Assembly: GCF_031432975.1 (NCBI RefSeq)
Contig: NZ_CP133838.1
Location: 1,240,001-1,304,000, forward strand
Source of the DNA: Buttiauxella selenatireducens
GTDB taxonomy: Bacteria > Pseudomonadota > Gammaproteobacteria > Enterobacterales > Enterobacteriaceae
Length of the DNA stretch: 64,000 nucleotides
Direction: 5' to 3'
Under the pieces are notes generated by a model that saw only the letters and a program-made list of their open reading frames with translations, had not been told where the DNA came from and did not search any database. This document shows, piece by piece, positions 1 through 64,000 of the stretch. The position numbers were made by a program, and so were the translations under genes. Position 1 is the stretch's first letter, and the number at the start of each line of letters is the position of its first letter.

Positions 1-479
1 TCACTGTCAACACTGAGCTGCTGGCGACCCGTTACCAGGAGCTGCAACGCCAGTTCCATCCGGATAAATACGCCAGCCGCCCTCAGGCGGAACAACTGCT
101 GGCGGTCCAACAATCTGCGACCATCAACCAGGCCTGGCAAACGCTGCGTCATCCGTTGCTGCGTGCCGAGTATATTCTCTCCCTCAACGGTTTTGATCTG
201 GCGAATGAACAGCATACCGTGCGCGACACCGCGTTTTTGATGGAACAACTCGAATTGCGCGAAGAGCTTGATAACATCGAGCACGCCAAAGATAGCGACC
301 GCCTGGAATCCTTTAGTGCCAACGTCAATGCGATGGTGAAAACCCGCATGGCGTTAATGGTGCAACAACTGGATAATCAGGATTGGACGCAGGCGGCGGA
401 TACTGTGCGTAAACTGCGTTTTCTCGATAAACTGCGCAGCCAAATAGAACAACTCGAAGAAAAGCTGCTCGATTTTTAA
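1..479 (+). CDS. hscB: Co-chaperone HscB (Hsc20), 5' end cut by window edge
   Basis: J-domain co-chaperone that brings the scaffold IscU, loaded with a [2Fe-2S] cluster, to the HscA ATPase during cytoplasmic iron-sulfur cluster assembly. The reading frame is open from base 3; the visible 158 residues align with E. coli HscB from about residue 14, so only about 13 N-terminal residues lie outside the window. The J-domain HPDK motif is present near the beginning of the visible part. The C-terminal three-helix IscU-binding domain is complete and ends in the conserved EEKLLDF. It is followed by hscA after 13 bp, the usual isc operon order. Confidence 0.97.
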
Positions 480-492
480 CTGGAAGCTCAAT

Positions 493-2343
493 ATGGCGTT
501 ATTACAAATTAGTGAGCCGGGTCTGAGTGCGGCCCCCCATCAGCGTAAGCTGGCGGTGGGCATCGATTTAGGCACCACCAATTCACTGGTTGCAACAGTT
601 CGGAGTGGGCAAGCCGAAACGCTGCCTGACCATGAAGGGCGTCACCTGTTACCTTCTGTGGTGCACTATCAGCAACAAGGTTTGAACGTGGGCTGGGATG
701 CGCGTGCGCAAGCCGCAACAGATCCAGCAAACACGATCAGTTCGATAAAACGTCTGATGGGCCGTTCCCTTGCTGACATTCAGGCACGCTATCCGCATCT
801 GCCTTATTCACTCCAGCCGAGTGAAAATGGCCTGCCGATGATCAACACCCCGGCCGGGCTGCTGAACCCTATTCGTATTTCATCCGACATCCTCAAGGCT
901 CTTTGTGCACGCGCGACCGAAGCGCTCGAAGGCCAACTTGATGGTGTGGTCATTACCGTTCCTGCTTATTTCGATGATGCACAGCGTCAGGGCACCAAAG
1001 ACGCGGCGCGTCTGGCTGGGCTGCATGTCCTGCGTCTTCTGAATGAGCCGACCGCAGCGGCTATCGCTTACGGTCTGGATTCCGGTAAAGAAGGTGTGAT
1101 CGCCGTTTACGATTTGGGCGGCGGCACTTTTGATATCTCTATTCTGCGTTTAAGCCGTGGCGTGTTTGAAGTGCTGGCAACCGGCGGTGATTCTGCGCTG
1201 GGCGGCGACGACTTCGACCACCTGCTGGCCGACTGGCTGCGTGAACAAGCGGGCGTTGCTGACCGTAGCGACGATCGCGTCCAACGCCAGTTACTGGATG
1301 CCGCAATCGCTGCGAAAATTGCGTTAAGCGATGCACAAAGCACCACTGTTGAAGTGGCGGGCTGGACAGGCACCGTGACTCGCGAGCAGTTCAACGAACT
1401 GATTGCAGCCCTGGTTAAGCGTACTTTGCTGGCCTGTCGCCGTGCGTTGAAAGACGCCGGTGTCGAGGCTAACGAGGTGCTGGAAGTGGTGATGGTCGGT
1501 GGTTCAACGCGCGTGCCATTAGTGCGTGAACGTGTGGGCGAGTTCTTTGGCCGCACCCCACTGACATCTATAGACCCGGATAAAGTTGTCGCTATTGGCG
1601 CGGCGATTCAGGCCGATATCCTGGTGGGCAACAAGCCAGACAGCGAAATGCTGCTGCTGGATGTTATCCCGCTGTCGCTCGGTCTTGAAACCATGGGCGG
1701 TCTGGTGGAAAAAGTGATTCCGCGTAACACCACCATTCCAGTGGCACGTGCGCAGGATTTCACCACCTTCAAAGATGGTCAAACTGCGATGGCGATTCAT
1801 GTCATGCAGGGCGAACGTGAGCTGGTGCAGGATTGCCGTTCTCTCGCACGCTTTACGCTGCGCGGCATTCCAGCGATGCCTGCTGGCGGCGCGCATATCC
1901 GCGTGACCTTCCAGGTTGATGCTGACGGCTTGCTGAGCGTGACCGCCATGGAGAAATCCACGGGTGTGGAAGCGTCTATTCAGGTGAAGCCTTCTTATGG
2001 CCTGAGCGACGGTGAAATTGCCTCGATGATTCAGGATTCCATGAGCTTTGCCGAGCATGACGTGAAAGCACGTATGCTCGCAGAGCAAAAAGTTGACGCG
2101 GCCCGCGTGCTGGAAAGCTTGCAAGGTGCGTTGACCTCAGATGGCGCGCTGTTAAGTGCCGCTGAACGTGCTGATATCGACGCTGCGATGGTGGTACTCC
2201 ATGCTGCCGCTGCGGGTGACGACATCGATGCGATTGAACAAGCCATTAAAAACGTAGACAAACAAACCCAGGATTTCGCCGCTCGTCGTATGGATGAATC
2301 AATCCGTAAGGCGCTGAAAGGCCACTCCGTGGACGAGGTTTAA
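493..2343 (+). CDS. hscA: Fe-S assembly Hsp70 chaperone HscA
   Basis: Specialised Hsp70 ATPase (616 aa, same size as E. coli) that with HscB releases the cluster from IscU to acceptor apoproteins. The nucleotide-binding domain starts with GIDLGTTNS at residues 23-31 and contains the second Hsp70 signature ([11 protein letters not shown]) and the third ([13 protein letters not shown]). The C-terminal third is the substrate-binding domain and lid that recognises the LPPVK motif of IscU. It sits between hscB and fdx; the gap to fdx is 1 bp, indicating tight co-expression. The assignment to HscA rather than DnaK rests on context and on the short, acidic-poor C-terminus ending GHSVDEV. Confidence 0.98.
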
Positions 2344-2344
2344 C

Positions 2345-2680
2345 ATGCCAAAGATTGTATTTTTGCCTCATCAGGATTTGTGTCCAGATGGCGCAGTTTT
2401 GGAAGCAAATGTCGGTGAAACCATTCTTGATGTTGCACTGCGCAACGGGATCGAGATTGAACACGCCTGTGAAAAGTCCTGTGCTTGCACCACCTGCCAC
2501 TGTGTCGTGCGTGAAGGTTTCGACTCCCTTGCTGAAAGTACGGAAGACGAAGACGATATGCTGGACAAAGCCTGGGGTCTTGAGCCTGAAAGCCGTTTAA
2601 GCTGCCAGGCACGCGTCACTGACGAAGACCTGGTCGTTGAGATGCCGCGCTACACCATCAACCATGCGCGTGAGCACTAA
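2345..2680 (+). CDS. fdx: ISC [2Fe-2S] ferredoxin
   Basis: Adrenodoxin-type [2Fe-2S] ferredoxin that supplies electrons for cluster assembly on IscU. The 111-residue length equals that of E. coli Fdx. The four cluster ligands are visible as C42-x5-C48-x2-C51 and C87, with extra cysteines at 46 and 53 as in other isc ferredoxins. It starts one base after the hscA stop codon and is followed by iscX after 12 bp, with a Shine-Dalgarno AGGAG in the gap. Confidence 0.98.
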   Translation: MPKIVFLPHQDLCPDGAVLEANVGETILDVALRNGIEIEHACEKSCACTTCHCVVREGFDSLAESTEDEDDMLDKAWGLEPESRLSCQARVTDEDLVVEMPRYTINHAREH

Positions 2681-2692
2681 CAGGAGCCGCAA

Positions 2693-2893
2693 ATGGGACT
2701 GAAATGGACCGATAGCCGCGAAATTGGCGAGGCGCTGTACGACAGTCGCCCGGATCTTGACCCGAAGACGGTGCGTTTTACCGATCTTCATCAATGGGTC
2801 TGCGATCTGGAAGATTTTGACGACGATCCAAACGCATCCAATGAAAAAATTCTGGAAGCTATTCTGTTAGTCTGGTTAGATGAAGCCGAATGA
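2693..2893 (+). CDS. iscX: Fe-S assembly protein IscX
   Basis: Small acidic protein (66 aa) of the isc operon that binds IscS and iron and modulates cysteine desulfurase activity. It begins [20 protein letters not shown], typical of the family, and has the acidic segment DLEDFDDDP that forms part of the iron/IscS-interacting surface. It is the last isc gene before an intrinsic terminator; pepB follows after the terminator, so pepB may be expressed by read-through or from its own promoter. Confidence 0.97.
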
Positions 2894-2910
2894 TTTAGGG
2901 TATTAGAACA

Positions 2911-2934
2911 AGGGCTGCCTATGGCAGCCTTTTC
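2911..2934 (+). terminator. Intrinsic terminator after iscX
   Basis: GGCTGCC and GGCAGCC form a perfect 7-bp stem with a three-base loop, followed by TTTTCT. It lies 18 bp after the iscX stop codon and separates the isc operon from pepB. Confidence 0.8.
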
Positions 2935-2974
2935 TATATGAAGCATGAGCTGAAAAAGTATAAGGAAAAGAACA

Positions 2975-4261
2975 ATGTCAGAAGCCATGAAAATCACGCT
3001 TTCCACCGCGCCTGCCGATGCGCGCTGGGGCGATAAAGCCGCTTACAGCATTAATGACGAAGGGATTACCCTGCACCTGACAGGCAAAGATGACCTGGGG
3101 TTAATCCAACGTGCGGCGCGTAAAATCGACGGCCAGGGCCTGAAACATGTAGAACTGGCGGGTGAAGGTTGGGATGTAGAAAAGAGCTGGGCATTCTGGC
3201 AGGGCTATCGTGCGCCAAAAGGCACGCGTAAAGTTGACTGGGCTGTGCTGAGTGAAGAAGAGCAAAAAGAGCTTAACAACCGTCTGAAAATCATCGACTG
3301 GGTTCGTCATACCATCAATACCCCAGCAGAAGAACTTGGCCCAGAACAACTCGCTTCACGTGCTGTTGATCTGTTGTGCGATGTTGCATGCAATAACGTT
3401 TCCTGGCGCATCACTAAAGGCGAAGATCTGCGCGAGCAGAACTACATGGGTATCCATACCGTTGGCCGTGGTTCCGAACGTCCGCCAGTCTTGCTGGCAC
3501 TGGACTACAACCCAACCGGTAACCCAGAAGCACCGGTTTATGCGTGCCTGGTGGGTAAAGGGATCACTTTCGATTCCGGCGGCTACAGCATCAAACAAAG
3601 CGCGTTCATGGACTCGATGAAGTCTGACATGGGCGGCGCGGCGACCATCACTGGTGCTCTGGCTTTCGCGATTACTCGTGGCCTGAACAAACGCGTCAAA
3701 CTGTACCTGTGTTGTGCGGACAACCTGATTAGCGGTAATGCCTTCAAACTGGGCGACATCATTAAGTATCGCAACGGCAAAACCGTTGAAATCATGAATA
3801 CCGATGCGGAAGGGCGTTTGGTTCTGGCTGATGGCCTGATTGATGCGTGTGCGCAAAAACCTGAACTGATCATCGACTGCGCGACGTTAACCGGTGCGGC
3901 GAAAACAGCATTGGGCAACGATTACCATGCCCTGTTCAGTTTTGATGATGAGCTGGTAAACCGCCTGATGGCGAGTGCGGCTGCTGAGAACGAGCCATTC
4001 TGGCGTTTGCCGTTGGCCGAGTTCCATCGCAATCAGTTGCCATCTAACTTTGCTGAATTGAACAACACATCTAACGCTTCCTTCCCGGCGGGTGCGAGTA
4101 CGGCAGCGGGCTTCTTGTCCCACTTCGTGGAAAATTATCACCAGGGCTGGCTGCACATTGACTGTTCCGCAACCTACCGCAAAGGTGCTGTTGAACAGTG
4201 GTCTGCTGGCGCAACAGGCATTGGTGTTCGTGCTATTGCTAACCTGCTGGTGGGTAAATAA
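2975..4261 (+). CDS. pepB: Peptidase B (M17 leucyl aminopeptidase family)
   Basis: Cytoplasmic metallo-aminopeptidase of the M17 (leucine aminopeptidase) family that removes N-terminal residues from peptides, with a preference for Asp/Glu-type and other substrates known for PepB. The 428-residue length is close to E. coli PepB (427). The C-terminal catalytic domain shows the metal and substrate segment [11 protein letters not shown] and the family signature [14 protein letters not shown]. The start at [10 protein letters not shown] has an AAGGAAAAG Shine-Dalgarno and matches the E. coli N-terminus ([10 protein letters not shown]). It is followed by sseB across a repeat-containing gap. Confidence 0.97.
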
Positions 4262-4269
4262 CTGTTTTT

Positions 4270-4373
4270 CCCCTTCTCCTGGGGGAGAAGGTCGGGATGA
4301 GGGTGACCTGGCTTGATGGTTGCCATCAATGCTTATCCCCTCACCCTAACCCTCTCCCAATGGGAGAGGGGAT
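4270..4373. repeat. Paired palindromic intergenic repeat (REP-like)
   Basis: Two G/C-rich palindromic units in opposite orientation fill the pepB-sseB gap. The left unit (4270-4304) is a CCTTCTCC/GGAGAAGG hairpin followed by GGGATGAGGGTG. The right unit (4336-4372) reads CCCCTCACCC, then CCTCTCCC and GGGAGAGG around a short loop. The right unit is the reverse complement of the unit at about 50481-50512, so the same family occurs twice in this window. Such units are dispersed in many gammaproteobacterial genomes; a role in mRNA 3' end stability is possible but not shown here. Confidence 0.8.
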
Positions 4374-4398
4374 CAAATATGAATAATCTGGAACGACC

Positions 4399-5175
4399 AT
4401 GTCAGAATCAAAAAACGAACTCGAAACCCTGCTTGAGCAGGCAGCGACTGAACCTGCGCATCGCCCTGCATTTTTCCGCGTACTGTTGGAGTCTACGGTT
4501 TGGGTACCAGGTACAGCCGCAGAAGGCGAAGCCATTGATGCCGATAGTGCAGTCGAATTGCAGCACTGGGAAAAAGATGATGGCACTTCTGTCATTCCAT
4601 TCTTCACCTCTGTTGAAGCGCTGCAACAGGCCATCAGCCACGAGCAAGCGTTTGTCGTGATGCCGGTACGCACGCTGTTTGAAATGACGCAGGGTGCAAT
4701 ACTGTTTTTGAATGCTAAATTGCCGTCGGGTAAAGAGTTTACCCCGCGTGAAATCACTCATTTAATCAGCGACGAAAGTGATCCATTAACCCAGCAAGAA
4801 GTGCTGGATGGCGGGACATCGTTGCTGCTTTCTGAAGTGGCTGAGCCGCCAGCGCAAATGGTCGATTCGTTAACTACGCTATTTAAAAACCTGAAAACAG
4901 TGAAACGTGCTTTTATTTGCTCGATCAAAGAACGTGCAGATGAACAGCCAAATCTGTTGATTGGTATTGAAGCGGAAGGTGATATTGAAGCGATTATTCG
5001 CCAGGCGGGAAGTGTGGCAACGGACACTTTACCAGGTGATGAGCCGGTCGATATTTGCCAGGTGGTAGAAGGTGAGAAGGGCATTAGCCATTTCATGATG
5101 GCGCACATTACGCCCTTCTATGAACGCCGCTGGGGGAGCTTCTTGCGCGATTTCAAAACCAATCGAATTATTTAA
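4399..5175 (+). CDS. sseB: Enhanced serine sensitivity protein SseB
   Basis: 258 residues, the same as E. coli SseB, a protein whose overproduction makes cells sensitive to serine; its biochemical role is not known. The N-terminal part belongs to the SseB domain family, followed by a C-terminal SseB domain ending FLRDFKTNRII. There is no signal peptide or membrane segment. The start has GAACGACC upstream and matches the E. coli N-terminus. Its stop codon overlaps by 4 bp the stop codon of the convergent RpiR-type regulator, whereas in E. coli the next gene is sseA directly. Confidence 0.93.
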   Translation: MSESKNELETLLEQAATEPAHRPAFFRVLLESTVWVPGTAAEGEAIDADSAVELQHWEKDDGTSVIPFFTSVEALQQAISHEQAFVVMPVRTLFEMTQGAILFLNAKLPSGKEFTPREITHLISDESDPLTQQEVLDGGTSLLLSEVAEPPAQMVDSLTTLFKNLKTVKRAFICSIKERADEQPNLLIGIEAEGDIEAIIRQAGSVATDTLPGDEPVDICQVVEGEKGISHFMMAHITPFYERRWGSFLRDFKTNRII

Positions 5176-5945
5176 GCCGTTGCCTGCAATAGCAATAAAT
5201 CTATCAGCATCACCAGATTAGACTCAAACGAGGTGATCCCTGCTGCTTCTGCTGCATAGTGGATTGCCTCGTCGTAAAGTTGAAAATGAACATCCGCAAG
5301 TTCGGACAAACTGTTCGACGATGCGCGAGTAAATGCCACAATCGTCATTCCAACATTCTGTGCAATCCGCGCTTTATCCAATACCTGTTCAGTTTCGCCA
5401 CTTCGAGAAATGGCGATAAATACCTGGTACTTGGACGCATTGCTCAGGAAAATCCCCCGACTATCGCCCGGCCCGGAGATAAACGCAGTTTTGCCCAGCA
5501 CCTGAAGTTTCTTGGTGAGATATTCAGCAAACAGATAGGAAAAACCCGCGCCGTATAAAAAGAAGCTCTCTTTTTCGCGCAGCAATGTCGCGAATTGTTC
5601 CATCAACCCGGGAGTCACCCAACGGAAGGTTTGCTGGTAATTAGCTACAAACTCATCGAATAAAACCGGGAGTGTGGTCACGGGCTGCATGGGTTGCTGA
5701 GAAATATGCGGCGCGTTGGAAAGCAGTTGTTTGCAGTGCCAGATAAGCTCACTGAAACCACTAAAACCAAGCTTATGACACAGCCGCATAATGGTCGCGC
5801 TGGAGACAAACGTCTCTTGTGCAAGCTCGCGAACCGTGATGTTGCCGACCAGCAAAGGGTGGTTAGTTAAGTGCGAGAGAACGCGATACTCAGCGCGGGT
5901 TAAAGACTCCCCGCGCTCAAGCAGGCCGACCAGGCGGTTATCCAT
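5172..5945 (-). CDS. RpiR/MurR-family transcriptional regulator (HTH + SIS domain)
   Basis: 257 residues with an N-terminal RpiR-type helix-turn-helix (roughly 15-80; TVRELAQETFVSSATIMRLCHKLGFSG is the recognition segment in part) and a C-terminal SIS domain (about 105-240) that binds phosphosugars. Known relatives include GlvR/MalR, which control alpha-glucoside PTS/GH4 operons, so the likely target is the EIICB-GH4 operon at 6913-9833 and the effector probably a 6-phosphoglucoside; this is inference. Its ATG overlaps the sseA stop codon (TAATG), which implies translational coupling to sseA. It is not at this position in E. coli and is probably part of the acquired alpha-glucoside module. 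Confidence 0.9.
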   Translation of the reverse strand: MDNRLVGLLERGESLTRAEYRVLSHLTNHPLLVGNITVRELAQETFVSSATIMRLCHKLGFSGFSELIWHCKQLLSNAPHISQQPMQPVTTLPVLFDEFVANYQQTFRWVTPGLMEQFATLLREKESFFLYGAGFSYLFAEYLTKKLQVLGKTAFISGPGDSRGIFLSNASKYQVFIAISRSGETEQVLDKARIAQNVGMTIVAFTRASSNSLSELADVHFQLYDEAIHYAAEAAGITSFESNLVMLIDLLLLQATA

Positions 5946-6796
5946 TACTGAGATTGTGCTGGTTCGACAGGTAAATCAGGGCGTGCACCCCATTCACTCC
6001 AGGAACCGTCATACAACGAAACACCGTTGACGCCAAGCGTAGTCAATGCCAGTACGACCACCGCCGCAGTGACGCCCGAACCGCAACTGGCGATGACGGG
6101 TTTATCAAAACTCACACCCTGGCGGGTAAAAATTTCATTCAACTCATCGGTGGTTTTCAACTGGCCATTTTCTACCAGTGAGTTCCACGGCACGTTTAGT
6201 GCGCCCGGAATATGCCCGCGTCTTAAACCTGGACGTGGTTCGTCAACTTGTGCATTAAAGCGTGGGGCAGGGCGAGCATCCACGATTTGCGCGGTGCCTT
6301 CATGGCTGACCAGCAGGACATCAGTCAGACGTTTAATGACGAGGGGATCGAAATTCACATCGAACTCACCTTCCGCTAATTCAACATCACCTTTTTCGAG
6401 AGGTAATTCTTCACGCTGCCAGTCGGCTAAACCCCCGGCCAGAATCGAGACTTTCTCCGCGCCAAAGGTACGCAACATCCACCATGCACGTGGGGCAGAG
6501 AACAGGTTTCCTTCGTCGTAAACAATCAGATGTTTGTCCTGGCTGATACCTAACTCGCGCATTGCGACGGCGAAGGCTTCAGCGCGCGGCATCATATGCG
6601 GCAGGGGGCTGGTGTGATCGGAAAGGGCTTCAATATCAAAAAATACAGCTCCGGGCAGATGGCCTGCGCGGTATTCACCGGGCACATCACGATGTTCCTG
6701 GTCAGGAGGAGCCATGCGAGCATCAATAATCTGGATATTCGCATCATTAACATGTTCTGCGAGCCAGTCGCCCGCAACGAAGAAAGTAGTGGACAT
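5945..6796 (-). CDS. sseA: 3-mercaptopyruvate sulfurtransferase SseA
   Basis: Tandem rhodanese protein (283 aa; E. coli 281) that transfers sulfur from 3-mercaptopyruvate to cyanide or thiol acceptors. Two rhodanese domains are visible, about residues 1-140 and 160-283; the catalytic loop CGSGVTA carries the nucleophilic cysteine. The start used here (MSTTFFVAGDWLAEHV) matches E. coli and has GGAGG upstream; a longer frame to 6865 lacks support. It lies between the GH4 gene (116 bp upstream) and the RpiR regulator (overlapping stop/start), all on the same strand, so it may be partly co-transcribed with the alpha-glucoside genes. Confidence 0.96.
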   Translation of the reverse strand: MSTTFFVAGDWLAEHVNDANIQIIDARMAPPDQEHRDVPGEYRAGHLPGAVFFDIEALSDHTSPLPHMMPRAEAFAVAMRELGISQDKHLIVYDEGNLFSAPRAWWMLRTFGAEKVSILAGGLADWQREELPLEKGDVELAEGEFDVNFDPLVIKRLTDVLLVSHEGTAQIVDARPAPRFNAQVDEPRPGLRRGHIPGALNVPWNSLVENGQLKTTDELNEIFTRQGVSFDKPVIASCGSGVTAAVVVLALTTLGVNGVSLYDGSWSEWGARPDLPVEPAQSQ

Positions 6797-6912
6797 AGTT
6801 GCCGTTGCCTCCGATTTATTGCTTATTACCGGATTGTCGGTGTTTTTAGCTAAACCGACAAGCAACTATATCCAGGTGCGCGAGGTGTCTCGAATTTCTT
6901 GAAAAAAGAAGC

Positions 6913-8280
6913 CTATTTCACCGCTTCGCCAGCTTTCCACGCCTGTTGAAGCTGCGGCCAGTAATCACGGTTAGCTTCAATCATATCGTCAAGAATCGCT
7001 TTCGCATGCTGCATGGTTGGCACGGTGCGGTTAAGCGTAAACGCCTGTAGTGCCTTTTCGTAGCTGCCTTCAATCGTTGCTTCAACCAGCAATTGCTCTG
7101 AGGCTAACTGCTGCATTAACAACGTCTGGTGGAAGAGAGGAACTGCACCCATGCGCACCGGTTCCGGCCCTTCGGATGTAATGTACGCAGGGACTTCTAC
7201 CATTGCGTCATACGGCAGGTTTGCAATCGCGCCTTTGTTTTCCACAATCACCAGATGACGTTGGCGCAAATCAAAGGCCAGGGAACAGGCGACATCAACG
7301 ATAAACGCACCGTGTACACCGACGTGGAATGCATCCGGCAGGATCCCCGTTTTTTTATATTCTTCGGCGGCGGCAAACAGTTTCTTCTCACGCCCATCCA
7401 TGACTTCATTGGCGCGCGTGAAGTCAGGGTTTTGATGCTCTACGATTTCGTTTGGCATCAGGTAATACTGCAAATAAGGGTTTGGCAGGTATTCCGGGAA
7501 ATTATCCATAATCGGTTTGATATTACGCCAGGTTTTCACCCACGACGGATCGGAATGCTGCGGGTCAGTTTGCGCGGCGTCTTCGGTCAGAAGACCAAAT
7601 TTAGCGATATGACGGCGCAATTCCGGCAGGCGGTCTTCCCCATCAACCAGCACACGGGTAAACCAACCAAAATGGTTCAGACCGAAGTAATCAACTTCCA
7701 GTTTATGGCGATCGACGCCGAGGATAGCGCCCATGTTACGCATGGCGGCGACGGGCATATCACAAATGTTCAGCACGCGAGCGTTCGGGCGCAGACGTCG
7801 CACGCCTTCAGCAACAATAGCCGCCGGGTTTGAATAGTTCACAATCCACGCTTTTTGATGCGCATAACGCTCAACAAAATCGCATAATTCAACCATCGGT
7901 AAAATGGTACGCAGACCATACGCCAGGCCACCGGGGCCACAGGTTTCTTGCCCAACAACGCCATGACGTAATGGGATCTTTTCATCCTGCTCACGCATTT
8001 TATATTGACCAACGCGCATCTGAGCGAAAACAAAATGGGCGCCGCTGAAGGCGACTTCAGGGTCAGTAGTGACGGTGAATTTAATATTTTGGCTATGGTC
8101 ACGAATGACTTTCTCAACCACTGGAGCAATGATCGACTGGCGCTCGCCATCAATATCGTAGAGGCGAATTTCAGCTAATGGGAAATCGGCCAGGCGCACC
8201 ATCAGGCTCTTAACAATGCCCGGTGTGTAAGTGCTACCACCACCGGCAATGGACAAAATAAATGGGGGTTTAAACATCAT
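6913..8280 (-). CDS. GH4 6-phospho-alpha-glucosidase (GlvA/AglB/MalH-like)
   Basis: NAD- and Mn-dependent glycosidase of family GH4 (455 aa) that splits 6-phospho-alpha-glucosides such as maltose 6-phosphate inside the cell. The N-terminal Rossmann motif is GGGSTYTPG; the conserved NICDMP segment carries the metal-binding Cys and GLNHFGWF the metal-binding His. It follows the PTS EIICB gene after 8 bp, which makes the substrate class clear: imported sugars arrive as 6-phosphates. Two adjacent ATG codons are possible; AAGGAG lies 3 bp before the first and 6 bp before the second (8277), so the second is equally plausible. Exact substrate range (maltose, trehalulose, other sucrose isomers) cannot be read from sequence. 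Confidence 0.93.
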   Translation of the reverse strand: MMFKPPFILSIAGGGSTYTPGIVKSLMVRLADFPLAEIRLYDIDGERQSIIAPVVEKVIRDHSQNIKFTVTTDPEVAFSGAHFVFAQMRVGQYKMREQDEKIPLRHGVVGQETCGPGGLAYGLRTILPMVELCDFVERYAHQKAWIVNYSNPAAIVAEGVRRLRPNARVLNICDMPVAAMRNMGAILGVDRHKLEVDYFGLNHFGWFTRVLVDGEDRLPELRRHIAKFGLLTEDAAQTDPQHSDPSWVKTWRNIKPIMDNFPEYLPNPYLQYYLMPNEIVEHQNPDFTRANEVMDGREKKLFAAAEEYKKTGILPDAFHVGVHGAFIVDVACSLAFDLRQRHLVIVENKGAIANLPYDAMVEVPAYITSEGPEPVRMGAVPLFHQTLLMQQLASEQLLVEATIEGSYEKALQAFTLNRTVPTMQHAKAILDDMIEANRDYWPQLQQAWKAGEAVK

Positions 8281-8288
8281 TGGCTCCT

Positions 8289-9833
8289 TTAGAGATACGT
8301 CTCTACTGCTTCTCGCATTTTTTTGACATGCAGCCCGTAGACCACCTGAACGTTATTACCTTGTTTAATCACCCCTTTCGCGCCAGTCGATTTCAGGCGG
8401 GGCTCATCGATAACTGAAACATCGCGTACCGTCACTCGCAGGCGGGTGTAACAGTTGTCGACCACTTCGATATTGGCTCGTCCACCAAGACCCTCAATAA
8501 TGGCTTCACCCAATCCATCGTTGCTGCCTTTGGCTTGATACTCTTGTTTGGTAAACAGTTTTGTTTCTTGCTCGTCGTCCTCACGCCCCGGCGTTTTCAT
8601 ATCGAAGCGGCGAATAAGGAAGCGGAACACCAGGAAGTAGATAACCGACATCGTTAGCCCGACGACGATGTACATCGGCCAGTTGGACTTCTCGGTGCCA
8701 AGCGGCAGGTTATAAAGAATGAAATCGATAATCCCGTTAGCTCCGATAGCGTGAACACCTAACAGGTAGAACAACATCATGCCGATGCCGGTCAGAACGG
8801 CATGCACGCCAAACAACATAGGGGCGACAAACAGGAATGAAAACTCCAGCGGCTCCGTCACACCAACCAGCAAAGACGTCAGCGCAGCCGGGATGAGAAT
8901 CGCTTTCGCCGCCGCTTTGCGCTCAGGTTTAGCGGTCATATACATGGCGAATGCCGCAGCAGGAAGACCGAACATTTTGCTGATGCCGCGAGCGTCCCAC
9001 ACCACCGTGCTGCTGAGTTGATGAACGCTCGGACAGGCCATTTCAGCGAAATAAATATTGCGTGCGCCCTGGTAAATATTGCCGCAAACATCGGCCGTAC
9101 CACCTAACTCGGTGTACAGGAAAGGTGTATAGACCAGGTGATGGAGACCGGTTGGCACCAGAATGCGCTCGAGGAAGCCATAGATAGCTACGCCAAATGC
9201 TCCCGCTCCTTTAATCGCTAACGCCAGCGCGCTGATTCCATGTTGAGCAAATGGCCAGAGTTCACTCATCACAACGCCGAGTAACATCGAAACCGGCAGC
9301 ATGATAATGGCGACGAAGCAGTGCCCAGAGTAAATCGCCATCGCACCTGAAAATTGTACGCTGGAGTAACGGTTGTACAGATATCCCGACAGCGCGCCGG
9401 TGAGGATCCCGGCAAATACGCCCATCTCAAGCACCTGTACGCCCAACACCATACTTTGCCCTGCGGTGCGCATCTGGTCGGCAGGAGCCAGTTCTCCCTG
9501 AAGTTGTAGTGTTACGTTCATCGCATTAATAAATACGATAAAAGTGACCAGGCCAATCAATGCGGCATACCCTTTATCTTTTGCCGCAAGACCAATGGGA
9601 ATACCTACGCCAAATACCAGTGCCAGGTTGGCCAGCACCGATACCGCTGATTTGGAGATGAGAACACCGGTGTGTTGAAGTGAAGGGTGGCTGAGGAACG
9701 GTAAATATTCAGCCAGATTGCCATTGCCCAATACATTACCGAACGCGATAAATAAACCGACGATCGGCAAAATAAGCACTGGGCCATAGAGCGATTTTCC
9801 GAAATTTTGTAGGGCGTTAACGGCACTTTTCAT
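8289..9833 (-). CDS. PTS alpha-glucoside transporter EIICB (GlvC/AglA-like)
   Basis: Membrane sugar permease and phosphotransferase (514 aa) that imports alpha-glucosides and phosphorylates them at C6. The N-terminal EIIC domain (about 1-400) has many hydrophobic segments and conserved stretches ERILVPTGLHHLVYTP and VTEPLEFSFLF; the C-terminal EIIB domain (about 430-514) has the phosphorylatable cysteine in VDNCYTRLRV. There is no EIIA domain, so it should depend on Crr (EIIA-Glc). The start has AAGAGA 8 bp upstream. It is the first gene of the minus-strand block EIICB-GH4-sseA-rpiR. Best match by pattern is the alpha-glucoside subfamily rather than glucose or GlcNAc permeases. Confidence 0.93.
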   Translation of the reverse strand: MKSAVNALQNFGKSLYGPVLILPIVGLFIAFGNVLGNGNLAEYLPFLSHPSLQHTGVLISKSAVSVLANLALVFGVGIPIGLAAKDKGYAALIGLVTFIVFINAMNVTLQLQGELAPADQMRTAGQSMVLGVQVLEMGVFAGILTGALSGYLYNRYSSVQFSGAMAIYSGHCFVAIIMLPVSMLLGVVMSELWPFAQHGISALALAIKGAGAFGVAIYGFLERILVPTGLHHLVYTPFLYTELGGTADVCGNIYQGARNIYFAEMACPSVHQLSSTVVWDARGISKMFGLPAAAFAMYMTAKPERKAAAKAILIPAALTSLLVGVTEPLEFSFLFVAPMLFGVHAVLTGIGMMLFYLLGVHAIGANGIIDFILYNLPLGTEKSNWPMYIVVGLTMSVIYFLVFRFLIRRFDMKTPGREDDEQETKLFTKQEYQAKGSNDGLGEAIIEGLGGRANIEVVDNCYTRLRVTVRDVSVIDEPRLKSTGAKGVIKQGNNVQVVYGLHVKKMREAVETYL

Positions 9834-10156
9834 TTAGCAGTCTCTTATTATCACTTTAGCTAAACACCGCGTCGAGGCAGCGACTCAGCACAAAATGTAG
9901 CAAGAATCATGACTGGCTTTCTATCTATCTTATTGTTTTAAAAACAAATGACTTAGAAGGTAACATGTAACCTTTCAGGCTGTGATCGCGCTTCCACTTT
10001 GCAACAGAATTTCAGTTGTAACAGTTGCACAATTCAATGTTTCCTTTGCGAGAAAACGCGCAATGCAGAGTTTTCATACTTTCGTTTTTTTAATGTACCC
10101 GCATAATACATGTACAACGTTGTGGGCTAATGGGCCGTATCGGCCAGGGATAAAAC
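9834..10156. promoter_or_regulatory. Divergent promoter region, alpha-glucoside operon / yfhM
   Basis: The 323-bp gap separates the leftward PTS operon from rightward yfhM and should hold both promoters. A CATAAT hexamer at 10102-10107 is a possible -10 for yfhM; no clear -35 was found. A near-palindrome lies at 9957-9974 (listed separately). In E. coli the sRNA gene ryfA lies between sseA and yfhM; no RyfA homologue was recognised here. Confidence 0.5.
9957..9974. promoter_or_regulatory. Palindromic operator candidate upstream of PTS operon
   Basis: AAGGTAACATGTAACCTT has two-fold symmetry at 16 of 18 positions around ACATGT. It lies 124 bp upstream of the EIICB start codon. The only local regulator is the RpiR-type protein, so it is a candidate binding site; this is inference. 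Confidence 0.4.
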
Positions 10157-13100
10157 ATGAGAGCAATGCGTCTGGGTGCGCTGGCGGTGACGCTAGTGGC
10201 GGCTTTGGCCCTTTCAGGGTGCGACAATAACGACAAACCTCAGCCGGTGGCGAAAAGCGATAGTGCGGCCCAGCAAAGTGCGGCTCCAGCGGCAAAACCG
10301 GACGCCTCACAACTTGAAAAGTTAGCGAAGGATTCCGCTGGCAAATCGTTGAAATTGCTGGATGCCTCCGAGGTTCAGCTTGATGGCGCAGCCACGCTGG
10401 TCCTCACCTTCTCCATTCCACTCGATCCCAATCAAGACTTCTCCCGCGTGGCTCATTTGGTGGATAAGACCAGCGGTAAAGTGGACGGCGCGTGGGAACT
10501 TTCAGCTGACCTAAAAGAATTACGTTTGCGCCATCTTGAGCCTAAACGTGAACTGATACTGACGGTTGATAGCGGTTTGCTTGCTCTCAATAAAACAACT
10601 TTTGACAGCCCCTTCGAGAAACAAATTTCGACACGTGACATTCAACCGAGCGTTGGGTTTGCCAGCCGGGGTTCCTTGCTGCCAACCAAAGTGATTGCAG
10701 GTTTACCGGTGATGGCGCTCAACGTCGATAAAATTGACGTCAATTTTTACCGGATAAAAAGCGAATCGTTAAGCTCATTCATCAGCCAGTGGCAATACCG
10801 AAACTCAGTCTCTAACTGGGAATCTGACAATTTGCTCAAGCTTGCGGATTTGGTTTACAGCGGCAGGTTTGACCTCAATCCTGCGCGCAATACCCGTGAA
10901 AAACTGCTGCTACCGCTAGGTGAAATCAAACCGCTGCAACAACCTGGCGTCTATATCGCGATTATGAATCAGGCCGGTCATTACAGTTATAGCAATGCGG
11001 CAACATTGTTTACGTTAAGCGACATCGGGGTGTCCGTACACCGCTACCATGACCGGTTAGATGTCTTCACCCAAAGCCTGGAAAATGGTGCGGCACAGTC
11101 CAGTGTGGAAATCTCCCTGCTTGATGAAAAAGGACAAACCCTGGCACAAGCGAAGAGCGATGGTGATGGCCACGCTACGCTTGAAAAACCAGGCAAAGGG
11201 ACGTTATTACTCGCGCGTACTACAGAACAAACTACGTTGCTGGATTTGAGCCGCCCGGCACTGGACCTGGCTGAATTCGATATTGCCGGAGATGCCGGGT
11301 TCACTAAGCAATTCTTTATGTTTGGCCCAAGGGATCTTTATCGTCCGGGTGAAACCGTTCTGCTTAATGCTTTACTGCGCGATAGCGATGGGAAAGCACT
11401 GCCTGCTCAACCGGTAAAACTGGAAGTGGTGAAGCCAGATGGCCAGGTCGCCAGAACGCAAGTCTGGCAACCAGAAAAGGGTTTGTATCAATTCAGCTAC
11501 CCATTGAATCCGAATGTGCAAACCGGCAACTGGCAGGTGCGCGTAAATACCGGCGATAATCAGCCACGTATCTGGTCATTTAAAGTTGAAGACTTCATGC
11601 CAGAGCGTATGGCACTGAATATCAAGGGTAATAAGGATCCCGTCAGCCCTGATGAATCTGTGAGCTTCCAGATTACAGGTCGTTATCTGTACGGTGCACC
11701 AGCGTCCGGTAACAATCTGCAAGGACAGCTGTTCTTGCGCCCGCTTCGTGAAGCGGTGTCTGCTCTACCAGGGTTCCAGTTTGGCGATATAAACGAAGAA
11801 AACCTGTCTCGTAATCTCGATGAAGTCCAGCTCCAGCTTGATGAGCAAGGTAAAACAACAGTCAGTACCGATAGCCAATGGGCTGATGTCCACTCGCCAT
11901 TACGATTGGTGCTACAAACCAGTTTGCTGGAATCGGGTGGTCGTCCAGTGACGCGTCGTGCTGAACAAGCTATCTGGCCAGACGACGCGCTGCCTGGCAT
12001 TCGCCCGCAATTCGCCAGCAAAGAGATCTACGATTACCGAACTGACAGCACTCGTACTCAACCTATCGTTGATGAAGATACTAATGCCGGTTTTGACATT
12101 GTTTATGCCAATGCAAAAGGGGAAAAGCTGGCGGTTTCTGGGCTTGATGTGCGGCTCATCCGCGAGCGCCGGGATTATTTCTGGAGTTGGGAAGAGGGTG
12201 AAGGCTGGCAGTCTCAATATGACCAGAAAGACCTCATAGAAGCGGAGCAAAAGCTCACGCTTGCAGCGGGTGAAACCGGCAAAGTGGCTTTCCCTGTTGA
12301 ATGGGGGTCCTACCGTCTTGAAGTACGTGATCCGGAGACAAACAATCTCAGCAGCATGCGTTTCTGGGCGGGTTACAGTTGGCAAGACAACAGTGACGGT
12401 GAAGGCGCTGTACGACCAGACCGCGTGACGCTGAAAATAGATAAACCAACTTATAAGCCTGGCGATACGATTAATCTGCATATTTCTGCCCCAGCGGCGG
12501 GAAAAGGCTACGCGATGGTGGAATCCAGCGATGGTCCACTGTGGTGGAAAGAAATTGATGTGCCAGAAAAAGGCCTGGATATCGCAATTCCAGTGGATAA
12601 AAGTTGGCAACGGCACGACCTGTATTTGAGCACGTTGGTGATACGGCCTGGTGATAAGAGCCGTTCGGCAACACCAAAACGCGCAGTCGGTATTTTGCAT
12701 CTTCCACTGGCTGATGAAAGCCGCCGACTTGGGCTTACGTTAGAAGCCCCCGCTAAAATGCGCCCGAATCAGAACCTGACAGTGAAAGTAAAAACCCAGC
12801 CTATTAACGGGGAAATGCCGAAGCAAATTAATGTGCTGGTTTCCGCTGTGGATAGCGGGGTACTGAATATTACTGACTACAAAACCCCAGACCCGTGGGA
12901 AGCCTTCTTTGGTCGTAAACGTTACGGCGCGGATTTATACGATATCTATGGTCAGGTGATTGAAGGGGAAGGGCGCTTAGCCGCATTACGCTTTGGTGGT
13001 GATGGTGACGAAGGAGATGCATTAAGCCGCGGCGGTAAAAAACCGGTTAACCACGTCACGATCATTGCCCAACAAGCTCAGCGAGTGCAACTTGACGAAA

Positions 13101-15121
13101 AAGGTGAAGGCACGGTTGCGCTCCCTATTGGCGATTTCAACGGCGAGTTGCGTGTCATGGCGCAAGCCTGGACCGATGACCGTTTTGGTCATAGCGAGAA
13201 TAAAGTGGTAGTTGCTGCGCCACTTGTGACGGAACTGGCTGCGCCGCGCTTTATGGCGAGCGGTGATAGCAGTCGTTTAGCGATGGATCTCACTAACCTG
13301 ACCGACCAACCGCAACAACTGAATGTAAACCTGAACACCAGCGGCTTGCTTTCGCTGGACTCAGCGGCATCACAAACCGTGAAATTGATGCCGGGCGCGC
13401 GTAAAACTCTGTTTATCTCAGTCCGCGCGTTGGATGGTTTTGGTGATGGGCAACTGAATGCGCAAATCAATGGCGTCAACTTACCTGGCGAAACATTTGC
13501 AGCCCTGCAAAAACAATGGACCTTATCTGTGCGTCCTCCGTTCCCGGCTCAAAGTATCAACAGTGGTGCGGTACTTGCTCCCGGTGAAGTGTGGGATATT
13601 CCGCCGCGACATATTTCCGGTTTAGCTCCTGCAACACTTGAAGGACAGGTATTACTCAGTGGTCGCCCGCCGCTAAACCTGGCGCGTTATATCCGTGAGC
13701 TTAAAGCGTATCCGTATGGTTGCCTTGAACAAACGACCAGTGGCCTGTTCCCTTCGCTTTATACCAATCAGGCACAGCTTGCCGCTCTGGGGATAAAAGG
13801 AACCTCTGATGAGCAGCGTCGCGCAGCAATCGATCTGGGAATTTCTCGTCTGCTCGATATGCAGCGCGATAACGGCAGCTTTGGTTTATGGGACAAAGAA
13901 GGGCCGGAAGAGTACTGGCTAACGGCTTATGTGACTGATTTCCTGGTCCGTGCTAGCGAGCAAGGTTACAGCGTTAATGTAGATTCGCTCAATAAAGCCA
14001 ATCAGCGTCTGCTGCGCTACCTTCAGGATTCAGGGCTAATTGCATTACGTTATAGCGATGATGCCGCTGCCAGTAAATTTGCGATTCAAGCCTATGCAGG
14101 CCAGGTATTAGCGCGTCAGCAAAAAGCACCTCTTGGAGCGTTGCGTGATCTTTGGCAGCGCCATAGCTCTGCCCGTGCCGGTTTGCCATTGGTGCAACTT
14201 GGCGTGGCGTTAAAGTTAATGGGTGATGCGCCGCGTGGCGAAGAAGCTATCAAGTTAGGGTTGCAAACCCGTCGTAGTGACGAGCGAATCTGGATGGCTG
14301 ATTACGGTAGTGAATTGCGTGATAAAGCAATGGTTCTCAGTCTTCTGGAGGAGAACAAATTGCTGCCAGACCAGCAAAGTAACTTGCTGTCTGATCTCTC
14401 TAACCTCGCCTTTAGCCAACGCTGGCTTTCGACACAGGAAAGTAACGCACTCTTCCTGGCTGGCCGTAACTGGCAAACGGTGAAAGGAGATTGGCAAGCG
14501 CAGGTCTCCTTTACTGACGAACCACTGGCGAGTGGGCAATCAATGACACGTAATTTAACAGCCGAACAGCTCAATAGCCTGCAAGTGACTAACACTGGCC
14601 CGGGCAATCTCTATCTCCGCCTGGACAGCGCGGGTTATCCGCAACAGTCTCCAGCACCATATAGCAATGTGTTGCACATTGAGCGCCATTTCCTGGATGC
14701 CAAAGGTAACAGCAAATCGTTGTCAGAGCTGAAAAGCGGTGAGCTAGTGATGGTCTGGTTAGATGTTTGGGCGGATAAAAATGTGCCTGATGCGCTGGTG
14801 GTCGATCTACTGCCTGCCGGGCTTGAACTGGAAAATCAGAACCTGTCAGAAAGCAGTGCCAGCCTGAGCGAAAGCGATAATCAGGTTCAGGGGTTACTGA
14901 GCCAGATGCAACAGGCGGATATCCAGCACATGGAATTCCGTGATGATCGCTTTGTTGCGGCATTGCCACTCAATGAAAGCCAGCATGCGACACTGGTTTA
15001 CCTGGCGCGAGCGGTGACTCCAGGGACGTATCAGGTGCCGGTTTCTCAAGTGGAATCGATGTATGTTCCGCAGTGGCGGGCAACAGGAGCCAGCACTGGC
15101 ATGCTGACTATTCATCCGTAA
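10157..15121 (+). CDS. yfhM: Bacterial alpha-2-macroglobulin lipoprotein YfhM
   Basis: Large periplasmic, lipid-anchored protease trap (1654 aa; E. coli 1653). The signal peptide ends in the lipobox LSGC, giving lipidated Cys22 followed by DNN. After a series of macroglobulin domains the thioester motif CLEQ lies at residues 1189-1192 in the context YPYGCLEQTT; the reactive thioester covalently captures attacking proteases. The start ATG has AGGGAT upstream; a second ATG at 10166 is possible but less well spaced. pbpC follows after 13 bp, and the conserved yfhM-pbpC pairing is read as protease defence coupled with cell wall repair. Confidence 0.97.
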   Translation: MRAMRLGALAVTLVAALALSGCDNNDKPQPVAKSDSAAQQSAAPAAKPDASQLEKLAKDSAGKSLKLLDASEVQLDGAATLVLTFSIPLDPNQDFSRVAHLVDKTSGKVDGAWELSADLKELRLRHLEPKRELILTVDSGLLALNKTTFDSPFEKQISTRDIQPSVGFASRGSLLPTKVIAGLPVMALNVDKIDVNFYRIKSESLSSFISQWQYRNSVSNWESDNLLKLADLVYSGRFDLNPARNTREKLLLPLGEIKPLQQPGVYIAIMNQAGHYSYSNAATLFTLSDIGVSVHRYHDRLDVFTQSLENGAAQSSVEISLLDEKGQTLAQAKSDGDGHATLEKPGKGTLLLARTTEQTTLLDLSRPALDLAEFDIAGDAGFTKQFFMFGPRDLYRPGETVLLNALLRDSDGKALPAQPVKLEVVKPDGQVARTQVWQPEKGLYQFSYPLNPNVQTGNWQVRVNTGDNQPRIWSFKVEDFMPERMALNIKGNKDPVSPDESVSFQITGRYLYGAPASGNNLQGQLFLRPLREAVSALPGFQFGDINEENLSRNLDEVQLQLDEQGKTTVSTDSQWADVHSPLRLVLQTSLLESGGRPVTRRAEQAIWPDDALPGIRPQFASKEIYDYRTDSTRTQPIVDEDTNAGFDIVYANAKGEKLAVSGLDVRLIRERRDYFWSWEEGEGWQSQYDQKDLIEAEQKLTLAAGETGKVAFPVEWGSYRLEVRDPETNNLSSMRFWAGYSWQDNSDGEGAVRPDRVTLKIDKPTYKPGDTINLHISAPAAGKGYAMVESSDGPLWWKEIDVPEKGLDIAIPVDKSWQRHDLYLSTLVIRPGDKSRSATPKRAVGILHLPLADESRRLGLTLEAPAKMRPNQNLTVKVKTQPINGEMPKQINVLVSAVDSGVLNITDYKTPDPWEAFFGRKRYGADLYDIYGQVIEGEGRLAALRFGGDGDEGDALSRGGKKPVNHVTIIAQQAQRVQLDEKGEGTVALPIGDFNGELRVMAQAWTDDRFGHSENKVVVAAPLVTELAAPRFMASGDSSRLAMDLTNLTDQPQQLNVNLNTSGLLSLDSAASQTVKLMPGARKTLFISVRALDGFGDGQLNAQINGVNLPGETFAALQKQWTLSVRPPFPAQSINSGAVLAPGEVWDIPPRHISGLAPATLEGQVLLSGRPPLNLARYIRELKAYPYGCLEQTTSGLFPSLYTNQAQLAALGIKGTSDEQRRAAIDLGISRLLDMQRDNGSFGLWDKEGPEEYWLTAYVTDFLVRASEQGYSVNVDSLNKANQRLLRYLQDSGLIALRYSDDAAASKFAIQAYAGQVLARQQKAPLGALRDLWQRHSSARAGLPLVQLGVALKLMGDAPRGEEAIKLGLQTRRSDERIWMADYGSELRDKAMVLSLLEENKLLPDQQSNLLSDLSNLAFSQRWLSTQESNALFLAGRNWQTVKGDWQAQVSFTDEPLASGQSMTRNLTAEQLNSLQVTNTGPGNLYLRLDSAGYPQQSPAPYSNVLHIERHFLDAKGNSKSLSELKSGELVMVWLDVWADKNVPDALVVDLLPAGLELENQNLSESSASLSESDNQVQGLLSQMQQADIQHMEFRDDRFVAALPLNESQHATLVYLARAVTPGTYQVPVSQVESMYVPQWRATGASTGMLTIHP

Positions 15122-15134
15122 CGGGCCTCGTCAA

Positions 15135-17456
15135 GTGCGACAGCCTCTACGCTGGCGGCGGCGCTACTTTTTCATCGTTGCGCCTCTCATTTTTTGTCTG
15201 GGGATTTTGCTGGCAGACCGGCTTTGGCCGCTGCCACTATCTCAGGCGAATCCTGCACGTGTCGTGGTTGCAGCAGATGGCACCCCCCTGTGGCGTTTTG
15301 CTGACGAGAACGGCATCTGGCGCTATCCGGTCACGCTTAATGATGTTTCACCCCGTTATCTCGAAGCCCTGATCAACTATGAAGATCGCTGGTTTTGGGA
15401 GCATCCAGGTATTAACCCACTTTCGATACTACGTGCAGCCGGCCAGGATCTTCTGAGCGGAAAAGTGGTTTCGGGTGGCAGTACATTGACGATGCAAGTG
15501 GCTCGCTTGTTGGATCCCCACCCCCGAACATTTGGCGGAAAAATCCGCCAGGTGTGGCGGGCTCTGCAACTTGAGTGGCATCTTTCGAAAGAGCAAATTC
15601 TCACCCTTTATTTGAATCGCGCACCCTTTGGCGGCACGTTACAGGGAGTGGGCGCGGCCAGTTGGGTCTACCTGGGAAAATCTCCTGAGCATCTTAGTTA
15701 TGCGGAAGCGGCTTTATTGGCTGTACTCCCGCAAGCACCTAGCCGCCTGCGTCCAGACCGCTGGCCTGAGCGGGCACAAGCTGCACGTGACAAAGTGCTG
15801 CTTCGCATGGCCGAACAAGCTGTCTGGGAACCGCAACAGGTTAAAGAATCTCTCGAAGAACCCGTTTGGCTAACTACACGCCAGATGCCGCAATTAGCTC
15901 CATTACTTTCACGTTATCTGGTAAATCGCAGCGACGCTCAGAAAATAACTACCACTATCGATGCACCGTTACAGCGCCAACTGGAAGAACTGGCGTTGAA
16001 CTGGAAAGCTCAACTTCCGGCGCGTTCATCATTGGCGATGTTGGTCGTCGATCACACCACTATGGAAGTACGCGGTTGGGTTGGTTCGGCCGATATTAAT
16101 GATCAAAGTCGTTTCGGCCATGTTGATATGGTCACGGCAATTCGGTCACCAGGCTCGGTGCTTAAACCTTTTGTCTATGGCCTGGCGCTGGACGATGGGT
16201 TGATTCATCCCACTTCGTTGTTACAGGATGTGCCACGCCGCTTCGGTGATTACCGCCCAGGAAATTTCGACACGGGTTTTCATGGCCCGGTCAGTATGAG
16301 TGAAGCACTGGTACGTTCGCTCAATCTCCCTGCGGTGCAAGTGCTTGAAGCATATGGGCCAAAACGCTTTGCTGCACAACTGCGTAACGTGGGTTTGGAT
16401 CTGCGTTTTCCTGCAAACAGCGAGCCTAATCTTTCGCTCATTCTTGGAGGCGGCGGGGCGCGATTGGATCAGTTAGTTGCCGCTTATAGCGCATTTGCTC
16501 GCCATGGGCGCGCGGCACATTTGCGTTTACAGCCAGACCAACCATTGCTGGAACGGCCATTGATGTCTGCGGGAGCTGCCTGGATTATTAGGCGAGTACT
16601 GGCGGGTGAAGCCCAGCCGCAACCGGATGCGACGTTACCCGCTGTAGTCCCTTTGGCGTGGAAAACGGGTACCAGCTACGGTTATCGCGATGCGTGGGCT
16701 ATCGGGATAAATCCCCGCTATCTCATTGGTATCTGGACTGGACGCCCTGATAGCACGCCGGTTGCTGGGCAGTTTGGTTTAGGTAGCGCCGTGCCGCTGT
16801 TAAATCAGGTCAATAATATGCTGCAAGCCACTTCCGCTGTTCAGCAGGCACGCCTGCCTGTTGACCCGCGTCCGGCAACGGTTTCTGCGGGCGAAATTTG
16901 CTGGCCGGGAGGGCAAACTCTGGCCCTGGGAGACAGCAATTGCCGACGCAGGTTATCGGGATGGTTACTGGATGATAGCCAACCGCCAACGCTTGATGCG
17001 CAGGGACAAGAAGGCGTTCAGGGATCAAGAAAGTTGGTCTGGCTGGACGAGCAAGGGAAACGTGTGGCGGCGGATTGCCCAAATGCGACACGACATATTA
17101 TTTCTTTGTGGCCGTTGCCACTTGAGCCCTGGTTGCCCGTCAGTGAGAGAAGAGCCGCTCGTTTGCCAGCGGTTTCGGAACAATGTCCACCGCAGCAGAA
17201 AGATGAAGTTACGCCTTTATTATTGTTAGGGGTACGTGAGGGCGCTATTTTGAAGCGTCTACCTGGCGAATTAAGCTTAGTGCTTCGTCTTAGTACGCAG
17301 GGTGGGCAAGGTGATCGCTGGTGGTTTTTGAACGGTGAGCCGATGAGTGAAAAGCAAAACGGGATCGCGCTAAATCTGGATAAACCGGGAAAGTATCAAG
17401 TATTGGTGCTTGATGAAGCCGGGCAGATTGCTGCTGCTCATTTCACTTTGCAGTAG
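15135..17456 (+). CDS. pbpC: Penicillin-binding protein 1C
   Basis: Class A bifunctional penicillin-binding protein (773 aa; E. coli 770). An N-terminal membrane anchor (about 8-28) is followed by a GT51 glycosyltransferase domain with the EDRWFWEHPG motif and by a transpeptidase domain with S341-V-L-K344 and K510-T-G-T-S. A C-terminal biPBP domain completes the protein. Translation starts at GTG 13 bp after the yfhM stop; there is only a weak Shine-Dalgarno, so coupling to yfhM translation is likely. Acts in the periplasm on lipid II. Ends 225 bp before ndk. Confidence 0.97.
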   Translation: MRQPLRWRRRYFFIVAPLIFCLGILLADRLWPLPLSQANPARVVVAADGTPLWRFADENGIWRYPVTLNDVSPRYLEALINYEDRWFWEHPGINPLSILRAAGQDLLSGKVVSGGSTLTMQVARLLDPHPRTFGGKIRQVWRALQLEWHLSKEQILTLYLNRAPFGGTLQGVGAASWVYLGKSPEHLSYAEAALLAVLPQAPSRLRPDRWPERAQAARDKVLLRMAEQAVWEPQQVKESLEEPVWLTTRQMPQLAPLLSRYLVNRSDAQKITTTIDAPLQRQLEELALNWKAQLPARSSLAMLVVDHTTMEVRGWVGSADINDQSRFGHVDMVTAIRSPGSVLKPFVYGLALDDGLIHPTSLLQDVPRRFGDYRPGNFDTGFHGPVSMSEALVRSLNLPAVQVLEAYGPKRFAAQLRNVGLDLRFPANSEPNLSLILGGGGARLDQLVAAYSAFARHGRAAHLRLQPDQPLLERPLMSAGAAWIIRRVLAGEAQPQPDATLPAVVPLAWKTGTSYGYRDAWAIGINPRYLIGIWTGRPDSTPVAGQFGLGSAVPLLNQVNNMLQATSAVQQARLPVDPRPATVSAGEICWPGGQTLALGDSNCRRRLSGWLLDDSQPPTLDAQGQEGVQGSRKLVWLDEQGKRVAADCPNATRHIISLWPLPLEPWLPVSERRAARLPAVSEQCPPQQKDEVTPLLLLGVREGAILKRLPGELSLVLRLSTQGGQGDRWWFLNGEPMSEKQNGIALNLDKPGKYQVLVLDEAGQIAAAHFTLQ

Positions 17457-17538
17457 AGCCATAGTGTGATTTTTAGGCGTTCAGGTGAAAAGTGTTGCCG
17501 ATGTTCGCTTTATTTTAAAAAAATGTTACCTGCATCCA

Positions 17539-17567
17539 TAGGCAACTCGAGACTTGCTCATTATAAT
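17539..17567 (+). promoter_or_regulatory. Predicted ndk promoter
   Basis: A perfect -10 TATAAT lies at 17562-17567, about 115 bp upstream of the ndk ATG. The best -35 at 17-bp spacing is TAGGCA, a weak match, so activation or an alternative spacing is possible. Confidence 0.5.
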
Positions 17568-17681
17568 CGGCGCCAAATCATAACCGGGTATCCCATAAAT
17601 ACTTCCCGCAGCAGGCAGCTAACGCTCCCGTTGCATGAGTAATGACGGGACCGGGCAAACAGAACAGACACAGAGGTAATC

Positions 17682-18113
17682 ATGGCTATTGAACGTACTT
17701 TTTCCATCATCAAACCAAACGCGGTGGCAAAAAACGTTATTGGTAATATTTATGCTCGTTTTGAATCCGCAGGGTTTAAGATTGTTGGCGCAAAAATGTT
17801 GCACCTGACTTCTGCACAGGCACAGGGTTTCTATGCTGAGCACGAAGGCAAACCATTCTTCGACGGCCTGGTTGAGTTTATGACTTCCGGTCCAATCGTT
17901 GTGAGCGTTCTGGAAGGTGAAAATGCGGTTCAGCGTCACCGTGACATTCTGGGCGCAACTAACCCAGCTAACGCTCTGGCGGGTACTCTGCGTGCAGACT
18001 ACGCGGATAGCTTCACCGAAAACGGCACCCACGGCTCTGATTCTTTAGAATCAGCTGCTCGCGAAATCGCCTATTTCTTCGCTGAAGGTGAAGTTTGCCC
18101 ACGCACTCGCTAA
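17682..18113 (+). CDS. ndk: Nucleoside diphosphate kinase
   Basis: Balances nucleoside triphosphate pools by transferring the gamma-phosphate from NTP to NDP through a phosphohistidine. 143 residues, as in E. coli. The N-terminus [18 protein letters not shown] is the canonical nucleotide-fold start, and the active-site signature NGTHGSDS contains the catalytic histidine. An AGAGGTAATC ribosome binding site precedes the ATG. The leader from the predicted promoter contains a CCCGT/ACGGG hairpin just upstream of the gene. A strong terminator-like hairpin lies between it and rlmN. Confidence 0.98.
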
Positions 18114-18261
18114 TGGTCCTTTCTGGTTGGTTGGCGGGTAGAAATACCTGTAAACCAAATAGATGTGGGCATTAGCACTATCTGTTAAGCGACCGTTACA
18201 TTTTATTTGTATGTACATCGCTATCAGACATGGCATCTGTGCCATAGAGTTTGTACAATGC

Positions 18262-18302
18262 TACGCCCCGGATGAGCTTGCTCTCCGGGGCGTATCTTTT
18301 TA
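18262..18302 (+). terminator. Intrinsic terminator between ndk and rlmN
   Basis: ACGCCCCGGA pairs perfectly with TCCGGGGCGT; the inner GAGC/GCTC extends the stem, and ATCTTTTT follows. It ends 46 bp before the rlmN ATG, so rlmN must be transcribed by read-through or from a promoter inside this gap. Confidence 0.85.
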
Positions 18303-18347
18303 ACCCTCCTGGGGCCGTAACGTGTAACAACGAGGCCGGAAGAAATT

Positions 18348-19514
18348 ATGTCAGAGCAAATTGTCACTCCTGAGACACCTGTTTCAGTCGTTTCCAACAA
18401 GTCAGAAAAAATTAACCTGTTGGATCTTAACCGCCAGCAACTGCGAGAGTTCTTCGCTGATATGGGCGAAAAACCTTTCCGTGCTGATCAAGTCATGAAA
18501 TGGATGTATCACTATTGCAGTGATGACTTCGATGAAATGACCGACATCAACAAAGTTCTGCGCAACAAACTCAAAGAAGTCGCTGAAATTCGCGCACCTG
18601 AAGTTGCTGAAGAGCAACGCTCTGCCGATGGCACCATCAAATGGGCAATCAGAATCGCCGATCAGCTGGTCGAAACGGTATATATCCCTGAAGAAGACCG
18701 CGCTACATTGTGTGTCTCCTCTCAGGTTGGTTGTGCTCTGGAATGTAAATTCTGCTCAACAGCTCAGCAAGGTTTTAACCGTAACCTGCGTGTTTCTGAA
18801 ATTATTGGCCAGGTATGGCGTGCGGCTAAAATTATCGGTGCGCAAAAGAAAACCGGCGTACGTCCTATCACCAACGTGGTGATGATGGGGATGGGTGAGC
18901 CGCTACTGAACCTCAACAACGTGGTTCCAGCAATGGAAATCATGCTTGATGATTTCGGTTTTGGGCTTTCTAAACGTCGCGTAACGCTTTCCACATCGGG
19001 TGTGGTTCCCGCGCTGGATAAATTGGGCGACATGATTGATGTGGCACTTGCCATCTCTTTGCATGCTCCGACCGATGATATTCGTGACGAAATCATGCCG
19101 ATCAACAAAAAGTACAACATCGAGACTTTCCTGGCCGCGGTGCGCCGCTATCTGGAGAAATCCAACGCCAACCAGGGCCGTGTCACTGTGGAATACGTTC
19201 TGCTTGATCATGTCAACGATGGTACTGAACATGCGCATCAACTGGCTGAATGCCTTAAAGATACGCCATGTAAAATTAACCTGATCCCATGGAACCCGTT
19301 CCCGGGTGCGCCATATGGTCGTAGTTCCAATAGCCGAATTGACCGTTTCTCAAAAGTACTGATGAGCTACGGTTTCACTACCATTGTGCGTAAAACACGT
19401 GGCGATGATATTGATGCGGCATGCGGACAGTTGGCAGGTGAAGTTATCGACCGAACCAAACGTACGTTACGTAAACGTATGCAAGGTGAACCTATTGATG
19501 TTAAAGCAGTCTGA
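18348..19514 (+). CDS. rlmN: Dual-specificity 23S rRNA/tRNA adenine C2 methyltransferase RlmN
   Basis: Radical SAM enzyme (388 aa; E. coli 384) that methylates C2 of A2503 in 23S rRNA and of A37 in some tRNAs. The radical SAM cluster motif CALECKFC gives ligands C129, C133 and C136, and the mechanistic cysteine (E. coli C355) is C359 in DAACGQLAG. The GEPLLN segment for SAM binding is also present. The N-terminus is four residues longer than in E. coli within a poorly conserved stretch. The start has CGAGGCCGGAAGAAATT upstream. The order rlmN-rodZ-ispG is as in E. coli. Confidence 0.98.
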
Positions 19515-19953
19515 TAAGCATTCATTTTGATCAGACTAGCGCCATGCAGTCATGTGGCTGTATGGCGCAAAAAACACGTAGTTATATCTTGCAGTTATGC
19601 AAGTTTAGCAAGTGTCTTTAAGATTAATAATTACGGTGCGTTTCACTGCACTTTAAGGCAGTATGTAGCGGTACAACAATAGTTTAGGCGCAGCTATTTA
19701 ACCATTGTGGGTAGCAATCCACTGACAACATTCAAAATGATGTCTATGGTTAACTCATCGGTGATGAAGCGTTCATGTAAAGCGGTTTTTTTATGTGAAT
19801 ATGTAGTTTGAGCTGAATATTATGTTGTCTGGAGGGGTGCCCTTCAGAAGAAAAATTAGTTTCGCGGAGCGGGAGAGTGTGGCGTAGCGGAAAGGCTGTG
19901 CGACAAGGCTCCTGCCTAATTCCTCAATCGAACAGCACCAGCAGTTGTAGCTA
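19515..19953 (+). other. 439-bp rlmN-rodZ gap: hairpins, rodZ leader
   Basis: No convincing gene was found here. Near rlmN, GCGCCATGCAG (19539-19549) and CTGTATGGCGC (19558-19568) form an 11-bp stem with one G-U pair but no U-tract follows. Close to rodZ, CTGGAGGG and CCCTTCAG (19829-19847) form an 8-bp stem with one G-U pair. The segment just before rodZ (about 19862-19953) is G-rich and could fold further; no tRNA or known RNA family was recognised. Confidence 0.6.
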
Positions 19954-20964
19954 ATGAATACTGAAGCCACTCACGAATCAAATGCAGCAAAAACCACGGG
20001 CGAACGTCTACGTACAGCGCGTGAAGAACTCGGTCTTAGCCAACAAGCTGTGGCAGAACGCCTGTGCTTGAAGGTTTCTACCGTCCGGGATATTGAAGAT
20101 GACAAGGCGCCTGCCGACTTAGCGTCAACGTTCCTGCGTGGTTATATCCGCTCTTATGCACGACTGGTGCGTATCCCTGAAGAAGAACTGTTGCCAATGA
20201 TGGCAAAACAGGCGCCGATTAAGGCTGCCAAAGTTGCCCCAATGCAAAGTTTTTCCCTGGGGAAACGTCGTAAGAAACGTGACGGTTGGTTAATGACCTT
20301 TACATGGCTTGTTCTGTTTGTTGTTGTCGGTCTGACGGGCGCATGGTGGTGGCAGAACCACAAGGCGCAGCAGGAAGAAATTTCGACGATGGCAGATCAA
20401 TCCTCAGCTGAACTTTCAGCGAGTAATAGCAATTCTCAATCAGTTCCATTGAATACCAGTGATTCATCCGCAGCTGATACTTCAGCCCAGCAGCCTGTGC
20501 AGGCGCCTGCGACGCAATCTGCACCTACGACTGATTCAACACAAAATCTGGCCCCGGCAGCAACGGCTCAGCAAACCACTCCAGCAGATTCTTCCGCTGT
20601 AGTGTCACCAAGCCAGGCACCTGCAGAAAATGTGCAGGCCACAACACCGCCTGCGCCGAATGCCACTTTACCTACCGATCAAGCCGCTGTGACTACACCT
20701 GCAACGGCGACGGCTGACCCGAATGCATTAGTGATGAACTTTAATGCCGATTGCTGGCTTGAAGTGACCGATGCGACGGGTAAAAAACTGTTCAGCGGCA
20801 TGCAACGTAAAGATGGCAATTTGAATTTAGCCGGTCAGGCACCGTATAAGTTGAAAATTGGTGCTCCGGCGGCAGTACAGATTCAGTTCCAGGGTAAACC
20901 TGTCGACCTGAGTCGTTTTATCAGAACTAGCCAGGTTGCACGTCTGACGGTAAGTGCTGAATAA
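19954..20964 (+). CDS. rodZ: Cytoskeleton protein RodZ
   Basis: Bitopic inner-membrane protein (336 aa; E. coli 337) that links MreB filaments to the elongation machinery and maintains rod shape. An N-terminal HTH_25 domain (about 17-80, [21 protein letters not shown] segment) binds MreB; a basic KRRKKRDGW stretch precedes the single transmembrane helix at about 112-132; a low-complexity Ser/Thr/Pro/Ala/Gln linker (about 150-250) leads to a periplasmic DUF4115 domain. The linker is the most diverged part against E. coli. No proper Shine-Dalgarno precedes the ATG (AGTTGTAGCTA), which is unusual. ispG follows 37 bp later. Confidence 0.97.
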
Positions 20965-21001
20965 TTGCAGCCAGCATGACGCGTAATTGTGGAGATTTGT
21001 A

Positions 21002-22123
21002 ATGCATAATGAAGCCCCAATTCAACGTAGAAAATCCAAACGGATCTACGTCGGGAATGTGCCAATCGGCGACGGGGCACCGATCGCCGTCCAGTCAATG
21101 ACCAACACCCGTACTACGGATGTTGAAGCCACTGTTAATCAGATCAGAGCATTAGAAAGAGTGGGTGCAGATATCGTTCGTATATCTGTGCCGACTATGG
21201 ATGCGGCAGAAGCGTTCAAGCTTATTAAACAGCAGGTCAATGTCCCGTTGGTCGCTGATATCCATTTTGACTACCGTATCGCCCTAAAAGTGGCTGAGTA
21301 TGGCGTCGATTGTCTGCGCATCAACCCAGGCAACATCGGTAACGAAGAGCGCATCCGTACCGTTGTCGATTGCGCCCGCGACAAAAACATCCCTATTCGT
21401 ATTGGCGTTAATGCCGGATCGCTGGAAAAAGATCTCCAGGAGAAGTATGGCGAGCCAACGCCCCAGGCGCTGTTAGAGTCGGCAATGCGTCATGTGGATC
21501 ATCTTGATCGTCTTAACTTTGATCAATTCAAAGTCAGCGTTAAAGCGTCTGATGTTTTCCTGGCTGTTGAATCCTACCGTCTACTGGCCAAGCAGATTGA
21601 TCAACCTCTGCATCTTGGGATCACAGAAGCGGGTGGCATGCGTAGTGGTTCGGTGAAATCAGCAATTGGCCTGGGTTTACTGCTTTCCGAAGGCATTGGT
21701 GACACGCTGCGCGTATCACTGGCCGCCGATCCGGTAGAAGAGATCAAGGTTGGTTTCGATATCCTGAAATCTTTGCGCATCCGTGCTCGCGGTATTAACT
21801 TCATCGCCTGCCCAACATGTTCGCGCCAGGAATTCGATGTTATCGGGACAGTGAACGCACTTGAAGAGCGCCTTGAAGATATCATTACGCCAATGGATGT
21901 TTCGATCATCGGCTGCGTGGTGAACGGGCCGGGCGAAGCACTGGTTTCCACTTTGGGTGTCACTGGTGGCAACAAGAAAAGCGGTTTCTATGAAGATGGT
22001 GTGCGTCAACGCGAGCGAATGGATAACGAAAATATGATTGCGCAGCTTGAAGCGCGTATTCGTGCCAAGGCCTCCATGCTTGATGAATCACAGCGGATTA
22101 GTATCCAGCAGTTGGAAAAATAG
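21002..22123 (+). CDS. ispG: 4-hydroxy-3-methylbut-2-enyl diphosphate synthase (flavodoxin)
   Basis: Seventh step enzyme of the MEP isoprenoid pathway, converting MEcPP to HMBPP with a [4Fe-4S] cluster (373 aa; E. coli 372). Cluster ligands C270 and C273 are seen in ACPTCSRQ, and the third cysteine in GCVVNGPGE together with the conserved glutamate. The start [12 protein letters not shown] matches E. coli and has TGGAGATT upstream; the frame is open five codons further but without support. It lies between rodZ and hisS as in E. coli, where the genes are essential neighbours. Confidence 0.98.
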
Positions 22124-22240
22124 TGCGAAACATGGGAAGCATTCGGCTTCCCGTGTATGATTGAACCCGCCAGACGTTTTGCGACAACAAACAGTCTGAT
22201 TTCGGGTTCATTTTTTGTATAAATTCGGTAGAGAATAAAC

Positions 22241-23515
22241 GTGGCAAAAAACATTCAAGCCATCCGCGGCATGAACGATTACCTGCCTGGCGAAACCGCC
22301 ATTTGGCAGCGCATTGAAGGCATTCTGAAACAGGTGCTCGGCAGCTACGGTTACAGCGAAATCCGTTTGCCGATTGTAGAGCAGACCCCGTTATTCAAAC
22401 GCGCCATCGGTGAAGTGACCGACGTGGTTGAAAAAGAGATGTATACCTTTGAGGACCGCAACGGCGATAGCCTGACTTTGCGTCCTGAAGGCACCGCGGG
22501 CTGCGTGCGTGCCGGTATCGAACATGGTCTTCTGTACAATCAGGAACAGCGCTTGTGGTACATCGGGCCGATGTTCCGCCATGAGCGTCCGCAAAAAGGG
22601 CGCTATCGCCAGTTCAATCAGTTGGGGGTCGAAGTTTTTGGTCTGCAAGGGCCAGACATTGACGCAGAACTGATTATGCTGACTGCTCGCTGGTGGCGTG
22701 CCTTGGGTATCGACCAGCACGTCAGTCTGGAACTGAACTCTATTGGCTCTCTTGAAGCGCGTGCTAACTATCGTGATGCGCTCGTTGCGTTCCTTGAACA
22801 GCATAAAGAGAAACTTGACGAAGATTGCCAGCGTCGCATGTACAGCAACCCGTTACGCGTACTGGACTCAAAAAATCCAGACGTTCAGGCATTGCTGGAT
22901 GACGCACCAACACTTGGTGATTATCTGGACGAAGAGTCTCGTGAACATTTCGCGGGTCTGTGCCAGTACCTTGACGCTGCCGGTATCGCGTATACCGTGA
23001 ATCAGCGCCTGGTGCGAGGTCTGGATTACTACAACCGCACTGTTTTCGAGTGGGTTACAAGCAGTCTGGGCTCTCAAGGAACCGTTTGTGCCGGCGGCCG
23101 TTACGATGGTTTAGTTGAGCAACTTGGTGGCCGTGCAGCGCCTGCAGTTGGTTTTGCGATGGGTCTGGAACGTCTTGTTTTACTGGTTCAGGCTATTAAT
23201 CCGGAATTTAAAGCAGAATCTGTTGTCGATATTTACCTGATATCGTCAGGTCAGGGAACGCAGGCTGCGGCAATGCTGTTGGCTGAGCAATTACGTGATC
23301 AGGTCCCAGCTATCAAGCTGATGACTAACTACGGCGGTGGTAACTTCAAGAAACAATTCGTCCGTGCAGATAAGTGGGGTGCGCGTGCTGCACTGGTGCT
23401 GGGCGAAACTGAAGTGGCTAATGGTCAGGTCGTCGTTAAGGATCTGCGCACAGGTGAGCAAACTACCGTTGAACAAGCAAACGCGGTCGCTCATTTGCAG
23501 GCGCTACTGGGTTAA
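22241..23515 (+). CDS. hisS: Histidyl-tRNA synthetase
   Basis: Class IIa aminoacyl-tRNA synthetase (424 aa, as in E. coli) that charges tRNA-His. Motif 2 is seen around [16 protein letters not shown], and the HisRS-specific motif [15 protein letters not shown] and motif 3 segment [11 protein letters not shown] are present. The C-terminal anticodon-binding domain begins near residue 330. Translation starts at GTG, as in E. coli hisS, in the context AAACGTGGCAAAAAAC. It is followed by yfgM 36 bp later and probably shares transcripts with yfgM-bamB. Confidence 0.98.
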
Positions 23516-23551
23516 TTTCCCCAGTGTTTAATCGTTAAGGAGAAGGACTGC

Positions 23552-24172
23552 GTGGAAATTTACGAAAACGATAACGAACAGGTTGATGCGGTAAAACGCT
23601 TCTTTGCCGAAAACGGCAAAGCGCTGGTAGTGGGTGTTGTTCTGGGTATTGGCGCACTGATGGGCTGGCGTTACTGGAACAGCCATCAGGCTGAAAGCTC
23701 AATGGCTTCTTCTCTTGAGTATCAAACCGTCACTCAAGCGGTGCGTGCTGATCAACCTGCCACGTTGAGTGCGGCAGAAAAATTCGCAGCTAGCACTAAA
23801 AATACTTACGGCGCACTGGCATCACTGGAAATTGCGCAGAAGTACGCAGATAACAACGACCTCGCGAAAGCAGCTGCTCAATTGCAGCAGGGTCTGAGCA
23901 GCACCAGCGACGAAAATTTGCAGGCGCTGATCAATGTACGTCTGGCTCGAGTTCAAATCCAACAAAAGCAAATTGATGCTGCGCTGAAAACGCTCGACAG
24001 TGTTAAAGGTGAAGGTTGGGTAGCGATTATCGCTGATTTGCGCGGTGAAGCGCTGCTCAGCAAAGGGGATAAGCAAGGTGCACGCGATGCGTGGAGCAAA
24101 GGCTCACAGACCGACGCTTCTCCAGCCCTGCGCGAAATGATGCAGATGAAAATTAATAATTTGTCGAGCTAA
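23552..24172 (+). CDS. yfgM: Ancillary SecYEG translocon subunit / periplasmic chaperone YfgM
   Basis: 206 residues, as in E. coli. Single-pass inner membrane protein with a short cytoplasmic N-terminus, one transmembrane helix (about 24-43, ALVVGVVLGIGALMGW) and a periplasmic TPR-like domain. In E. coli it binds the SecYEG translocon and PpiD and helps periplasmic protein folding, and modulates the Rcs response. The start is GTG with AAGGAGAAGG upstream. It sits between hisS and bamB; gap to bamB is 10 bp, so the two are surely co-transcribed. Confidence 0.95.
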   Translation: MEIYENDNEQVDAVKRFFAENGKALVVGVVLGIGALMGWRYWNSHQAESSMASSLEYQTVTQAVRADQPATLSAAEKFAASTKNTYGALASLEIAQKYADNNDLAKAAAQLQQGLSSTSDENLQALINVRLARVQIQQKQIDAALKTLDSVKGEGWVAIIADLRGEALLSKGDKQGARDAWSKGSQTDASPALREMMQMKINNLSS

Positions 24173-24182
24173 GAGGGACCGG

Positions 24183-25364
24183 ATGCAATTGCGTAAACTA
24201 CTTGTACCAGGGCTGATTTCTCTGACGCTGCTCAGCGGTTGTTCACTGTTTAGCGGTGAAGAAGATGTGGTTAAGATGTCTCCACTGCCGACAGTTGAAA
24301 ACCAATTTGAACCTGAAAAATCATGGAGTACTTCTGTTGGTAGCGGAATTGGTGATTTCTATTCCAATTTGCATCCAGCATGGCAGGACGGCAACATTTA
24401 TGCCGCCGATCGCCGTGGTACCGTAAAAGCCATTAACGCGGACGATGGTAAAGAAGTCTGGTCTATCGACCTTTCTGAAAAGACGAATTTTTATTCCAGC
24501 AACCTGCCCGCGCTGCTTTCTGGCGGCGTAACGGTTGAAGGTGCACATCTTTACGTCGGTAGTGAAAAAGCACAGGTTTATGCGCTTAACACCTCTGATG
24601 GTAGTATTGCATGGCAAAGCAAGGCTGCAGGCGAAGTACTTTCTCGCCCAGTGGTCAGCGAAGGTTTAGTTCTGGTTCACACCAGCAATGGTCAGCTTCA
24701 GGCATTTGATGAGGCAGACGGTGCTGTTAAATGGACTGTAAACCTTGATATGCCTGCACTTTCTCTGCGCGGTGAATCAGCACCTGCAGTCGCGTTTGGT
24801 GCCGCAATTGTTGGCGGTGATAACGGACGCGTAAGCGCAGTTCTGATGAAGCAAGGTCAGCTGATTTGGCAGCAGCGTATCTCTCAGGCAACCGGTGCGA
24901 CTGAAATTGACCGTCTGAGCGATGTTGATACGACCCCTGTTATTGTTAACGGTGTGGTCTATGCGCTGGCATATAATGGCAACCTGACTGCACTGGACTT
25001 ACGTTCAGGTCAGGTGATGTGGAAACGTGAATTGGGTTCAGTAAACGACTTCATTGTTGATGCGAACCGTATTTTCCTCGTCGACCAAAATGACCGCGTG
25101 ATTGCCCTGAATGCGGATGGCGGCGTTACACTGTGGACCCAAAGTGATCTGCTGCACCGTAATCTGACTTCACCTGTTTTGTACAACGGCTATCTGGTTG
25201 TTGGTGACGCCGAAGGTTACATGCATTGGATTAATGCTGATGACGGTCGCTTTGTTGCCCAACAAAAAGTGGACAGCTCTGGATTCCAGACTGAGCCAGT
25301 TGTTGCCAGCGACAAACTGTTGATTCAGGCGAAAGATGGTACGTTGTACGCTATCAAGCGTTAA
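24183..25364 (+). CDS. bamB: Outer membrane assembly lipoprotein BamB
   Basis: Lipoprotein component of the BAM beta-barrel assembly machine (393 aa; E. coli 392). The signal peptide ends in LLSGC, and the residue after Cys20 is Ser, consistent with outer membrane sorting. The rest is an eight-bladed beta-propeller with repeated PQQ-type motifs such as GTVKAINADDGKEVW and SVNDFIVDANRI. It closely follows yfgM. A strong terminator follows the gene, and der starts after it. Confidence 0.98.
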   Translation: MQLRKLLVPGLISLTLLSGCSLFSGEEDVVKMSPLPTVENQFEPEKSWSTSVGSGIGDFYSNLHPAWQDGNIYAADRRGTVKAINADDGKEVWSIDLSEKTNFYSSNLPALLSGGVTVEGAHLYVGSEKAQVYALNTSDGSIAWQSKAAGEVLSRPVVSEGLVLVHTSNGQLQAFDEADGAVKWTVNLDMPALSLRGESAPAVAFGAAIVGGDNGRVSAVLMKQGQLIWQQRISQATGATEIDRLSDVDTTPVIVNGVVYALAYNGNLTALDLRSGQVMWKRELGSVNDFIVDANRIFLVDQNDRVIALNADGGVTLWTQSDLLHRNLTSPVLYNGYLVVGDAEGYMHWINADDGRFVAQQKVDSSGFQTEPVVASDKLLIQAKDGTLYAIKR

Positions 25365-25389
25365 ACTTACCTGACGTAATAGCATGAGC

Positions 25390-25429
25390 GAAACGGTTCC
25401 CGTAGTCCGGGAGCCGTTTCCTGTTTTTA
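25390..25429 (+). terminator. Intrinsic terminator after bamB
   Basis: GAAACGGTTCCCG pairs with CGGGAGCCGTTTC over 13 bp with one G-U pair and a TAGTC loop, followed by CTGTTTTT. It lies 25 bp after the bamB stop. Confidence 0.88.
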
Positions 25430-25486
25430 GAAACGATGTGATTTGACGTCGTTTTATGATGAATTTTGAGTAATGAGGCTTTTATC

Positions 25487-26992
25487 ATGGTACCTGTGGT
25501 TGCGCTTGTCGGGCGCCCTAATGTCGGAAAATCCACGTTGTTTAACCGCTTGACGCGTACCCGAGATGCGCTGGTCGCGGATTTCCCGGGGCTGACTCGC
25601 GACCGCAAGTATGGTCGTGCTGAAGTGGAAGGTCGCGAATTTATTGCCATCGATACCGGCGGTATTGATGGCACCGAAGACGGCGTTGAAACGCATATGG
25701 CTGCACAATCGCTGTTAGCGATTGAAGAAGCTGATGTGGTGCTGTTTATGGTGGATGCACGTGCGGGCCTGATGCCTGCCGATGAAGCCATTGCCAAACA
25801 TCTGCGTTCTCGTCAGAAGCCTACCTTCCTGGTGGCGAACAAAACTGACGGTATGGATCCTGACCAGGCGGTTATCGATTTCTACTCTTTGGGATTAGGT
25901 GAAATTCACCCGATCGCAGCCTCTCACGGCCGCGGTGTAACAACCCTGCTGGAACACGTGTTAATCCCATTCATCGACGAAACAAATCCGCGTGAGCCGG
26001 AAGAAGAAATCGACGAAGATGCAGCCTATTGGGCGGCATTCAATGCTAAGAATGGCATTGTGTCAGACGAAGAAGAAGCGGAAGAAGAAGAGGAAGAAGA
26101 AGCATTTAATCCTCAGGATTTGCCAATCAAACTGGCCATTGTCGGTCGCCCGAACGTAGGTAAGTCAACGCTCACCAACCGTATTCTTGGCGAAGACCGT
26201 GTTGTGGTTTACGACATGCCAGGAACGACGCGTGACAGCATCTATATCCCAATGGAACGCGATGAGCGTGAATACATTCTCATCGACACCGCTGGGGTGC
26301 GCAAACGTGGCAAAATCACTGAAACCGTTGAGAAATTCTCGGTAATCAAAACCCTGCAAGCGATCGAAGATGCTAACGTTGTCATGCTGGTTATTGATGC
26401 ACGCGAAGGTATCTCCGATCAGGATCTGTCTCTGCTTGGCTTTATCCTGAATAGTGGGCGCTCACTGGTGATTGTGGTCAACAAGTGGGATGGCCTGAGC
26501 AACGAAGTCAGAGAGCAAGTTAAAGAGACCCTGGACTACCGTCTTGGCTTTATCGACTTTGCTCGCGTGCACTTCATCTCCGCACTGCACGGCAGCGGCG
26601 TGGGTAACTTGTTCGAATCTGTTCGTGAAGCTTATGATAGCTCCACGCGCCGCGTAAGCACTGCGTTGCTGACTCGCATCATGACCATGGCTGCGGAAGA
26701 TCACCAGCCACCGTTGGTTCGTGGTCGTCGTGTTAAGCTGAAATATGCTCACGCCGGTGGTTATAACCCGCCAATCGTAGTGATTCACGGCAACCAGGTT
26801 AAAGACCTGCCGGACTCCTACAAGCGCTACTTGATGAACTACTTCCGCAAATCGCTGGATGTAATGGGGACGCCAATCCGTATTCAGTTCAAAGAAGGGG
26901 AGAACCCGTTTGCCAACAAACGTAACACCCTGACGCCGAACCAGATGCGTAAACGTAAGCGTTTGATCAAGCACATCAAGAAAAGCAAATAA
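25487..26992 (+). CDS. der: Ribosome-assembly GTPase Der (EngA)
   Basis: Essential GTPase with two tandem G domains that acts in 50S subunit maturation (501 aa; E. coli 490). Each G domain has its own P-loop GRPNVGKST, switch region and NKxD motif (NKTDG, NKWDG); a KH-like domain and a basic tail ending [11 protein letters not shown] follow. The linker between G domains is a long Glu-rich stretch, somewhat longer than in E. coli. The start [11 protein letters not shown] is chosen because it matches the family and has GAGG 9 bp upstream; the frame is open seven codons further up. A terminator follows directly. Confidence 0.98.
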
Positions 26993-26997
26993 TTGAT

Positions 26998-27027
26998 ACG
27001 GGAGCGAAATGCTCCCGTTTTATTTTG
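26998..27027 (+). terminator. Intrinsic terminator after der
   Basis: ACGGGAGC and GCTCCCGT form a perfect 8-bp stem around GAAAT, followed by TTTATTTTG. It ends just before the ribosome binding site of yfgJ. Confidence 0.88.
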
Positions 27028-27042
27028 TTTTGAGGAGAGATT

Positions 27043-27264
27043 ATGGAACTCAATTGCCCAATTTGCGCTAAACCGCTGGTAGCAACTGACAACGGTGCAC
27101 ATTGCGAAAGCTGCAAAAAGAACTTCAATCTTGAAGCCCGCTGCCCGGATTGCCACAAGCCGCTGGAAGTTTTAAAAGCGTGCGGTGCCGTCGACTATTT
27201 CTGCCAGAACGGCCACGGATTGATTTCGAAAAAACGCGTCGAATTCGTGCCTGTTGCTAACTAA
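27043..27264 (+). CDS. yfgJ: Zinc-ribbon protein YfgJ
   Basis: 73-residue protein of the YfgJ family (E. coli 71 aa), function unknown. It has two zinc-ribbon-like motif pairs: CPICAK with CESCKK, then CPDCHK with CGAVDYFC near the end, which suggests binding of one or two zinc ions. The C-terminal ISKKRVEFV is conserved with E. coli. GAGGAGAG precedes the start. It is convergent with xseA, with only 3 bp between stop codons. It may be a short zinc-binding adaptor, but nothing visible points to a partner. Confidence 0.92.
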   Translation: MELNCPICAKPLVATDNGAHCESCKKNFNLEARCPDCHKPLEVLKACGAVDYFCQNGHGLISKKRVEFVPVAN

Positions 27265-27267
27265 GTT

Positions 27268-28650
27268 TTAGCTTTTCGCCGCTGTTTTGCGCGTGCGTTT
27301 AGGTTTCACCGGTGTAATGCCGGTGACCTGGCTTTCCACCCAACCATCTTCCAGACGCGTCGTCAGCGTATCCCCGGAATGCACCTGTTTTGTCTTCTTC
27401 AGCACTTTGCCGTCGGTTGCTGTTGTCACGCTATAACCACGCGCAAGCGTTGCCAGCGGGCTGACTGCTTCAAGCTGTGCGATAGCGGTGCCAAATCGCT
27501 GACGCGTATTGTTCAGCCGCGCAGTCACAACCTGCGATAAACGATATTCAAGCTGCTGCAAACGAGTTTGGGCGCGGTGAATACGTGGCTGCGGTTGTTG
27601 CTGATTTAAGCGCTGCATCAAACGTTGCTGTTGTTGCGAGGTACGTCGCAGTTTCGCATCCATCGCGATATTCAGACGCTGCTGTAAGCGCTCTAGCGTG
27701 GTTTGTTGGCGTGCTAAACGCAATTGCGGATGCTGTTGCTGTAAACGATGATGCAGGCGTGTGAAACGCTGTGAACGCTGGGCGAGGTAGTAATCCATCG
27801 CCATTTCCATTCGTTGTTGCTGGGACTGAAGCTGGCGCAGTAATTCGAGCTGGTTGCGGCTGACAATCTCTGCGGCAGCCGAAGGGGTCGGTGCACGAAC
27901 ATCTGCTACAAAATCGGCGATCGTGACGTCAGTTTCATGCCCTACGGCGCTAACTACCGGAATTTGGCTCGCGAAAATAGCGCGAGCAACGCGTTCATCG
28001 TTAAAGCTCCATAAATCTTCCAGCGAACCACCGCCACGCCCCACAATCAGCACATCACACTCTTTGCGTAGGTTTGCCAGTTCAATCGCGCGAACGATTT
28101 GCAGCGGTGCGTCAGCACCCTGCACAGCGGTTGGATATATGATGACTGGCAGGGAGGGATCGCGACGTTTTAGTACATGCAGAATGTCATGCAGTGCGGC
28201 ACCGGTTTTTGAGGTAATCACCCCGACCTGGTGCGCAGGCGTTGGCAGCGGTTGTTTATGAATCTGCTCAAACAACCCTTCTGCGGTGAGACGCAGCTTC
28301 AGCTCTTCGTATTGCTGCTGTAATAAACCTTCACCCGCAGGCTGCATACTTTCAACGATTATCTGGTAATCACCACGCGGCTCATAGAGCGTCAGAGTGG
28401 CGCGCACCAAAACCTGTTGCCCGTGTTGCGGGCGGAAGGTGACGCGTCGATTGCTGTTGCGAAACATTGCGCCGCGAATTTGTGCTGTATCGTCTTTGAG
28501 CGTGAAGTACCAATGGCCGGAAGCAGGTTGGGTAAAGTTGGAAATTTCACCGCTGATCCAGACTTGCCCCATCTCTTGCTCCAGCAGCATGCGGACCGTC
28601 TGATTGAGACGGCTGACGGTAAAAATTGAAGGGGTATTTATCGTTGGCAT
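27268..28650 (-). CDS. xseA: Exodeoxyribonuclease VII large subunit
   Basis: Catalytic large subunit (460 aa; E. coli 456) of exonuclease VII, which degrades single-stranded DNA from both ends; the small subunit XseB is encoded elsewhere. The N-terminal OB-fold (about 10-110, [21 protein letters not shown] segment in part) is followed by the catalytic domain with [12 protein letters not shown] and [17 protein letters not shown], and a long Gln-rich coiled coil (about 265-400) that scaffolds the filament. The C-terminal tail is basic. It is divergent from guaB across 169 bp that hold the guaBA promoter. Confidence 0.97.
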
Positions 28651-28742
28651 GTGACCTGGATCAAATTTTAAATCAGCAAGTTATTCGGTCGATAGTACCT
28701 TTCATATCGTACTTGGCAAGGTGTTTTGTGAAAAAAGTGTGG

Positions 28743-28768
28743 ATGCAATCGCTTACGCTCTGTATAAT
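28743..28768 (+). promoter_or_regulatory. guaBA promoter with PurR box
   Basis: A TATAAT -10 lies at 28763-28768. Directly upstream, ATGCAATCGCTTACGC (28743-28758) matches the PurR consensus ACGCAAACGTTTGCGT at 11 of 16 positions. The site overlaps the -35 region, the same arrangement as the E. coli guaB promoter. Confidence 0.75.
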
Positions 28769-28819
28769 GCCGCGGCAATATTTTATCTGTTCTCATTCAC
28801 CCCAGGTTGAGATATTGCC

Positions 28820-30286
28820 ATGCTACGAATCGCTAAAGAAGCACTGACGTTTGATGACGTTCTCCTCGTTCCAGCTCACTCTACAGTTCTGCCTAACACG
28901 GCTGATCTCAGCACCCAACTGACCAAAACTATTCGTTTGAATATCCCTATGCTGTCCGCAGCAATGGATACCGTAACGGAAGCCCGTCTGGCCATCGCAT
29001 TGGCTCAGGAAGGTGGACTTGGTTTCATTCACAAAAACATGTCGATTGAGCGCCAGGCTGATGAAGTCAAACGCGTGAAAAAACACGAAAGTGGCGTTGT
29101 GACTGACCCACAGACCGTATTGCCGACGACCACTTTGCACGAAGTTAAAGAACTTACCGCCCGTAACGGTTTCGCCGGTTACCCGGTTGTTACCGAAGAA
29201 AACGAACTGGTCGGTATCATCACCGGTCGTGACGTGCGTTTTGTGACCGACCTGAACCAGCCTGTTAGCGTGTACATGACGCCGAAAGAGCGTCTGGTTA
29301 CCGTGAAAGAAGGCGAAGCGCGTGATGTTGTGCTGTCCAAAATGCACGAAAAACGTGTTGAGAAAGCGCTGGTTGTAGACGCTAACTTCCATCTGCGCGG
29401 TATGATCACCGTAAAAGACTTCCAGAAAGCTGAACGTAAACCTAACGCCTGTAAAGACGAGCAGGGACGTTTGCGTGTTGGGGCGGCCGTAGGCGCAGGT
29501 GCGGGCAACGAAGAGCGTATCGACGCTCTGGTCGCTGCTGGTGTCGACGTTTTACTGATTGACTCCTCTCATGGGCATTCCGAAGGTGTTTTGCAACGTA
29601 TTCGCGATACCCGCGCGAAATATCCTGACCTGCAAATCATTGGCGGTAACGTGGCAACAGCCGCTGGCGCCCGTGCATTGGCTGAAGCTGGCGTAAGCGC
29701 TGTGAAAGTCGGTATCGGTCCTGGTTCCATCTGTACCACTCGTATCGTAACGGGTGTGGGCGTTCCACAAATTACGGCCGTTGCGGATGCCGTTGAAGCG
29801 CTGGAAGGTACGGGTATCACTGTTATCGCTGATGGCGGTATCCGCTTCTCAGGCGATATCGCAAAAGCCATCGCTGCGGGTGCATCTGCGGTCATGGTTG
29901 GCGGTATGCTGGCAGGGACTGAAGAATCTCCTGGCGAAATCGAACTTTACCAGGGCCGTTCTTTCAAATCCTACCGCGGTATGGGCTCTCTGGGCGCGAT
30001 GTCCAAAGGTTCTTCAGACCGTTACTTCCAGACTGACAACGCCGCTGACAAATTGGTGCCGGAAGGTATCGAAGGCCGTGTGGCTTACAAAGGTCGTCTG
30101 AAAGAGATCGTTCACCAGCAAATGGGCGGCCTGCGTTCCTGTATGGGTCTGACCGGCTGTGGTACCATCAATGAACTGCGTACTAAAGCGGAATTTGTAC
30201 GCATCAGCGGTGCGGGCATTCAGGAAAGTCACGTCCACGATGTGACGATTACTAAAGAGTCCCCGAACTACCGTATGGGTTCTTAA
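28820..30286 (+). CDS. guaB: IMP dehydrogenase
   Basis: Oxidises IMP to XMP with NAD+, the committed step to GMP (488 aa, as in E. coli). The TIM-barrel catalytic domain carries the active-site loop GPGSICTTR with nucleophile Cys305, and a CBS-domain pair (about 93-205) is inserted and binds purine nucleotides for regulation. The N-terminus [21 protein letters not shown] is identical to E. coli. guaA follows after 66 bp with a hairpin between them. Regulation by PurR is suggested by the promoter site. Confidence 0.99.
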
Positions 30287-30294
30287 AATTTCTG

Positions 30295-30325
30295 CACCCG
30301 GCTTTCTGCCGGGTGTTTTTATTTT
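30295..30325 (+). terminator. Terminator-like hairpin inside the guaBA operon
   Basis: CACCCGGC and GCCGGGTG form a perfect 8-bp stem with a TTTCT loop followed by TTTTTATTTTG. It lies between guaB and guaA and should end a large share of transcripts, lowering guaA relative to guaB unless an internal promoter exists. Confidence 0.8.
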
Positions 30326-30352
30326 GTTTCACTTGCCTCGGAATAAGCGTCA

Positions 30353-31930
30353 ATGACGGAAAACATCCATAAACATCGCATACTTATCCTCGATTTCGGT
30401 TCTCAGTACACTCAACTTGTCGCGCGCCGCGTACGTGAGCTAGGCGTTTACTGTGAACTGTGGGCATGGGATGTCACTGAAGCACAAATTCGTGAATTTA
30501 ATCCAAGCGGTATCATTCTTTCTGGTGGACCGGAAAGTACGACTGAGCACAATAGCCCACGCGCACCTGAATATGTCTTTACCGCAGGCGTGCCAGTATT
30601 TGGTGTGTGCTACGGCATGCAGACCATGGCAATGCAGCTTGGCGGTCACGTAGAATCTTCTACCGAGCGCGAGTTTGGCTATGCACAGGTTGAAGTCAAA
30701 ACCGACAGCGCCCTGGTTCGCGGCATTGAAGACTCACTGAGTGCCGACGGCAAACCGCTGTTGGATGTCTGGATGAGTCACGGCGATAAAGTCACCGCGA
30801 TCCCTTCTGACTTCGTTACCGTTGCTAGCACCGAAACCTGTCCGTTCGCTATTATGGCAAACGAAGAAAAACGTTTTTATGGCGTGCAATTCCACCCGGA
30901 AGTGACCCATACCCGTCAGGGCCAGCGTTTGCTGGAGCGTTTTGTACTGGATATCTGCGGCTGCGAAGCGCTGTGGACACCAGCAAAAATCATCGAAGAC
31001 GCGATTGTTCGTCTGCGTGAACAAGTGGGCAACGACAAAGTCATTCTTGGCCTGTCCGGTGGCGTGGATTCTTCCGTGACCGCAATGCTGCTGCACCGTG
31101 CAATTGGCGATCGTCTGACCTGTGTCTTCGTGGATAACGGTCTGTTGCGTTTGAACGAAGCACAGCAGGTTATGGATATGTTCGGTGACCACTTCGGTCT
31201 GAACATTGTTCACGTTGAAGGCGAAGAGCGTTTCCTGTCCGCGCTGGCGGGCGAGAACGATCCAGAAGCGAAACGTAAAATCATCGGCCGCGTGTTTGTT
31301 GAAGTTTTCGATGAAGAAGCACTGAAACTGGAAGACGTGAAGTGGCTGGCGCAGGGCACTATTTACCCTGACGTTATCGAATCTGCGGCCTCGGCTACCG
31401 GTAAAGCACACGTCATCAAATCTCACCACAACGTGGGCGGCCTGCCGAAAGAGATGAAGATGGGTCTGGTTGAGCCGCTGCGTGAGCTGTTTAAAGACGA
31501 AGTGCGCAAAATCGGTCTGGAACTGGGCTTGCCATACGACATGCTGTACCGTCACCCGTTCCCAGGGCCAGGTCTTGGTGTGCGCGTGTTGGGCGAAGTG
31601 AAGAAAGAGTATTGCGACCTGCTGCGCCGTGCCGATGCCATCTTTATTGAAGAGCTGCATAAAGCAGATCTCTACAACAAAGTCAGCCAGGCGTTCACTG
31701 TGTTCCTGCCGGTGCGTTCTGTTGGCGTGATGGGCGATGGCCGTAAATACGATTGGGTTGTTTCACTGCGTGCTGTGGAAACCATCGACTTTATGACTGC
31801 ACATTGGGCACACCTGCCTTACGATTTCCTTGGTCGTGTATCCAACCGCATCATCAACGAAGTGAATGGCATTTCCCGCGTGGTTTACGATATTTCTGGC
31901 AAACCGCCAGCGACAATCGAGTGGGAATAA
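30353..31930 (+). CDS. guaA: GMP synthase (glutamine-hydrolysing)
   Basis: Converts XMP to GMP with glutamine and ATP (525 aa, as in E. coli). The N-terminal class I glutamine amidotransferase domain has the nucleophile in GVCYGMQ and the His-Glu pair in QFHPEVTH; the ATP-pyrophosphatase domain has the P-loop LSGGVDSSV; the C-terminal dimerisation domain ends KPPATIEWE. The upstream sequence has TCGGAATAAGCGTCA before the ATG. It is the last gene of the guaBA operon and is followed by a strong terminator shared with the convergent oxidoreductase. Confidence 0.99.
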
Positions 31931-31966
31931 TTTCCCATTAACGAGTAACGCGTTGTACTGAATATC

Positions 31967-31994
31967 AACCCTCTGTTTTTACAGAGGGTTTTTT
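31967..31994. terminator. Intrinsic terminator after guaA
   Basis: AACCCTCTG and CAGAGGGTT form a perfect 9-bp stem around TTTTTA, followed by TTTTTATG on the plus strand. It lies between the convergent guaA and the OYE gene and may serve both. Confidence 0.85.
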
Positions 31995-32001
31995 ATGTCA
32001 T

Positions 32002-33111
32002 TTATACCTCTCTTGAAGACCAGGCGGGATAGTCGGTATAGCCAGCTTCTTTGCCACCAAATAAGGCGGCTGGATTGCTGATAGGTGCCAGCGGCAGGTT
32101 TTCCGCAAGACGGCGTGGGAAATCCGGGTTGGCAATAAACGGACGGCCGAAAGCAATCAAATCCACAACCCCTGCGCTCAGCAGTTCCTCCGCTTTCTCT
32201 TGGGTATAATTACCCGCGACGATAATGGCCCCGCTGAAGGTCGCGCGAAGCGTTTCACGAAACTCATACGGCACCTGAGGTGCATCATCCCAGTCGGCTT
32301 CTGCCAGATGGACAAAGGCAATGCCTTTTTGTTCGCACCAGGCAGCAAGGCTCAGAATCGCTTCAATGGCCTGCGGATCGTCCATGCCACGCTGAGTAAT
32401 AAACGGGGCAAGGCGGATACCCGTTCTGTCTGCACCAATAGCATCACTAATGGCTGCCAGCACTTCTTGTGCGAAGCGCACACGATTGGCCAGGCTGCCA
32501 CCATATTCGTCGGTGCGCTGGTTGGAGGTGCGGCGCAGGAACTGATCGATCAAATAGCCGTTGCCGCCGTGGACTTCTACGCCGTCAAAACCGGCATCAA
32601 TAGCGTTGAGTGCCGCCTGGCGGTAATCGGCAACCACCTGACGAATATCGTCATGTGTCAATTCGCGAGGAACAGGGCAGTCAACCATTCGGCCAACGCC
32701 ATCGCTGCCCACCACCCAAACTTGCGCATCCGGTGAAAGTGCTGAAGGTGCAACTGGCTTGCCGTCAGCGTGAAAACTTTCATGGGACATGCGCCCGACG
32801 TGCCACAGTTGCGAGATGATTTTTCCGTTTACCTGATGAACCGCGTCGGTTACCTGACGCCAGCCGCGAATCTGCTCTGGCGAGTGGATACCTGGCGTCC
32901 AGGAATAGCCCTGACCCTGCGGAGAAATTTGTGTCGCTTCGGTGATGATAAGCCCAGCACTTGCACGTTGCTGATAATACGTCGCCATCATCGCGGTTGG
33001 GATATTGCCCGGCTGTGCGGAGCGCGAGCGTGTCATGGGGGCCATGACAATACGGCTAAGGGTTTCAATTGACCCAACGCGAGTGGCCTCAAACAGGTGG
33101 CGTGATTTCAT
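32002..33111 (-). CDS. Old Yellow Enzyme family ene-reductase (NemA-like)
   Basis: FMN-dependent NAD(P)H:flavin oxidoreductase (369 aa) of the Old Yellow Enzyme family, cytoplasmic. Visible family features are the N-terminal RIVMAPMTRSRS, the active-site region of the N-ethylmaleimide reductase group LWHVGRMSH, FDGVEVHGGNGYLIDQFL with the catalytic His/Asn-type pair region, and DLIAFGRPFIANPDF at the FMN phosphate site. Likely substrates are electrophilic alkenes or nitro compounds; the physiological one cannot be inferred. It is divergent from a LysR-type regulator that probably controls it. E. coli has yfgH-yfgI near this location instead, so this is an accessory pair. Confidence 0.9.
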   Translation of the reverse strand: MKSRHLFEATRVGSIETLSRIVMAPMTRSRSAQPGNIPTAMMATYYQQRASAGLIITEATQISPQGQGYSWTPGIHSPEQIRGWRQVTDAVHQVNGKIISQLWHVGRMSHESFHADGKPVAPSALSPDAQVWVVGSDGVGRMVDCPVPRELTHDDIRQVVADYRQAALNAIDAGFDGVEVHGGNGYLIDQFLRRTSNQRTDEYGGSLANRVRFAQEVLAAISDAIGADRTGIRLAPFITQRGMDDPQAIEAILSLAAWCEQKGIAFVHLAEADWDDAPQVPYEFRETLRATFSGAIIVAGNYTQEKAEELLSAGVVDLIAFGRPFIANPDFPRRLAENLPLAPISNPAALFGGKEAGYTDYPAWSSREV

Positions 33112-33212
33112 TTTTCGACTCCGACATAGTTAACGATGCATTGACTTTACGGGGCCTTTGTCGTTTTGATAATGGCATTGAAATCTGATTCTCTATTCAG
33201 GAAATTAGAATA

Positions 33213-34124
33213 ATGGGTAAGCTCGAAGATATGGCATTGCTGGTGGCGGTGGCTGAAGCGGGGGGATTAGCGGCCGCAGGCCGACGGATGAACTTATCGC
33301 CCGCGACCATGACTGCGCGGCTGAAGGCATTGGAAGAACGTTATCAAACGCGCTTTTTTAATCGTTCCACCCGAGCGATTGCGTTAACCCGGGCCGGGGA
33401 GGGGTTTTACTACGCCGCGCTTCGCGTGTTAGAGGAAATGGAGCAGGCGGAATCAACGCTGATGCAAAAAGAGGGCGTATTAAGCGGCACTCTTCGCATT
33501 GCTGCCCCTTCCGATTTTGGGCGACAGTATCTCTCACCGGCGTTACTCGATTTTTCCCGCCAGCATCCGGAAGTAAAAAGCTCGCTATACCTTAGCGAAG
33601 ATGTGGTGGATTTGATTTCCTTACGACTGGATATGAGCATCCGCTTTGGTAATTTGCCGGACAGCAATCTGGTGACGAAAGTCATCAGGCAAAACTATCG
33701 GGTTTTGGTAGCGTCACCTGCTTACCTTGCTGCCCATGGCGAGCCGCACTCCGTGGATGATCTGGCTTCGCATCGTTGCCTGATAATGGAACGAAGGGGA
33801 ACGTTGATGAATGAGTGGCGCTTTGAGTGTGATGGGGAAAAGCGAAGCGTGCGCGTGATGCCAGCAATGGTATGTGATGATGGCGCGTTGTTGCGGCAAT
33901 GGGTTTTGTCCGGTGCGGGAATAGCCAGCAAATCCTGGTGGGACGTCAAACGTGATGTGGAACAGGGGCGGCTAAAAGTGCTGCTGGCAGACAGTTTTAT
34001 TGGTTTTAGTCGCCATGACAAAAAACAGGTGGGGTTACAGTTTGTTTATCCGCAGCGCCGTTTTCAGCCGCTACAGGTTTCCATGTTCAGCGAGTTTTTC
34101 ATCAGTTGGTTGGAAAATGAGTAA
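33213..34124 (+). CDS. LysR-family transcriptional regulator
   Basis: 303-residue LysR-type regulator with an N-terminal winged helix-turn-helix (about 5-64; GGLAAAGRRMNLSPATMTAR contains the HTH) and a periplasmic-binding-like effector domain (about 90-300). The start has AGGAAATTAG upstream. It is divergent from the Old Yellow Enzyme gene over 101 bp, the classical arrangement for a LysR protein controlling its neighbour, so induction of the reductase by an electrophile is a reasonable inference. CTGA-N8-TCAG at 33185-33200, close to its own start, might be an autoregulatory site, but this is weak. Confidence 0.92.
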   Translation: MGKLEDMALLVAVAEAGGLAAAGRRMNLSPATMTARLKALEERYQTRFFNRSTRAIALTRAGEGFYYAALRVLEEMEQAESTLMQKEGVLSGTLRIAAPSDFGRQYLSPALLDFSRQHPEVKSSLYLSEDVVDLISLRLDMSIRFGNLPDSNLVTKVIRQNYRVLVASPAYLAAHGEPHSVDDLASHRCLIMERRGTLMNEWRFECDGEKRSVRVMPAMVCDDGALLRQWVLSGAGIASKSWWDVKRDVEQGRLKVLLADSFIGFSRHDKKQVGLQFVYPQRRFQPLQVSMFSEFFISWLENE

Positions 34125-34200
34125 CAGGTTTCTGAAATTCAGGCGTGAAAAATCTCACCGTCTGGAAGGCAGTGTTATTAATTTTAATTAAAAGAAGGCT

Positions 34201-34389
34201 TTACCGGTTGGTGTTATCCACTGACAGACTGCTTTGCTGTGCTTCAACTTTGTCCTGATGATGGTACCAGGCACCGATGGCAGAGTAGACAAAACGGCCA
34301 AAAAGGAAGAGAAAACTGATGAGCAGAATAATGCGGGTCATACGATTGTTAAACTTATGTCGTCTTCGCATACTCGTAACCTGTGTCAC
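34201..34389 (-). CDS. yfgG: Small membrane protein YfgG (DUF2633)
   Basis: 62-residue protein matching E. coli YfgG. A basic N-terminus (MRRRHKFNNR) leads into one hydrophobic helix (about 20-38, IILLISFLFLFGRFVYS) and a short polar C-terminus, consistent with a single-pass inner membrane protein. Translation starts at GTG with AGGA 8 bp upstream; an ATG six codons downstream is a less likely alternative. Function is not established; work in E. coli has linked it to nickel/cobalt stress, which I cannot verify from sequence. It lies between the LysR gene and yfgF, as between guaA and yfgF in E. coli. Confidence 0.88.
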   Translation of the reverse strand: MTQVTSMRRRHKFNNRMTRIILLISFLFLFGRFVYSAIGAWYHHQDKVEAQQSSLSVDNTNR

Positions 34390-34557
34390 GCAAATGATCC
34401 TTGATGTTTACCCGTCAACCGCGGGCGACGGTGGTATTTATACACAGTGGTGCCCGAAGGTCAATTCCAGGACATCTCAGAGTGACTCACGGAAACATTC
34501 ACCCTTGTTATATAAACATTTCTTAATTTTAGTTGATTAATATATACCCAGTATTTA

Positions 34558-34586
34558 TTTTAATTTCTTTACTAAAGAAATTAAAA
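34558..34586. repeat. 29-bp perfect inverted repeat upstream of yfgF
   Basis: Two 14-base arms (TTTTAATTTCTTTA and its complement TAAAGAAATTAAAA) are separated by one base. The A+T-rich symmetry and position 150-180 bp upstream of yfgF suggest a regulator site or a cruciform/hairpin element. The FNR box lies 13 bp downstream. Confidence 0.7.
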
Positions 34587-34598
34587 CTCTGGCAAAAA

Positions 34599-34612
34599 TT
34601 GATTAAGATCAT
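34599..34612. promoter_or_regulatory. FNR box upstream of yfgF
   Basis: TTGATTAAGATCAT matches the FNR consensus TTGAT-N4-ATCAA at 9 of 10 fixed positions. It lies 124 bp upstream of the yfgF ATG. E. coli yfgF is known for anaerobic, FNR-linked expression, so the site is probably functional. Confidence 0.7.
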
Positions 34613-34736
34613 CTTAGTAAGCTCCTCCCTAACTAAAATCGGCACTCTACCCCATAGCAATATGGTTTTATCGGCCAGGCTGGATTCCTGTTCGAATTTT
34701 ACCCACGCTGGATGACAGGGTTTTTGGCGATAACGA

Positions 34737-36974
34737 ATGTATCTGGCAAGCTGGTATAAGAAATCTAAGGACAAATGGTGGGCGCTTCCTTTGGTGCTCC
34801 CGAGTATTTTACTTCCCATAGCGATGTGGTGTAACGCCCAAACCGTTATGGATGGCGGGCGAGTATTCCTGGTCTATATGCCACTGGGTTTGATGACCGC
34901 ACTGATGTTGGTTTTCGCATGGTCAGCCCTGCCGGGAATTATTCTTGCACTACTCATCTACTTTATCCCGTTGCGTGGTGAGTTCGCCCCGTTAATGGCG
35001 GTGATTCATTTCTTAATTCCCATCACGATAAGCTGGGGCGGCTATCATATTTTTGTTCCCAGGCGTAGTTCGATCATGTTTGGTGCCATTACCCTTACGG
35101 CACAACGCATGGTTTGGTTGGTATTAGTCAACTCTTTGATATTTGTGGCCATCTATCAACTGGGGATTTTCTTTGGCTGGTACACTGATGCGGGCAGTAG
35201 TAGCGTAGAAAGCCTGCTTCATGCACGGACGTTAATCAATTTTCAGGCGGTCCTGATTGGCTGTTTAACTGGGATGCCATTCTTCTATACCGTCATTCGA
35301 ATGTGCCGTAACCCGCGTTTTGCTTTCTCGTTTGTTTCGCGGATGAAAGCTCAAATGCAGACTGGCGTGACGAAAACTGAGATGGCACTTTGGGCCGCAC
35401 TGGTCGTCCTGTTGATTAGCCTGCTGCTGGTACCCAATAATGGTGCCAGCACTATTTTCACCACTGATTACACCCTTACGTTAATCCTGCCGCTGATGTT
35501 GTGGGGTGCGATGCGTTTTGGGTTCCTGTTTATCACAACAAGTTGGACCATTATTTTAATCATCCTGTGCAGCGGCTTTTATAACTATTTGCCGCCTTAC
35601 ATGGGTTTCCAACTCCATCTGGCGATCGCTTCATCTTGCTACGCCGTTTTCTCTATGACCATTTATCTCATGGCGGTTGTCACGACTCGCCAGCGCTTTT
35701 TGCACAGAAAAGCGCGCCGAGTGGCCTTTATTGACCCCATCGTACAAATGGCGAATCTGCGGGCGCTTAACCGTGATTTATCCCGTCATCCATGGTCAGC
35801 ATTAGCATTTTTGCGGGTACCTGAACTTGAGCTTTTAGGGCGTAACTACGGGGTGCAACTTCGTATCCAATATAAGCAGCAGCTCAATGATTATCTGCAA
35901 CCCTTTTTGGCCGATAACGAAGATGTTTATCACCTGTCAGGCCATGAATTGGCCGTGCGCATGAATTATGACTCGTATCATGAGCGCATTGAGTCTCTTG
36001 ACCAGCATGTGAAACAGTTCCGCTTTATGTGGGACGGGATGGCGATGCAGCCACAAGTGGGTATCAGTTATTGCCACGTTCGCCAGCCTGTGACACACAT
36101 TTACTACCTGCTAGGCGAACTCAGCACCATGGCTGATTTGTCGCTTTCAACCTCAAAACCCGAAAGCTTGCAGCAGCAGGGGTCAAACCACGTGCAGAAC
36201 GCGGTGAGAAATAAAGTGGCGATGATGAACCGCTTGCAGGCAGCGATTGATACCGGGAATTTCGTCTTGATGGTGCAGCGAATCGAAGGGGTTCGCGGTG
36301 ATACGTATCATGAAATTTTGCTGCGTATGAAGGGCGATAACGAAGGCGATAATCTGTTTATGCCTGACGCATTTTTGTCAGTCGCACACGAATTTGGCTT
36401 ATCTTCTAAAATCGACAAATGGGTATTAGAAGCCACATTAACATTCATGGATAACCATCGGGAACAGCTTCCCGGTAGCCGCTTTTCGATTAACTTAACA
36501 CCGGCGTCAGTGGGGCGTTTACAGTTTGCAGGCGAAGTGAAACGCTTGTTGAAATGCTACAACATAGAACCCTGGCAACTTATTTTTGAAATTACTGAAA
36601 GCAACGCATTAACCAATATAGAGCAAGTTAATGCGACGCTGACCGCATTACAAAATATGGGATGTCGGGTTGCGATTGACGATTTTGGCACGGGCTATGC
36701 CAGTTACGCGCGCCTGAAAGATATCAGCGCGGACATCCTCAAAATCGACGGCAGCTTTATTCGCAATATGCTGACCAGTAGCCTGGATTATCAGATTGTG
36801 GATTCTATCTGTCAGTTGGCACGGATAAAAAAGATGCAGCTGGTGGCGGAGTATGTTGAAAGTGAACAGATCAAAGCAGCCGTGCAAAGCCTGGGAATCG
36901 ATTATATTCAGGGCTATTTGATTGGGCATCCGCGACCGCTTGAATCACTTCTTACGCAGAAAGTTGAGACATAG
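34737..36974 (+). CDS. pdeF: Cyclic di-GMP phosphodiesterase PdeF (YfgF)
   Basis: Inner membrane c-di-GMP phosphodiesterase (745 aa; E. coli 747). An N-terminal MASE1 sensor with about eight hydrophobic segments (1-310) is followed by a degenerate GGDEF domain (about 330-470, no GGDEF motif visible) and an EAL domain (about 495-735). The EAL signature is EILLR, and DDFGTGYASY and AEYVES, needed for metal binding and catalysis, are present, so the enzyme should be active. The E. coli protein works mainly under anaerobic conditions, which fits the FNR box upstream. The ATG has only a weak Shine-Dalgarno. The gene is convergent with ppx. Confidence 0.95.
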   Translation: MYLASWYKKSKDKWWALPLVLPSILLPIAMWCNAQTVMDGGRVFLVYMPLGLMTALMLVFAWSALPGIILALLIYFIPLRGEFAPLMAVIHFLIPITISWGGYHIFVPRRSSIMFGAITLTAQRMVWLVLVNSLIFVAIYQLGIFFGWYTDAGSSSVESLLHARTLINFQAVLIGCLTGMPFFYTVIRMCRNPRFAFSFVSRMKAQMQTGVTKTEMALWAALVVLLISLLLVPNNGASTIFTTDYTLTLILPLMLWGAMRFGFLFITTSWTIILIILCSGFYNYLPPYMGFQLHLAIASSCYAVFSMTIYLMAVVTTRQRFLHRKARRVAFIDPIVQMANLRALNRDLSRHPWSALAFLRVPELELLGRNYGVQLRIQYKQQLNDYLQPFLADNEDVYHLSGHELAVRMNYDSYHERIESLDQHVKQFRFMWDGMAMQPQVGISYCHVRQPVTHIYYLLGELSTMADLSLSTSKPESLQQQGSNHVQNAVRNKVAMMNRLQAAIDTGNFVLMVQRIEGVRGDTYHEILLRMKGDNEGDNLFMPDAFLSVAHEFGLSSKIDKWVLEATLTFMDNHREQLPGSRFSINLTPASVGRLQFAGEVKRLLKCYNIEPWQLIFEITESNALTNIEQVNATLTALQNMGCRVAIDDFGTGYASYARLKDISADILKIDGSFIRNMLTSSLDYQIVDSICQLARIKKMQLVAEYVESEQIKAAVQSLGIDYIQGYLIGHPRPLESLLTQKVET

Positions 36975-36981
36975 AAAAGAC

Positions 36982-37011
36982 AAACGCCCCGCAGGGCGTT
37001 TGTTGTTTTTA
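36982..37011. terminator. Bidirectional terminator between yfgF and ppx
   Basis: CAAACGCCC and GGGCGTTTG form a perfect 9-bp stem around CGCA, followed by TTGTTTTT on the plus strand. On the minus strand the stem is followed by a pyrimidine-rich tract, so it can serve both convergent genes. Confidence 0.82.
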
Positions 37012-37014
37012 CAG

Positions 37015-38556
37015 TCAGGCCGCCACGTTCGGGCTGGCTTCCTCTTCAATAGATAGCCGCCATCCTGAAGTATTTTCCCAGTATTGCTGTTCACGTTCCA
37101 AATCCAGCAGCACCAGCGTGTTCTGACTAAACCAGTCGTATGGGAAACGCAGCGTCCAGTGGTTTTCATCTGTTTCCAGCACCAGCGTCGGCGGCGTGGT
37201 GGTTGCCTGTCGCTGGTTATTCAGCAAGACGCCCAGGCGCAGGATCTGAATTAAGGGCAAGAACTGCTTTTTCTTAAACAGGGTAAAACGTGGCAGATCG
37301 TCAATCTTTATCGCTTTGCGGTGATAGCGCACCAGAGAAGCAATCAACATCTGCTGTTCCTGATTAAAGCCCGGCAGGTTGCTGTGTTGCAGAATATAAG
37401 CCGAGTGGCGATGTAGCCCACTGTGATTAATATTCAGCCCCACTTCGTGCAGCATCGCCGACCATTTCAGCAGCGCGGCCATCTGCGGATTGGCCTGTTT
37501 CGGGTTTTGAATCTCCCATTGCTGATAAATATGCTCAGTGGTGGTCAATACACGTTTAGCCTGATCGCTGTCGATATGGTACTGGTCAGCGAGACTTTGC
37601 GCGGTGCGAATACGAATATCCTGATGGCGGAAACGACCTTCCATTTCATACAGCACGCCTTCGCGTAATGCTCCATCTGACAGGCGCAGTTCGCGAATCG
37701 CCAGAGAGTCAAACACACCGCAGAGAATGGCGAGGCCAGGCACAAATACGGCTTTACGCTCTTCGGATAAACCCGGCAGGCTCATTGAATTGAAATTTTT
37801 AAATTTCAGAACTTCATCGCGCAGTTTTTCCAGGCGCTCAGGTGTAATAATCCCATCTTTATCGCCCATATTGACCAGCACTTCATGCGCGGCTTTGATG
37901 GTACCAGACGCGCCCATCGCCACATTCCAGCCTTGCAAACGATACTGCCAGGAAAGATTCTCCAGCTTTTGCACTGCAGCAAGGCGCGCGCGTTTGAAAT
38001 TTTCTGGCGTGATAATCCCTTGAGGGAAAAAGTTTTGCGCGAAGCTCACACAGCCCATGCGGCGGCTTTCAACCAGCATCGGTTCGAAATCTTCGCCAAT
38101 CACGAGCTCGGTTGATCCGCCACCAATATCAATAACCAGCTTGCGGCCTTTTTCAGGTTGAGTATGTTCCACCCCCATGAAAATCAGGCGCGCTTCTTCG
38201 TTGCCGGAAATGATTTCGATCGGATAGGGGATTACGCGCTCGGCACGTTTAAGGAACTCTTCGGCGTTTACCGCCTGGCGCAAACTGTGCGTCCCGACGA
38301 TACAAACATTGTCCGCAGAAAACCCCTGAAGGCGCTCAGCAAATAACGCCAGGCATGACAGCCCACGTTCCATCGCTTCTTCGCTTAACTCGTTATCAGC
38401 ATTCAGACCATCAGCCAGATGGACACGTTGTTTCAGGCGTCCGATGATTTGCATCGCGCCGTCAACCACACGGGCAATCACCATATGGAAGCTGTTTGAG
38501 CCGAGATCGACCGCAGCGAACTCCTGCGGGCGGGGAGCATGTTTTTTTATCGGCAT
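37015..38556 (-). CDS. ppx: Exopolyphosphatase
   Basis: Hydrolyses terminal phosphate from long-chain polyphosphate (513 aa, as in E. coli). The actin-like ATPase fold starts with [13 protein letters not shown], and the second phosphate-binding segment is [14 protein letters not shown]; the C-terminal half is HD-like ([18 protein letters not shown]). It begins 3 bp after the ppk stop codon on the same strand, giving the ppk-ppx operon in which synthesis and breakdown of polyphosphate are co-expressed. Confidence 0.98.
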
Positions 38557-38559
38557 AGG

Positions 38560-40620
38560 TTATTCAGGTTGTTCCAGAGATTTAATGTAATCGTAAATCG
38601 CCAGTTGGGAGCGTACCTTGCGGCGGTTACCGCGTGGAACATAGCGATTACTGAGTTCTTTGTCGATATAGCGCGCTTTCACGGTATCGCTGAACAGTAT
38701 CTCAATAATATCCAGCACCCGCTGTTTCAGGCGCGGATCGAGAATAGCGACAGCCACTTCGATGCGGTAATCAATGTTTCGTGTCATCCAGTCAGCGGAG
38801 GAGAGATAGACTTTCTTATCGCCGCCGTTTTCAAAGATATACACGCGATCGTGTTCCAGATAGCGGTCAACGATGCTGATCACACGGATGTTATCGCTGA
38901 TGCCATCCAGATTAGGGATAAGCGAACACATGCCGCGCACCAGTAAATTAACTTTCACCCCTGAGCTTGAAGCCGCATACAGGCGATCGACCAGCCCTTT
39001 ATCGACCAGGTTATTCAGTTTCAGAGTAATGCCAGACGGTTCGCCGTTTTGCGCATTCGCAATCTCTTTGTCGACCAAATCATAAAGCAGACGACGCGAG
39101 TTTTGTGGTGAAACCATCAGATGCTCAAACGTGACCGGGCGATACGGATTTTCGATAAAGTTAAATACCCGACGCACTTCATTGGTGATGCGCGCATCCG
39201 CGGTGAGCAGCGAATAATCGGTATAAAGACGCGCGGTTTTCTCGTTAAAGTTACCGGTGCCAATGTGAGCGTAACGCACCACTTCGTCACCTTCTTTACG
39301 GGAAACCAGGAAGAGTTTGGCGTGAATTTTAAGGCCTGGCGCGGAGAAAATAACGTGTACGCCCGCTTCAGTCAGGCGCTTCGCCCAGTGAATATTCGCT
39401 TCTTCATCAAAACGTGCCTGCAACTCAACCACAACGGTGACTTTCTTCCCGTTATGCGCGGCATGAATCATCGATTCGATAATGCGCGAGTCTTTCGCCA
39501 CGCGATAAATATTGATTTTAATCGCCAGCACACTTGGGTCGAATGACGCCTGGCGTAGCAATTCCAGCACGTGCTCAAAGGTGTGGTACGGATAGTAAAG
39601 CAGCACGTCACGGTTACGGATTGCATCAAAGCCGTTGCGGAATTTATCGAACCAAATATGGCGCAGGCGCGGCAACGGTTTATTGACCAGATTGGCTTTG
39701 CCAACATTTGGGAAGCTAATGAAATCTTTGAAGTTATGGTAACGGCCGCCAGGCACGATGGAATCGTAGTTAGTGATCGTCAGCTTATTACGCAGCATTT
39801 CGACCATCGCATCGGGCATATCTCGTTGATAAACAAAACGCACCGGCTCCGCGGTTAAACGCTGTTTGAGGCTCGAAGACATCAATTCCAGCAGACTGGA
39901 TTCCATTTCGGTCACCAGGTCGTACTCTGCGTCGCGCGTCATTTTCATCGAATAGGCGTTCAGTGCGTCGTAATCGAAGAAGCCTTTGAAAATGTCGTCC
40001 AGGCAATAGCGCAAAATGTTATCCAGCAGGATCATCGGCTTGCGGCGGCGCGGCGCTTCAGGCGGCAAATTCACAAAGCGCGGCACTTTATCGGACGGGA
40101 TTTCCAGCAGCGCGTAACGAATATCGCTGCCCTGAATAATTTCTACCGCCAGATAGGTGTAATCATCTTTGAGGAACTGCACCAAATCGGTGTCGTGGTT
40201 AATCAAAATAGGTGTGATGTGCTGGCGCAGATAATGTTTGAAATAGTGGCGTAGCCAGTTTTGCTGATTGGGGGAAAGCTGGCGTTCGTTGATCAAGAAG
40301 ATCTGATTACGCGCCATTTCCAACAGCAGATCGTTATACAACCCATCAAATTCTTGATCAGCTTTCAGAACACGCGCCTGAATTTTATTGAGTAAATGGC
40401 GCGAATTGGGAGCCGTACCTTGTTCTTCACTGATCAGGATCCGCCGTTTAAGTTCAGCGAATCGGACCTTGTAAAATTCATCAAGGTTATTCGAATAGAT
40501 GCCGAGAAAACGCATTCTCTCGATCAGCGGATTAATTTTGTCCGCAGCTTCCTGGAGCACACGTTCGTTAAAAGACAACCAGCTCAGTTCTTTTTCGATA
40601 TACAGCTTATCCTGACCCAT
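38560..40620 (-). CDS. ppk: Polyphosphate kinase
   Basis: Reversibly polymerises the ATP gamma-phosphate into polyphosphate (686 aa; E. coli 688). The four-domain PPK1 architecture is recognisable: N-terminal helical domain ([19 protein letters not shown]), head domain, and the two phospholipase D-like C-terminal domains. The autophosphorylated histidine lies in [24 protein letters not shown]. It is divergent from the unknown gene at 40811 with 190 bp between. In E. coli purN is the neighbour on that side, so the 40811-45653 segment is inserted here. Confidence 0.98.
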
Positions 40621-40810
40621 TAGCCCTCACTTGCGTTTTCGTGGACGTAAAAATGCCGTCACGTCTGACATTATGGCGAGCTTTAACGTGGAATGTCCAA
40701 CAATGGCCGTAAACCAACTTCTTTCTCGCTTTCAGCACTGTGAGACGCAAGACAGTAGCGCCGCCATTTTTTAATTAAAATGGTGTTTTATAAAGTGGTA
40801 GGGGCTGGGG

Positions 40811-42472
40811 ATGTGGGAAACACGGGCGCTTGAACTGAACAACCAGGAGCTATGGAACTGGCATCAAGCCTGCCAGTTTGTTGATTATGCCTGTGCGCAT
40901 AACTTTAATACTGTGGTGATTGGGCAAACCGATTTACTGGGCAAGCTTGTTACCCCGGCGGGCTACACTCCTGCGCAACACAATGACCGTATATCCGTGC
41001 ATCAGCGTGGCTGCTGCGTTTACCTGAATCGCTTAGCGCAGTACTGCAAGGCACGTGGCTTGCGCTTCTATCTTCAGGCTAAAGAGATTGGATTTCCGGC
41101 TGATTTACTCCTGCAACAACCCCAGTTGTTCGATGGCCACGGCGGCTTGCGTTTTGATGCTGATTTCTGGAGCCAGTATCTGGCAGATAAACTGGCGCTG
41201 GTCTGTAAGCAGATTCCCGCGATAGATGGCTTGCTCCTGGCGATTTCAAATACTGACAGTCTGGTGCCAATCGCGGCGCCAGACTGGAAAGCGAACGTGG
41301 CGCAGCAAAAAAAATCGGCCAGTACGGCACTTTACCGTTGTTGTTTTAATGCCGCCGCCCAGGTCATGAAACGCCACCACAAACAACTAGTATTGCGTCT
41401 TTTCCCCGCCAGTATCGACGGAGTTGAGCCGGTTCTCGACGCTATCGCTGGTTTGCCCGCCGATGTGGCGGTCTCGATAAAACTCACACCGGAACGCTTC
41501 TGGCCCGAATTCCCTAATAACCCGGCATTGCTGGCAGTATCAGACCGAGAAGTCTGGGTGGAAGTGGACGCTGCCGGGGAAGAAGTGTGTTGGGGAAACC
41601 TGCCGTTTATCCGTGCGGATGAAATTCAGGGACGATTACTGTGGTGCCAGGCCAGCAACCCGGCTATCAAAGGGGTGTTGTGCAAAGCAAGCTGGGAAGG
41701 TATCGATAATCACAGTGTGATTGGAACCTTAAGTGAGTTTAACCTCTTTTGTTGTGCAAGGTTTCTCAAGTCAGACGCCCTGTCAGAAAGTACATCGCAA
41801 CTGCTGAAGCGTTGGCTAATGGAGTGCTGGCAATGGCAAGCGGATGAACAGCAGCTTCAGATTCTGAAGGTGTTGTTTGAACAGGCGCATCAGGTGATTT
41901 ACAGCGCCATTTACGCTCGTCACCATGTTTTTCATCGCCATAGTCTGTTACCTGAAAGCTACGGTCAGGTGGTCTGGAGTTTGTATGGCCAGCTTAACCG
42001 CAACCACTGGTTGCCCGGCTCAGCAGATGACATCGTCTTTGACAATCAGGATGCCGCAGGGGCATCCCGGAAACTCTCCTTGATCGCGGCAGAGAAAGAT
42101 ATAGCGTGGCAAGGGGCGGAAAATGTACAGCGTCAGGCATTCGAGTTTGCGCAAAATGCCGACTTCCCTCCGGCATTAGCTCAGCGCTGGCAGACTGAAT
42201 GGCAAGGGCTGTTTTTATATTGCCGGGCGTTTATTCATGCCCAAAAAGCCTTTTTTACGCTGCACTATGCTCGCGAAGTTGAGAATAACTGGAGCCTGCG
42301 TGAAGTGTGCCAGGCCAATATTCAGGCACTCTATGGAACGGCTCATGAAATGGAGGATTTTTGCGGCAAATGGAGTGATATCCCTCCTGCCATGCATGTC
42401 ATGTTTGATGCCGGAAGAGCCAGAGCGCTTGCCGGGAGTTTAAGCAAAGAGTTAGCGAAACTGACAGGCTAG
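40811..42472 (+). CDS. Putative TIM-barrel glycoside hydrolase of unknown specificity
   Basis: 553 residues, not recognised as a named family member. No signal peptide or membrane segment, so cytoplasmic. The N-terminal part alternates predicted strands and helices (TVVIGQ, RGLRFYLQAKEIGF, IDGLLLAISNTD, QLVLRLFP, VAVSIKLTPERFWP, REVWVEVDAAGEEVCWG, IKGVLCKASWEG), the pattern of a beta/alpha barrel; the blocks after residue 200 resemble TIM-barrel glycosidases related to alpha-glucuronidases (GH67-like), but this is from memory of patterns only. The C-terminal 250 residues look all-helical. It lies beside GH105 and GH28 genes for pectin fragments, so removal of a uronic acid or other side-chain sugar is a possible role. 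The promoter region holds TATAAA at about 40791; upstream AGGGGCTGGGG may be the ribosome binding site. Confidence 0.6.
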   Translation: MWETRALELNNQELWNWHQACQFVDYACAHNFNTVVIGQTDLLGKLVTPAGYTPAQHNDRISVHQRGCCVYLNRLAQYCKARGLRFYLQAKEIGFPADLLLQQPQLFDGHGGLRFDADFWSQYLADKLALVCKQIPAIDGLLLAISNTDSLVPIAAPDWKANVAQQKKSASTALYRCCFNAAAQVMKRHHKQLVLRLFPASIDGVEPVLDAIAGLPADVAVSIKLTPERFWPEFPNNPALLAVSDREVWVEVDAAGEEVCWGNLPFIRADEIQGRLLWCQASNPAIKGVLCKASWEGIDNHSVIGTLSEFNLFCCARFLKSDALSESTSQLLKRWLMECWQWQADEQQLQILKVLFEQAHQVIYSAIYARHHVFHRHSLLPESYGQVVWSLYGQLNRNHWLPGSADDIVFDNQDAAGASRKLSLIAAEKDIAWQGAENVQRQAFEFAQNADFPPALAQRWQTEWQGLFLYCRAFIHAQKAFFTLHYAREVENNWSLREVCQANIQALYGTAHEMEDFCGKWSDIPPAMHVMFDAGRARALAGSLSKELAKLTG

Positions 42473-42487
42473 TGGGGAAAAAAGCGG

Positions 42488-42524
42488 ATAAAAAAGGTGG
42501 ATACAGCAAAAGCTTTATCCACCT
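42488..42524 (-). terminator. Intrinsic terminator of the GH105 gene
   Basis: AGGTGGATA and TATCCACCT form a 9-bp stem, extended inside by AGC/GCT around AAAA. On the minus strand the stem is followed by TTTTTTATCC, so it ends leftward transcription just past the GH105 stop. On the plus strand no U-tract follows. Confidence 0.8.
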
Positions 42525-42544
42525 GATAGCTAAACAATTAATGG

Positions 42545-43651
42545 CTAGATGTGTAAACGCAGTGACTCAACCAGGCAGAGGATCGCCATCGCTTGACCAT
42601 AAGGCATTGAGGTCAGAGGAATGTTTCGATAGTGGTCCAGGTCGTGCCCCATCGCCGTACCAAACGAAACTTGCGTCAGTTCCCCTTGTGGCGTGATGTG
42701 GTTGATTACACCCTCGGTTGCACGTAGTGCCACTGGAAGCCAATGGCTCTCAAGGTAGCCCAGACGAACGGCCTTGAAGATGCCAGCCGCGAACCCGGCA
42801 CTGGCAGAGGCTTCAACATAGCTTTCTGGATCGTTAAGCAGGGTTGGCCACAAACCATTTTCCGCCTGGCATTCGGCAAGTGCTGCAACCTGATTGCGTA
42901 ACACATTGCACAGTTGGCGATAAAGCGCGTCCTGCGGCGGTAAATCTAACAGCTCCAAAAACTCAGGGATGGCGAGTGTTATCCAACTATTCCCACGAGC
43001 CCATAGCGCCCCAGCAAAATGGTGTCGTCCATCAAAGTTCCAGCCGTGATACCACAGCCCCGTTTTAGGTTCAGCCAGGTACTGAATATGCTGAGTAAAC
43101 TGATATTTCGCTTCTTCAATCCACTCTGGTTTGTTGAGTAATTTACCGATGCGAGCAAGTGGAAGCACTGCCATCATCAGCGTGTCGTCCCAGATTTGCT
43201 GGTGATGGTCATTTTCATAAGTGACATGCTGGAAACAGCCTTCATCGGTACGCGGCAGTTGATGCTGGAGCCAGCGCCCCCAGGTTTCCAGGTAGGGGAG
43301 CCATTGTGGATTTGGCTGATCTTCATAGCATAATGCCAGCGTCAGGAACGGGCAGGCGGTATTGACGTTCTTAATTGGCGTGCCTTCGGCAAAACGATCG
43401 CTAAACCAGAGGTCGATAATCTCTTTGGCGCGCTCAGAGCCACTTACCTGATAGTAGCGATATAAACCAAACAGACCGATTCCGTGTGTCCATTCCCAGC
43501 CAGCCCACCCTTTGGTATCAACAATCCGGCCATCACTGAGGCGTTGTAAAAAGCGTCCATCAGCGTCTTTGATGTCGACCAGTCCACCAATCAGGCTATC
43601 AATGAGCTCGGTAGTGTGTTCACGGGTGGGTGATAGCGGTGTATTTGTCAT
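42545..43651 (-). CDS. GH105 unsaturated rhamnogalacturonyl hydrolase (YteR/YesR-like)
   Basis: Intracellular hydrolase of family GH105 (368 aa; YteR 373) that splits unsaturated galacturonyl-rhamnose or related disaccharides left by pectin lyases. The alpha6/alpha6-barrel is suggested by GWAGWEWTHGIGLFGLYRYY, and the catalytic region IWDDTLMM places the general acid at D155/D156; HFAGALWARGNSWITLAIPEFL is also typical. The start MTNTPLSP is chosen because AAGGA stands 7 bp upstream; the frame is open 19 codons further. No signal peptide. It diverges from the GH28 gene over a region with two CRP sites and is followed by a clear terminator. Confidence 0.9.
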   Translation of the reverse strand: MTNTPLSPTREHTTELIDSLIGGLVDIKDADGRFLQRLSDGRIVDTKGWAGWEWTHGIGLFGLYRYYQVSGSERAKEIIDLWFSDRFAEGTPIKNVNTACPFLTLALCYEDQPNPQWLPYLETWGRWLQHQLPRTDEGCFQHVTYENDHHQQIWDDTLMMAVLPLARIGKLLNKPEWIEEAKYQFTQHIQYLAEPKTGLWYHGWNFDGRHHFAGALWARGNSWITLAIPEFLELLDLPPQDALYRQLCNVLRNQVAALAECQAENGLWPTLLNDPESYVEASASAGFAAGIFKAVRLGYLESHWLPVALRATEGVINHITPQGELTQVSFGTAMGHDLDHYRNIPLTSMPYGQAMAILCLVESLRLHI

Positions 43652-43851
43652 GGTCTGTTCCTTAAACAGAAGTTGAGGCTGGAGTCCGATAAAAAAGGAG
43701 TTCGGCATTTACGTTACGAAGTGTGGGCAACATTCTCCACGACCCCTGCAGGGGTTTTATCTGGTAATGCGAAGGAGGCGAGGAAATACCGAACAAATGT
43801 TCACTGTTCCACGCAGTTGGGGTGACATAGAGGCGTAGAGGGGCAATAAAG

Positions 43852-43867
43852 TGTGACTTACGTCACT
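43852..43867. promoter_or_regulatory. CRP binding site 1
   Basis: TGTGACTTACGTCACT matches TGTGA-N6-TCACA at 9 of 10 fixed positions. It is centred at 43859.5, 208 bp upstream of the GH105 ATG. Confidence 0.75.
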
Positions 43868-43893
43868 AATGGAAAAGCACCCCTCAAACCTAC

Positions 43894-43909
43894 TGTGAAG
43901 CAGATCACC
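43894..43909. promoter_or_regulatory. CRP binding site 2
   Basis: TGTGAAGCAGATCACC matches TGTGA-N6-TCACA at 9 of 10 fixed positions. Its centre (43901.5) is 42 bp from site 1, four helical turns, so both dimers lie on one DNA face. It is about 140 bp upstream of the GH28 ATG. Confidence 0.75.
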
Positions 43910-43920
43910 TTTTTATCCTG

Positions 43921-43938
43921 CGCAAAACGTATTTTGCG
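43921..43938. promoter_or_regulatory. Palindromic repressor operator candidate
   Basis: CGCAAAACGTATTTTGCG has perfect 7-base arms around CGTA. It lies 11 bp downstream of CRP site 2, where RNA polymerase would bind for the GH28 promoter, as expected of a repressor site. The style is that of LacI-family operators, but no such gene is nearby. Confidence 0.5.
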
Positions 43939-44041
43939 AGCGAGACTGCATTTCTGCCCGTCAGGCAGGTTTAACCCGTAGAGCGCAGAAATGGGGCGTG
44001 GTGAGATATCAGGATCTTTTACATTGAGTGATGAGAGAACC

Positions 44042-45397
44042 ATGAAACTGACTCTGACCCCACAATGGGCGAGTAATGACGATAAAAATCAAGATACGCT
44101 CCGCTTCCAACAGGCGCTGGATACACTGGCACAGCAGGGTGGGGGGACGCTGGAAGTTGAGAGTGGCTGCTACAAACTGGGCGGGTTAACACTGCATTCG
44201 AATACCACACTTTATTTGCAGGCAGGCGCGGAATTGGTGGTTAGCGATGATTATCGTCATTTCCAGCAGGCCACGACGCAAAGTACAGCAGAGTGTTCCA
44301 ACTGGGCTTTTCTGTACGCAATGGGCGCGCACAATATTACGGTGTGTGGCGCCGGAAAAATTAACGGCAATGCGGAGGGGTGGTTTGCACCTCATGTTGA
44401 TGAAATGGGGTATCGGCAGCCTGCCAAACACCGTCCACGCATGATTGTTTTCGAAGATTGCACTAAAGTCCAACTGCAAGATTTTACCATTGAGAATGCC
44501 CCGATGTGGACCATTCACCTCGTCGCGTGCCAGCAGGTGAAAGTAATTGGTATTACCGTGGATAACGACCTGTCGATGGCGAATACGGATGCGCTGGACA
44601 TCGATAGCTGTCAGCAGGTGCATATCAGCAACAGCCACTTCAGTGCAGCCGATGACACCATTTGCCTCAAGACCAGTCGTAAACCCGCGCCGTTGCAACG
44701 TGCAACACGGCAGGTTGTCGTGAGTAATTGCACGCTTCGCTCTAAAAGCTGCGCGTTGAAAATTGGTACAGAAACATGGGAAGACATCGAAGATATTTGC
44801 GTAACCAACTGCGTCATCTATGAGTCAAACCGGGCGATAGGGCTTGTTTCCCGGGATGGCGGACGTTTGCGTCGCATGATTTTCAGCAACATTACTTTTA
44901 GCTGCGAGATGGCTCATGCTTGTCACTGGGGTAAAGCCGATCCTGTTTATCTTTCAGTGCGCGCCCGTGACCCGGAAATCCATCCAGGTGAAATCGAATT
45001 TATTCAGTTTCGCGGTCTTTCAGGAGTGAGTGATGGGGCCATTAATATGCACAGCGAGTTACCAGGACAAGTAAGACATATCGTTCTTGAGGGCCTGCAA
45101 CTCACGCAAAGGGTCAGCTCCTCACCTGAACAAGGTTTGTATGACATTCGCCCACCTTGTAATCCGTTATCACCAACCGGAATGGGGCTGGACAACGCCT
45201 GGTGCCTGAATCCGCAAACGCAACGAGCTTTCGGCGTGGAAGCGTATCCTGGCGGTTTGCCTGGTCTGTATGCCAACGGCGTTGAAGATTTGGCGCTGCG
45301 GAATGTAGAAATTTATCGTCCACAACCGTTGCCAGCAGGCTGGAATGAGCGGGAGTGCGTGTTAATCAATTGCGATGGAGTCAAACAAGATGATTGA
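44042..45397 (+). CDS. GH28 family polygalacturonase-like glycosidase
   Basis: 451-residue right-handed beta-helix protein of family GH28, which hydrolyses galacturonan or rhamnogalacturonan bonds by inversion. Catalytic aspartates are visible as NTDALDID (N181-T-D183) and ADD (D204, D205). The usual NTDG has Ala and the G-H-G segment is replaced by SCALKIGTET, as in bacterial exo-type or unsaturated-product subfamilies, so endopolygalacturonase activity is unlikely. No signal peptide, which points to cytoplasmic action on imported oligomers. The start MKLTLTPQWAS has GAGAGAACC upstream; a frame to 43991 lacks a binding site. The end overlaps the SemiSWEET gene by 8 bp. Confidence 0.88.
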   Translation: MKLTLTPQWASNDDKNQDTLRFQQALDTLAQQGGGTLEVESGCYKLGGLTLHSNTTLYLQAGAELVVSDDYRHFQQATTQSTAECSNWAFLYAMGAHNITVCGAGKINGNAEGWFAPHVDEMGYRQPAKHRPRMIVFEDCTKVQLQDFTIENAPMWTIHLVACQQVKVIGITVDNDLSMANTDALDIDSCQQVHISNSHFSAADDTICLKTSRKPAPLQRATRQVVVSNCTLRSKSCALKIGTETWEDIEDICVTNCVIYESNRAIGLVSRDGGRLRRMIFSNITFSCEMAHACHWGKADPVYLSVRARDPEIHPGEIEFIQFRGLSGVSDGAINMHSELPGQVRHIVLEGLQLTQRVSSSPEQGLYDIRPPCNPLSPTGMGLDNAWCLNPQTQRAFGVEAYPGGLPGLYANGVEDLALRNVEIYRPQPLPAGWNERECVLINCDGVKQDD

Positions 45398-45653
45398 TTT
45401 AGCCTGGCTTGGGCCTGTTGCCGCGTGCTGCACTACGGGGTCATTTGCGCTACAGGTGCTGCATATCCTGAAGAATCGCGATACTAAAGCCATATCCCTG
45501 AGCATGTATCTGGTGTTTGTTTTCGGCGTGCTCTGTTGGTTGCTATATGGAATGAGTAACGGGGATGTTCCCCTGATGATAGCAAATGGGATTACGCTTG
45601 TGCTGGCGGCGACAGTGCTGCTGATGAAAGTGGTGAACGAACGAGCGCGATAA
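45390..45653 (+). CDS. SemiSWEET family sugar transporter
   Basis: 87-residue protein with three hydrophobic helices (about 4-24, 37-55, 60-80), matching bacterial SemiSWEETs, which dimerise to form a sugar uniporter in the inner membrane. Sugar-pocket residues of E. coli SemiSWEET align with W50 and N66 here. The PQ motif is LQ (L21-Q22, codon CTA at 45450), so the hinge proline is absent. The start ATG overlaps the GH28 end, with GGAG 9 bp upstream; an ATG at 45375 has no such site. Co-translation with GH28 suggests transport of a sugar released or used by that enzyme. Confidence 0.85.
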   Translation: MIDLAWLGPVAACCTTGSFALQVLHILKNRDTKAISLSMYLVFVFGVLCWLLYGMSNGDVPLMIANGITLVLAATVLLMKVVNERAR

Positions 45654-45654
45654 A

Positions 45655-45676
45655 CGGTGGCGGGGAACCGCCACTG
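45655..45676. terminator. Weak terminator-like hairpin, SemiSWEET/purN
   Basis: GTGGCGG and CCGCCAC form a perfect 7-bp stem around GGAA between two convergent genes. The U-tract is poor (TGTATTGTTCT), so efficiency is doubtful. Confidence 0.5.
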
Positions 45677-45683
45677 TATTGTT

Positions 45684-46324
45684 CTACTCTTCTGCGGCAT
45701 AACCTTGAACTGGTAACGCTTTGCCATCAAGCCAGGCGCTATTATCACGCATTTCCAGACGCCCTTCGATAAACCAGGACACCACCAGCGGATAAATTGC
45801 ATGCTCCTGGTGCTGCACACGAGCAGTGATGTCGTCTTCATCGTCACCGTCAAAAACCGGGACTTTGGCCTGAAGAATCACCGGCCCACCATCGAGTTCT
45901 TCGGTAACAAAATGCACCGATGTCCCGTGGACTTCATCACCGTTCTCCAGCACCTGACGATGGGTATTCAGGCCAGGATACTTAGGCAATAAAGAAGGGT
46001 GGATGTTGATCAGACGGCCAGCGTAATGCGTGACAAATTCAGGGCTAAGAATCCGCATGTAACCGGCGAGCACCACCAGATCCGGTGCGTAAGCGTCGAT
46101 CTCAAGCATTAGCTCACGATCAAACGCTGCACGATCGGCGAATTGGTTGGCGGTTAACGCGTGGGCAGGGATCCCTGCCTCACGCGCACGTTCCAGACCG
46201 AAAGCATCGGTTTTATTACTGAATACAGCCGCGAGGGTGCCGTTAATCTTTTTGAGCTTACAGGCATCAATGATTGCTTGAAGGTTAGTCCCGCTGCCGG
46301 AAATTAGCACCACAATGCGTTTCA

Positions 46325-46325
<1 letters not shown>
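45684..46325 (-). CDS. purN: Phosphoribosylglycinamide formyltransferase 1
   Basis: Third step of de novo purine synthesis: formylates GAR with 10-formyl-THF (213 aa; E. coli 212). The N-terminal GSGTNLQAIIDA binds the phosphate, and the catalytic set is visible as N-I-H in GRLINIHPSLLP and Asp in TSVHFVTEELDGGPVI. Its ATG shares one base with the purM stop (TAATG), so it is translationally coupled to purM. The C-terminus differs from E. coli only in the last residues. Confidence 0.98.
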
Positions 46326-47383
<1,058 letters not shown>

Positions 47384-47417
47384 TTAGAAATAAAAAACGC
47401 CGCAATTCTAACAGTGC

Positions 47418-47433
47418 AGGCAAACGTTTGCGA
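47418..47433. promoter_or_regulatory. PurR box of purMN
   Basis: AGGCAAACGTTTGCGA matches the PurR consensus ACGCAAACGTTTGCGT at 14 of 16 positions, with the core perfectly symmetrical. It is 56-71 bp upstream of the purM start codon. Confidence 0.88.
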
Positions 47434-47535
47434 GCCTCTTATTCAGCGGGATGTAATAATTGTTGATATATACTGATTCCAGTCTCGTTGATCCTGATCA
47501 ACCCCAATACCTGTAGCACTGCCACGAAAAAGCGG

Positions 47536-47556
47536 TATAATCCGGCGATTTTTTTT
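47536..47556 (+). promoter_or_regulatory. upp promoter with T-tract initiation region
   Basis: The -10 TATAAT lies at 47536-47541; 5 bp later comes GATTTTTTTT (47547-47556), the same start-plus-T-tract as the E. coli upp promoter, where UTP level controls start choice and slippage of RNA polymerase. The -35 is weak. Confidence 0.75.
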
Positions 47557-47587
47557 ATGGTGGCCAACTATCTCGGGGAGAAAGAGT

Positions 47588-48214
47588 ATGAAGATCGTGG
47601 AAGTCAAACACCCACTCGTCAAACACAAGCTAGGCCTGATGCGTGAGAACGACATTAGCACCAAACGCTTTCGTGAACTCGCCTCAGAAGTTGGCAGCTT
47701 GCTAACTTACGAAGCTACGGCGGATCTGGAAACTGAAAGAGTCACTATCGAAGGCTGGAACGGCCCGGTAGAAGTTGACCAGATCAAAGGTAAGAAGATT
47801 ACCGTTGTGCCAATTTTGCGTGCCGGTCTGGGGATGATGGAAGGCGTGCTGGAAAACGTTCCAAGCGCACGTATCAGCGTTGTGGGTGTTTACCGTAACG
47901 AAGAAACTCTGGAGCCCGTTCCTTATTTCCAGAAACTGGTTTCTAACATTGAAGAACGTATGGCGCTGGTGGTTGACCCAATGCTGGCAACCGGCGGTTC
48001 AATGATTGCAACTATCGACCTGCTGAAGAATGCAGGCTGTACTAGCATCAAAGTGCTGGTTCTGGTGGCTGCACCAGAAGGTATCGCAGCGCTGGAAAAA
48101 GCGCACCCGGATGTAGAACTGTTCACCGCTTCTATCGATCAGGGCTTAAACGAGCACGGATACATTATTCCGGGCCTCGGCGATGCTGGCGATAAGATTT
48201 TTGGTACGAAATAA
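47588..48214 (+). CDS. upp: Uracil phosphoribosyltransferase
   Basis: Salvages uracil to UMP with PRPP (208 aa, as in E. coli). The PRPP-binding loop is [11 protein letters not shown], and the uracil-recognition end [17 protein letters not shown] is conserved. CGGGGAGAAAGAGT precedes the ATG. It forms an operon with the permease gene uraA, separated by a terminator-like hairpin. Control by UTP is expected from the initiation sequence. Confidence 0.98.
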
Positions 48215-48231
48215 GTGATTCACTAAAAAAT

Positions 48232-48260
48232 AGCCGACTTTGATAGTCGGCTTTTTTTTG
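48232..48260 (+). terminator. Terminator-like hairpin between upp and uraA
   Basis: AGCCGACT and AGTCGGCT form a perfect 8-bp stem around TTGAT, followed by eight T. It should reduce uraA transcription relative to upp. Confidence 0.85.
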
Positions 48261-48300
48261 ACTACAACACAACAACAACAGACAGACAAAGGAAACGACT

Positions 48301-49587
48301 ATGACACGCCGCGCCATCGGGGTTCACGAAAGACCACCCCTGCTGCAAACGATACCGTTAAGTTTACAGCACCTGTTTGCTATGTTTGGTGCCACCGTTC
48401 TGGTGCCAATCTTGTTCCACATTAACCCGGCGACGGTGCTGCTCTTTAACGGAATCGGAACGCTGCTGTATCTCTTTATCTGTAAAGGTAAAATCCCGGC
48501 TTATCTGGGTTCAAGCTTTGCATTTATTTCACCCGTGCTGCTGCTTTTACCACTGGGTTATGAAGTGGCGCTGGGCGGTTTTATCATGTGTGGCGTGTTG
48601 TTCTGTATCGTCGCGCTGATTGTGAAAAAAGCCGGTACCGGTTGGCTGGATGTGATGTTCCCTCCAGCAGCAATGGGGGCAATTGTAGCGGTAATCGGTC
48701 TGGAGCTCGCGGGCGTGGCGGCGAATATGGCGGGTTTACTGCCAGCTGATGGCACATCACCCGATTCAAAAACCATCATCATCTCGCTGGTTACCCTTGC
48801 GGTAACGATTTTCGGTTCAGTGTTGTTCCGTGGCTTCCTGGCCATTATCCCGATTCTTATCGGTGTGCTGGCGGGTTATGCGCTGTCCTTTGCCATGGGC
48901 GTGGTTGATGTGACGCCAATTGTTGAAGCACATTGGTTCGCGCTGCCAACCTTCTACACCCCACGTTTTGAGTGGTTCGCCATCTTCACCATTCTGCCTG
49001 CGGCACTGGTGGTCATTGCTGAACACGTCGGTCACCTGGTGGTGACAGCAAATATTGTGAAGAAAGATTTGATTCGCGACCCCGGTCTGCATCGTTCGAT
49101 GTTCGCCAACGGCATTTCGACTATTTTCTCTGGTTTCTTTGGCTCTACACCGAACACTACTTACGGCGAGAACATCGGCGTAATGGCGATTACCCGCGTT
49201 TATTCTACCTGGGTGATTGGTGGTGCTGCGATTCTGGCAATTCTGCTTTCTTGTGTCGGCAAACTGGCTGCAGCGATTCAAATTATCCCGGTTCCGGTCA
49301 TCGGCGGTGTTTCGCTACTGCTATACGGCGTAATTGGTGCATCGGGTATTCGCGTGCTGATTGAATCAAAAGTCGATTACAACAAAACGCAAAACCTGAT
49401 CCTGACATCTGTAATTCTGATCATCGGCGTGAGTGGCGCGAAAGTGCACATTGGCGCAGCTGAACTGAAAGGGATGGCGCTGGCGACAATCGTCGGTGTT
49501 GGCCTGAGCTTAATCTTCAAATTGATCAGTATTCTGCGCCCGGAAGAAGTGGTGCTGGATGCTGAAGAAAGCGACGTAAAACCGTAG
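48301..49587 (+). CDS. uraA: Uracil:proton symporter UraA
   Basis: NCS2/NAT family uracil importer of the inner membrane (428 aa; E. coli 429) with 14 transmembrane segments. Visible family features are the N-terminal LLQTIPLSLQHLFAMFGATVLVP, the substrate-site glutamate region VVIAEHVGHLV (E. coli E241 region) and the second-site GSTPNTTYGENIGV (E290 region). AAGGAAACGACT precedes the ATG. It delivers uracil to Upp, the upstream gene. Confidence 0.98.
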   Translation: MTRRAIGVHERPPLLQTIPLSLQHLFAMFGATVLVPILFHINPATVLLFNGIGTLLYLFICKGKIPAYLGSSFAFISPVLLLLPLGYEVALGGFIMCGVLFCIVALIVKKAGTGWLDVMFPPAAMGAIVAVIGLELAGVAANMAGLLPADGTSPDSKTIIISLVTLAVTIFGSVLFRGFLAIIPILIGVLAGYALSFAMGVVDVTPIVEAHWFALPTFYTPRFEWFAIFTILPAALVVIAEHVGHLVVTANIVKKDLIRDPGLHRSMFANGISTIFSGFFGSTPNTTYGENIGVMAITRVYSTWVIGGAAILAILLSCVGKLAAAIQIIPVPVIGGVSLLLYGVIGASGIRVLIESKVDYNKTQNLILTSVILIIGVSGAKVHIGAAELKGMALATIVGVGLSLIFKLISILRPEEVVLDAEESDVKP

Positions 49588-49597
49588 TTTTGCCTCA

Positions 49598-49622
49598 AAC
49601 CGGGCGGTCTGTTCGCCCGGTT
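49598..49622 (+). terminator. Hairpin after uraA, probable terminator
   Basis: AACCGGGCG and CGCCCGGTT form a perfect 9-bp stem with a 7-base loop. The following TCTCCTG is only partly U-rich. Confidence 0.6.
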
Positions 49623-49686
49623 CTCCTGATCTTCAATTCTGTGATAAACTCTCTGCGTTTTTCTGCCTGTTATGGTTGAGGTAATT

Positions 49687-50388
49687 CTGAATACGCCGGC
49701 ACAGCTATCACTGCCACTCTATTTGCCTGACGATGAAACTTTTGCAAGTTTCTGGCCGGGTGATAACCCTTCTTTACTTGCTGCACTCCAGTCCGTGCTC
49801 CGTCAGGATCACAGCGGCTATATCTATTTTTGGTCGCGAGAAGGAGGAGGGCGCAGCCACTTGCTGCATGCCGCCTGTGCGGAACTGTCGCAACGAGGCG
49901 AAGCTGTCGGCTACGTGCCTCTTGATAAACGTACCTGGTTTGTTCCGGAAGTGCTCGACGGTATGGAGCAGCTTTCGCTGGTGTGTATCGATAATATTGA
50001 GTGTGTTGCGGGTGACGAATTGTGGGAGATGGCGATTTTTAATCTCTATAACCGCATTCTGGAATCAGGAAAAACGCGCCTGCTAATTACGGGTGACAGG
50101 CCTCCGCGCCAGCTTAATCTGCAATTACCCGATCTTGCATCGCGCCTTGATTGGGGGCAAATCTACAAGCTACAACCGCTTTCCGATGACGATAAACTTC
50201 AGGCATTACAGCTGCGCTCACGACTGCGTGGGTTTGAGTTGCCAGAAGACGTGGGGCGTTTTCTGCTCAAACGTTTGGATAGAGAAATGCGCACGCTGTT
50301 TATGACGCTCGATCAGCTTGATCTGGCTTCTATTACCGCGCAGCGTAAGCTGACGATCCCGTTTGTGAAAGAGATTCTCGGGCTTTAA
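49687..50388 (+). CDS. hda: DnaA inactivator Hda, CTG start
   Basis: AAA+ protein that with the sliding clamp stimulates hydrolysis of DnaA-ATP and prevents over-initiation of replication. The clamp-binding motif QLSLPL is at the N-terminus, and the AAA+ domain follows (no usual Walker A lysine; [13 protein letters not shown] fits the Hda form; IDNIECVAG is Walker B-like). The start is taken at CTG 49687, giving 233 residues as for E. coli Hda: GAGG stands 5 bp before CTG, whereas the ATG at 49672 has no binding site. It follows uraA and precedes a repeat. Confidence 0.95.
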
Positions 50389-50392
50389 AACC

Positions 50393-50517
50393 CCCCTCAT
50401 CCCAGCCTTCTCCCTGAGGGAGAAGGATAAACCTGGACGGTCCCTCTCTGCTGAGCGTGAAGGATAAACCCGGACTATCCCCTCTCCTGGGGGAGAGGGT
50501 TAGGGTGAGGGCGCTAA
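50393..50517. repeat. Composite palindromic intergenic repeat
   Basis: Contains a CCTTCTCCC-TGA-GGGAGAAGG hairpin (50406-50426) and, at the right end, a CCCTCTCC/GGAGAGGG hairpin followed by TTAGGGTGAGGG (about 50481-50512). Between them GAAGGATAAACC(T/C)GGAC occurs twice, at 50422 and 50459, 37 bp apart. The right end is the reverse complement of the unit at 4336-4372. It lies between convergent hda and yfgD. Confidence 0.8.
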
Positions 50518-50526
50518 ATCGCAAAG

Positions 50527-50883
50527 TTACAAAATTTCCAGCACTGACTCCGGCGGGCGACCCATTCGTGCTTGCCCATTCGCCAGGACAATCGGGCGTT
50601 CAATCAGTTTTGGATTATCGACCATTGCCTGAATCAATTGCTCTTCGCTAAGCATGGCATCCGCCAGATTTAACTCCTTGTACAAATCCTCTTTCTGACG
50701 CATCAGTTCGCGTGCGCTGGAAAAACCTAACTTTTCCAGCAAAGATTTCAGTGTGTTAGCATCTGGCGGAGTTTCCAGATACAAAACCACTTCGGGCTCT
50801 ACGCCATTTGCTTTCAGCAGGCTTAACGTTTCACGGCTCTTTGAGCAGCGCGGATTATGATAAATAGAAACGGCAGTCGACAT
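50527..50883 (-). CDS. yfgD: Arsenate reductase family protein YfgD
   Basis: 118-residue glutaredoxin-type arsenate reductase (ArsC family). The N-terminal YHNPRCSKSR holds the catalytic cysteine, and the RPIVLANGQARMGRPPE segment has the ArsC arginine that stabilises arsenate. Actual role in arsenate resistance is unproven for the chromosomal YfgD; no arsB or arsR is near. AGGAG lies 5 bp upstream of the ATG, inside the 11-bp gap to bepA, so bepA-yfgD is an operon. Confidence 0.92.
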   Translation of the reverse strand: MSTAVSIYHNPRCSKSRETLSLLKANGVEPEVVLYLETPPDANTLKSLLEKLGFSSARELMRQKEDLYKELNLADAMLSEEQLIQAMVDNPKLIERPIVLANGQARMGRPPESVLEIL

Positions 50884-50894
50884 CGTAACTCCTG

Positions 50895-52358
50895 TTACAT
50901 CTTAGAATACTGAAGGTAGCGTCTTTGTAATTCGCGGAACTGATCGATTCTCGCGTCATAACGAGCTTGTTGCAAACTACCCAACTTAACCTGAGAGCTT
51001 GCGCCGCTGAGCAGCGTAATCGCTTGATCAAGTCTTCCCACAAGCGCCATAACCTCAGCACGAGCAGCGAGCTCTTGATCGCGATGGCCCAACGCGGCTT
51101 CGGCCTGTGCTAACAAGTCCCAGGCGTTGCTGTCATCGGGATGGGCAAAAGTGTAGCGATTAAGGATCTCTGCTGCCTGCTTTGGCTGTCCGGCCTGCAC
51201 ATAAGCATTGGCAAGGTTCAGCTGCAACACCGGGTTTTGTTTTAAATCAGGTGCGTTCTTCAGGCGATTAATCGCATCCGCGGTTTTCTTCTGCCCAAGG
51301 TCAATATCGGTCGCTAAATCGAGATACCACTCGTTACCAGGCTGCGCTGCGAGCAGTGGCTGTAACAGCTTGCGTGCTTCATCCCATTTATCTGTTCCCA
51401 TCGCCTGAAGCGCTCGGCCATAAGTTGCGGCATGCTGTTCACGGATGTTGCCCTTTGACCAGCTATCCAATAAATCATTGGTCAGCTGATTACGGCCTGA
51501 GTTGTACATCCCCAGCGTACGGGCTTTTGCCATGTAAAAATCTTCAGAAGATTGCACCACCACTGACCGCATTTGGTTGGCACGGTTACGCGCATCCGAC
51601 AAACGGCTTTCGGGTAATGGGTGGGTAAGGAGAATTTCCGGTGGGCGCGAAGAATAACGAGACTGGTCGAGTAGTTTCTCAAGGAAGGTCGGCATCGCTT
51701 GCGGATCAAAGCCAGAGCGCTGCAACACTTGAATACCGATGCGGTCAGCTTCCTGCTCGTTCTGCTGTGTAAAGCTGATCATGCCTTGCTGCGTCCCAGC
51801 AAGCGTACCGCTGAGCGCCGCCATACCCGCTTGTGGGCTGGCCATCGCCAGTAAAATAGAGCCTAACGCACCAACCCAAGTCAGAGGGGCGTTCTTTTTC
51901 TGATCTTCCATCGCACGCGCAAGGTGACGCTGCGTGACGTGAGAGATTTCGTGCGCCATAACCGATGCGAGCTGGCTTTCGTTATCTGCATAACGGAACA
52001 GCGCTGAGTGCAACACGACATTACCGCCAAAGAAGGCAAAGGCGTTGATTTCGTCGTTGTTAATCAGAAAGAAGTGAAAGGGCGTCTTAACGGAATCAGC
52101 ATGGTTAACCAGACGCATGCCAAGTTTGTTAATGTATTGCACCAGCAAAGGATCATTGATTAATGGGGCGCTGCCTCGCAGTTGACGAACATAATAATCG
52201 CCCATCTGCAATTCCTGGCCGATTGACAGCGTGCTTGAGGCGGTTGTTCCCATATCTGGCAGTTGATCGGTCACATCAGCAAACGCTGGTGTAGCCGGAC
52301 CCGCAAGCAAAGCTGCCATCAAAGTTGCAACCAGTGATTTTTTCAACTGCCTGAACAT
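50895..52358 (-). CDS. bepA: Periplasmic metalloprotease/chaperone BepA
   Basis: Periplasmic M48 zinc metalloprotease (487 aa, as in E. coli) that helps LptD maturation and degrades stalled outer membrane proteins. The signal peptide ([20 protein letters not shown], cleavage near AFA-DV) is followed by the protease domain with HEISH and the third ligand Glu in [11 protein letters not shown]-terminal TPR repeats (about 310-480) contact BAM. Upstream, GAAC and TCGAA elements on the minus strand fit weakly to a sigma-E promoter. yfgD follows 11 bp downstream. Confidence 0.96.
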
Positions 52359-52569
52359 ACATCCTGTCCTGTTTAATCAAAGTTAATCTTCGACAAGTAT
52401 TACCTGATTTTGTTCGCATACCACGATGAACTGTAACCTGGCGCACGGCTAAGAACTATCTTATCTGCGCCAATTTTAAACCGCCATTGAACGGCATTAA
52501 AAAGCGAAGTCTTTATTGTGACATTTAGATACAATCTCTCCTCGCATAAAGCTGTCAGGGAAGGGATGT

Positions 52570-53640
52570 ATGCTCGAGATGTTGTTGCAGTGGTATCGAC
52601 GACGGTTTAGCGACCCGGAAGCTATCGCGCTGCTGGTTATTCTGGTTGCTGGATTTGTCATTCTGTTCTTCTTCCACGGGCTGTTAGCGCCTTTGTTAGT
52701 GGCGATTGTACTGGCTTATTTGCTGGAGTGGCCAACGGCGCGGCTTCAGCGTTTGGGGTGTTCGCGTACCTGGGCGTCGACGATGGTGCTGGTGTTGTTT
52801 GTCGGCATTTTGTTGTTGATGGTATTAGTGGTGGCTCCTGTCGCCTGGCAGCAGGGGATTTACCTGATTCGTGACATGCCGGGGATGCTTAATAAACTCT
52901 CTGATTATGCCGCAACGCTGCCAAGACGTTATCCGGCACTGGTTGATGCTGGCATTATTGATGCCATCGCTGAGAATATGCGTGGGCGGATGATGGGCAT
53001 GGGCGATCAGGTGGTGAAGTACTCACTCGCCTCGTTAGTGGGCCTTTTAACGTTGGCCATTTACCTGATTTTAGTCCCGCTAATGGTGTTCTTCCTGGTC
53101 AAAGATAAAGAACAGATGTTGAATGCTGTGCGCCGCGTTTTACCCCGAAATCGTGGGCTTGCCGGGCAAGTGTGGCTGGAGATGAACCAGCAGATTACTA
53201 ATTACATCCGTGGCAAAGTGTTGGAAATGCTGGTCGTGGGTGTGGCGACGTATATCGGCTTTGCGATTTTTGGCCTGAACTACTCGCTACTGTTGGCGGT
53301 GTTGGTCGGACTATCGGTGCTGATTCCGTACATTGGCGCGTTTGTGGTCACCATTCCGGTGGTGTGCGTTGCGTTATTCCAGTTTGGCATCGGTCCGGAA
53401 TTTTGGACGCTGTTTGCCGTCTACTTAATTATTCAGGCGCTGGATGGCAACCTGCTGGTACCGGTGCTATTTTCCGAGGCGGTTAACCTGCATCCGTTAG
53501 TCATTATCCTGTCGGTGGTGATTTTTGGCGGGCTGTGGGGATTCTGGGGGGTGTTCTTTGCCATCCCGCTTGCCACGCTGATTAAAGCGGTGGTGCATGC
53601 CTGGCCAGATACTCTGCTAATAGACGACAAGCCGAACTAG
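52570..53640 (+). CDS. perM: AI-2E family transporter PerM
   Basis: Inner membrane protein of the AI-2 exporter superfamily (356 aa; E. coli 353), putative permease with unknown substrate. About seven to eight hydrophobic segments are visible, with the conserved GLNYSLLLAVLVG, VLIPYIGAFV and ALDGNLLVPVLFSEAVNLHP stretches. AAGGGATGT precedes the ATG. It diverges from bepA over 211 bp and is followed by a terminator. In E. coli the hyf operon stands between this gene and bcp; it is missing here. Confidence 0.94.
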   Translation: MLEMLLQWYRRRFSDPEAIALLVILVAGFVILFFFHGLLAPLLVAIVLAYLLEWPTARLQRLGCSRTWASTMVLVLFVGILLLMVLVVAPVAWQQGIYLIRDMPGMLNKLSDYAATLPRRYPALVDAGIIDAIAENMRGRMMGMGDQVVKYSLASLVGLLTLAIYLILVPLMVFFLVKDKEQMLNAVRRVLPRNRGLAGQVWLEMNQQITNYIRGKVLEMLVVGVATYIGFAIFGLNYSLLLAVLVGLSVLIPYIGAFVVTIPVVCVALFQFGIGPEFWTLFAVYLIIQALDGNLLVPVLFSEAVNLHPLVIILSVVIFGGLWGFWGVFFAIPLATLIKAVVHAWPDTLLIDDKPN

Positions 53641-53647
53641 AGACAGC

Positions 53648-53675
53648 AAAAAGCCGACATTACGTCGGCTTTTTT
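53648..53675. terminator. Intrinsic terminator between perM and bcp
   Basis: AAAAAGCCGAC and GTCGGCTTTTT form an 11-bp stem around ATTAC, followed by T's. The symmetry allows use by both convergent genes. Confidence 0.88.
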
Positions 53676-53693
53676 AATATTGTTATTGCTTAA

Positions 53694-54164
53694 TTAAGCG
53701 TTTTCTTTCAGCCAGTTAACCACGATATCGTGATGATTGCTGGTTTTGAAATCATCAAACACTTTCTCGACTTTCCCTTCACCATCTAGCAGGAAGCTAA
53801 TGCGGTGGATGCCATCGTAAGTTTTACCCATAAACGATTTCTCGCCCCACACCCCGAATTGTTCACAGACCTGATGGTCTTCATCAGAAAGCAGGGTGAA
53901 GTTAAGTAACTCTTTTTCGGCAAAACGTGAAAGTTTCTCCGGTTTGTCGGTGCTAATACCCAGCACTTCCACACCTTTCTTTTTCAACTCATCCATGTTG
54001 TCACGCAAACCGCACGCTTGTACGGTACAGCCTGGTGTCATCGCTTTAGGATAGAAATAAACCAGAACGCGCTGTCCCTGGAAGTCGGTTAAATTTATTT
54101 GCTCGCCGTCTTGATCGGGCAAGCTAAATTTCGGTGCGATGTCACCGGCTTTCAGTGGGCTCAT
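53694..54164 (-). CDS. bcp: Thiol peroxidase Bcp (peroxiredoxin Q)
   Basis: Atypical 2-Cys peroxiredoxin (156 aa, as in E. coli) that reduces organic hydroperoxides and H2O2. The peroxidatic Cys46 is in TPGCTVQAC and the resolving Cys51 five residues later. Cytoplasmic. It starts 14 bp after gcvR on the same strand, so gcvR-bcp is a likely operon. In E. coli hyfA lies downstream; here the end faces perM across a shared terminator. Confidence 0.97.
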   Translation of the reverse strand: MSPLKAGDIAPKFSLPDQDGEQINLTDFQGQRVLVYFYPKAMTPGCTVQACGLRDNMDELKKKGVEVLGISTDKPEKLSRFAEKELLNFTLLSDEDHQVCEQFGVWGEKSFMGKTYDGIHRISFLLDGEGKVEKVFDDFKTSNHHDIVVNWLKENA

Positions 54165-54178
54165 TACAACTCTCCGTC

Positions 54179-54736
54179 TTAATCATCTTGCTGTGGATAA
54201 TTCACAACGTTAATACTGCCCTGTGCTTTGAGTTCTGTACAGAGGGCCTTGAACGCATCTTCGATCCTGCTCGCATCTTCAGAGGCGGGACTGTGCGCCG
54301 TAATTTGAATATACAGCTGTGGAGGCTGGCCATCCTGAGCGGGTTGAGTGCGAGAACTCAGTTCGGCAATATTCATATGGTGAACATCAAACAGGTTAGT
54401 GAAGCGTTCGATTAAGTGAGGGGAATCGGTCACTTCGACTTGCACCCAGACTGTCGCGGGCATCGCCGGGCGCTCTTGTGCGGCCGTTCGCTTCATGACA
54501 ATGAGCAAATCCAGCTCGGCCCCCTTTAGAGGCAGGGTCGATTCAATCAGGGTAATCGCATTCCAACTGCCCGACAGCAGCATAATAAACGTGAACTCTT
54601 CACCGAGCATAGCAAGGCGACTGTCTTCAATATTACAGCCGCAACTGCTCACATGACGGGTGATGGTATTAACAATACCAGGTCTATCCGCCCCAAGGGC
54701 CGTAATGACCAAATAATGGTGTGGTGAGGGAGTCAA
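54179..54736 (-). CDS. gcvR: Glycine cleavage system repressor GcvR, TTG start
   Basis: ACT-domain protein that binds GcvA and keeps the gcvTHP operon repressed when glycine is low. Two ACT domains are visible (about 5-85 and 90-170: HYLVITALGADRPGIVNTI and VWVQVEVTDSPHLIERF). The start is assigned to TTG at 54736, with AGGAAG 7 bp upstream, giving 185 residues that begin LTPSPHHYLVITA against E. coli MTLSSQHYLVITA; the ATG at 54769 and the longer frame to 54889 lack a binding site. It diverges from dapA. Confidence 0.93.
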   Translation of the reverse strand: MTPSPHHYLVITALGADRPGIVNTITRHVSSCGCNIEDSRLAMLGEEFTFIMLLSGSWNAITLIESTLPLKGAELDLLIVMKRTAAQERPAMPATVWVQVEVTDSPHLIERFTNLFDVHHMNIAELSSRTQPAQDGQPPQLYIQITAHSPASEDASRIEDAFKALCTELKAQGSINVVNYPQQDD

Positions 54737-54881
54737 ACGTATTCTTCCTGTGAATCGGTGAGATATCATAAGGAAAGCATAAAAAAAACTTGCGTACAAC
54801 CGTGTAGCGTCACCTGGTGACTTGCTTTTGATCCTGCACCAAACGTACCATTGAGACACTTGTAAGCACAGAGGATGGCCA

Positions 54882-55760
54882 ATGTTCACTGGAAGTATTG
54901 TCGCGCTTGTGACGCCGATGGATGAGAAAGGTAATGTCTGCCGATCAAGCCTGAAAAAACTGATTGATTACCATGTTGCCAGCGGGACTTCGGCGATTGT
55001 TTCGGTAGGGACTACCGGTGAGTCTGCTACGTTGAGCCATGACGAGCACGGTGATGTGGTACTGATGACGCTGGAACTGGCCGATGGCCGTATTCCGGTT
55101 ATCGCAGGGACTGGCGCCAATGCCACCTCTGAAGCTATTTCCCTGACTAAGCGTTTTGAAAATAGCGGTGTCGTGGGTTGCCTGACGGTAACACCTTACT
55201 ACAACCGCCCCACTCAGGAAGGGCTGTACCAGCACTTTACCGCTATCGCGGGAAGCACCGACCTGCCGCAGATGCTGTACAATGTACCTTCTCGTACCGG
55301 TTGTGACATGCTGCCTGAAACCGTAGGCCGCCTGGCGAAAATTAAAAATATTATTGGTATCAAAGAAGCCACCGGGAACTTAACCCGAGTAAACCAGATC
55401 AAAGAGCTGGTTGAAGATGACTTCATCCTGGTTAGCGGTGACGATGCGAGTGCGCTGGATTTCATGCAATTGGGTGGCCACGGTGTGATTTCTGTGACGG
55501 CAAACGTAGCCGCGCGTGAAATGGCAGAAGTGTGTAAACTGGCCGCCAATGGGCAATTTGCGCAAGCGCGCGTTATTAACGAACGTTTGATGCCGCTGCA
55601 CAATAAATTATTTGTTGAACCCAACCCTATCCCGGTCAAATGGGCATGCAGGGAGTTGGGACTTGTGGCAACCGATACCTTACGCCTGCCAATGACACCG
55701 CTGACTGAAGCCAGTCGTCCGGTGATTATTAGCGCGCTCAAGCATGCCGGTTTGCTGTAG
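54882..55760 (+). CDS. dapA: 4-hydroxy-tetrahydrodipicolinate synthase
   Basis: First committed enzyme of lysine/diaminopimelate synthesis, condensing pyruvate with aspartate semialdehyde (292 aa, as in E. coli). The TIM barrel has the Schiff-base Lys161 in IGIKEATGN and Tyr133 in [20 protein letters not shown] precedes the ATG. bamC follows after 16 bp and is co-transcribed as in E. coli. A GTCACC-T-GGTGAC dyad lies at 54809-54821 in its promoter region. Confidence 0.98.
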
Positions 55761-55776
55761 AGTTTAGGGAGATTTG

Positions 55777-56811
55777 ATGGCTTACTCAGTACAGAAGTCG
55801 ATGGTGGCGAAAGTTGCAGTGGTGACGCTCGCCATGCTGTTGGCAGCATGCAGCACTGACCAGCGTTACAAGCGCCAGGTTAGCGGTGACGAATCCTATC
55901 TGGATGCAGCACCCCTCGCGGAAATCCACTCACCAGCGGGGATGATCCTGCCGGTGCAGAATGGTCAATATAATGTTCCGGTCACCAACGGCAGCGGCGC
56001 AGTAGGCAAAGAGCTGGATATCCGTCCGCCTGCTCAACCTCTGGCATTGGTCAGTGGTGCGCGTACTCAGTTTACTGGGGATACCGCCACACTGATGGTC
56101 GAAAATTCGCGTAGTTCTACGCTGTGGCCACAAGTTGTCAGTGTTCTTCAGGCAAAAAACTACGGCATTGATAAACGTGATGACGCGAGCCAGACTCTGT
56201 CCACTGAGTGGGTAGAATGGAACCGTGCTGATGAAGATCAACAGTACCGTGGGCGCTATCAAGTCAGTGTGAAACCGCAGGGCTATCAACAAGCCGTGGT
56301 GGTTAAACTGCTGAATCTGGAACAGGCTGGTAAGCCGGTTTCTGACGCTGCCTCCTTACAGCGTTATAGCGCAGAAATGCTGAACAGCATCAGTGCAGGT
56401 CTGGATAAAACTCAGACCGACCAACAGAACGCGAAAGACAGCCGCGCAGCGACACAACTTGATGTTCAAAGTGCCGCTGACGACACTGGCTTACCAATGC
56501 TGGTGGTGCGTGGTCCGTACAACGTTGTCTGGGGCCGTTTACCTGCAACGCTTGAGAAAGTCGGTATGAAAGTCACTGACTCCACGCGTTCAACCGGTAG
56601 CATGGCTGTGACCTACAAACCATTGTCTGATAGCGAATGGCAAGCGTTAGGGGCGAAAGACCCGGGTCTGTCCAGTGGCGACTATAAACTGCAAGTGGGC
56701 GACCTCGATAACCGCAGCAGTCTGCAGTTCATCGATCCAAAAGGTCACACGCTGACGCAGTCCCAGAACGACGCCCTGGTCGCTGCATTCCAGTCGGCTT
56801 TCAGCAAGTAA
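55777..56811 (+). CDS. bamC: Outer membrane assembly lipoprotein BamC
   Basis: Lipoprotein subunit of the BAM complex (344 aa, as in E. coli). The signal peptide ends in the lipobox LLAAC, with Ser after the cysteine. An unstructured N-terminal segment ([24 protein letters not shown]) binds BamD; two helix-grip domains follow (about 100-215, 225-344). The ATG at 55777 is used with GGGAG upstream; the preceding in-frame TTG is not needed. A terminator follows directly. Confidence 0.97.
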
Positions 56812-56818
56812 GTTTTAG

Positions 56819-56843
56819 AGGCCAGAGCAATCTGGCCTTTTTT
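56819..56843 (+). terminator. Intrinsic terminator after bamC
   Basis: AGGCCAGA and TCTGGCCT form a perfect 8-bp stem around GCAA, followed by six T. It separates dapA-bamC from purC. Confidence 0.88.
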
Positions 56844-56853
56844 CTGATAGGCT

Positions 56854-56869
56854 ACGCAAACGTGTGCGT
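56854..56869. promoter_or_regulatory. PurR box of purC
   Basis: ACGCAAACGTGTGCGT matches the PurR consensus at 15 of 16 positions; the flanking GGCT and AGCC extend the symmetry to 24 bp. It lies 50-65 bp upstream of the purC ATG. Confidence 0.92.
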
Positions 56870-56918
56870 AGCCACAAATAGCGGAATTTTTAGTTAAATC
56901 ACACCTGGAGTAAGAAAG

Positions 56919-57632
56919 ATGCAAAAGCAAGCTGAGTTGTATCGTGGCAAAGCGAAGACCGTATACAGCACGGAAAACCCGGATCTGTTGGTGCTCGAAT
57001 TCCGCAATGATACGTCAGCAGGGGACGGTGCACGCATCGAACAGTTCGACCGCAAAGGCATGGTGAACAATAAGTTTAACCATTTCATTATGGCCAAACT
57101 GGAAGAAGCTGGCATTCCTACTCAAATGGAAGCACTGCTCTCCGACAACGAAGTGCTGGTGAAGAAACTCGATATGGTGCCGGTTGAGTGTGTTATCCGC
57201 AACCGTGCGGCGGGTTCGTTGGTTAAACGCCTTGGCATCGAAGAAGGCATTGAACTGAATCCACCGCTGTTTGATTTGTTCCTGAAAAATGATGAGATGC
57301 ATGACCCGATGGTCAATGAATCTTATTGTGAAACTTTTGGCTGGGTGAGCAAAGAGAATCTGGCTCGTATGCGTGAGCTGAGCTACAAAGCTAACGATGT
57401 GCTGAGCAAGCTGTTTGATGACGCGGGTCTGATCCTTGTCGATTTCAAGCTGGAGTTCGGTTTGTTCAAGGGCGAAGTTGTACTGGGTGATGAGTTTTCC
57501 CCTGACGGTAGCCGCCTGTGGGACAAAGCAACGCTCAACAAGATGGACAAAGACCGTTTCCGCCAAAGCCTGGGAGGACTCATTGAAGCCTATGAAGAAG
57601 TTGCCCATCGTCTTGGTGTTAAATTAGACTAA
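56919..57632 (+). CDS. purC: SAICAR synthase
   Basis: Joins CAIR and aspartate in purine synthesis (237 aa, as in E. coli). Visible are the ATP-site start [15 protein letters not shown] and the signatures [12 protein letters not shown] and [21 protein letters not shown] precedes the ATG. It has its own promoter region with a PurR box after the bamC terminator, and a strong terminator downstream, so it is monocistronic. Confidence 0.99.
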
Positions 57633-57652
57633 ATTCCCGCGCAATTCTTTTT

Positions 57653-57686
57653 AAAGCCGGATGTGTTTACACATTCGGCTTTTTCA
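57653..57686 (+). terminator. Intrinsic terminator after purC
   Basis: AAAGCCGGATGTG pairs with CACATTCGGCTTT over 13 bp with one G-U pair around TTTA, followed by TTCACG. It lies 20 bp past the purC stop. Confidence 0.85.
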
Positions 57687-57764
57687 CGTCTTGTTTCTTA
57701 TGGTAATCCTGCAATTAACCACCTACGATCTACCTATTACAAGTTGTGAATTTTGAGGTTGATT

Positions 57765-58640
57765 ATGCGCTGGCAAGGTCGTCGCGAAAGCGACAATGTA
57801 GAAGACAGAAGAAGTAACTCTTCAGGTCCTGGCTTAGGTGGAGGCGGTGGTGGGTTCCGTTTACCTGGCGGTAAAGGCGGGATCATCATTCTAATTGTCG
57901 TCGTCGTAGCGGGTTATTACGGCGTCGATCTGACTTCAATGCTGACCGGCGAGCCACCCGTTCACCAGCAATCCACTCAGCGATCCATTAGCCCGAATGA
58001 TGATGAAGCCGCTAAATTTACCTCGGTGATTCTGGCAACAACAGAAGATACCTGGGGGCAGATTTTCCAGAAGATGGGCCGGACATATCAGCAGCCAAAA
58101 CTGGTGATGTATCGTGGGGCGACACGAACAGGGTGCGGCACCGGTCAGTCTGTAATGGGGCCGTTCTACTGCCCGGCTGACAGCACGGTGTATATCGATC
58201 TCTCTTTCTACGATGAAATGAAAAGCAAACTGGGCGCAGAGGGTGATTTCGCTCAGGGATATGTCATCGCTCATGAAGTGGGACATCACGTGCAGAAGTT
58301 ATTGGGGATCGAGCCGAAAGTCCGTCAACTCCAGCAAGGTGCAAGCCAGGCTGAAGGAAATCGTCTATCGGTAAAAATGGAATTACAGGCAGACTGCTTT
58401 GCGGGCGTCTGGGGCAACAGCATGCAGAAACAAGAGGTGCTGGATGTCGGAGATTTACAAGAAGCGCTGAATGCTGCTGAAGCGATTGGCGACGATCGTC
58501 TGCAACAACAAGGGCAAGGACGTGTGGTTCCTGACAGCTTTACCCACGGGACTTCCGAACAGCGTTACACCTGGTTCAAACGTGGTTTTGATAGCGGTGA
58601 CCCTGCTCAGTGCAATACCTTTGGTAACACTGTCAAATAA
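57765..58640 (+). CDS. ypfJ: Putative neutral zinc metallopeptidase YpfJ
   Basis: 291 residues (E. coli 287). A Gly-rich N-terminal segment ([20 protein letters not shown]) precedes one transmembrane helix (about 44-60, [14 protein letters not shown]); the rest forms a zincin-like domain with HEVGHH as zinc motif and a downstream ELQADCFAG as probable third ligand. Function unknown. The start MRWQGRRES has GAGG 6 bp upstream; the frame is open four codons further. tmcA follows after 24 bp. Confidence 0.93.
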
Positions 58641-58664
58641 CGAGATGTGACAAGGATTAACGCC

Positions 58665-60680
58665 ATGGAACAGCTTAGGCAAGCCACCGCCAGTATGGCT
58701 GATGCGGGTATTCGCCGCATGATGATACTGGCCGGTGAGAGCGCCTGGTGCAGCCAGCAGGTTCAGTCTCTCGCCCGGCTATTGCCCGGCGACTGGCTTT
58801 GGGTGGGTGCCGCACCCGAATTGCCGCTTCACTGTGCAACCTCAGCGATGCGTACTTTGCTGGGGCGTGAGTTTCAGCATGCCGTATTTGACGCAAGAAA
58901 CGGGCTGGATGCCGAAGCGCTGGCGGCTCTGGCCGGTACACTCAAAGCCGGAAGCTGGCTAGTGCTGCTTGCGCCTGCATGGGACACCTGGCCGCAACAG
59001 CCCGATTCCGACTCGGGTCGCTGGAGCGAGCAGTCTGAAGCTATTCCCACACCTCACTTTATCACTCACCTGCAACACTGCATCCGCGCTGATAGCGAGT
59101 GTGTGCTCTGGCAACAGCATCAGCCGCTGCAACTCCCTGATTTTCCCCAGCGCATGCAGTGGCATATGGCTAGCGGCGCACCTTTCGATGAACAGGCTGC
59201 TATTCTTGATGCCCTTCTCTCAATGCCAGAAGGGGTTGCGGCAGTTACTGCGCCAAGAGGGCGAGGGAAATCTGCCCTGGCGGGTATGCTACTGTGCCGG
59301 ATCGCGGGTACGGGACTGGTGACTGCACCCGCCAAAGCGGCAACGGATGTGCTCGCAGATCATGCCGGAGATTATTTCAATTTCGTCGCTCCCGATGCGC
59401 TGCTTACCAACCCTGAGGCATATCGGGCTGACTGGCTAATCATTGATGAAGCGGCTGCTATTCCGGCGCCTCAGTTGCGCAGATTAATCTCCCATTTCCC
59501 TCGTGTGTTGCTGACCACCACGGTTCAGGGCTACGAAGGAACCGGAAGGGGGTTTATCCTCAAGTTCTGTGCAAGTCTCAACACATTGACGCGCTATACC
59601 CTGTCTACGCCAATCCGTTGGGCGATCAATGATCCTCTGGAAAAGTTAATCGACACTGTTTTGCTGTTTGATGAACCAGATATCACAGCCGTAGCGCAAG
59701 GCGCGATTACTCTTCAGGTCATTGAACGCACTCACGAAGCACAACCTTCGCCTCAGCTACAGCAAATGTATCGCTTGCTGTCAGGTGCGCACTACCGTAC
59801 TTCACCGTTGGACTGGCGTCGGATGCTGGATGCCCCAGGTCAGCATTTCATTGCCGCTAACTGCGGGGCAGAAACGATAGGTGCCAGCTGGTTGGTGGAA
59901 GAGGGCGGGCTGAGTGAAAATCTGAGCCGCGCGGTGTGGGCAGGATTCCGCCGTCCGCGCGGTAATTTAGTAGCACAATCGCTGGCGGCACATGGTGGCA
60001 GTCCCTTAGCCGCAACGCTTAAAGGTTTACGCGTCAGCCGCATTGCGGTGCATCCGTTGCGCCAGCGTCAGCAAATCGGCCAGCAAATCATTGCCAGAGT
60101 GAAAACTCATGCACAGCAGACGGCTGATTACCTTTCAGTAAGTTTTGGTTTTACCGACGAACTTTGGCGTTTTTGGGAAAGTTGTGGCTTCGTACTGGTA
60201 CGCGTGGGTAGCCATCGTGAGGCCAGTAGCGGGTGCTATACCGCGATGGCGTTACTGCCGCTCACACCGCCTGGGGAAGCGCTCACTCTTCATGAACAAT
60301 CTCGATTGCAGCGCGATATTGTCTGGCTACAACCATGGATTGACCAACCATTGCCTGTTTTAGGCTGTGAAGACGCTAAGCTAAACAGTGATGACTGGCT
60401 GGAGCTGGCAGGTTTTGCATTTGGGCATCGCCCGCTGGAAGCCTGTTTAGGTTCCCTGAATCGCTTACTACTCACCAGCGATCTGCCGCTGAATGCACTG
60501 CGCGGGCGCGTGCAACAGCACCTGAGTGTAGAAACAGTTTGCCAACAGTGGCACATTTCCGGGCGTAAAGCGCTTCTGAACGTCATGCGCCAGGAAGCCC
60601 AGAAGGCACTGGAAAAATGCGATGAGCAGCAGTGCATTGCGCTGAAAAGCGCGATTATGCAATTGCAATTTTTCCACTAA
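58665..60680 (+). CDS. tmcA: tRNA(Met) cytidine acetyltransferase TmcA
   Basis: Makes N4-acetylcytidine at the wobble base of elongator tRNA-Met with acetyl-CoA and ATP (671 aa, the E. coli length). An N-terminal domain is followed by an RNA helicase-like module with P-loop RGRGKSALAG and DEAAAIP, a GNAT acetyltransferase domain (RIAVHPLRQRQQIGQQ) and a C-terminal tRNA-binding domain. The start at ATG 58665 has AAGGA 8 bp upstream; the GTG at 58647 is less likely. It is among the more diverged core genes here. Confidence 0.96.
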   Translation: MEQLRQATASMADAGIRRMMILAGESAWCSQQVQSLARLLPGDWLWVGAAPELPLHCATSAMRTLLGREFQHAVFDARNGLDAEALAALAGTLKAGSWLVLLAPAWDTWPQQPDSDSGRWSEQSEAIPTPHFITHLQHCIRADSECVLWQQHQPLQLPDFPQRMQWHMASGAPFDEQAAILDALLSMPEGVAAVTAPRGRGKSALAGMLLCRIAGTGLVTAPAKAATDVLADHAGDYFNFVAPDALLTNPEAYRADWLIIDEAAAIPAPQLRRLISHFPRVLLTTTVQGYEGTGRGFILKFCASLNTLTRYTLSTPIRWAINDPLEKLIDTVLLFDEPDITAVAQGAITLQVIERTHEAQPSPQLQQMYRLLSGAHYRTSPLDWRRMLDAPGQHFIAANCGAETIGASWLVEEGGLSENLSRAVWAGFRRPRGNLVAQSLAAHGGSPLAATLKGLRVSRIAVHPLRQRQQIGQQIIARVKTHAQQTADYLSVSFGFTDELWRFWESCGFVLVRVGSHREASSGCYTAMALLPLTPPGEALTLHEQSRLQRDIVWLQPWIDQPLPVLGCEDAKLNSDDWLELAGFAFGHRPLEACLGSLNRLLLTSDLPLNALRGRVQQHLSVETVCQQWHISGRKALLNVMRQEAQKALEKCDEQQCIALKSAIMQLQFFH

Positions 60681-60754
60681 GTCGTTCAGTCAAATGGCAT
60701 GGTCATCATGGGGTGTCAGCGTATAGTTAACGCCAGAAACGTAAGGAGAAAACC

Positions 60755-61453
60755 ATGAAACACGACCACTTTGTTGTTCAGAGTCCCGCCACACCGGCAA
60801 AACAACTCTTGCTGTTCTTTCATGGTGTTGGCGATAACCCCGTCGCAATGGGTGAAATTGGTAGCTGGTTTGCGCCACATTTTCCTGATGCACTGGTGGT
60901 CAGCATCGGTGGCCCGGCACCCAGCGGCCCGTATCAAGGTCGGGAGTGGTTTTCTGTTGCTGGGGTGACGGAAGATAATCGGCAGCAGCGAGTCGATGCC
61001 ATCATGCCAACGTTTATCGACGTGGTGCGTTACTGGCAGAAACACAGCGGTGTCGCGGCTAATGCCACTGCACTGATTGGCTTCTCGCAAGGGGCGATTA
61101 TGGCGCTTGAAGGTGTGAAAGCTGAGCCGCAGTTAGCCTCGCGCGTGATTGCCTTTAATGGTCGCTACGCAAAGCTTCCAGAAAGCGCATCAACGTCAAC
61201 CACTATCCATTTGATTCATGGTGATGTTGACGGGGTGATTGACGTGAAGCACGCCTTTGATGCTTCGGAAACGTTAACGCAACTCGGTGGGGATGTGACG
61301 CTGGATGTGATTGACGATTTAGGCCATGCCATCGATGACCGCAGCATCAAGATTGCGTTGGATCATCTGCGCTACACCGTGCCAAAGCACTATTTCGATG
61401 AAGCACTAAGCGGCGGCAAACCCAACGACAAGGGTATCGTCGAATTTATGTGA
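60755..61453 (+). CDS. ypfH: Esterase YpfH (alpha/beta hydrolase)
   Basis: 232 residues (as E. coli YpfH), of the phospholipase/carboxylesterase family of alpha/beta hydrolases. The nucleophile elbow is GFSQG, the acid is likely Asp in HGDVDGVID, and the histidine lies in DLGHAIDD. No signal peptide, so cytoplasmic. E. coli YpfH shows esterase activity on short acyl esters; the natural substrate is unknown. TAAGGAGAAAACC precedes the ATG. A terminator shared with ypfN follows. Confidence 0.95.
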   Translation: MKHDHFVVQSPATPAKQLLLFFHGVGDNPVAMGEIGSWFAPHFPDALVVSIGGPAPSGPYQGREWFSVAGVTEDNRQQRVDAIMPTFIDVVRYWQKHSGVAANATALIGFSQGAIMALEGVKAEPQLASRVIAFNGRYAKLPESASTSTTIHLIHGDVDGVIDVKHAFDASETLTQLGGDVTLDVIDDLGHAIDDRSIKIALDHLRYTVPKHYFDEALSGGKPNDKGIVEFM

Positions 61454-61472
61454 GACATAAAATGGCGCATTA

Positions 61473-61501
61473 AAAAAGCCACTCTCGGGAGTGGCTTTTT
61501 G
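61473..61501. terminator. Terminator between ypfH and ypfN
   Basis: AAAAAGCCACTC and GAGTGGCTTTTT form a 12-bp stem around TCGG. The A- and T-tracts on both sides allow termination in both directions. Confidence 0.88.
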
Positions 61502-61506
61502 CATAA

Positions 61507-61698
61507 TTATGGCTTTTTCTTCGGGAAATCGTCTTCGTCATCCCACTTATGGTTGAAATCACGATGTGGGGGAAGATCGGGTTTGTTCGCCATATATTTT
61601 TTCGGATCGATGCGTTTCAAATCCTTAATAACATTCAGGAAAATACCCAGCAGCAGTACCAGTACAATAATCCACCAGTAGTGTGATAGCCATTCCAT
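61507..61698 (-). CDS. ypfN: UPF0370 membrane protein YpfN
   Basis: 63-residue protein of the UPF0370 family (E. coli 66). One N-terminal transmembrane helix (about 7-25, [18 protein letters not shown]) is followed by a charged tail with [20 protein letters not shown] and ending [10 protein letters not shown]. Function unknown. AGAGG stands 8 bp upstream of the ATG. It lies 28 bp downstream of dapE on the same strand, so it probably belongs to a yffB-dapE-ypfN transcript. Confidence 0.92.
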
Positions 61699-61726
61699 AT
61701 GCTTAACCTCTTAGTTATCGCAGCTG

Positions 61727-62854
61727 TCAGGCGACAAGCTGCTCCATAATGCGTTGATACATACGTGCAAGAAGTTGCAGGTCTGCGGCGTTAACACACT
61801 CATTAATTTTATGAATGGTCGCGTTCACTGGCCCCAGTTCCACGACTTGCGCCCCCATACGAGCGATAAAGCGCCCATCGGACGTGCCACCCGTGGTCAA
61901 CAGTTGCGGTCTAATTTCATTATAGTGCTCAACGGCATTCACCACCGCATCGACCAGCTTTCCGCGTGAGGTCAGGAACGGTTGGCCCGACAGCCACCAG
62001 TCGAGTGTATAGCGCAGTTGATGCTTATCGAGCAGAGCTATCACGCGCTGTTTAATATCGTTGTCAGTCAGTTCGGTGCTGAAACGGAAGTTAAATTGCA
62101 CATATAAATCGCCAGGAATGACATTGTTGCTGCCCGTTCCTGCCTGAACGTTTGCAATCTGCATACTGGTCGCAGGGAAAAACTCGTTCCCTTTGTCCCA
62201 CTCAATAGATACCAGCTCGTTCAGCATCGGAGCTGCGCGGTGCACTGGGTTATCGGCCAGATGCGGATAGGCAACGTGGCCCTGCACACCGTGCACGGTG
62301 AGATTGCAGGTCAACGAACCACGGCGACCATTTTTCACCACGTCGCCGACCACTTCAGTACTGGACGGCTCGCCGACCAGGCAATAATCAAGGCGTTCAT
62401 TACGCGCCATCAACGTTTCGACCACTTTCACCGTGCCATTTTTGGCACTGGCTTCTTCATCAGAAGTGATGAGAAACGCGAGGCGGCCTTTGTGACGCGG
62501 GTTCTGTGCAACAAAACGTTCTGCCGCAACCACCATGGCTGCCAGAGAACCTTTCATATCAGCGGCACCACGGCCAAACAGCATGCCATCGCGGATAGTG
62601 GGTTCAAACGGTGGGTTAATCCAGCGGTCGGCATCGCCTGAAGGCACGACGTCGGTATGGCCAGCAAACGCCAGCGTTTCGCCTTTTCCTCTCCATGCCC
62701 AGAAATTTTGTGTGTCGCCAAAATCCATGTGCTCAATAGTAAAACCAATGGCACGCAGTCGCTCAATCATCAGCGCCTGGCAACCCGCGTCGTCTGGGCT
62801 CAGGGAAGGGCGGCGGATAAGCTGTTGCGTCAGCTCAATAACCGGGCAAGACAT
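61727..62854 (-). CDS. dapE: Succinyl-diaminopimelate desuccinylase
   Basis: Zinc enzyme of lysine/DAP synthesis that removes succinate from N-succinyl-DAP (375 aa, as in E. coli). Metal-binding motifs of the M20 family are visible: [27 protein letters not shown] and a C-terminal TIHKINE. The start [11 protein letters not shown] matches E. coli and has GAGG upstream; the frame is open 14 codons further. It begins 4 bp after the yffB stop. Confidence 0.98.
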
Positions 62855-62858
62855 AGGA

Positions 62859-63215
62859 CTATACCTCGTTGATAAACATCTTATAGTTCGATTCATTGAA
62901 ACCCAGCAGCATAGGCTGACCGGGCGCGTAGAGCAATGGGCGTTTGATGATTGCAGGCATTGAAAGCATCAGCTCCGCCGCAGTCTGCGCGTCAGTAATG
63001 CTCGCACGATGGGCCTCGTCGAGTTTACGCCATGTTGTTCCACGGGTATTAAGCAGTGCTTCCCAACCTAACGCTACGATAAAACTATTCAATAATTCGG
63101 CATCCAGACCGTCGACGCGATAATCATGAAATTGATAATCCACACCTTGAGCTTCAAGCCAACGGCGTGCTTTCTTGATGGTGTCGCAATTTTTAATACC
63201 GTAGAGAATTATCAC
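62859..63215 (-). CDS. yffB: ArsC-family protein YffB
   Basis: 118-residue member of the ArsC/Spx/YffB family with thioredoxin-like fold. The family cysteine is in [12 protein letters not shown]; the usual ArsC arginine triad is incomplete, so glutathione-linked reductase activity rather than arsenate reduction is assumed for E. coli YffB. The start is GTG, with AAGGA 8 bp upstream. It is followed by dapE after 4 bp. Confidence 0.94.
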
Positions 63216-63624
63216 GGAGTCAATCCTTTTTTTAAATGTGATTACTTATGCAGATATTTAGAATAATTAAAATGATAAAAAAGTCGCAAGGAAAAATATA
63301 GCCTAATTGCTAGTCTGAAAGTTAGGTAATAGCGTTTTTTTCCAGGGTGATTGCTTTATAGCCAAGAGAAGTTACACCATTTCTGAACTCTTGATTGCTG
63401 CGACAAGTCAGATTTTTCGTGGCTTACAGAGTAAAATCCGAAAAGAGGCGATTCATATTGTTTCACGTGCGTCGTCACATTTTAAATTACCTGCTGAGCT
63501 GATAATTCATGCAATACGCAGTCGACTCTCAATATTAGTTGAAAGCCAGTGAATCGATAAAATTTGGTCGCTTCACTCCAGGGAAGGGATTACGTATAAT
63601 AAAGCAATTATAAGAGAGGCGGTT
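63216..63624. other. 409-bp A+T-rich region between yffB and ypfM
   Basis: Holds the yffB-dapE promoter (minus strand) and the ypfM promoter at 63572-63600. A plus-strand frame is open from 63319 to 63552 but has no ATG/GTG and no clear start, so it is not called as a gene. No RNA family was recognised. Confidence 0.6.
63572..63600 (+). promoter_or_regulatory. Predicted ypfM promoter
   Basis: TTCACT (63572-63577) and TATAAT (63595-63600) are spaced 17 bp apart. The predicted start is about 18 bp before the ypfM ATG. Confidence 0.7.
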
Positions 63625-63684
63625 ATGATCGAACACGAAGTAGGAAACTGGAAAGATTTCATCGAAGATATGCTTCGTAAATGA
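63625..63684 (+). CDS. ypfM: 19-residue protein YpfM
   Basis: Very short gene encoding MIEHEVGNWKDFIEDMLRK, which matches the E. coli small protein YpfM (19 aa) at nearly every position. GAGAGG stands 5 bp upstream of the ATG, and a good sigma-70 promoter lies directly before it. A hairpin (AAGAACA-TGA-TGTTCTT, 63695-63711) and a terminator follow, so it is a single-gene unit between yffB and acrD as in E. coli. The peptide is amphipathic and mostly helical by composition; function unknown. Confidence 0.9.
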   Translation: MIEHEVGNWKDFIEDMLRK

Positions 63685-63736
63685 AATAAACAGCAAGAAC
63701 ATGATGTTCTTATTCTCAATACTCTTTGAGCCATAC

Positions 63737-63766
63737 AAAAAGCGACCCAGTCAGGTCGCTTTTTTG
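63737..63766. terminator. Terminator between ypfM and acrD
   Basis: AAAAAGCGACC and GGTCGCTTTTT form an 11-bp stem around CAGTCA with T-tracts on both strands. It can serve convergent ypfM and acrD. Confidence 0.88.
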
Positions 63767-63770
63767 TTGC

Positions 63771-64000
63771 TTATTTTTCAGCATGTTCTTTAAGCGGGAA
63801 ACGTCGTCGCACCAGCACGAAGAACAATGGCACGAAGAATATTGCCAGCACCGTGGCTGAAATCATTCCGCCCATTACCCCTGTTCCCACCGCATGCTGG
63901 CTACCGGAGCCTGCGCCGCTGCTGGTGGCCATCGGTAACACGCCAAAGATAAATGCCAGTGACGTCATGAGTATCGGGCGTAATCGCTGGCGGCAGGCAT
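63771..64000 (-). CDS. acrD: RND multidrug efflux pump AcrD, C-terminal end only
   Basis: The visible 75 or so residues are the C-terminus of an RND inner membrane pump: [19 protein letters not shown], then [21 protein letters not shown] (last transmembrane helix) and the basic tail [13 protein letters not shown]. AcrD exports aminoglycosides and amphiphilic drugs with AcrA and TolC. The frame stays open to the window edge, so the gene start lies outside. Assignment to AcrD rather than AcrB/AcrF rests on position next to ypfM and on the sequence of the tail. Confidence 0.93.

Follow-up and report, generated by a model that had tools for sequence, protein, structure and literature searches.

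Four intact open reading frames lie between ppk and purN in this Buttiauxella genome, as read from the ORF list of the window, the whole stretch of 64,000 nucleotides that was analysed. The initial annotation had placed them where E. coli has ppk beside purN, and this was confirmed in the one E. coli region read: in LSN03-016011/A the ppk1-purN gap is 170 bases, with no annotated gene within it. The features of the locus are as follows.

38560..40620, minus strand: ppk, the left flank, outside the block; an open reading frame, 98 to 100% identical in three named Buttiauxella loci
40811..42472, plus strand: TIM protein, 553 aa, a putative remote GH67/GH138 uronidase relative by fold and profile comparison
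42545..43651, minus strand: GH105-type hydrolase by family match (PF07470); no signal peptide seen
43685..43687, no strand: point at which relatives carry a GPH importer gene (about 1.5 kb) that is absent here, by alignment to B. agrestis
43852..43866, plus strand: CRP-like site TGTGA-N6-TCAC
43894..43908, plus strand: second CRP-like site, 42 bases downstream of the first
44042..45397, plus strand: GH28 enzyme, 451 aa (PF00295); no signal peptide seen
45390..45653, plus strand: SemiSWEET, 87 aa, with LQ for PQ at residues 21-22; it starts 8 bases inside the GH28 end
45684..46325, minus strand: purN, the right flank, outside the block; an open reading frame

The supported starts are 43651 for GH105, where AAGGAA forms the upstream ribosome site, 44042 for GH28 and 45390 for SemiSWEET. 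The overlap of the SemiSWEET start with the GH28 end, already described in the initial annotation, is kept in B. agrestis. In both B. agrestis and B. gaviniae the reading frame is interrupted by a stop immediately before the corresponding SemiSWEET start. Since GH105 is encoded on the minus strand, the block is not one operon; a single four-gene operon is ruled out and, judged by strand, at least two transcription units are required. The first, TGTGA-N6-TCAC, of the two CRP-like sites is also present in A111 and B. agrestis, and it was not found in six other loci checked. The three enzymes had been described as lacking signal peptides. In agreement with this, the best 15-residue hydrophobicity mean within their first 45 residues was 0.17 to 1.04, compared to 2.51 for one secreted control, a solute-binding protein, in what is a simple test and not a signal-peptide predictor.

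The family identities assigned earlier to GH105, GH28 and SemiSWEET were upheld, with scores of 317.4 bits for PF07470 (gathering cut-off 26.6), 72.3 bits for PF00295 (gathering cut-off 22.9) and 94.4 bits for NF037968 SemiSWEET_2 (cut-off 80). The nearest solved structures to the GH105 protein, 3qwt (540.9 bits) and 3pmm (522.7 bits), match over nearly the full length. The protein belongs to the GH105-type family, and unsaturated uronyl hydrolase activity is predicted. The GH28 protein is likewise a member of its family, predicted to hydrolyse galacturonosyl bonds; its nearest solved structure is the exo-poly-alpha-D-galacturonosidase 3jur, and its score against NF051861 PglB is 437.1 bits, below the cut-off of 600. 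The genome also holds UxaC and two KduI-family genes.

The first gene had been left unassigned, and by family models it stays so: the TIM protein matched no Pfam family at E 1 or at E 10, the GH67 model included, and no NCBIfam model at E 1. Its AF2 model (pLDDT 87.1) was compared by Foldseek, which gave GH138 as the best match (E 4.5e-12, 11% identity; a likeness of fold only) followed by GH67. In HHalign local mode, a 37-row TIM profile matched GH67 at 97% (E 8.6e-11), compared to at most 1.1% for seven controls. The 24 orthologues alone gave 86%, and the eight paralogues alone 0.2%, under their 2.4% against the ppk control. In global mode the 37-row profile reached 98%, and orthologues alone and paralogues alone 0.1% each. 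These comparisons point to profile-profile homology between TIM and GH67. A PDB sequence search with the TIM profile returned weak unrelated matches only. The three GH67 carboxylates compared with TIM are presumably catalytic, a role that a PDB title gives for E292. E257 of TIM aligns with one of them; E228 is adjacent to a second, the GH67 Asp itself aligning to the neighbouring Arg229; and D149 lies near the third by a reading of the strands, the alignment being gapped there. D149 and E228 are present in all 42 TIM orthologues and E257 in 41 of the 42. TIM points to an unclassified uronidase-like family, and GH28 or GH105 lies within 10 kb of it in each of the 42 orthologue loci examined.

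The SemiSWEET carries LQ at positions 21-22 of helix 1, so that leucine stands where the PQ motif has its hinge proline, a residue regarded as essential in the family; we therefore call the protein an LQ-type SemiSWEET homologue. Leucine at this position is found in the island SemiSWEETs and in 22 of 49 Enterobacteriaceae rows, versus 0 of 64 from elsewhere in the phylum. In EcSemiSWEET, replacement of the proline by alanine is reported to lower sucrose uptake almost to background (PMC4309421). With its hinge proline absent, the Buttiauxella protein may therefore transport poorly or differently, and its natural loss throughout a subgroup puts the accepted hinge mechanism to the test. At the pocket positions established for EcSemiSWEET, the protein has the customary neutral residues (Thr15, Trp50 and Asn66), and a neutral substrate is accordingly more probable than a uronate.

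The initial annotation had suggested that the block may be a compact uptake-and-degradation unit. A unit complete without another transporter is not supported: B. agrestis, B. gaviniae and a Pluralibacter MAG have a fifth gene in the same block, encoding a GPH-type (MFS_2) importer, and this gene lies between GH105 and GH28 in five of six named ppk-purN islands; SemiSWEET is missing from two of the six. Alignment of the window to B. agrestis L057 (12847/14358) shows the GPH gene to be deleted; it is also deleted in Buttiauxella sp. A111, which retains about 70 bases that translate like a GPH start. That no importer was ever part of the block is thus ruled out. As for the block's occurrence elsewhere, the five-gene form was found in three of the 42 TIM orthologue loci, and the exact four-gene form in A111 only, whose TIM is 99% identical to that of the window. 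Across the four genes, these two GPH-less genomes differ by 80 synonymous and 11 non-synonymous changes, with a dN/dS of 0.034 to 0.046 for TIM, GH105 and GH28 and no amino-acid change in SemiSWEET. The four remaining genes are under purifying selection, part of which may be older than the deletion of GPH, should the two genomes have lost it independently.

The SemiSWEET might have taken over import of a small product of pectin breakdown outside the cell for GH28, GH105 and TIM, making the GPH importer dispensable. Deletion of GPH where SemiSWEET and the selected enzymes were kept would fit. However, both transporters are present in B. agrestis, B. gaviniae and Pluralibacter, and so they are no simple substitutes; two other GPH proteins (38% identical) are encoded elsewhere in the genome, one adjoining a second GH105; and the EcSemiSWEET pocket, described as fitting a saccharide or disaccharide (PMC4309421), is small for an oligomer. 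We consider such a takeover unlikely. More doubtful still is that the block is an eroding remnant whose genes have had no selected role since the importer was lost and are kept by inertia. One of the five genes of the relatives has indeed gone, and of 12 Buttiauxella genomes only two, including the one that supplied the query, have a close GPH orthologue; but the low dN/dS and unchanged SemiSWEET argue against decay, as do the four intact frames and the GH105 ribosome site and two CRP-like sites that outlasted the deletion.

The link between SemiSWEET and GH28 suggested earlier gained support from gene neighbourhoods. Of 51 Enterobacteriaceae SemiSWEETs, eight have GH28 or GH105 within 10 kb, versus 0.48 expected. 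The eight fall into three arrangements, and two of these occur in the Buttiauxella genome, where a second SemiSWEET is 2.7 kb from the only other GH28 gene. This association is other than chance. GH4 with GPH adjoins SemiSWEET in 16 of 49 Enterobacteriaceae rows, and GH4 with PTS does so at three loci from another family, one of which was scanned against family models. In 14 of the 49 rows, LQ-type relatives also adjoin a gene of the mannitol-dehydrogenase family, and the LQ type is therefore not tied to pectin. The first SemiSWEET tree was poorly resolved, and a single origin of the ten pectin-linked rows was unsupported as one clade (AU p 0.096, few columns). X798, a partner gene found at other loci, gave a model of unusable quality (pLDDT 58.1). 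That SemiSWEET is a hitchhiker with a substrate unrelated to pectin, placed beside GH28 by chance, would suit the mannitol-dehydrogenase neighbours and the lack of a supported clade, but has only a slight probability given the recurrence in three different arrangements and the GH28 overlap in both the window and B. agrestis.

Gene content, GPH loss, purifying selection, the recurrent GH28/GH105 link and the proline loss were computed here; the substrates, cytosolic site of action, translational coupling and outward direction are what we infer. The reading we prefer, at close to an even chance, is that pectin oligomers, once imported, are degraded in the cytosol by the enzymes of the block and that SemiSWEET lets through one neutral sugar thus released, most likely outward. 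GH28, GH105 and TIM would remove galacturonosyl-type residues from small fragments already imported, originally by the GPH symporter of the block and, after its deletion, by another carrier, perhaps one of the two other GPH proteins. The SemiSWEET, probably translationally coupled to GH28, would act as a passive uniporter through which a neutral sugar such as rhamnose or galactose exits down its gradient. The constant presence of GH28 or GH105 by TIM (42 of 42 loci) and the resemblance of TIM to GH138 and GH67 in fold and profile support this proposal, as do the recurrent neighbourhoods, the overlap shared with B. agrestis, the GPH gene of five islands, the purifying selection, the UxaC and KduI-family genes and the neutral pocket residues; the missing hinge proline, the absence of SemiSWEET from two of six islands, the mannitol-dehydrogenase-family neighbours of LQ-type relatives and the sub-threshold PglB score count against it. 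A broader claim, which we hold to be unlikely, is that LQ-type SemiSWEETs are a distinct class, so far seen in Enterobacteriaceae only, that works without a proline hinge and gives sugars liberated intracellularly by glycosidases or polyol dehydrogenases a passive way out, and that the LQ SemiSWEET here is the last carrier in a cytosolic pectin module including a new uronidase family. Overlap, recurrence and selection link one SemiSWEET to a defined enzyme set, so its substrate and direction become testable, and the block offers a concrete handle on the role of these poorly understood bacterial transporters. Collectively, these results partly support the initial interpretation.

A literature search, judged by titles and the opening of abstracts, found no bacterial SemiSWEET tied to pectin, galacturonate or glycoside hydrolases, and a passage of PMC9122927 lists SemiSWEET among other transporters. 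In the gene contexts of Jia et al. 2018 (PMC5972207), SemiSWEET occurs with alpha-glucosidase and MelB in Citrobacter freundii, with alpha-rhamnosidase in Lactobacillus and with arabinitol dehydrogenase in Lonsdalea. As in Buttiauxella, the neighbours of SemiSWEET there include a glycosidase and, in some cases, an importer, but none of these contexts is pectic, and 'galactur' and 'hydrolase' occur 0 times in the main text. EcSemiSWEET (4x5m) and the other solved SemiSWEETs share length, family and pocket residues with the Buttiauxella protein, but have the hinge proline where it has leucine. GH138 (BP0997) and the GH67 alpha-uronidases are like TIM in fold and profile, whereas TIM matches no family model and has Arg229 at the GH67 Asp position. 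The GH105 of the block is alike in overall score to 3qwt and 3pmm, but its NCBIfam name would differ (beta-galactosidase BglB). GH28-GH105 pectin catabolism that relies on a GPH or ABC importer likewise has a transporter gene with the enzymes, as in loci of Klebsiella, Pectobacterium, Dickeya and Brenneria; compared to these, the window has lost the local importer and gained a SemiSWEET.

Four genes lie between ppk and purN in the 5.2-Mb window genome (G000; the window is G000:C1:1240001-1304000), as the initial annotation had proposed:

40811-42472, + strand, TIM, a 553-aa TIM-barrel protein with no Pfam or NCBIfam match
42545-43651, - strand, GH105-type gene
44042-45397, + strand, GH28 gene
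45390-45653, + strand, SemiSWEET gene

The ppk-purN gap is 170 bases in the one E. coli genome examined. The enzymes had been described as lacking signal peptides, and a simple hydrophobicity test against a single control agreed, detecting no signal-peptide-like start in TIM, GH105 or GH28. NCBIfam would name the GH105-type gene beta-galactosidase BglB (463.6 bits, cut-off 420), which may be misleading.

The block had also been proposed as a possible compact uptake-and-degradation unit with no other transporter. This was not borne out, since islands of relatives carry a GPH-type importer gene (protein matching PF13347, MFS_2) that is deleted in the window: about 1.5 kb is missing at 43685/43687, and both sides align with B. 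agrestis. Buttiauxella sp. A111 retains about 70 bases that, translated and read by eye, resemble the GPH start, so the gene was once present there. The left breakpoint is common to the window and A111, so the loss may be a single event shared by the two lineages. A close GPH orthologue was found in 2 of 12 Buttiauxella genomes (100%, the query's own genome, and 85%). The two best GPH matches in the window genome are 38% identical, and one adjoins a second GH105.

The block genes are still under selection in the GPH-less genomes. When the window is compared with A111, which also lacks GPH, synonymous and non-synonymous changes number 30 and 4 in TIM (dN/dS 0.035), 24 and 3 in GH105 (0.034), 24 and 4 in GH28 (0.046) and 2 and 0 in SemiSWEET; the flanking genes span 0 to 0.104, which takes in all three dN/dS values. 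Against B. agrestis, synonymous divergence of GH28 and SemiSWEET exceeds that of the flanks, which hints at recombination. The 64-kb window has two exact TGTGA-N6-TCAC sites, which are CRP-like; the two are separated by 42 bases and lie between GH105 and GH28 (expected number per window 0.72; at least two anywhere in 17/100 shuffles). Both are retained in A111 and B. agrestis, and both are absent from six further loci examined.

A scan of an 84,980-species genome collection with the TIM orthologue alignment returned 44 loci. Of these, 42 are orthologues, with identities of 56 to 99%, and their records carry the names of enterobacterial genera; the distant loci L098 and L099 were excluded from the counts. 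Window TIM shares 99% identity with the A111 copy and 92% with the B. agrestis copy. All 42 loci have GH28 or GH105 at most about 10 kb from TIM (GH28 in 19, GH105 in 41). The expectation that the block recurs as a unit in Enterobacteriaceae held in part: six of the 42 loci are ppk-purN islands, but membership varies. TIM, GH105, GPH, GH28 and SemiSWEET occur together in three (B. agrestis, B. gaviniae and a Pluralibacter MAG), two have GPH without SemiSWEET (Klebsiella grimontii and K. michiganensis), and only A111 has SemiSWEET without GPH, the exact four-gene form. B. gaviniae TIM (L093 10001-11650) is 62% identical to window TIM while ppk is 98% identical, which may reflect quicker exchange between species of island genes than of flanking genes. 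X798, a partner gene of about 800 aa (shorter in some loci; example L082:11941-14334), lies near TIM and GH105 in 23/42 loci; it had no Pfam match over cut-off, and its predicted structure was too poor for classification. TIM matches in L092 (Pectobacterium sp. PL152) and L097 (Kluyvera genomosp. 3) were in frame-broken pieces only.

The AlphaFold2 model of TIM (pLDDT 87.1, pTM 0.89) resembles known uronidases in fold. The top Foldseek match was GH138 BP0997 (E 4.5e-12), whose entry title states that it targets pectin rhamnogalacturonan II, followed by GH67 alpha-glucuronidases, with GH20, GH84-type and GH115 entries below. Local HHalign of 37 TIM family rows against five GH67 proteins gave 97% (E 8.6e-11), compared to at most 1.1% for controls (reversed GH67 and six unrelated alignments); orthologues alone gave 86% and paralogues alone 0.2%. 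D149 and E228 are present in 42/42 orthologues and E257 in 41/42, and they lie at or near catalytic positions of GH67, among which a PDB title names E292. Aligned paralogues lack D149 and E257. One paralogue (L039 9016-10578; G000:C1:4821016-4822578), about 25% identical, is divergent from a GFO/IDH/MocA oxidoreductase gene. By fold, profile likeness and residue conservation, TIM is thus uronidase-like; it is no filed member of GH67 or GH138.

The SemiSWEET family search gave 51 matches in 48/392 genomes. The suggested tie to pectin enzymes was upheld: 8 of the 51 have a GH28 or GH105/GH88 gene no more than 10 kb away, where gene density predicts 0.48 (tail 1.9e-8, which ignores kinship and uses rounded genome sizes and a search profile that included five sequences from such loci). 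Three arrangements were seen: the ppk-purN island (G000, G201); a GPH-GH28 pair divergent from SemiSWEET (G000 again, G281, G094, G207); and GH105, X798 and a PTS gene, PTS_EIIC in G084 (G152, G084). Both SemiSWEETs of the window genome adjoin its only two GH28 genes. The second (L038 7730-14651; G000:C1:3401730-3408651) has the PQ motif; a GPH gene and the other GH28 gene diverge from it, and a sulfatase and a radical SAM/SPASM gene follow (Pfam).

Gene content, deletion, selection and linkage were computed; for substrates, direction and site of action we infer the following. Oligomers would be produced outside the cell, taken up by another carrier and cleaved in the cytosol by GH28, GH105 and TIM. 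The window genome has genes for the UxaC and KduI routes, which uronate products could enter. The SemiSWEET, probably translated together with GH28, would let a neutral product equilibrate between the two sides of the membrane, with outward movement the most likely. Of these steps, the direction is the least secure, given the missing hinge proline.

The motif was compared in 49 family rows (47 of the 51 matches plus the B. agrestis and B. gaviniae loci, L057 and L093), of which 22 have LQ and 27 PQ. LQ occurs in 6/10 pectin-linked rows, in all 14 that accompany a mannitol dehydrogenase family gene, in none of the 16 that accompany GPH and GH4 genes, and in 2 of the 9 outside these contexts. 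The GH4-GPH and dehydrogenase contexts were assigned by Pfam on one representative each and by tblastn in each row; the dehydrogenase gene's name, dalD, rests on likeness to PMC5972207. The GPH-GH28 arrangement accounts for the four PQ rows among the pectin-linked ones, one of them being the second SemiSWEET of the window genome. In L173 (G048:C45), a SemiSWEET of a different group lies near purN among apparent monooxygenase and oxidoreductase genes, and L168 has a similar run of genes. An AU test allows the 19 LQ rows in the tree to form a single clade (p 0.49), and 17 of them group together with support of 99/90. PQ was found in 64/64 distinct matches from other families of the phylum, a set that leaves out 26 matches under 65 bits. 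PMC5972207 terms Pro and Gln highly conserved across 1,922 sequences. In EcSemiSWEET, according to PMC4309421, the PQ-motif proline is the hinge, and P21A drops sucrose uptake almost to background. The SemiSWEETs of the ppk-purN island have LQ in place of PQ.
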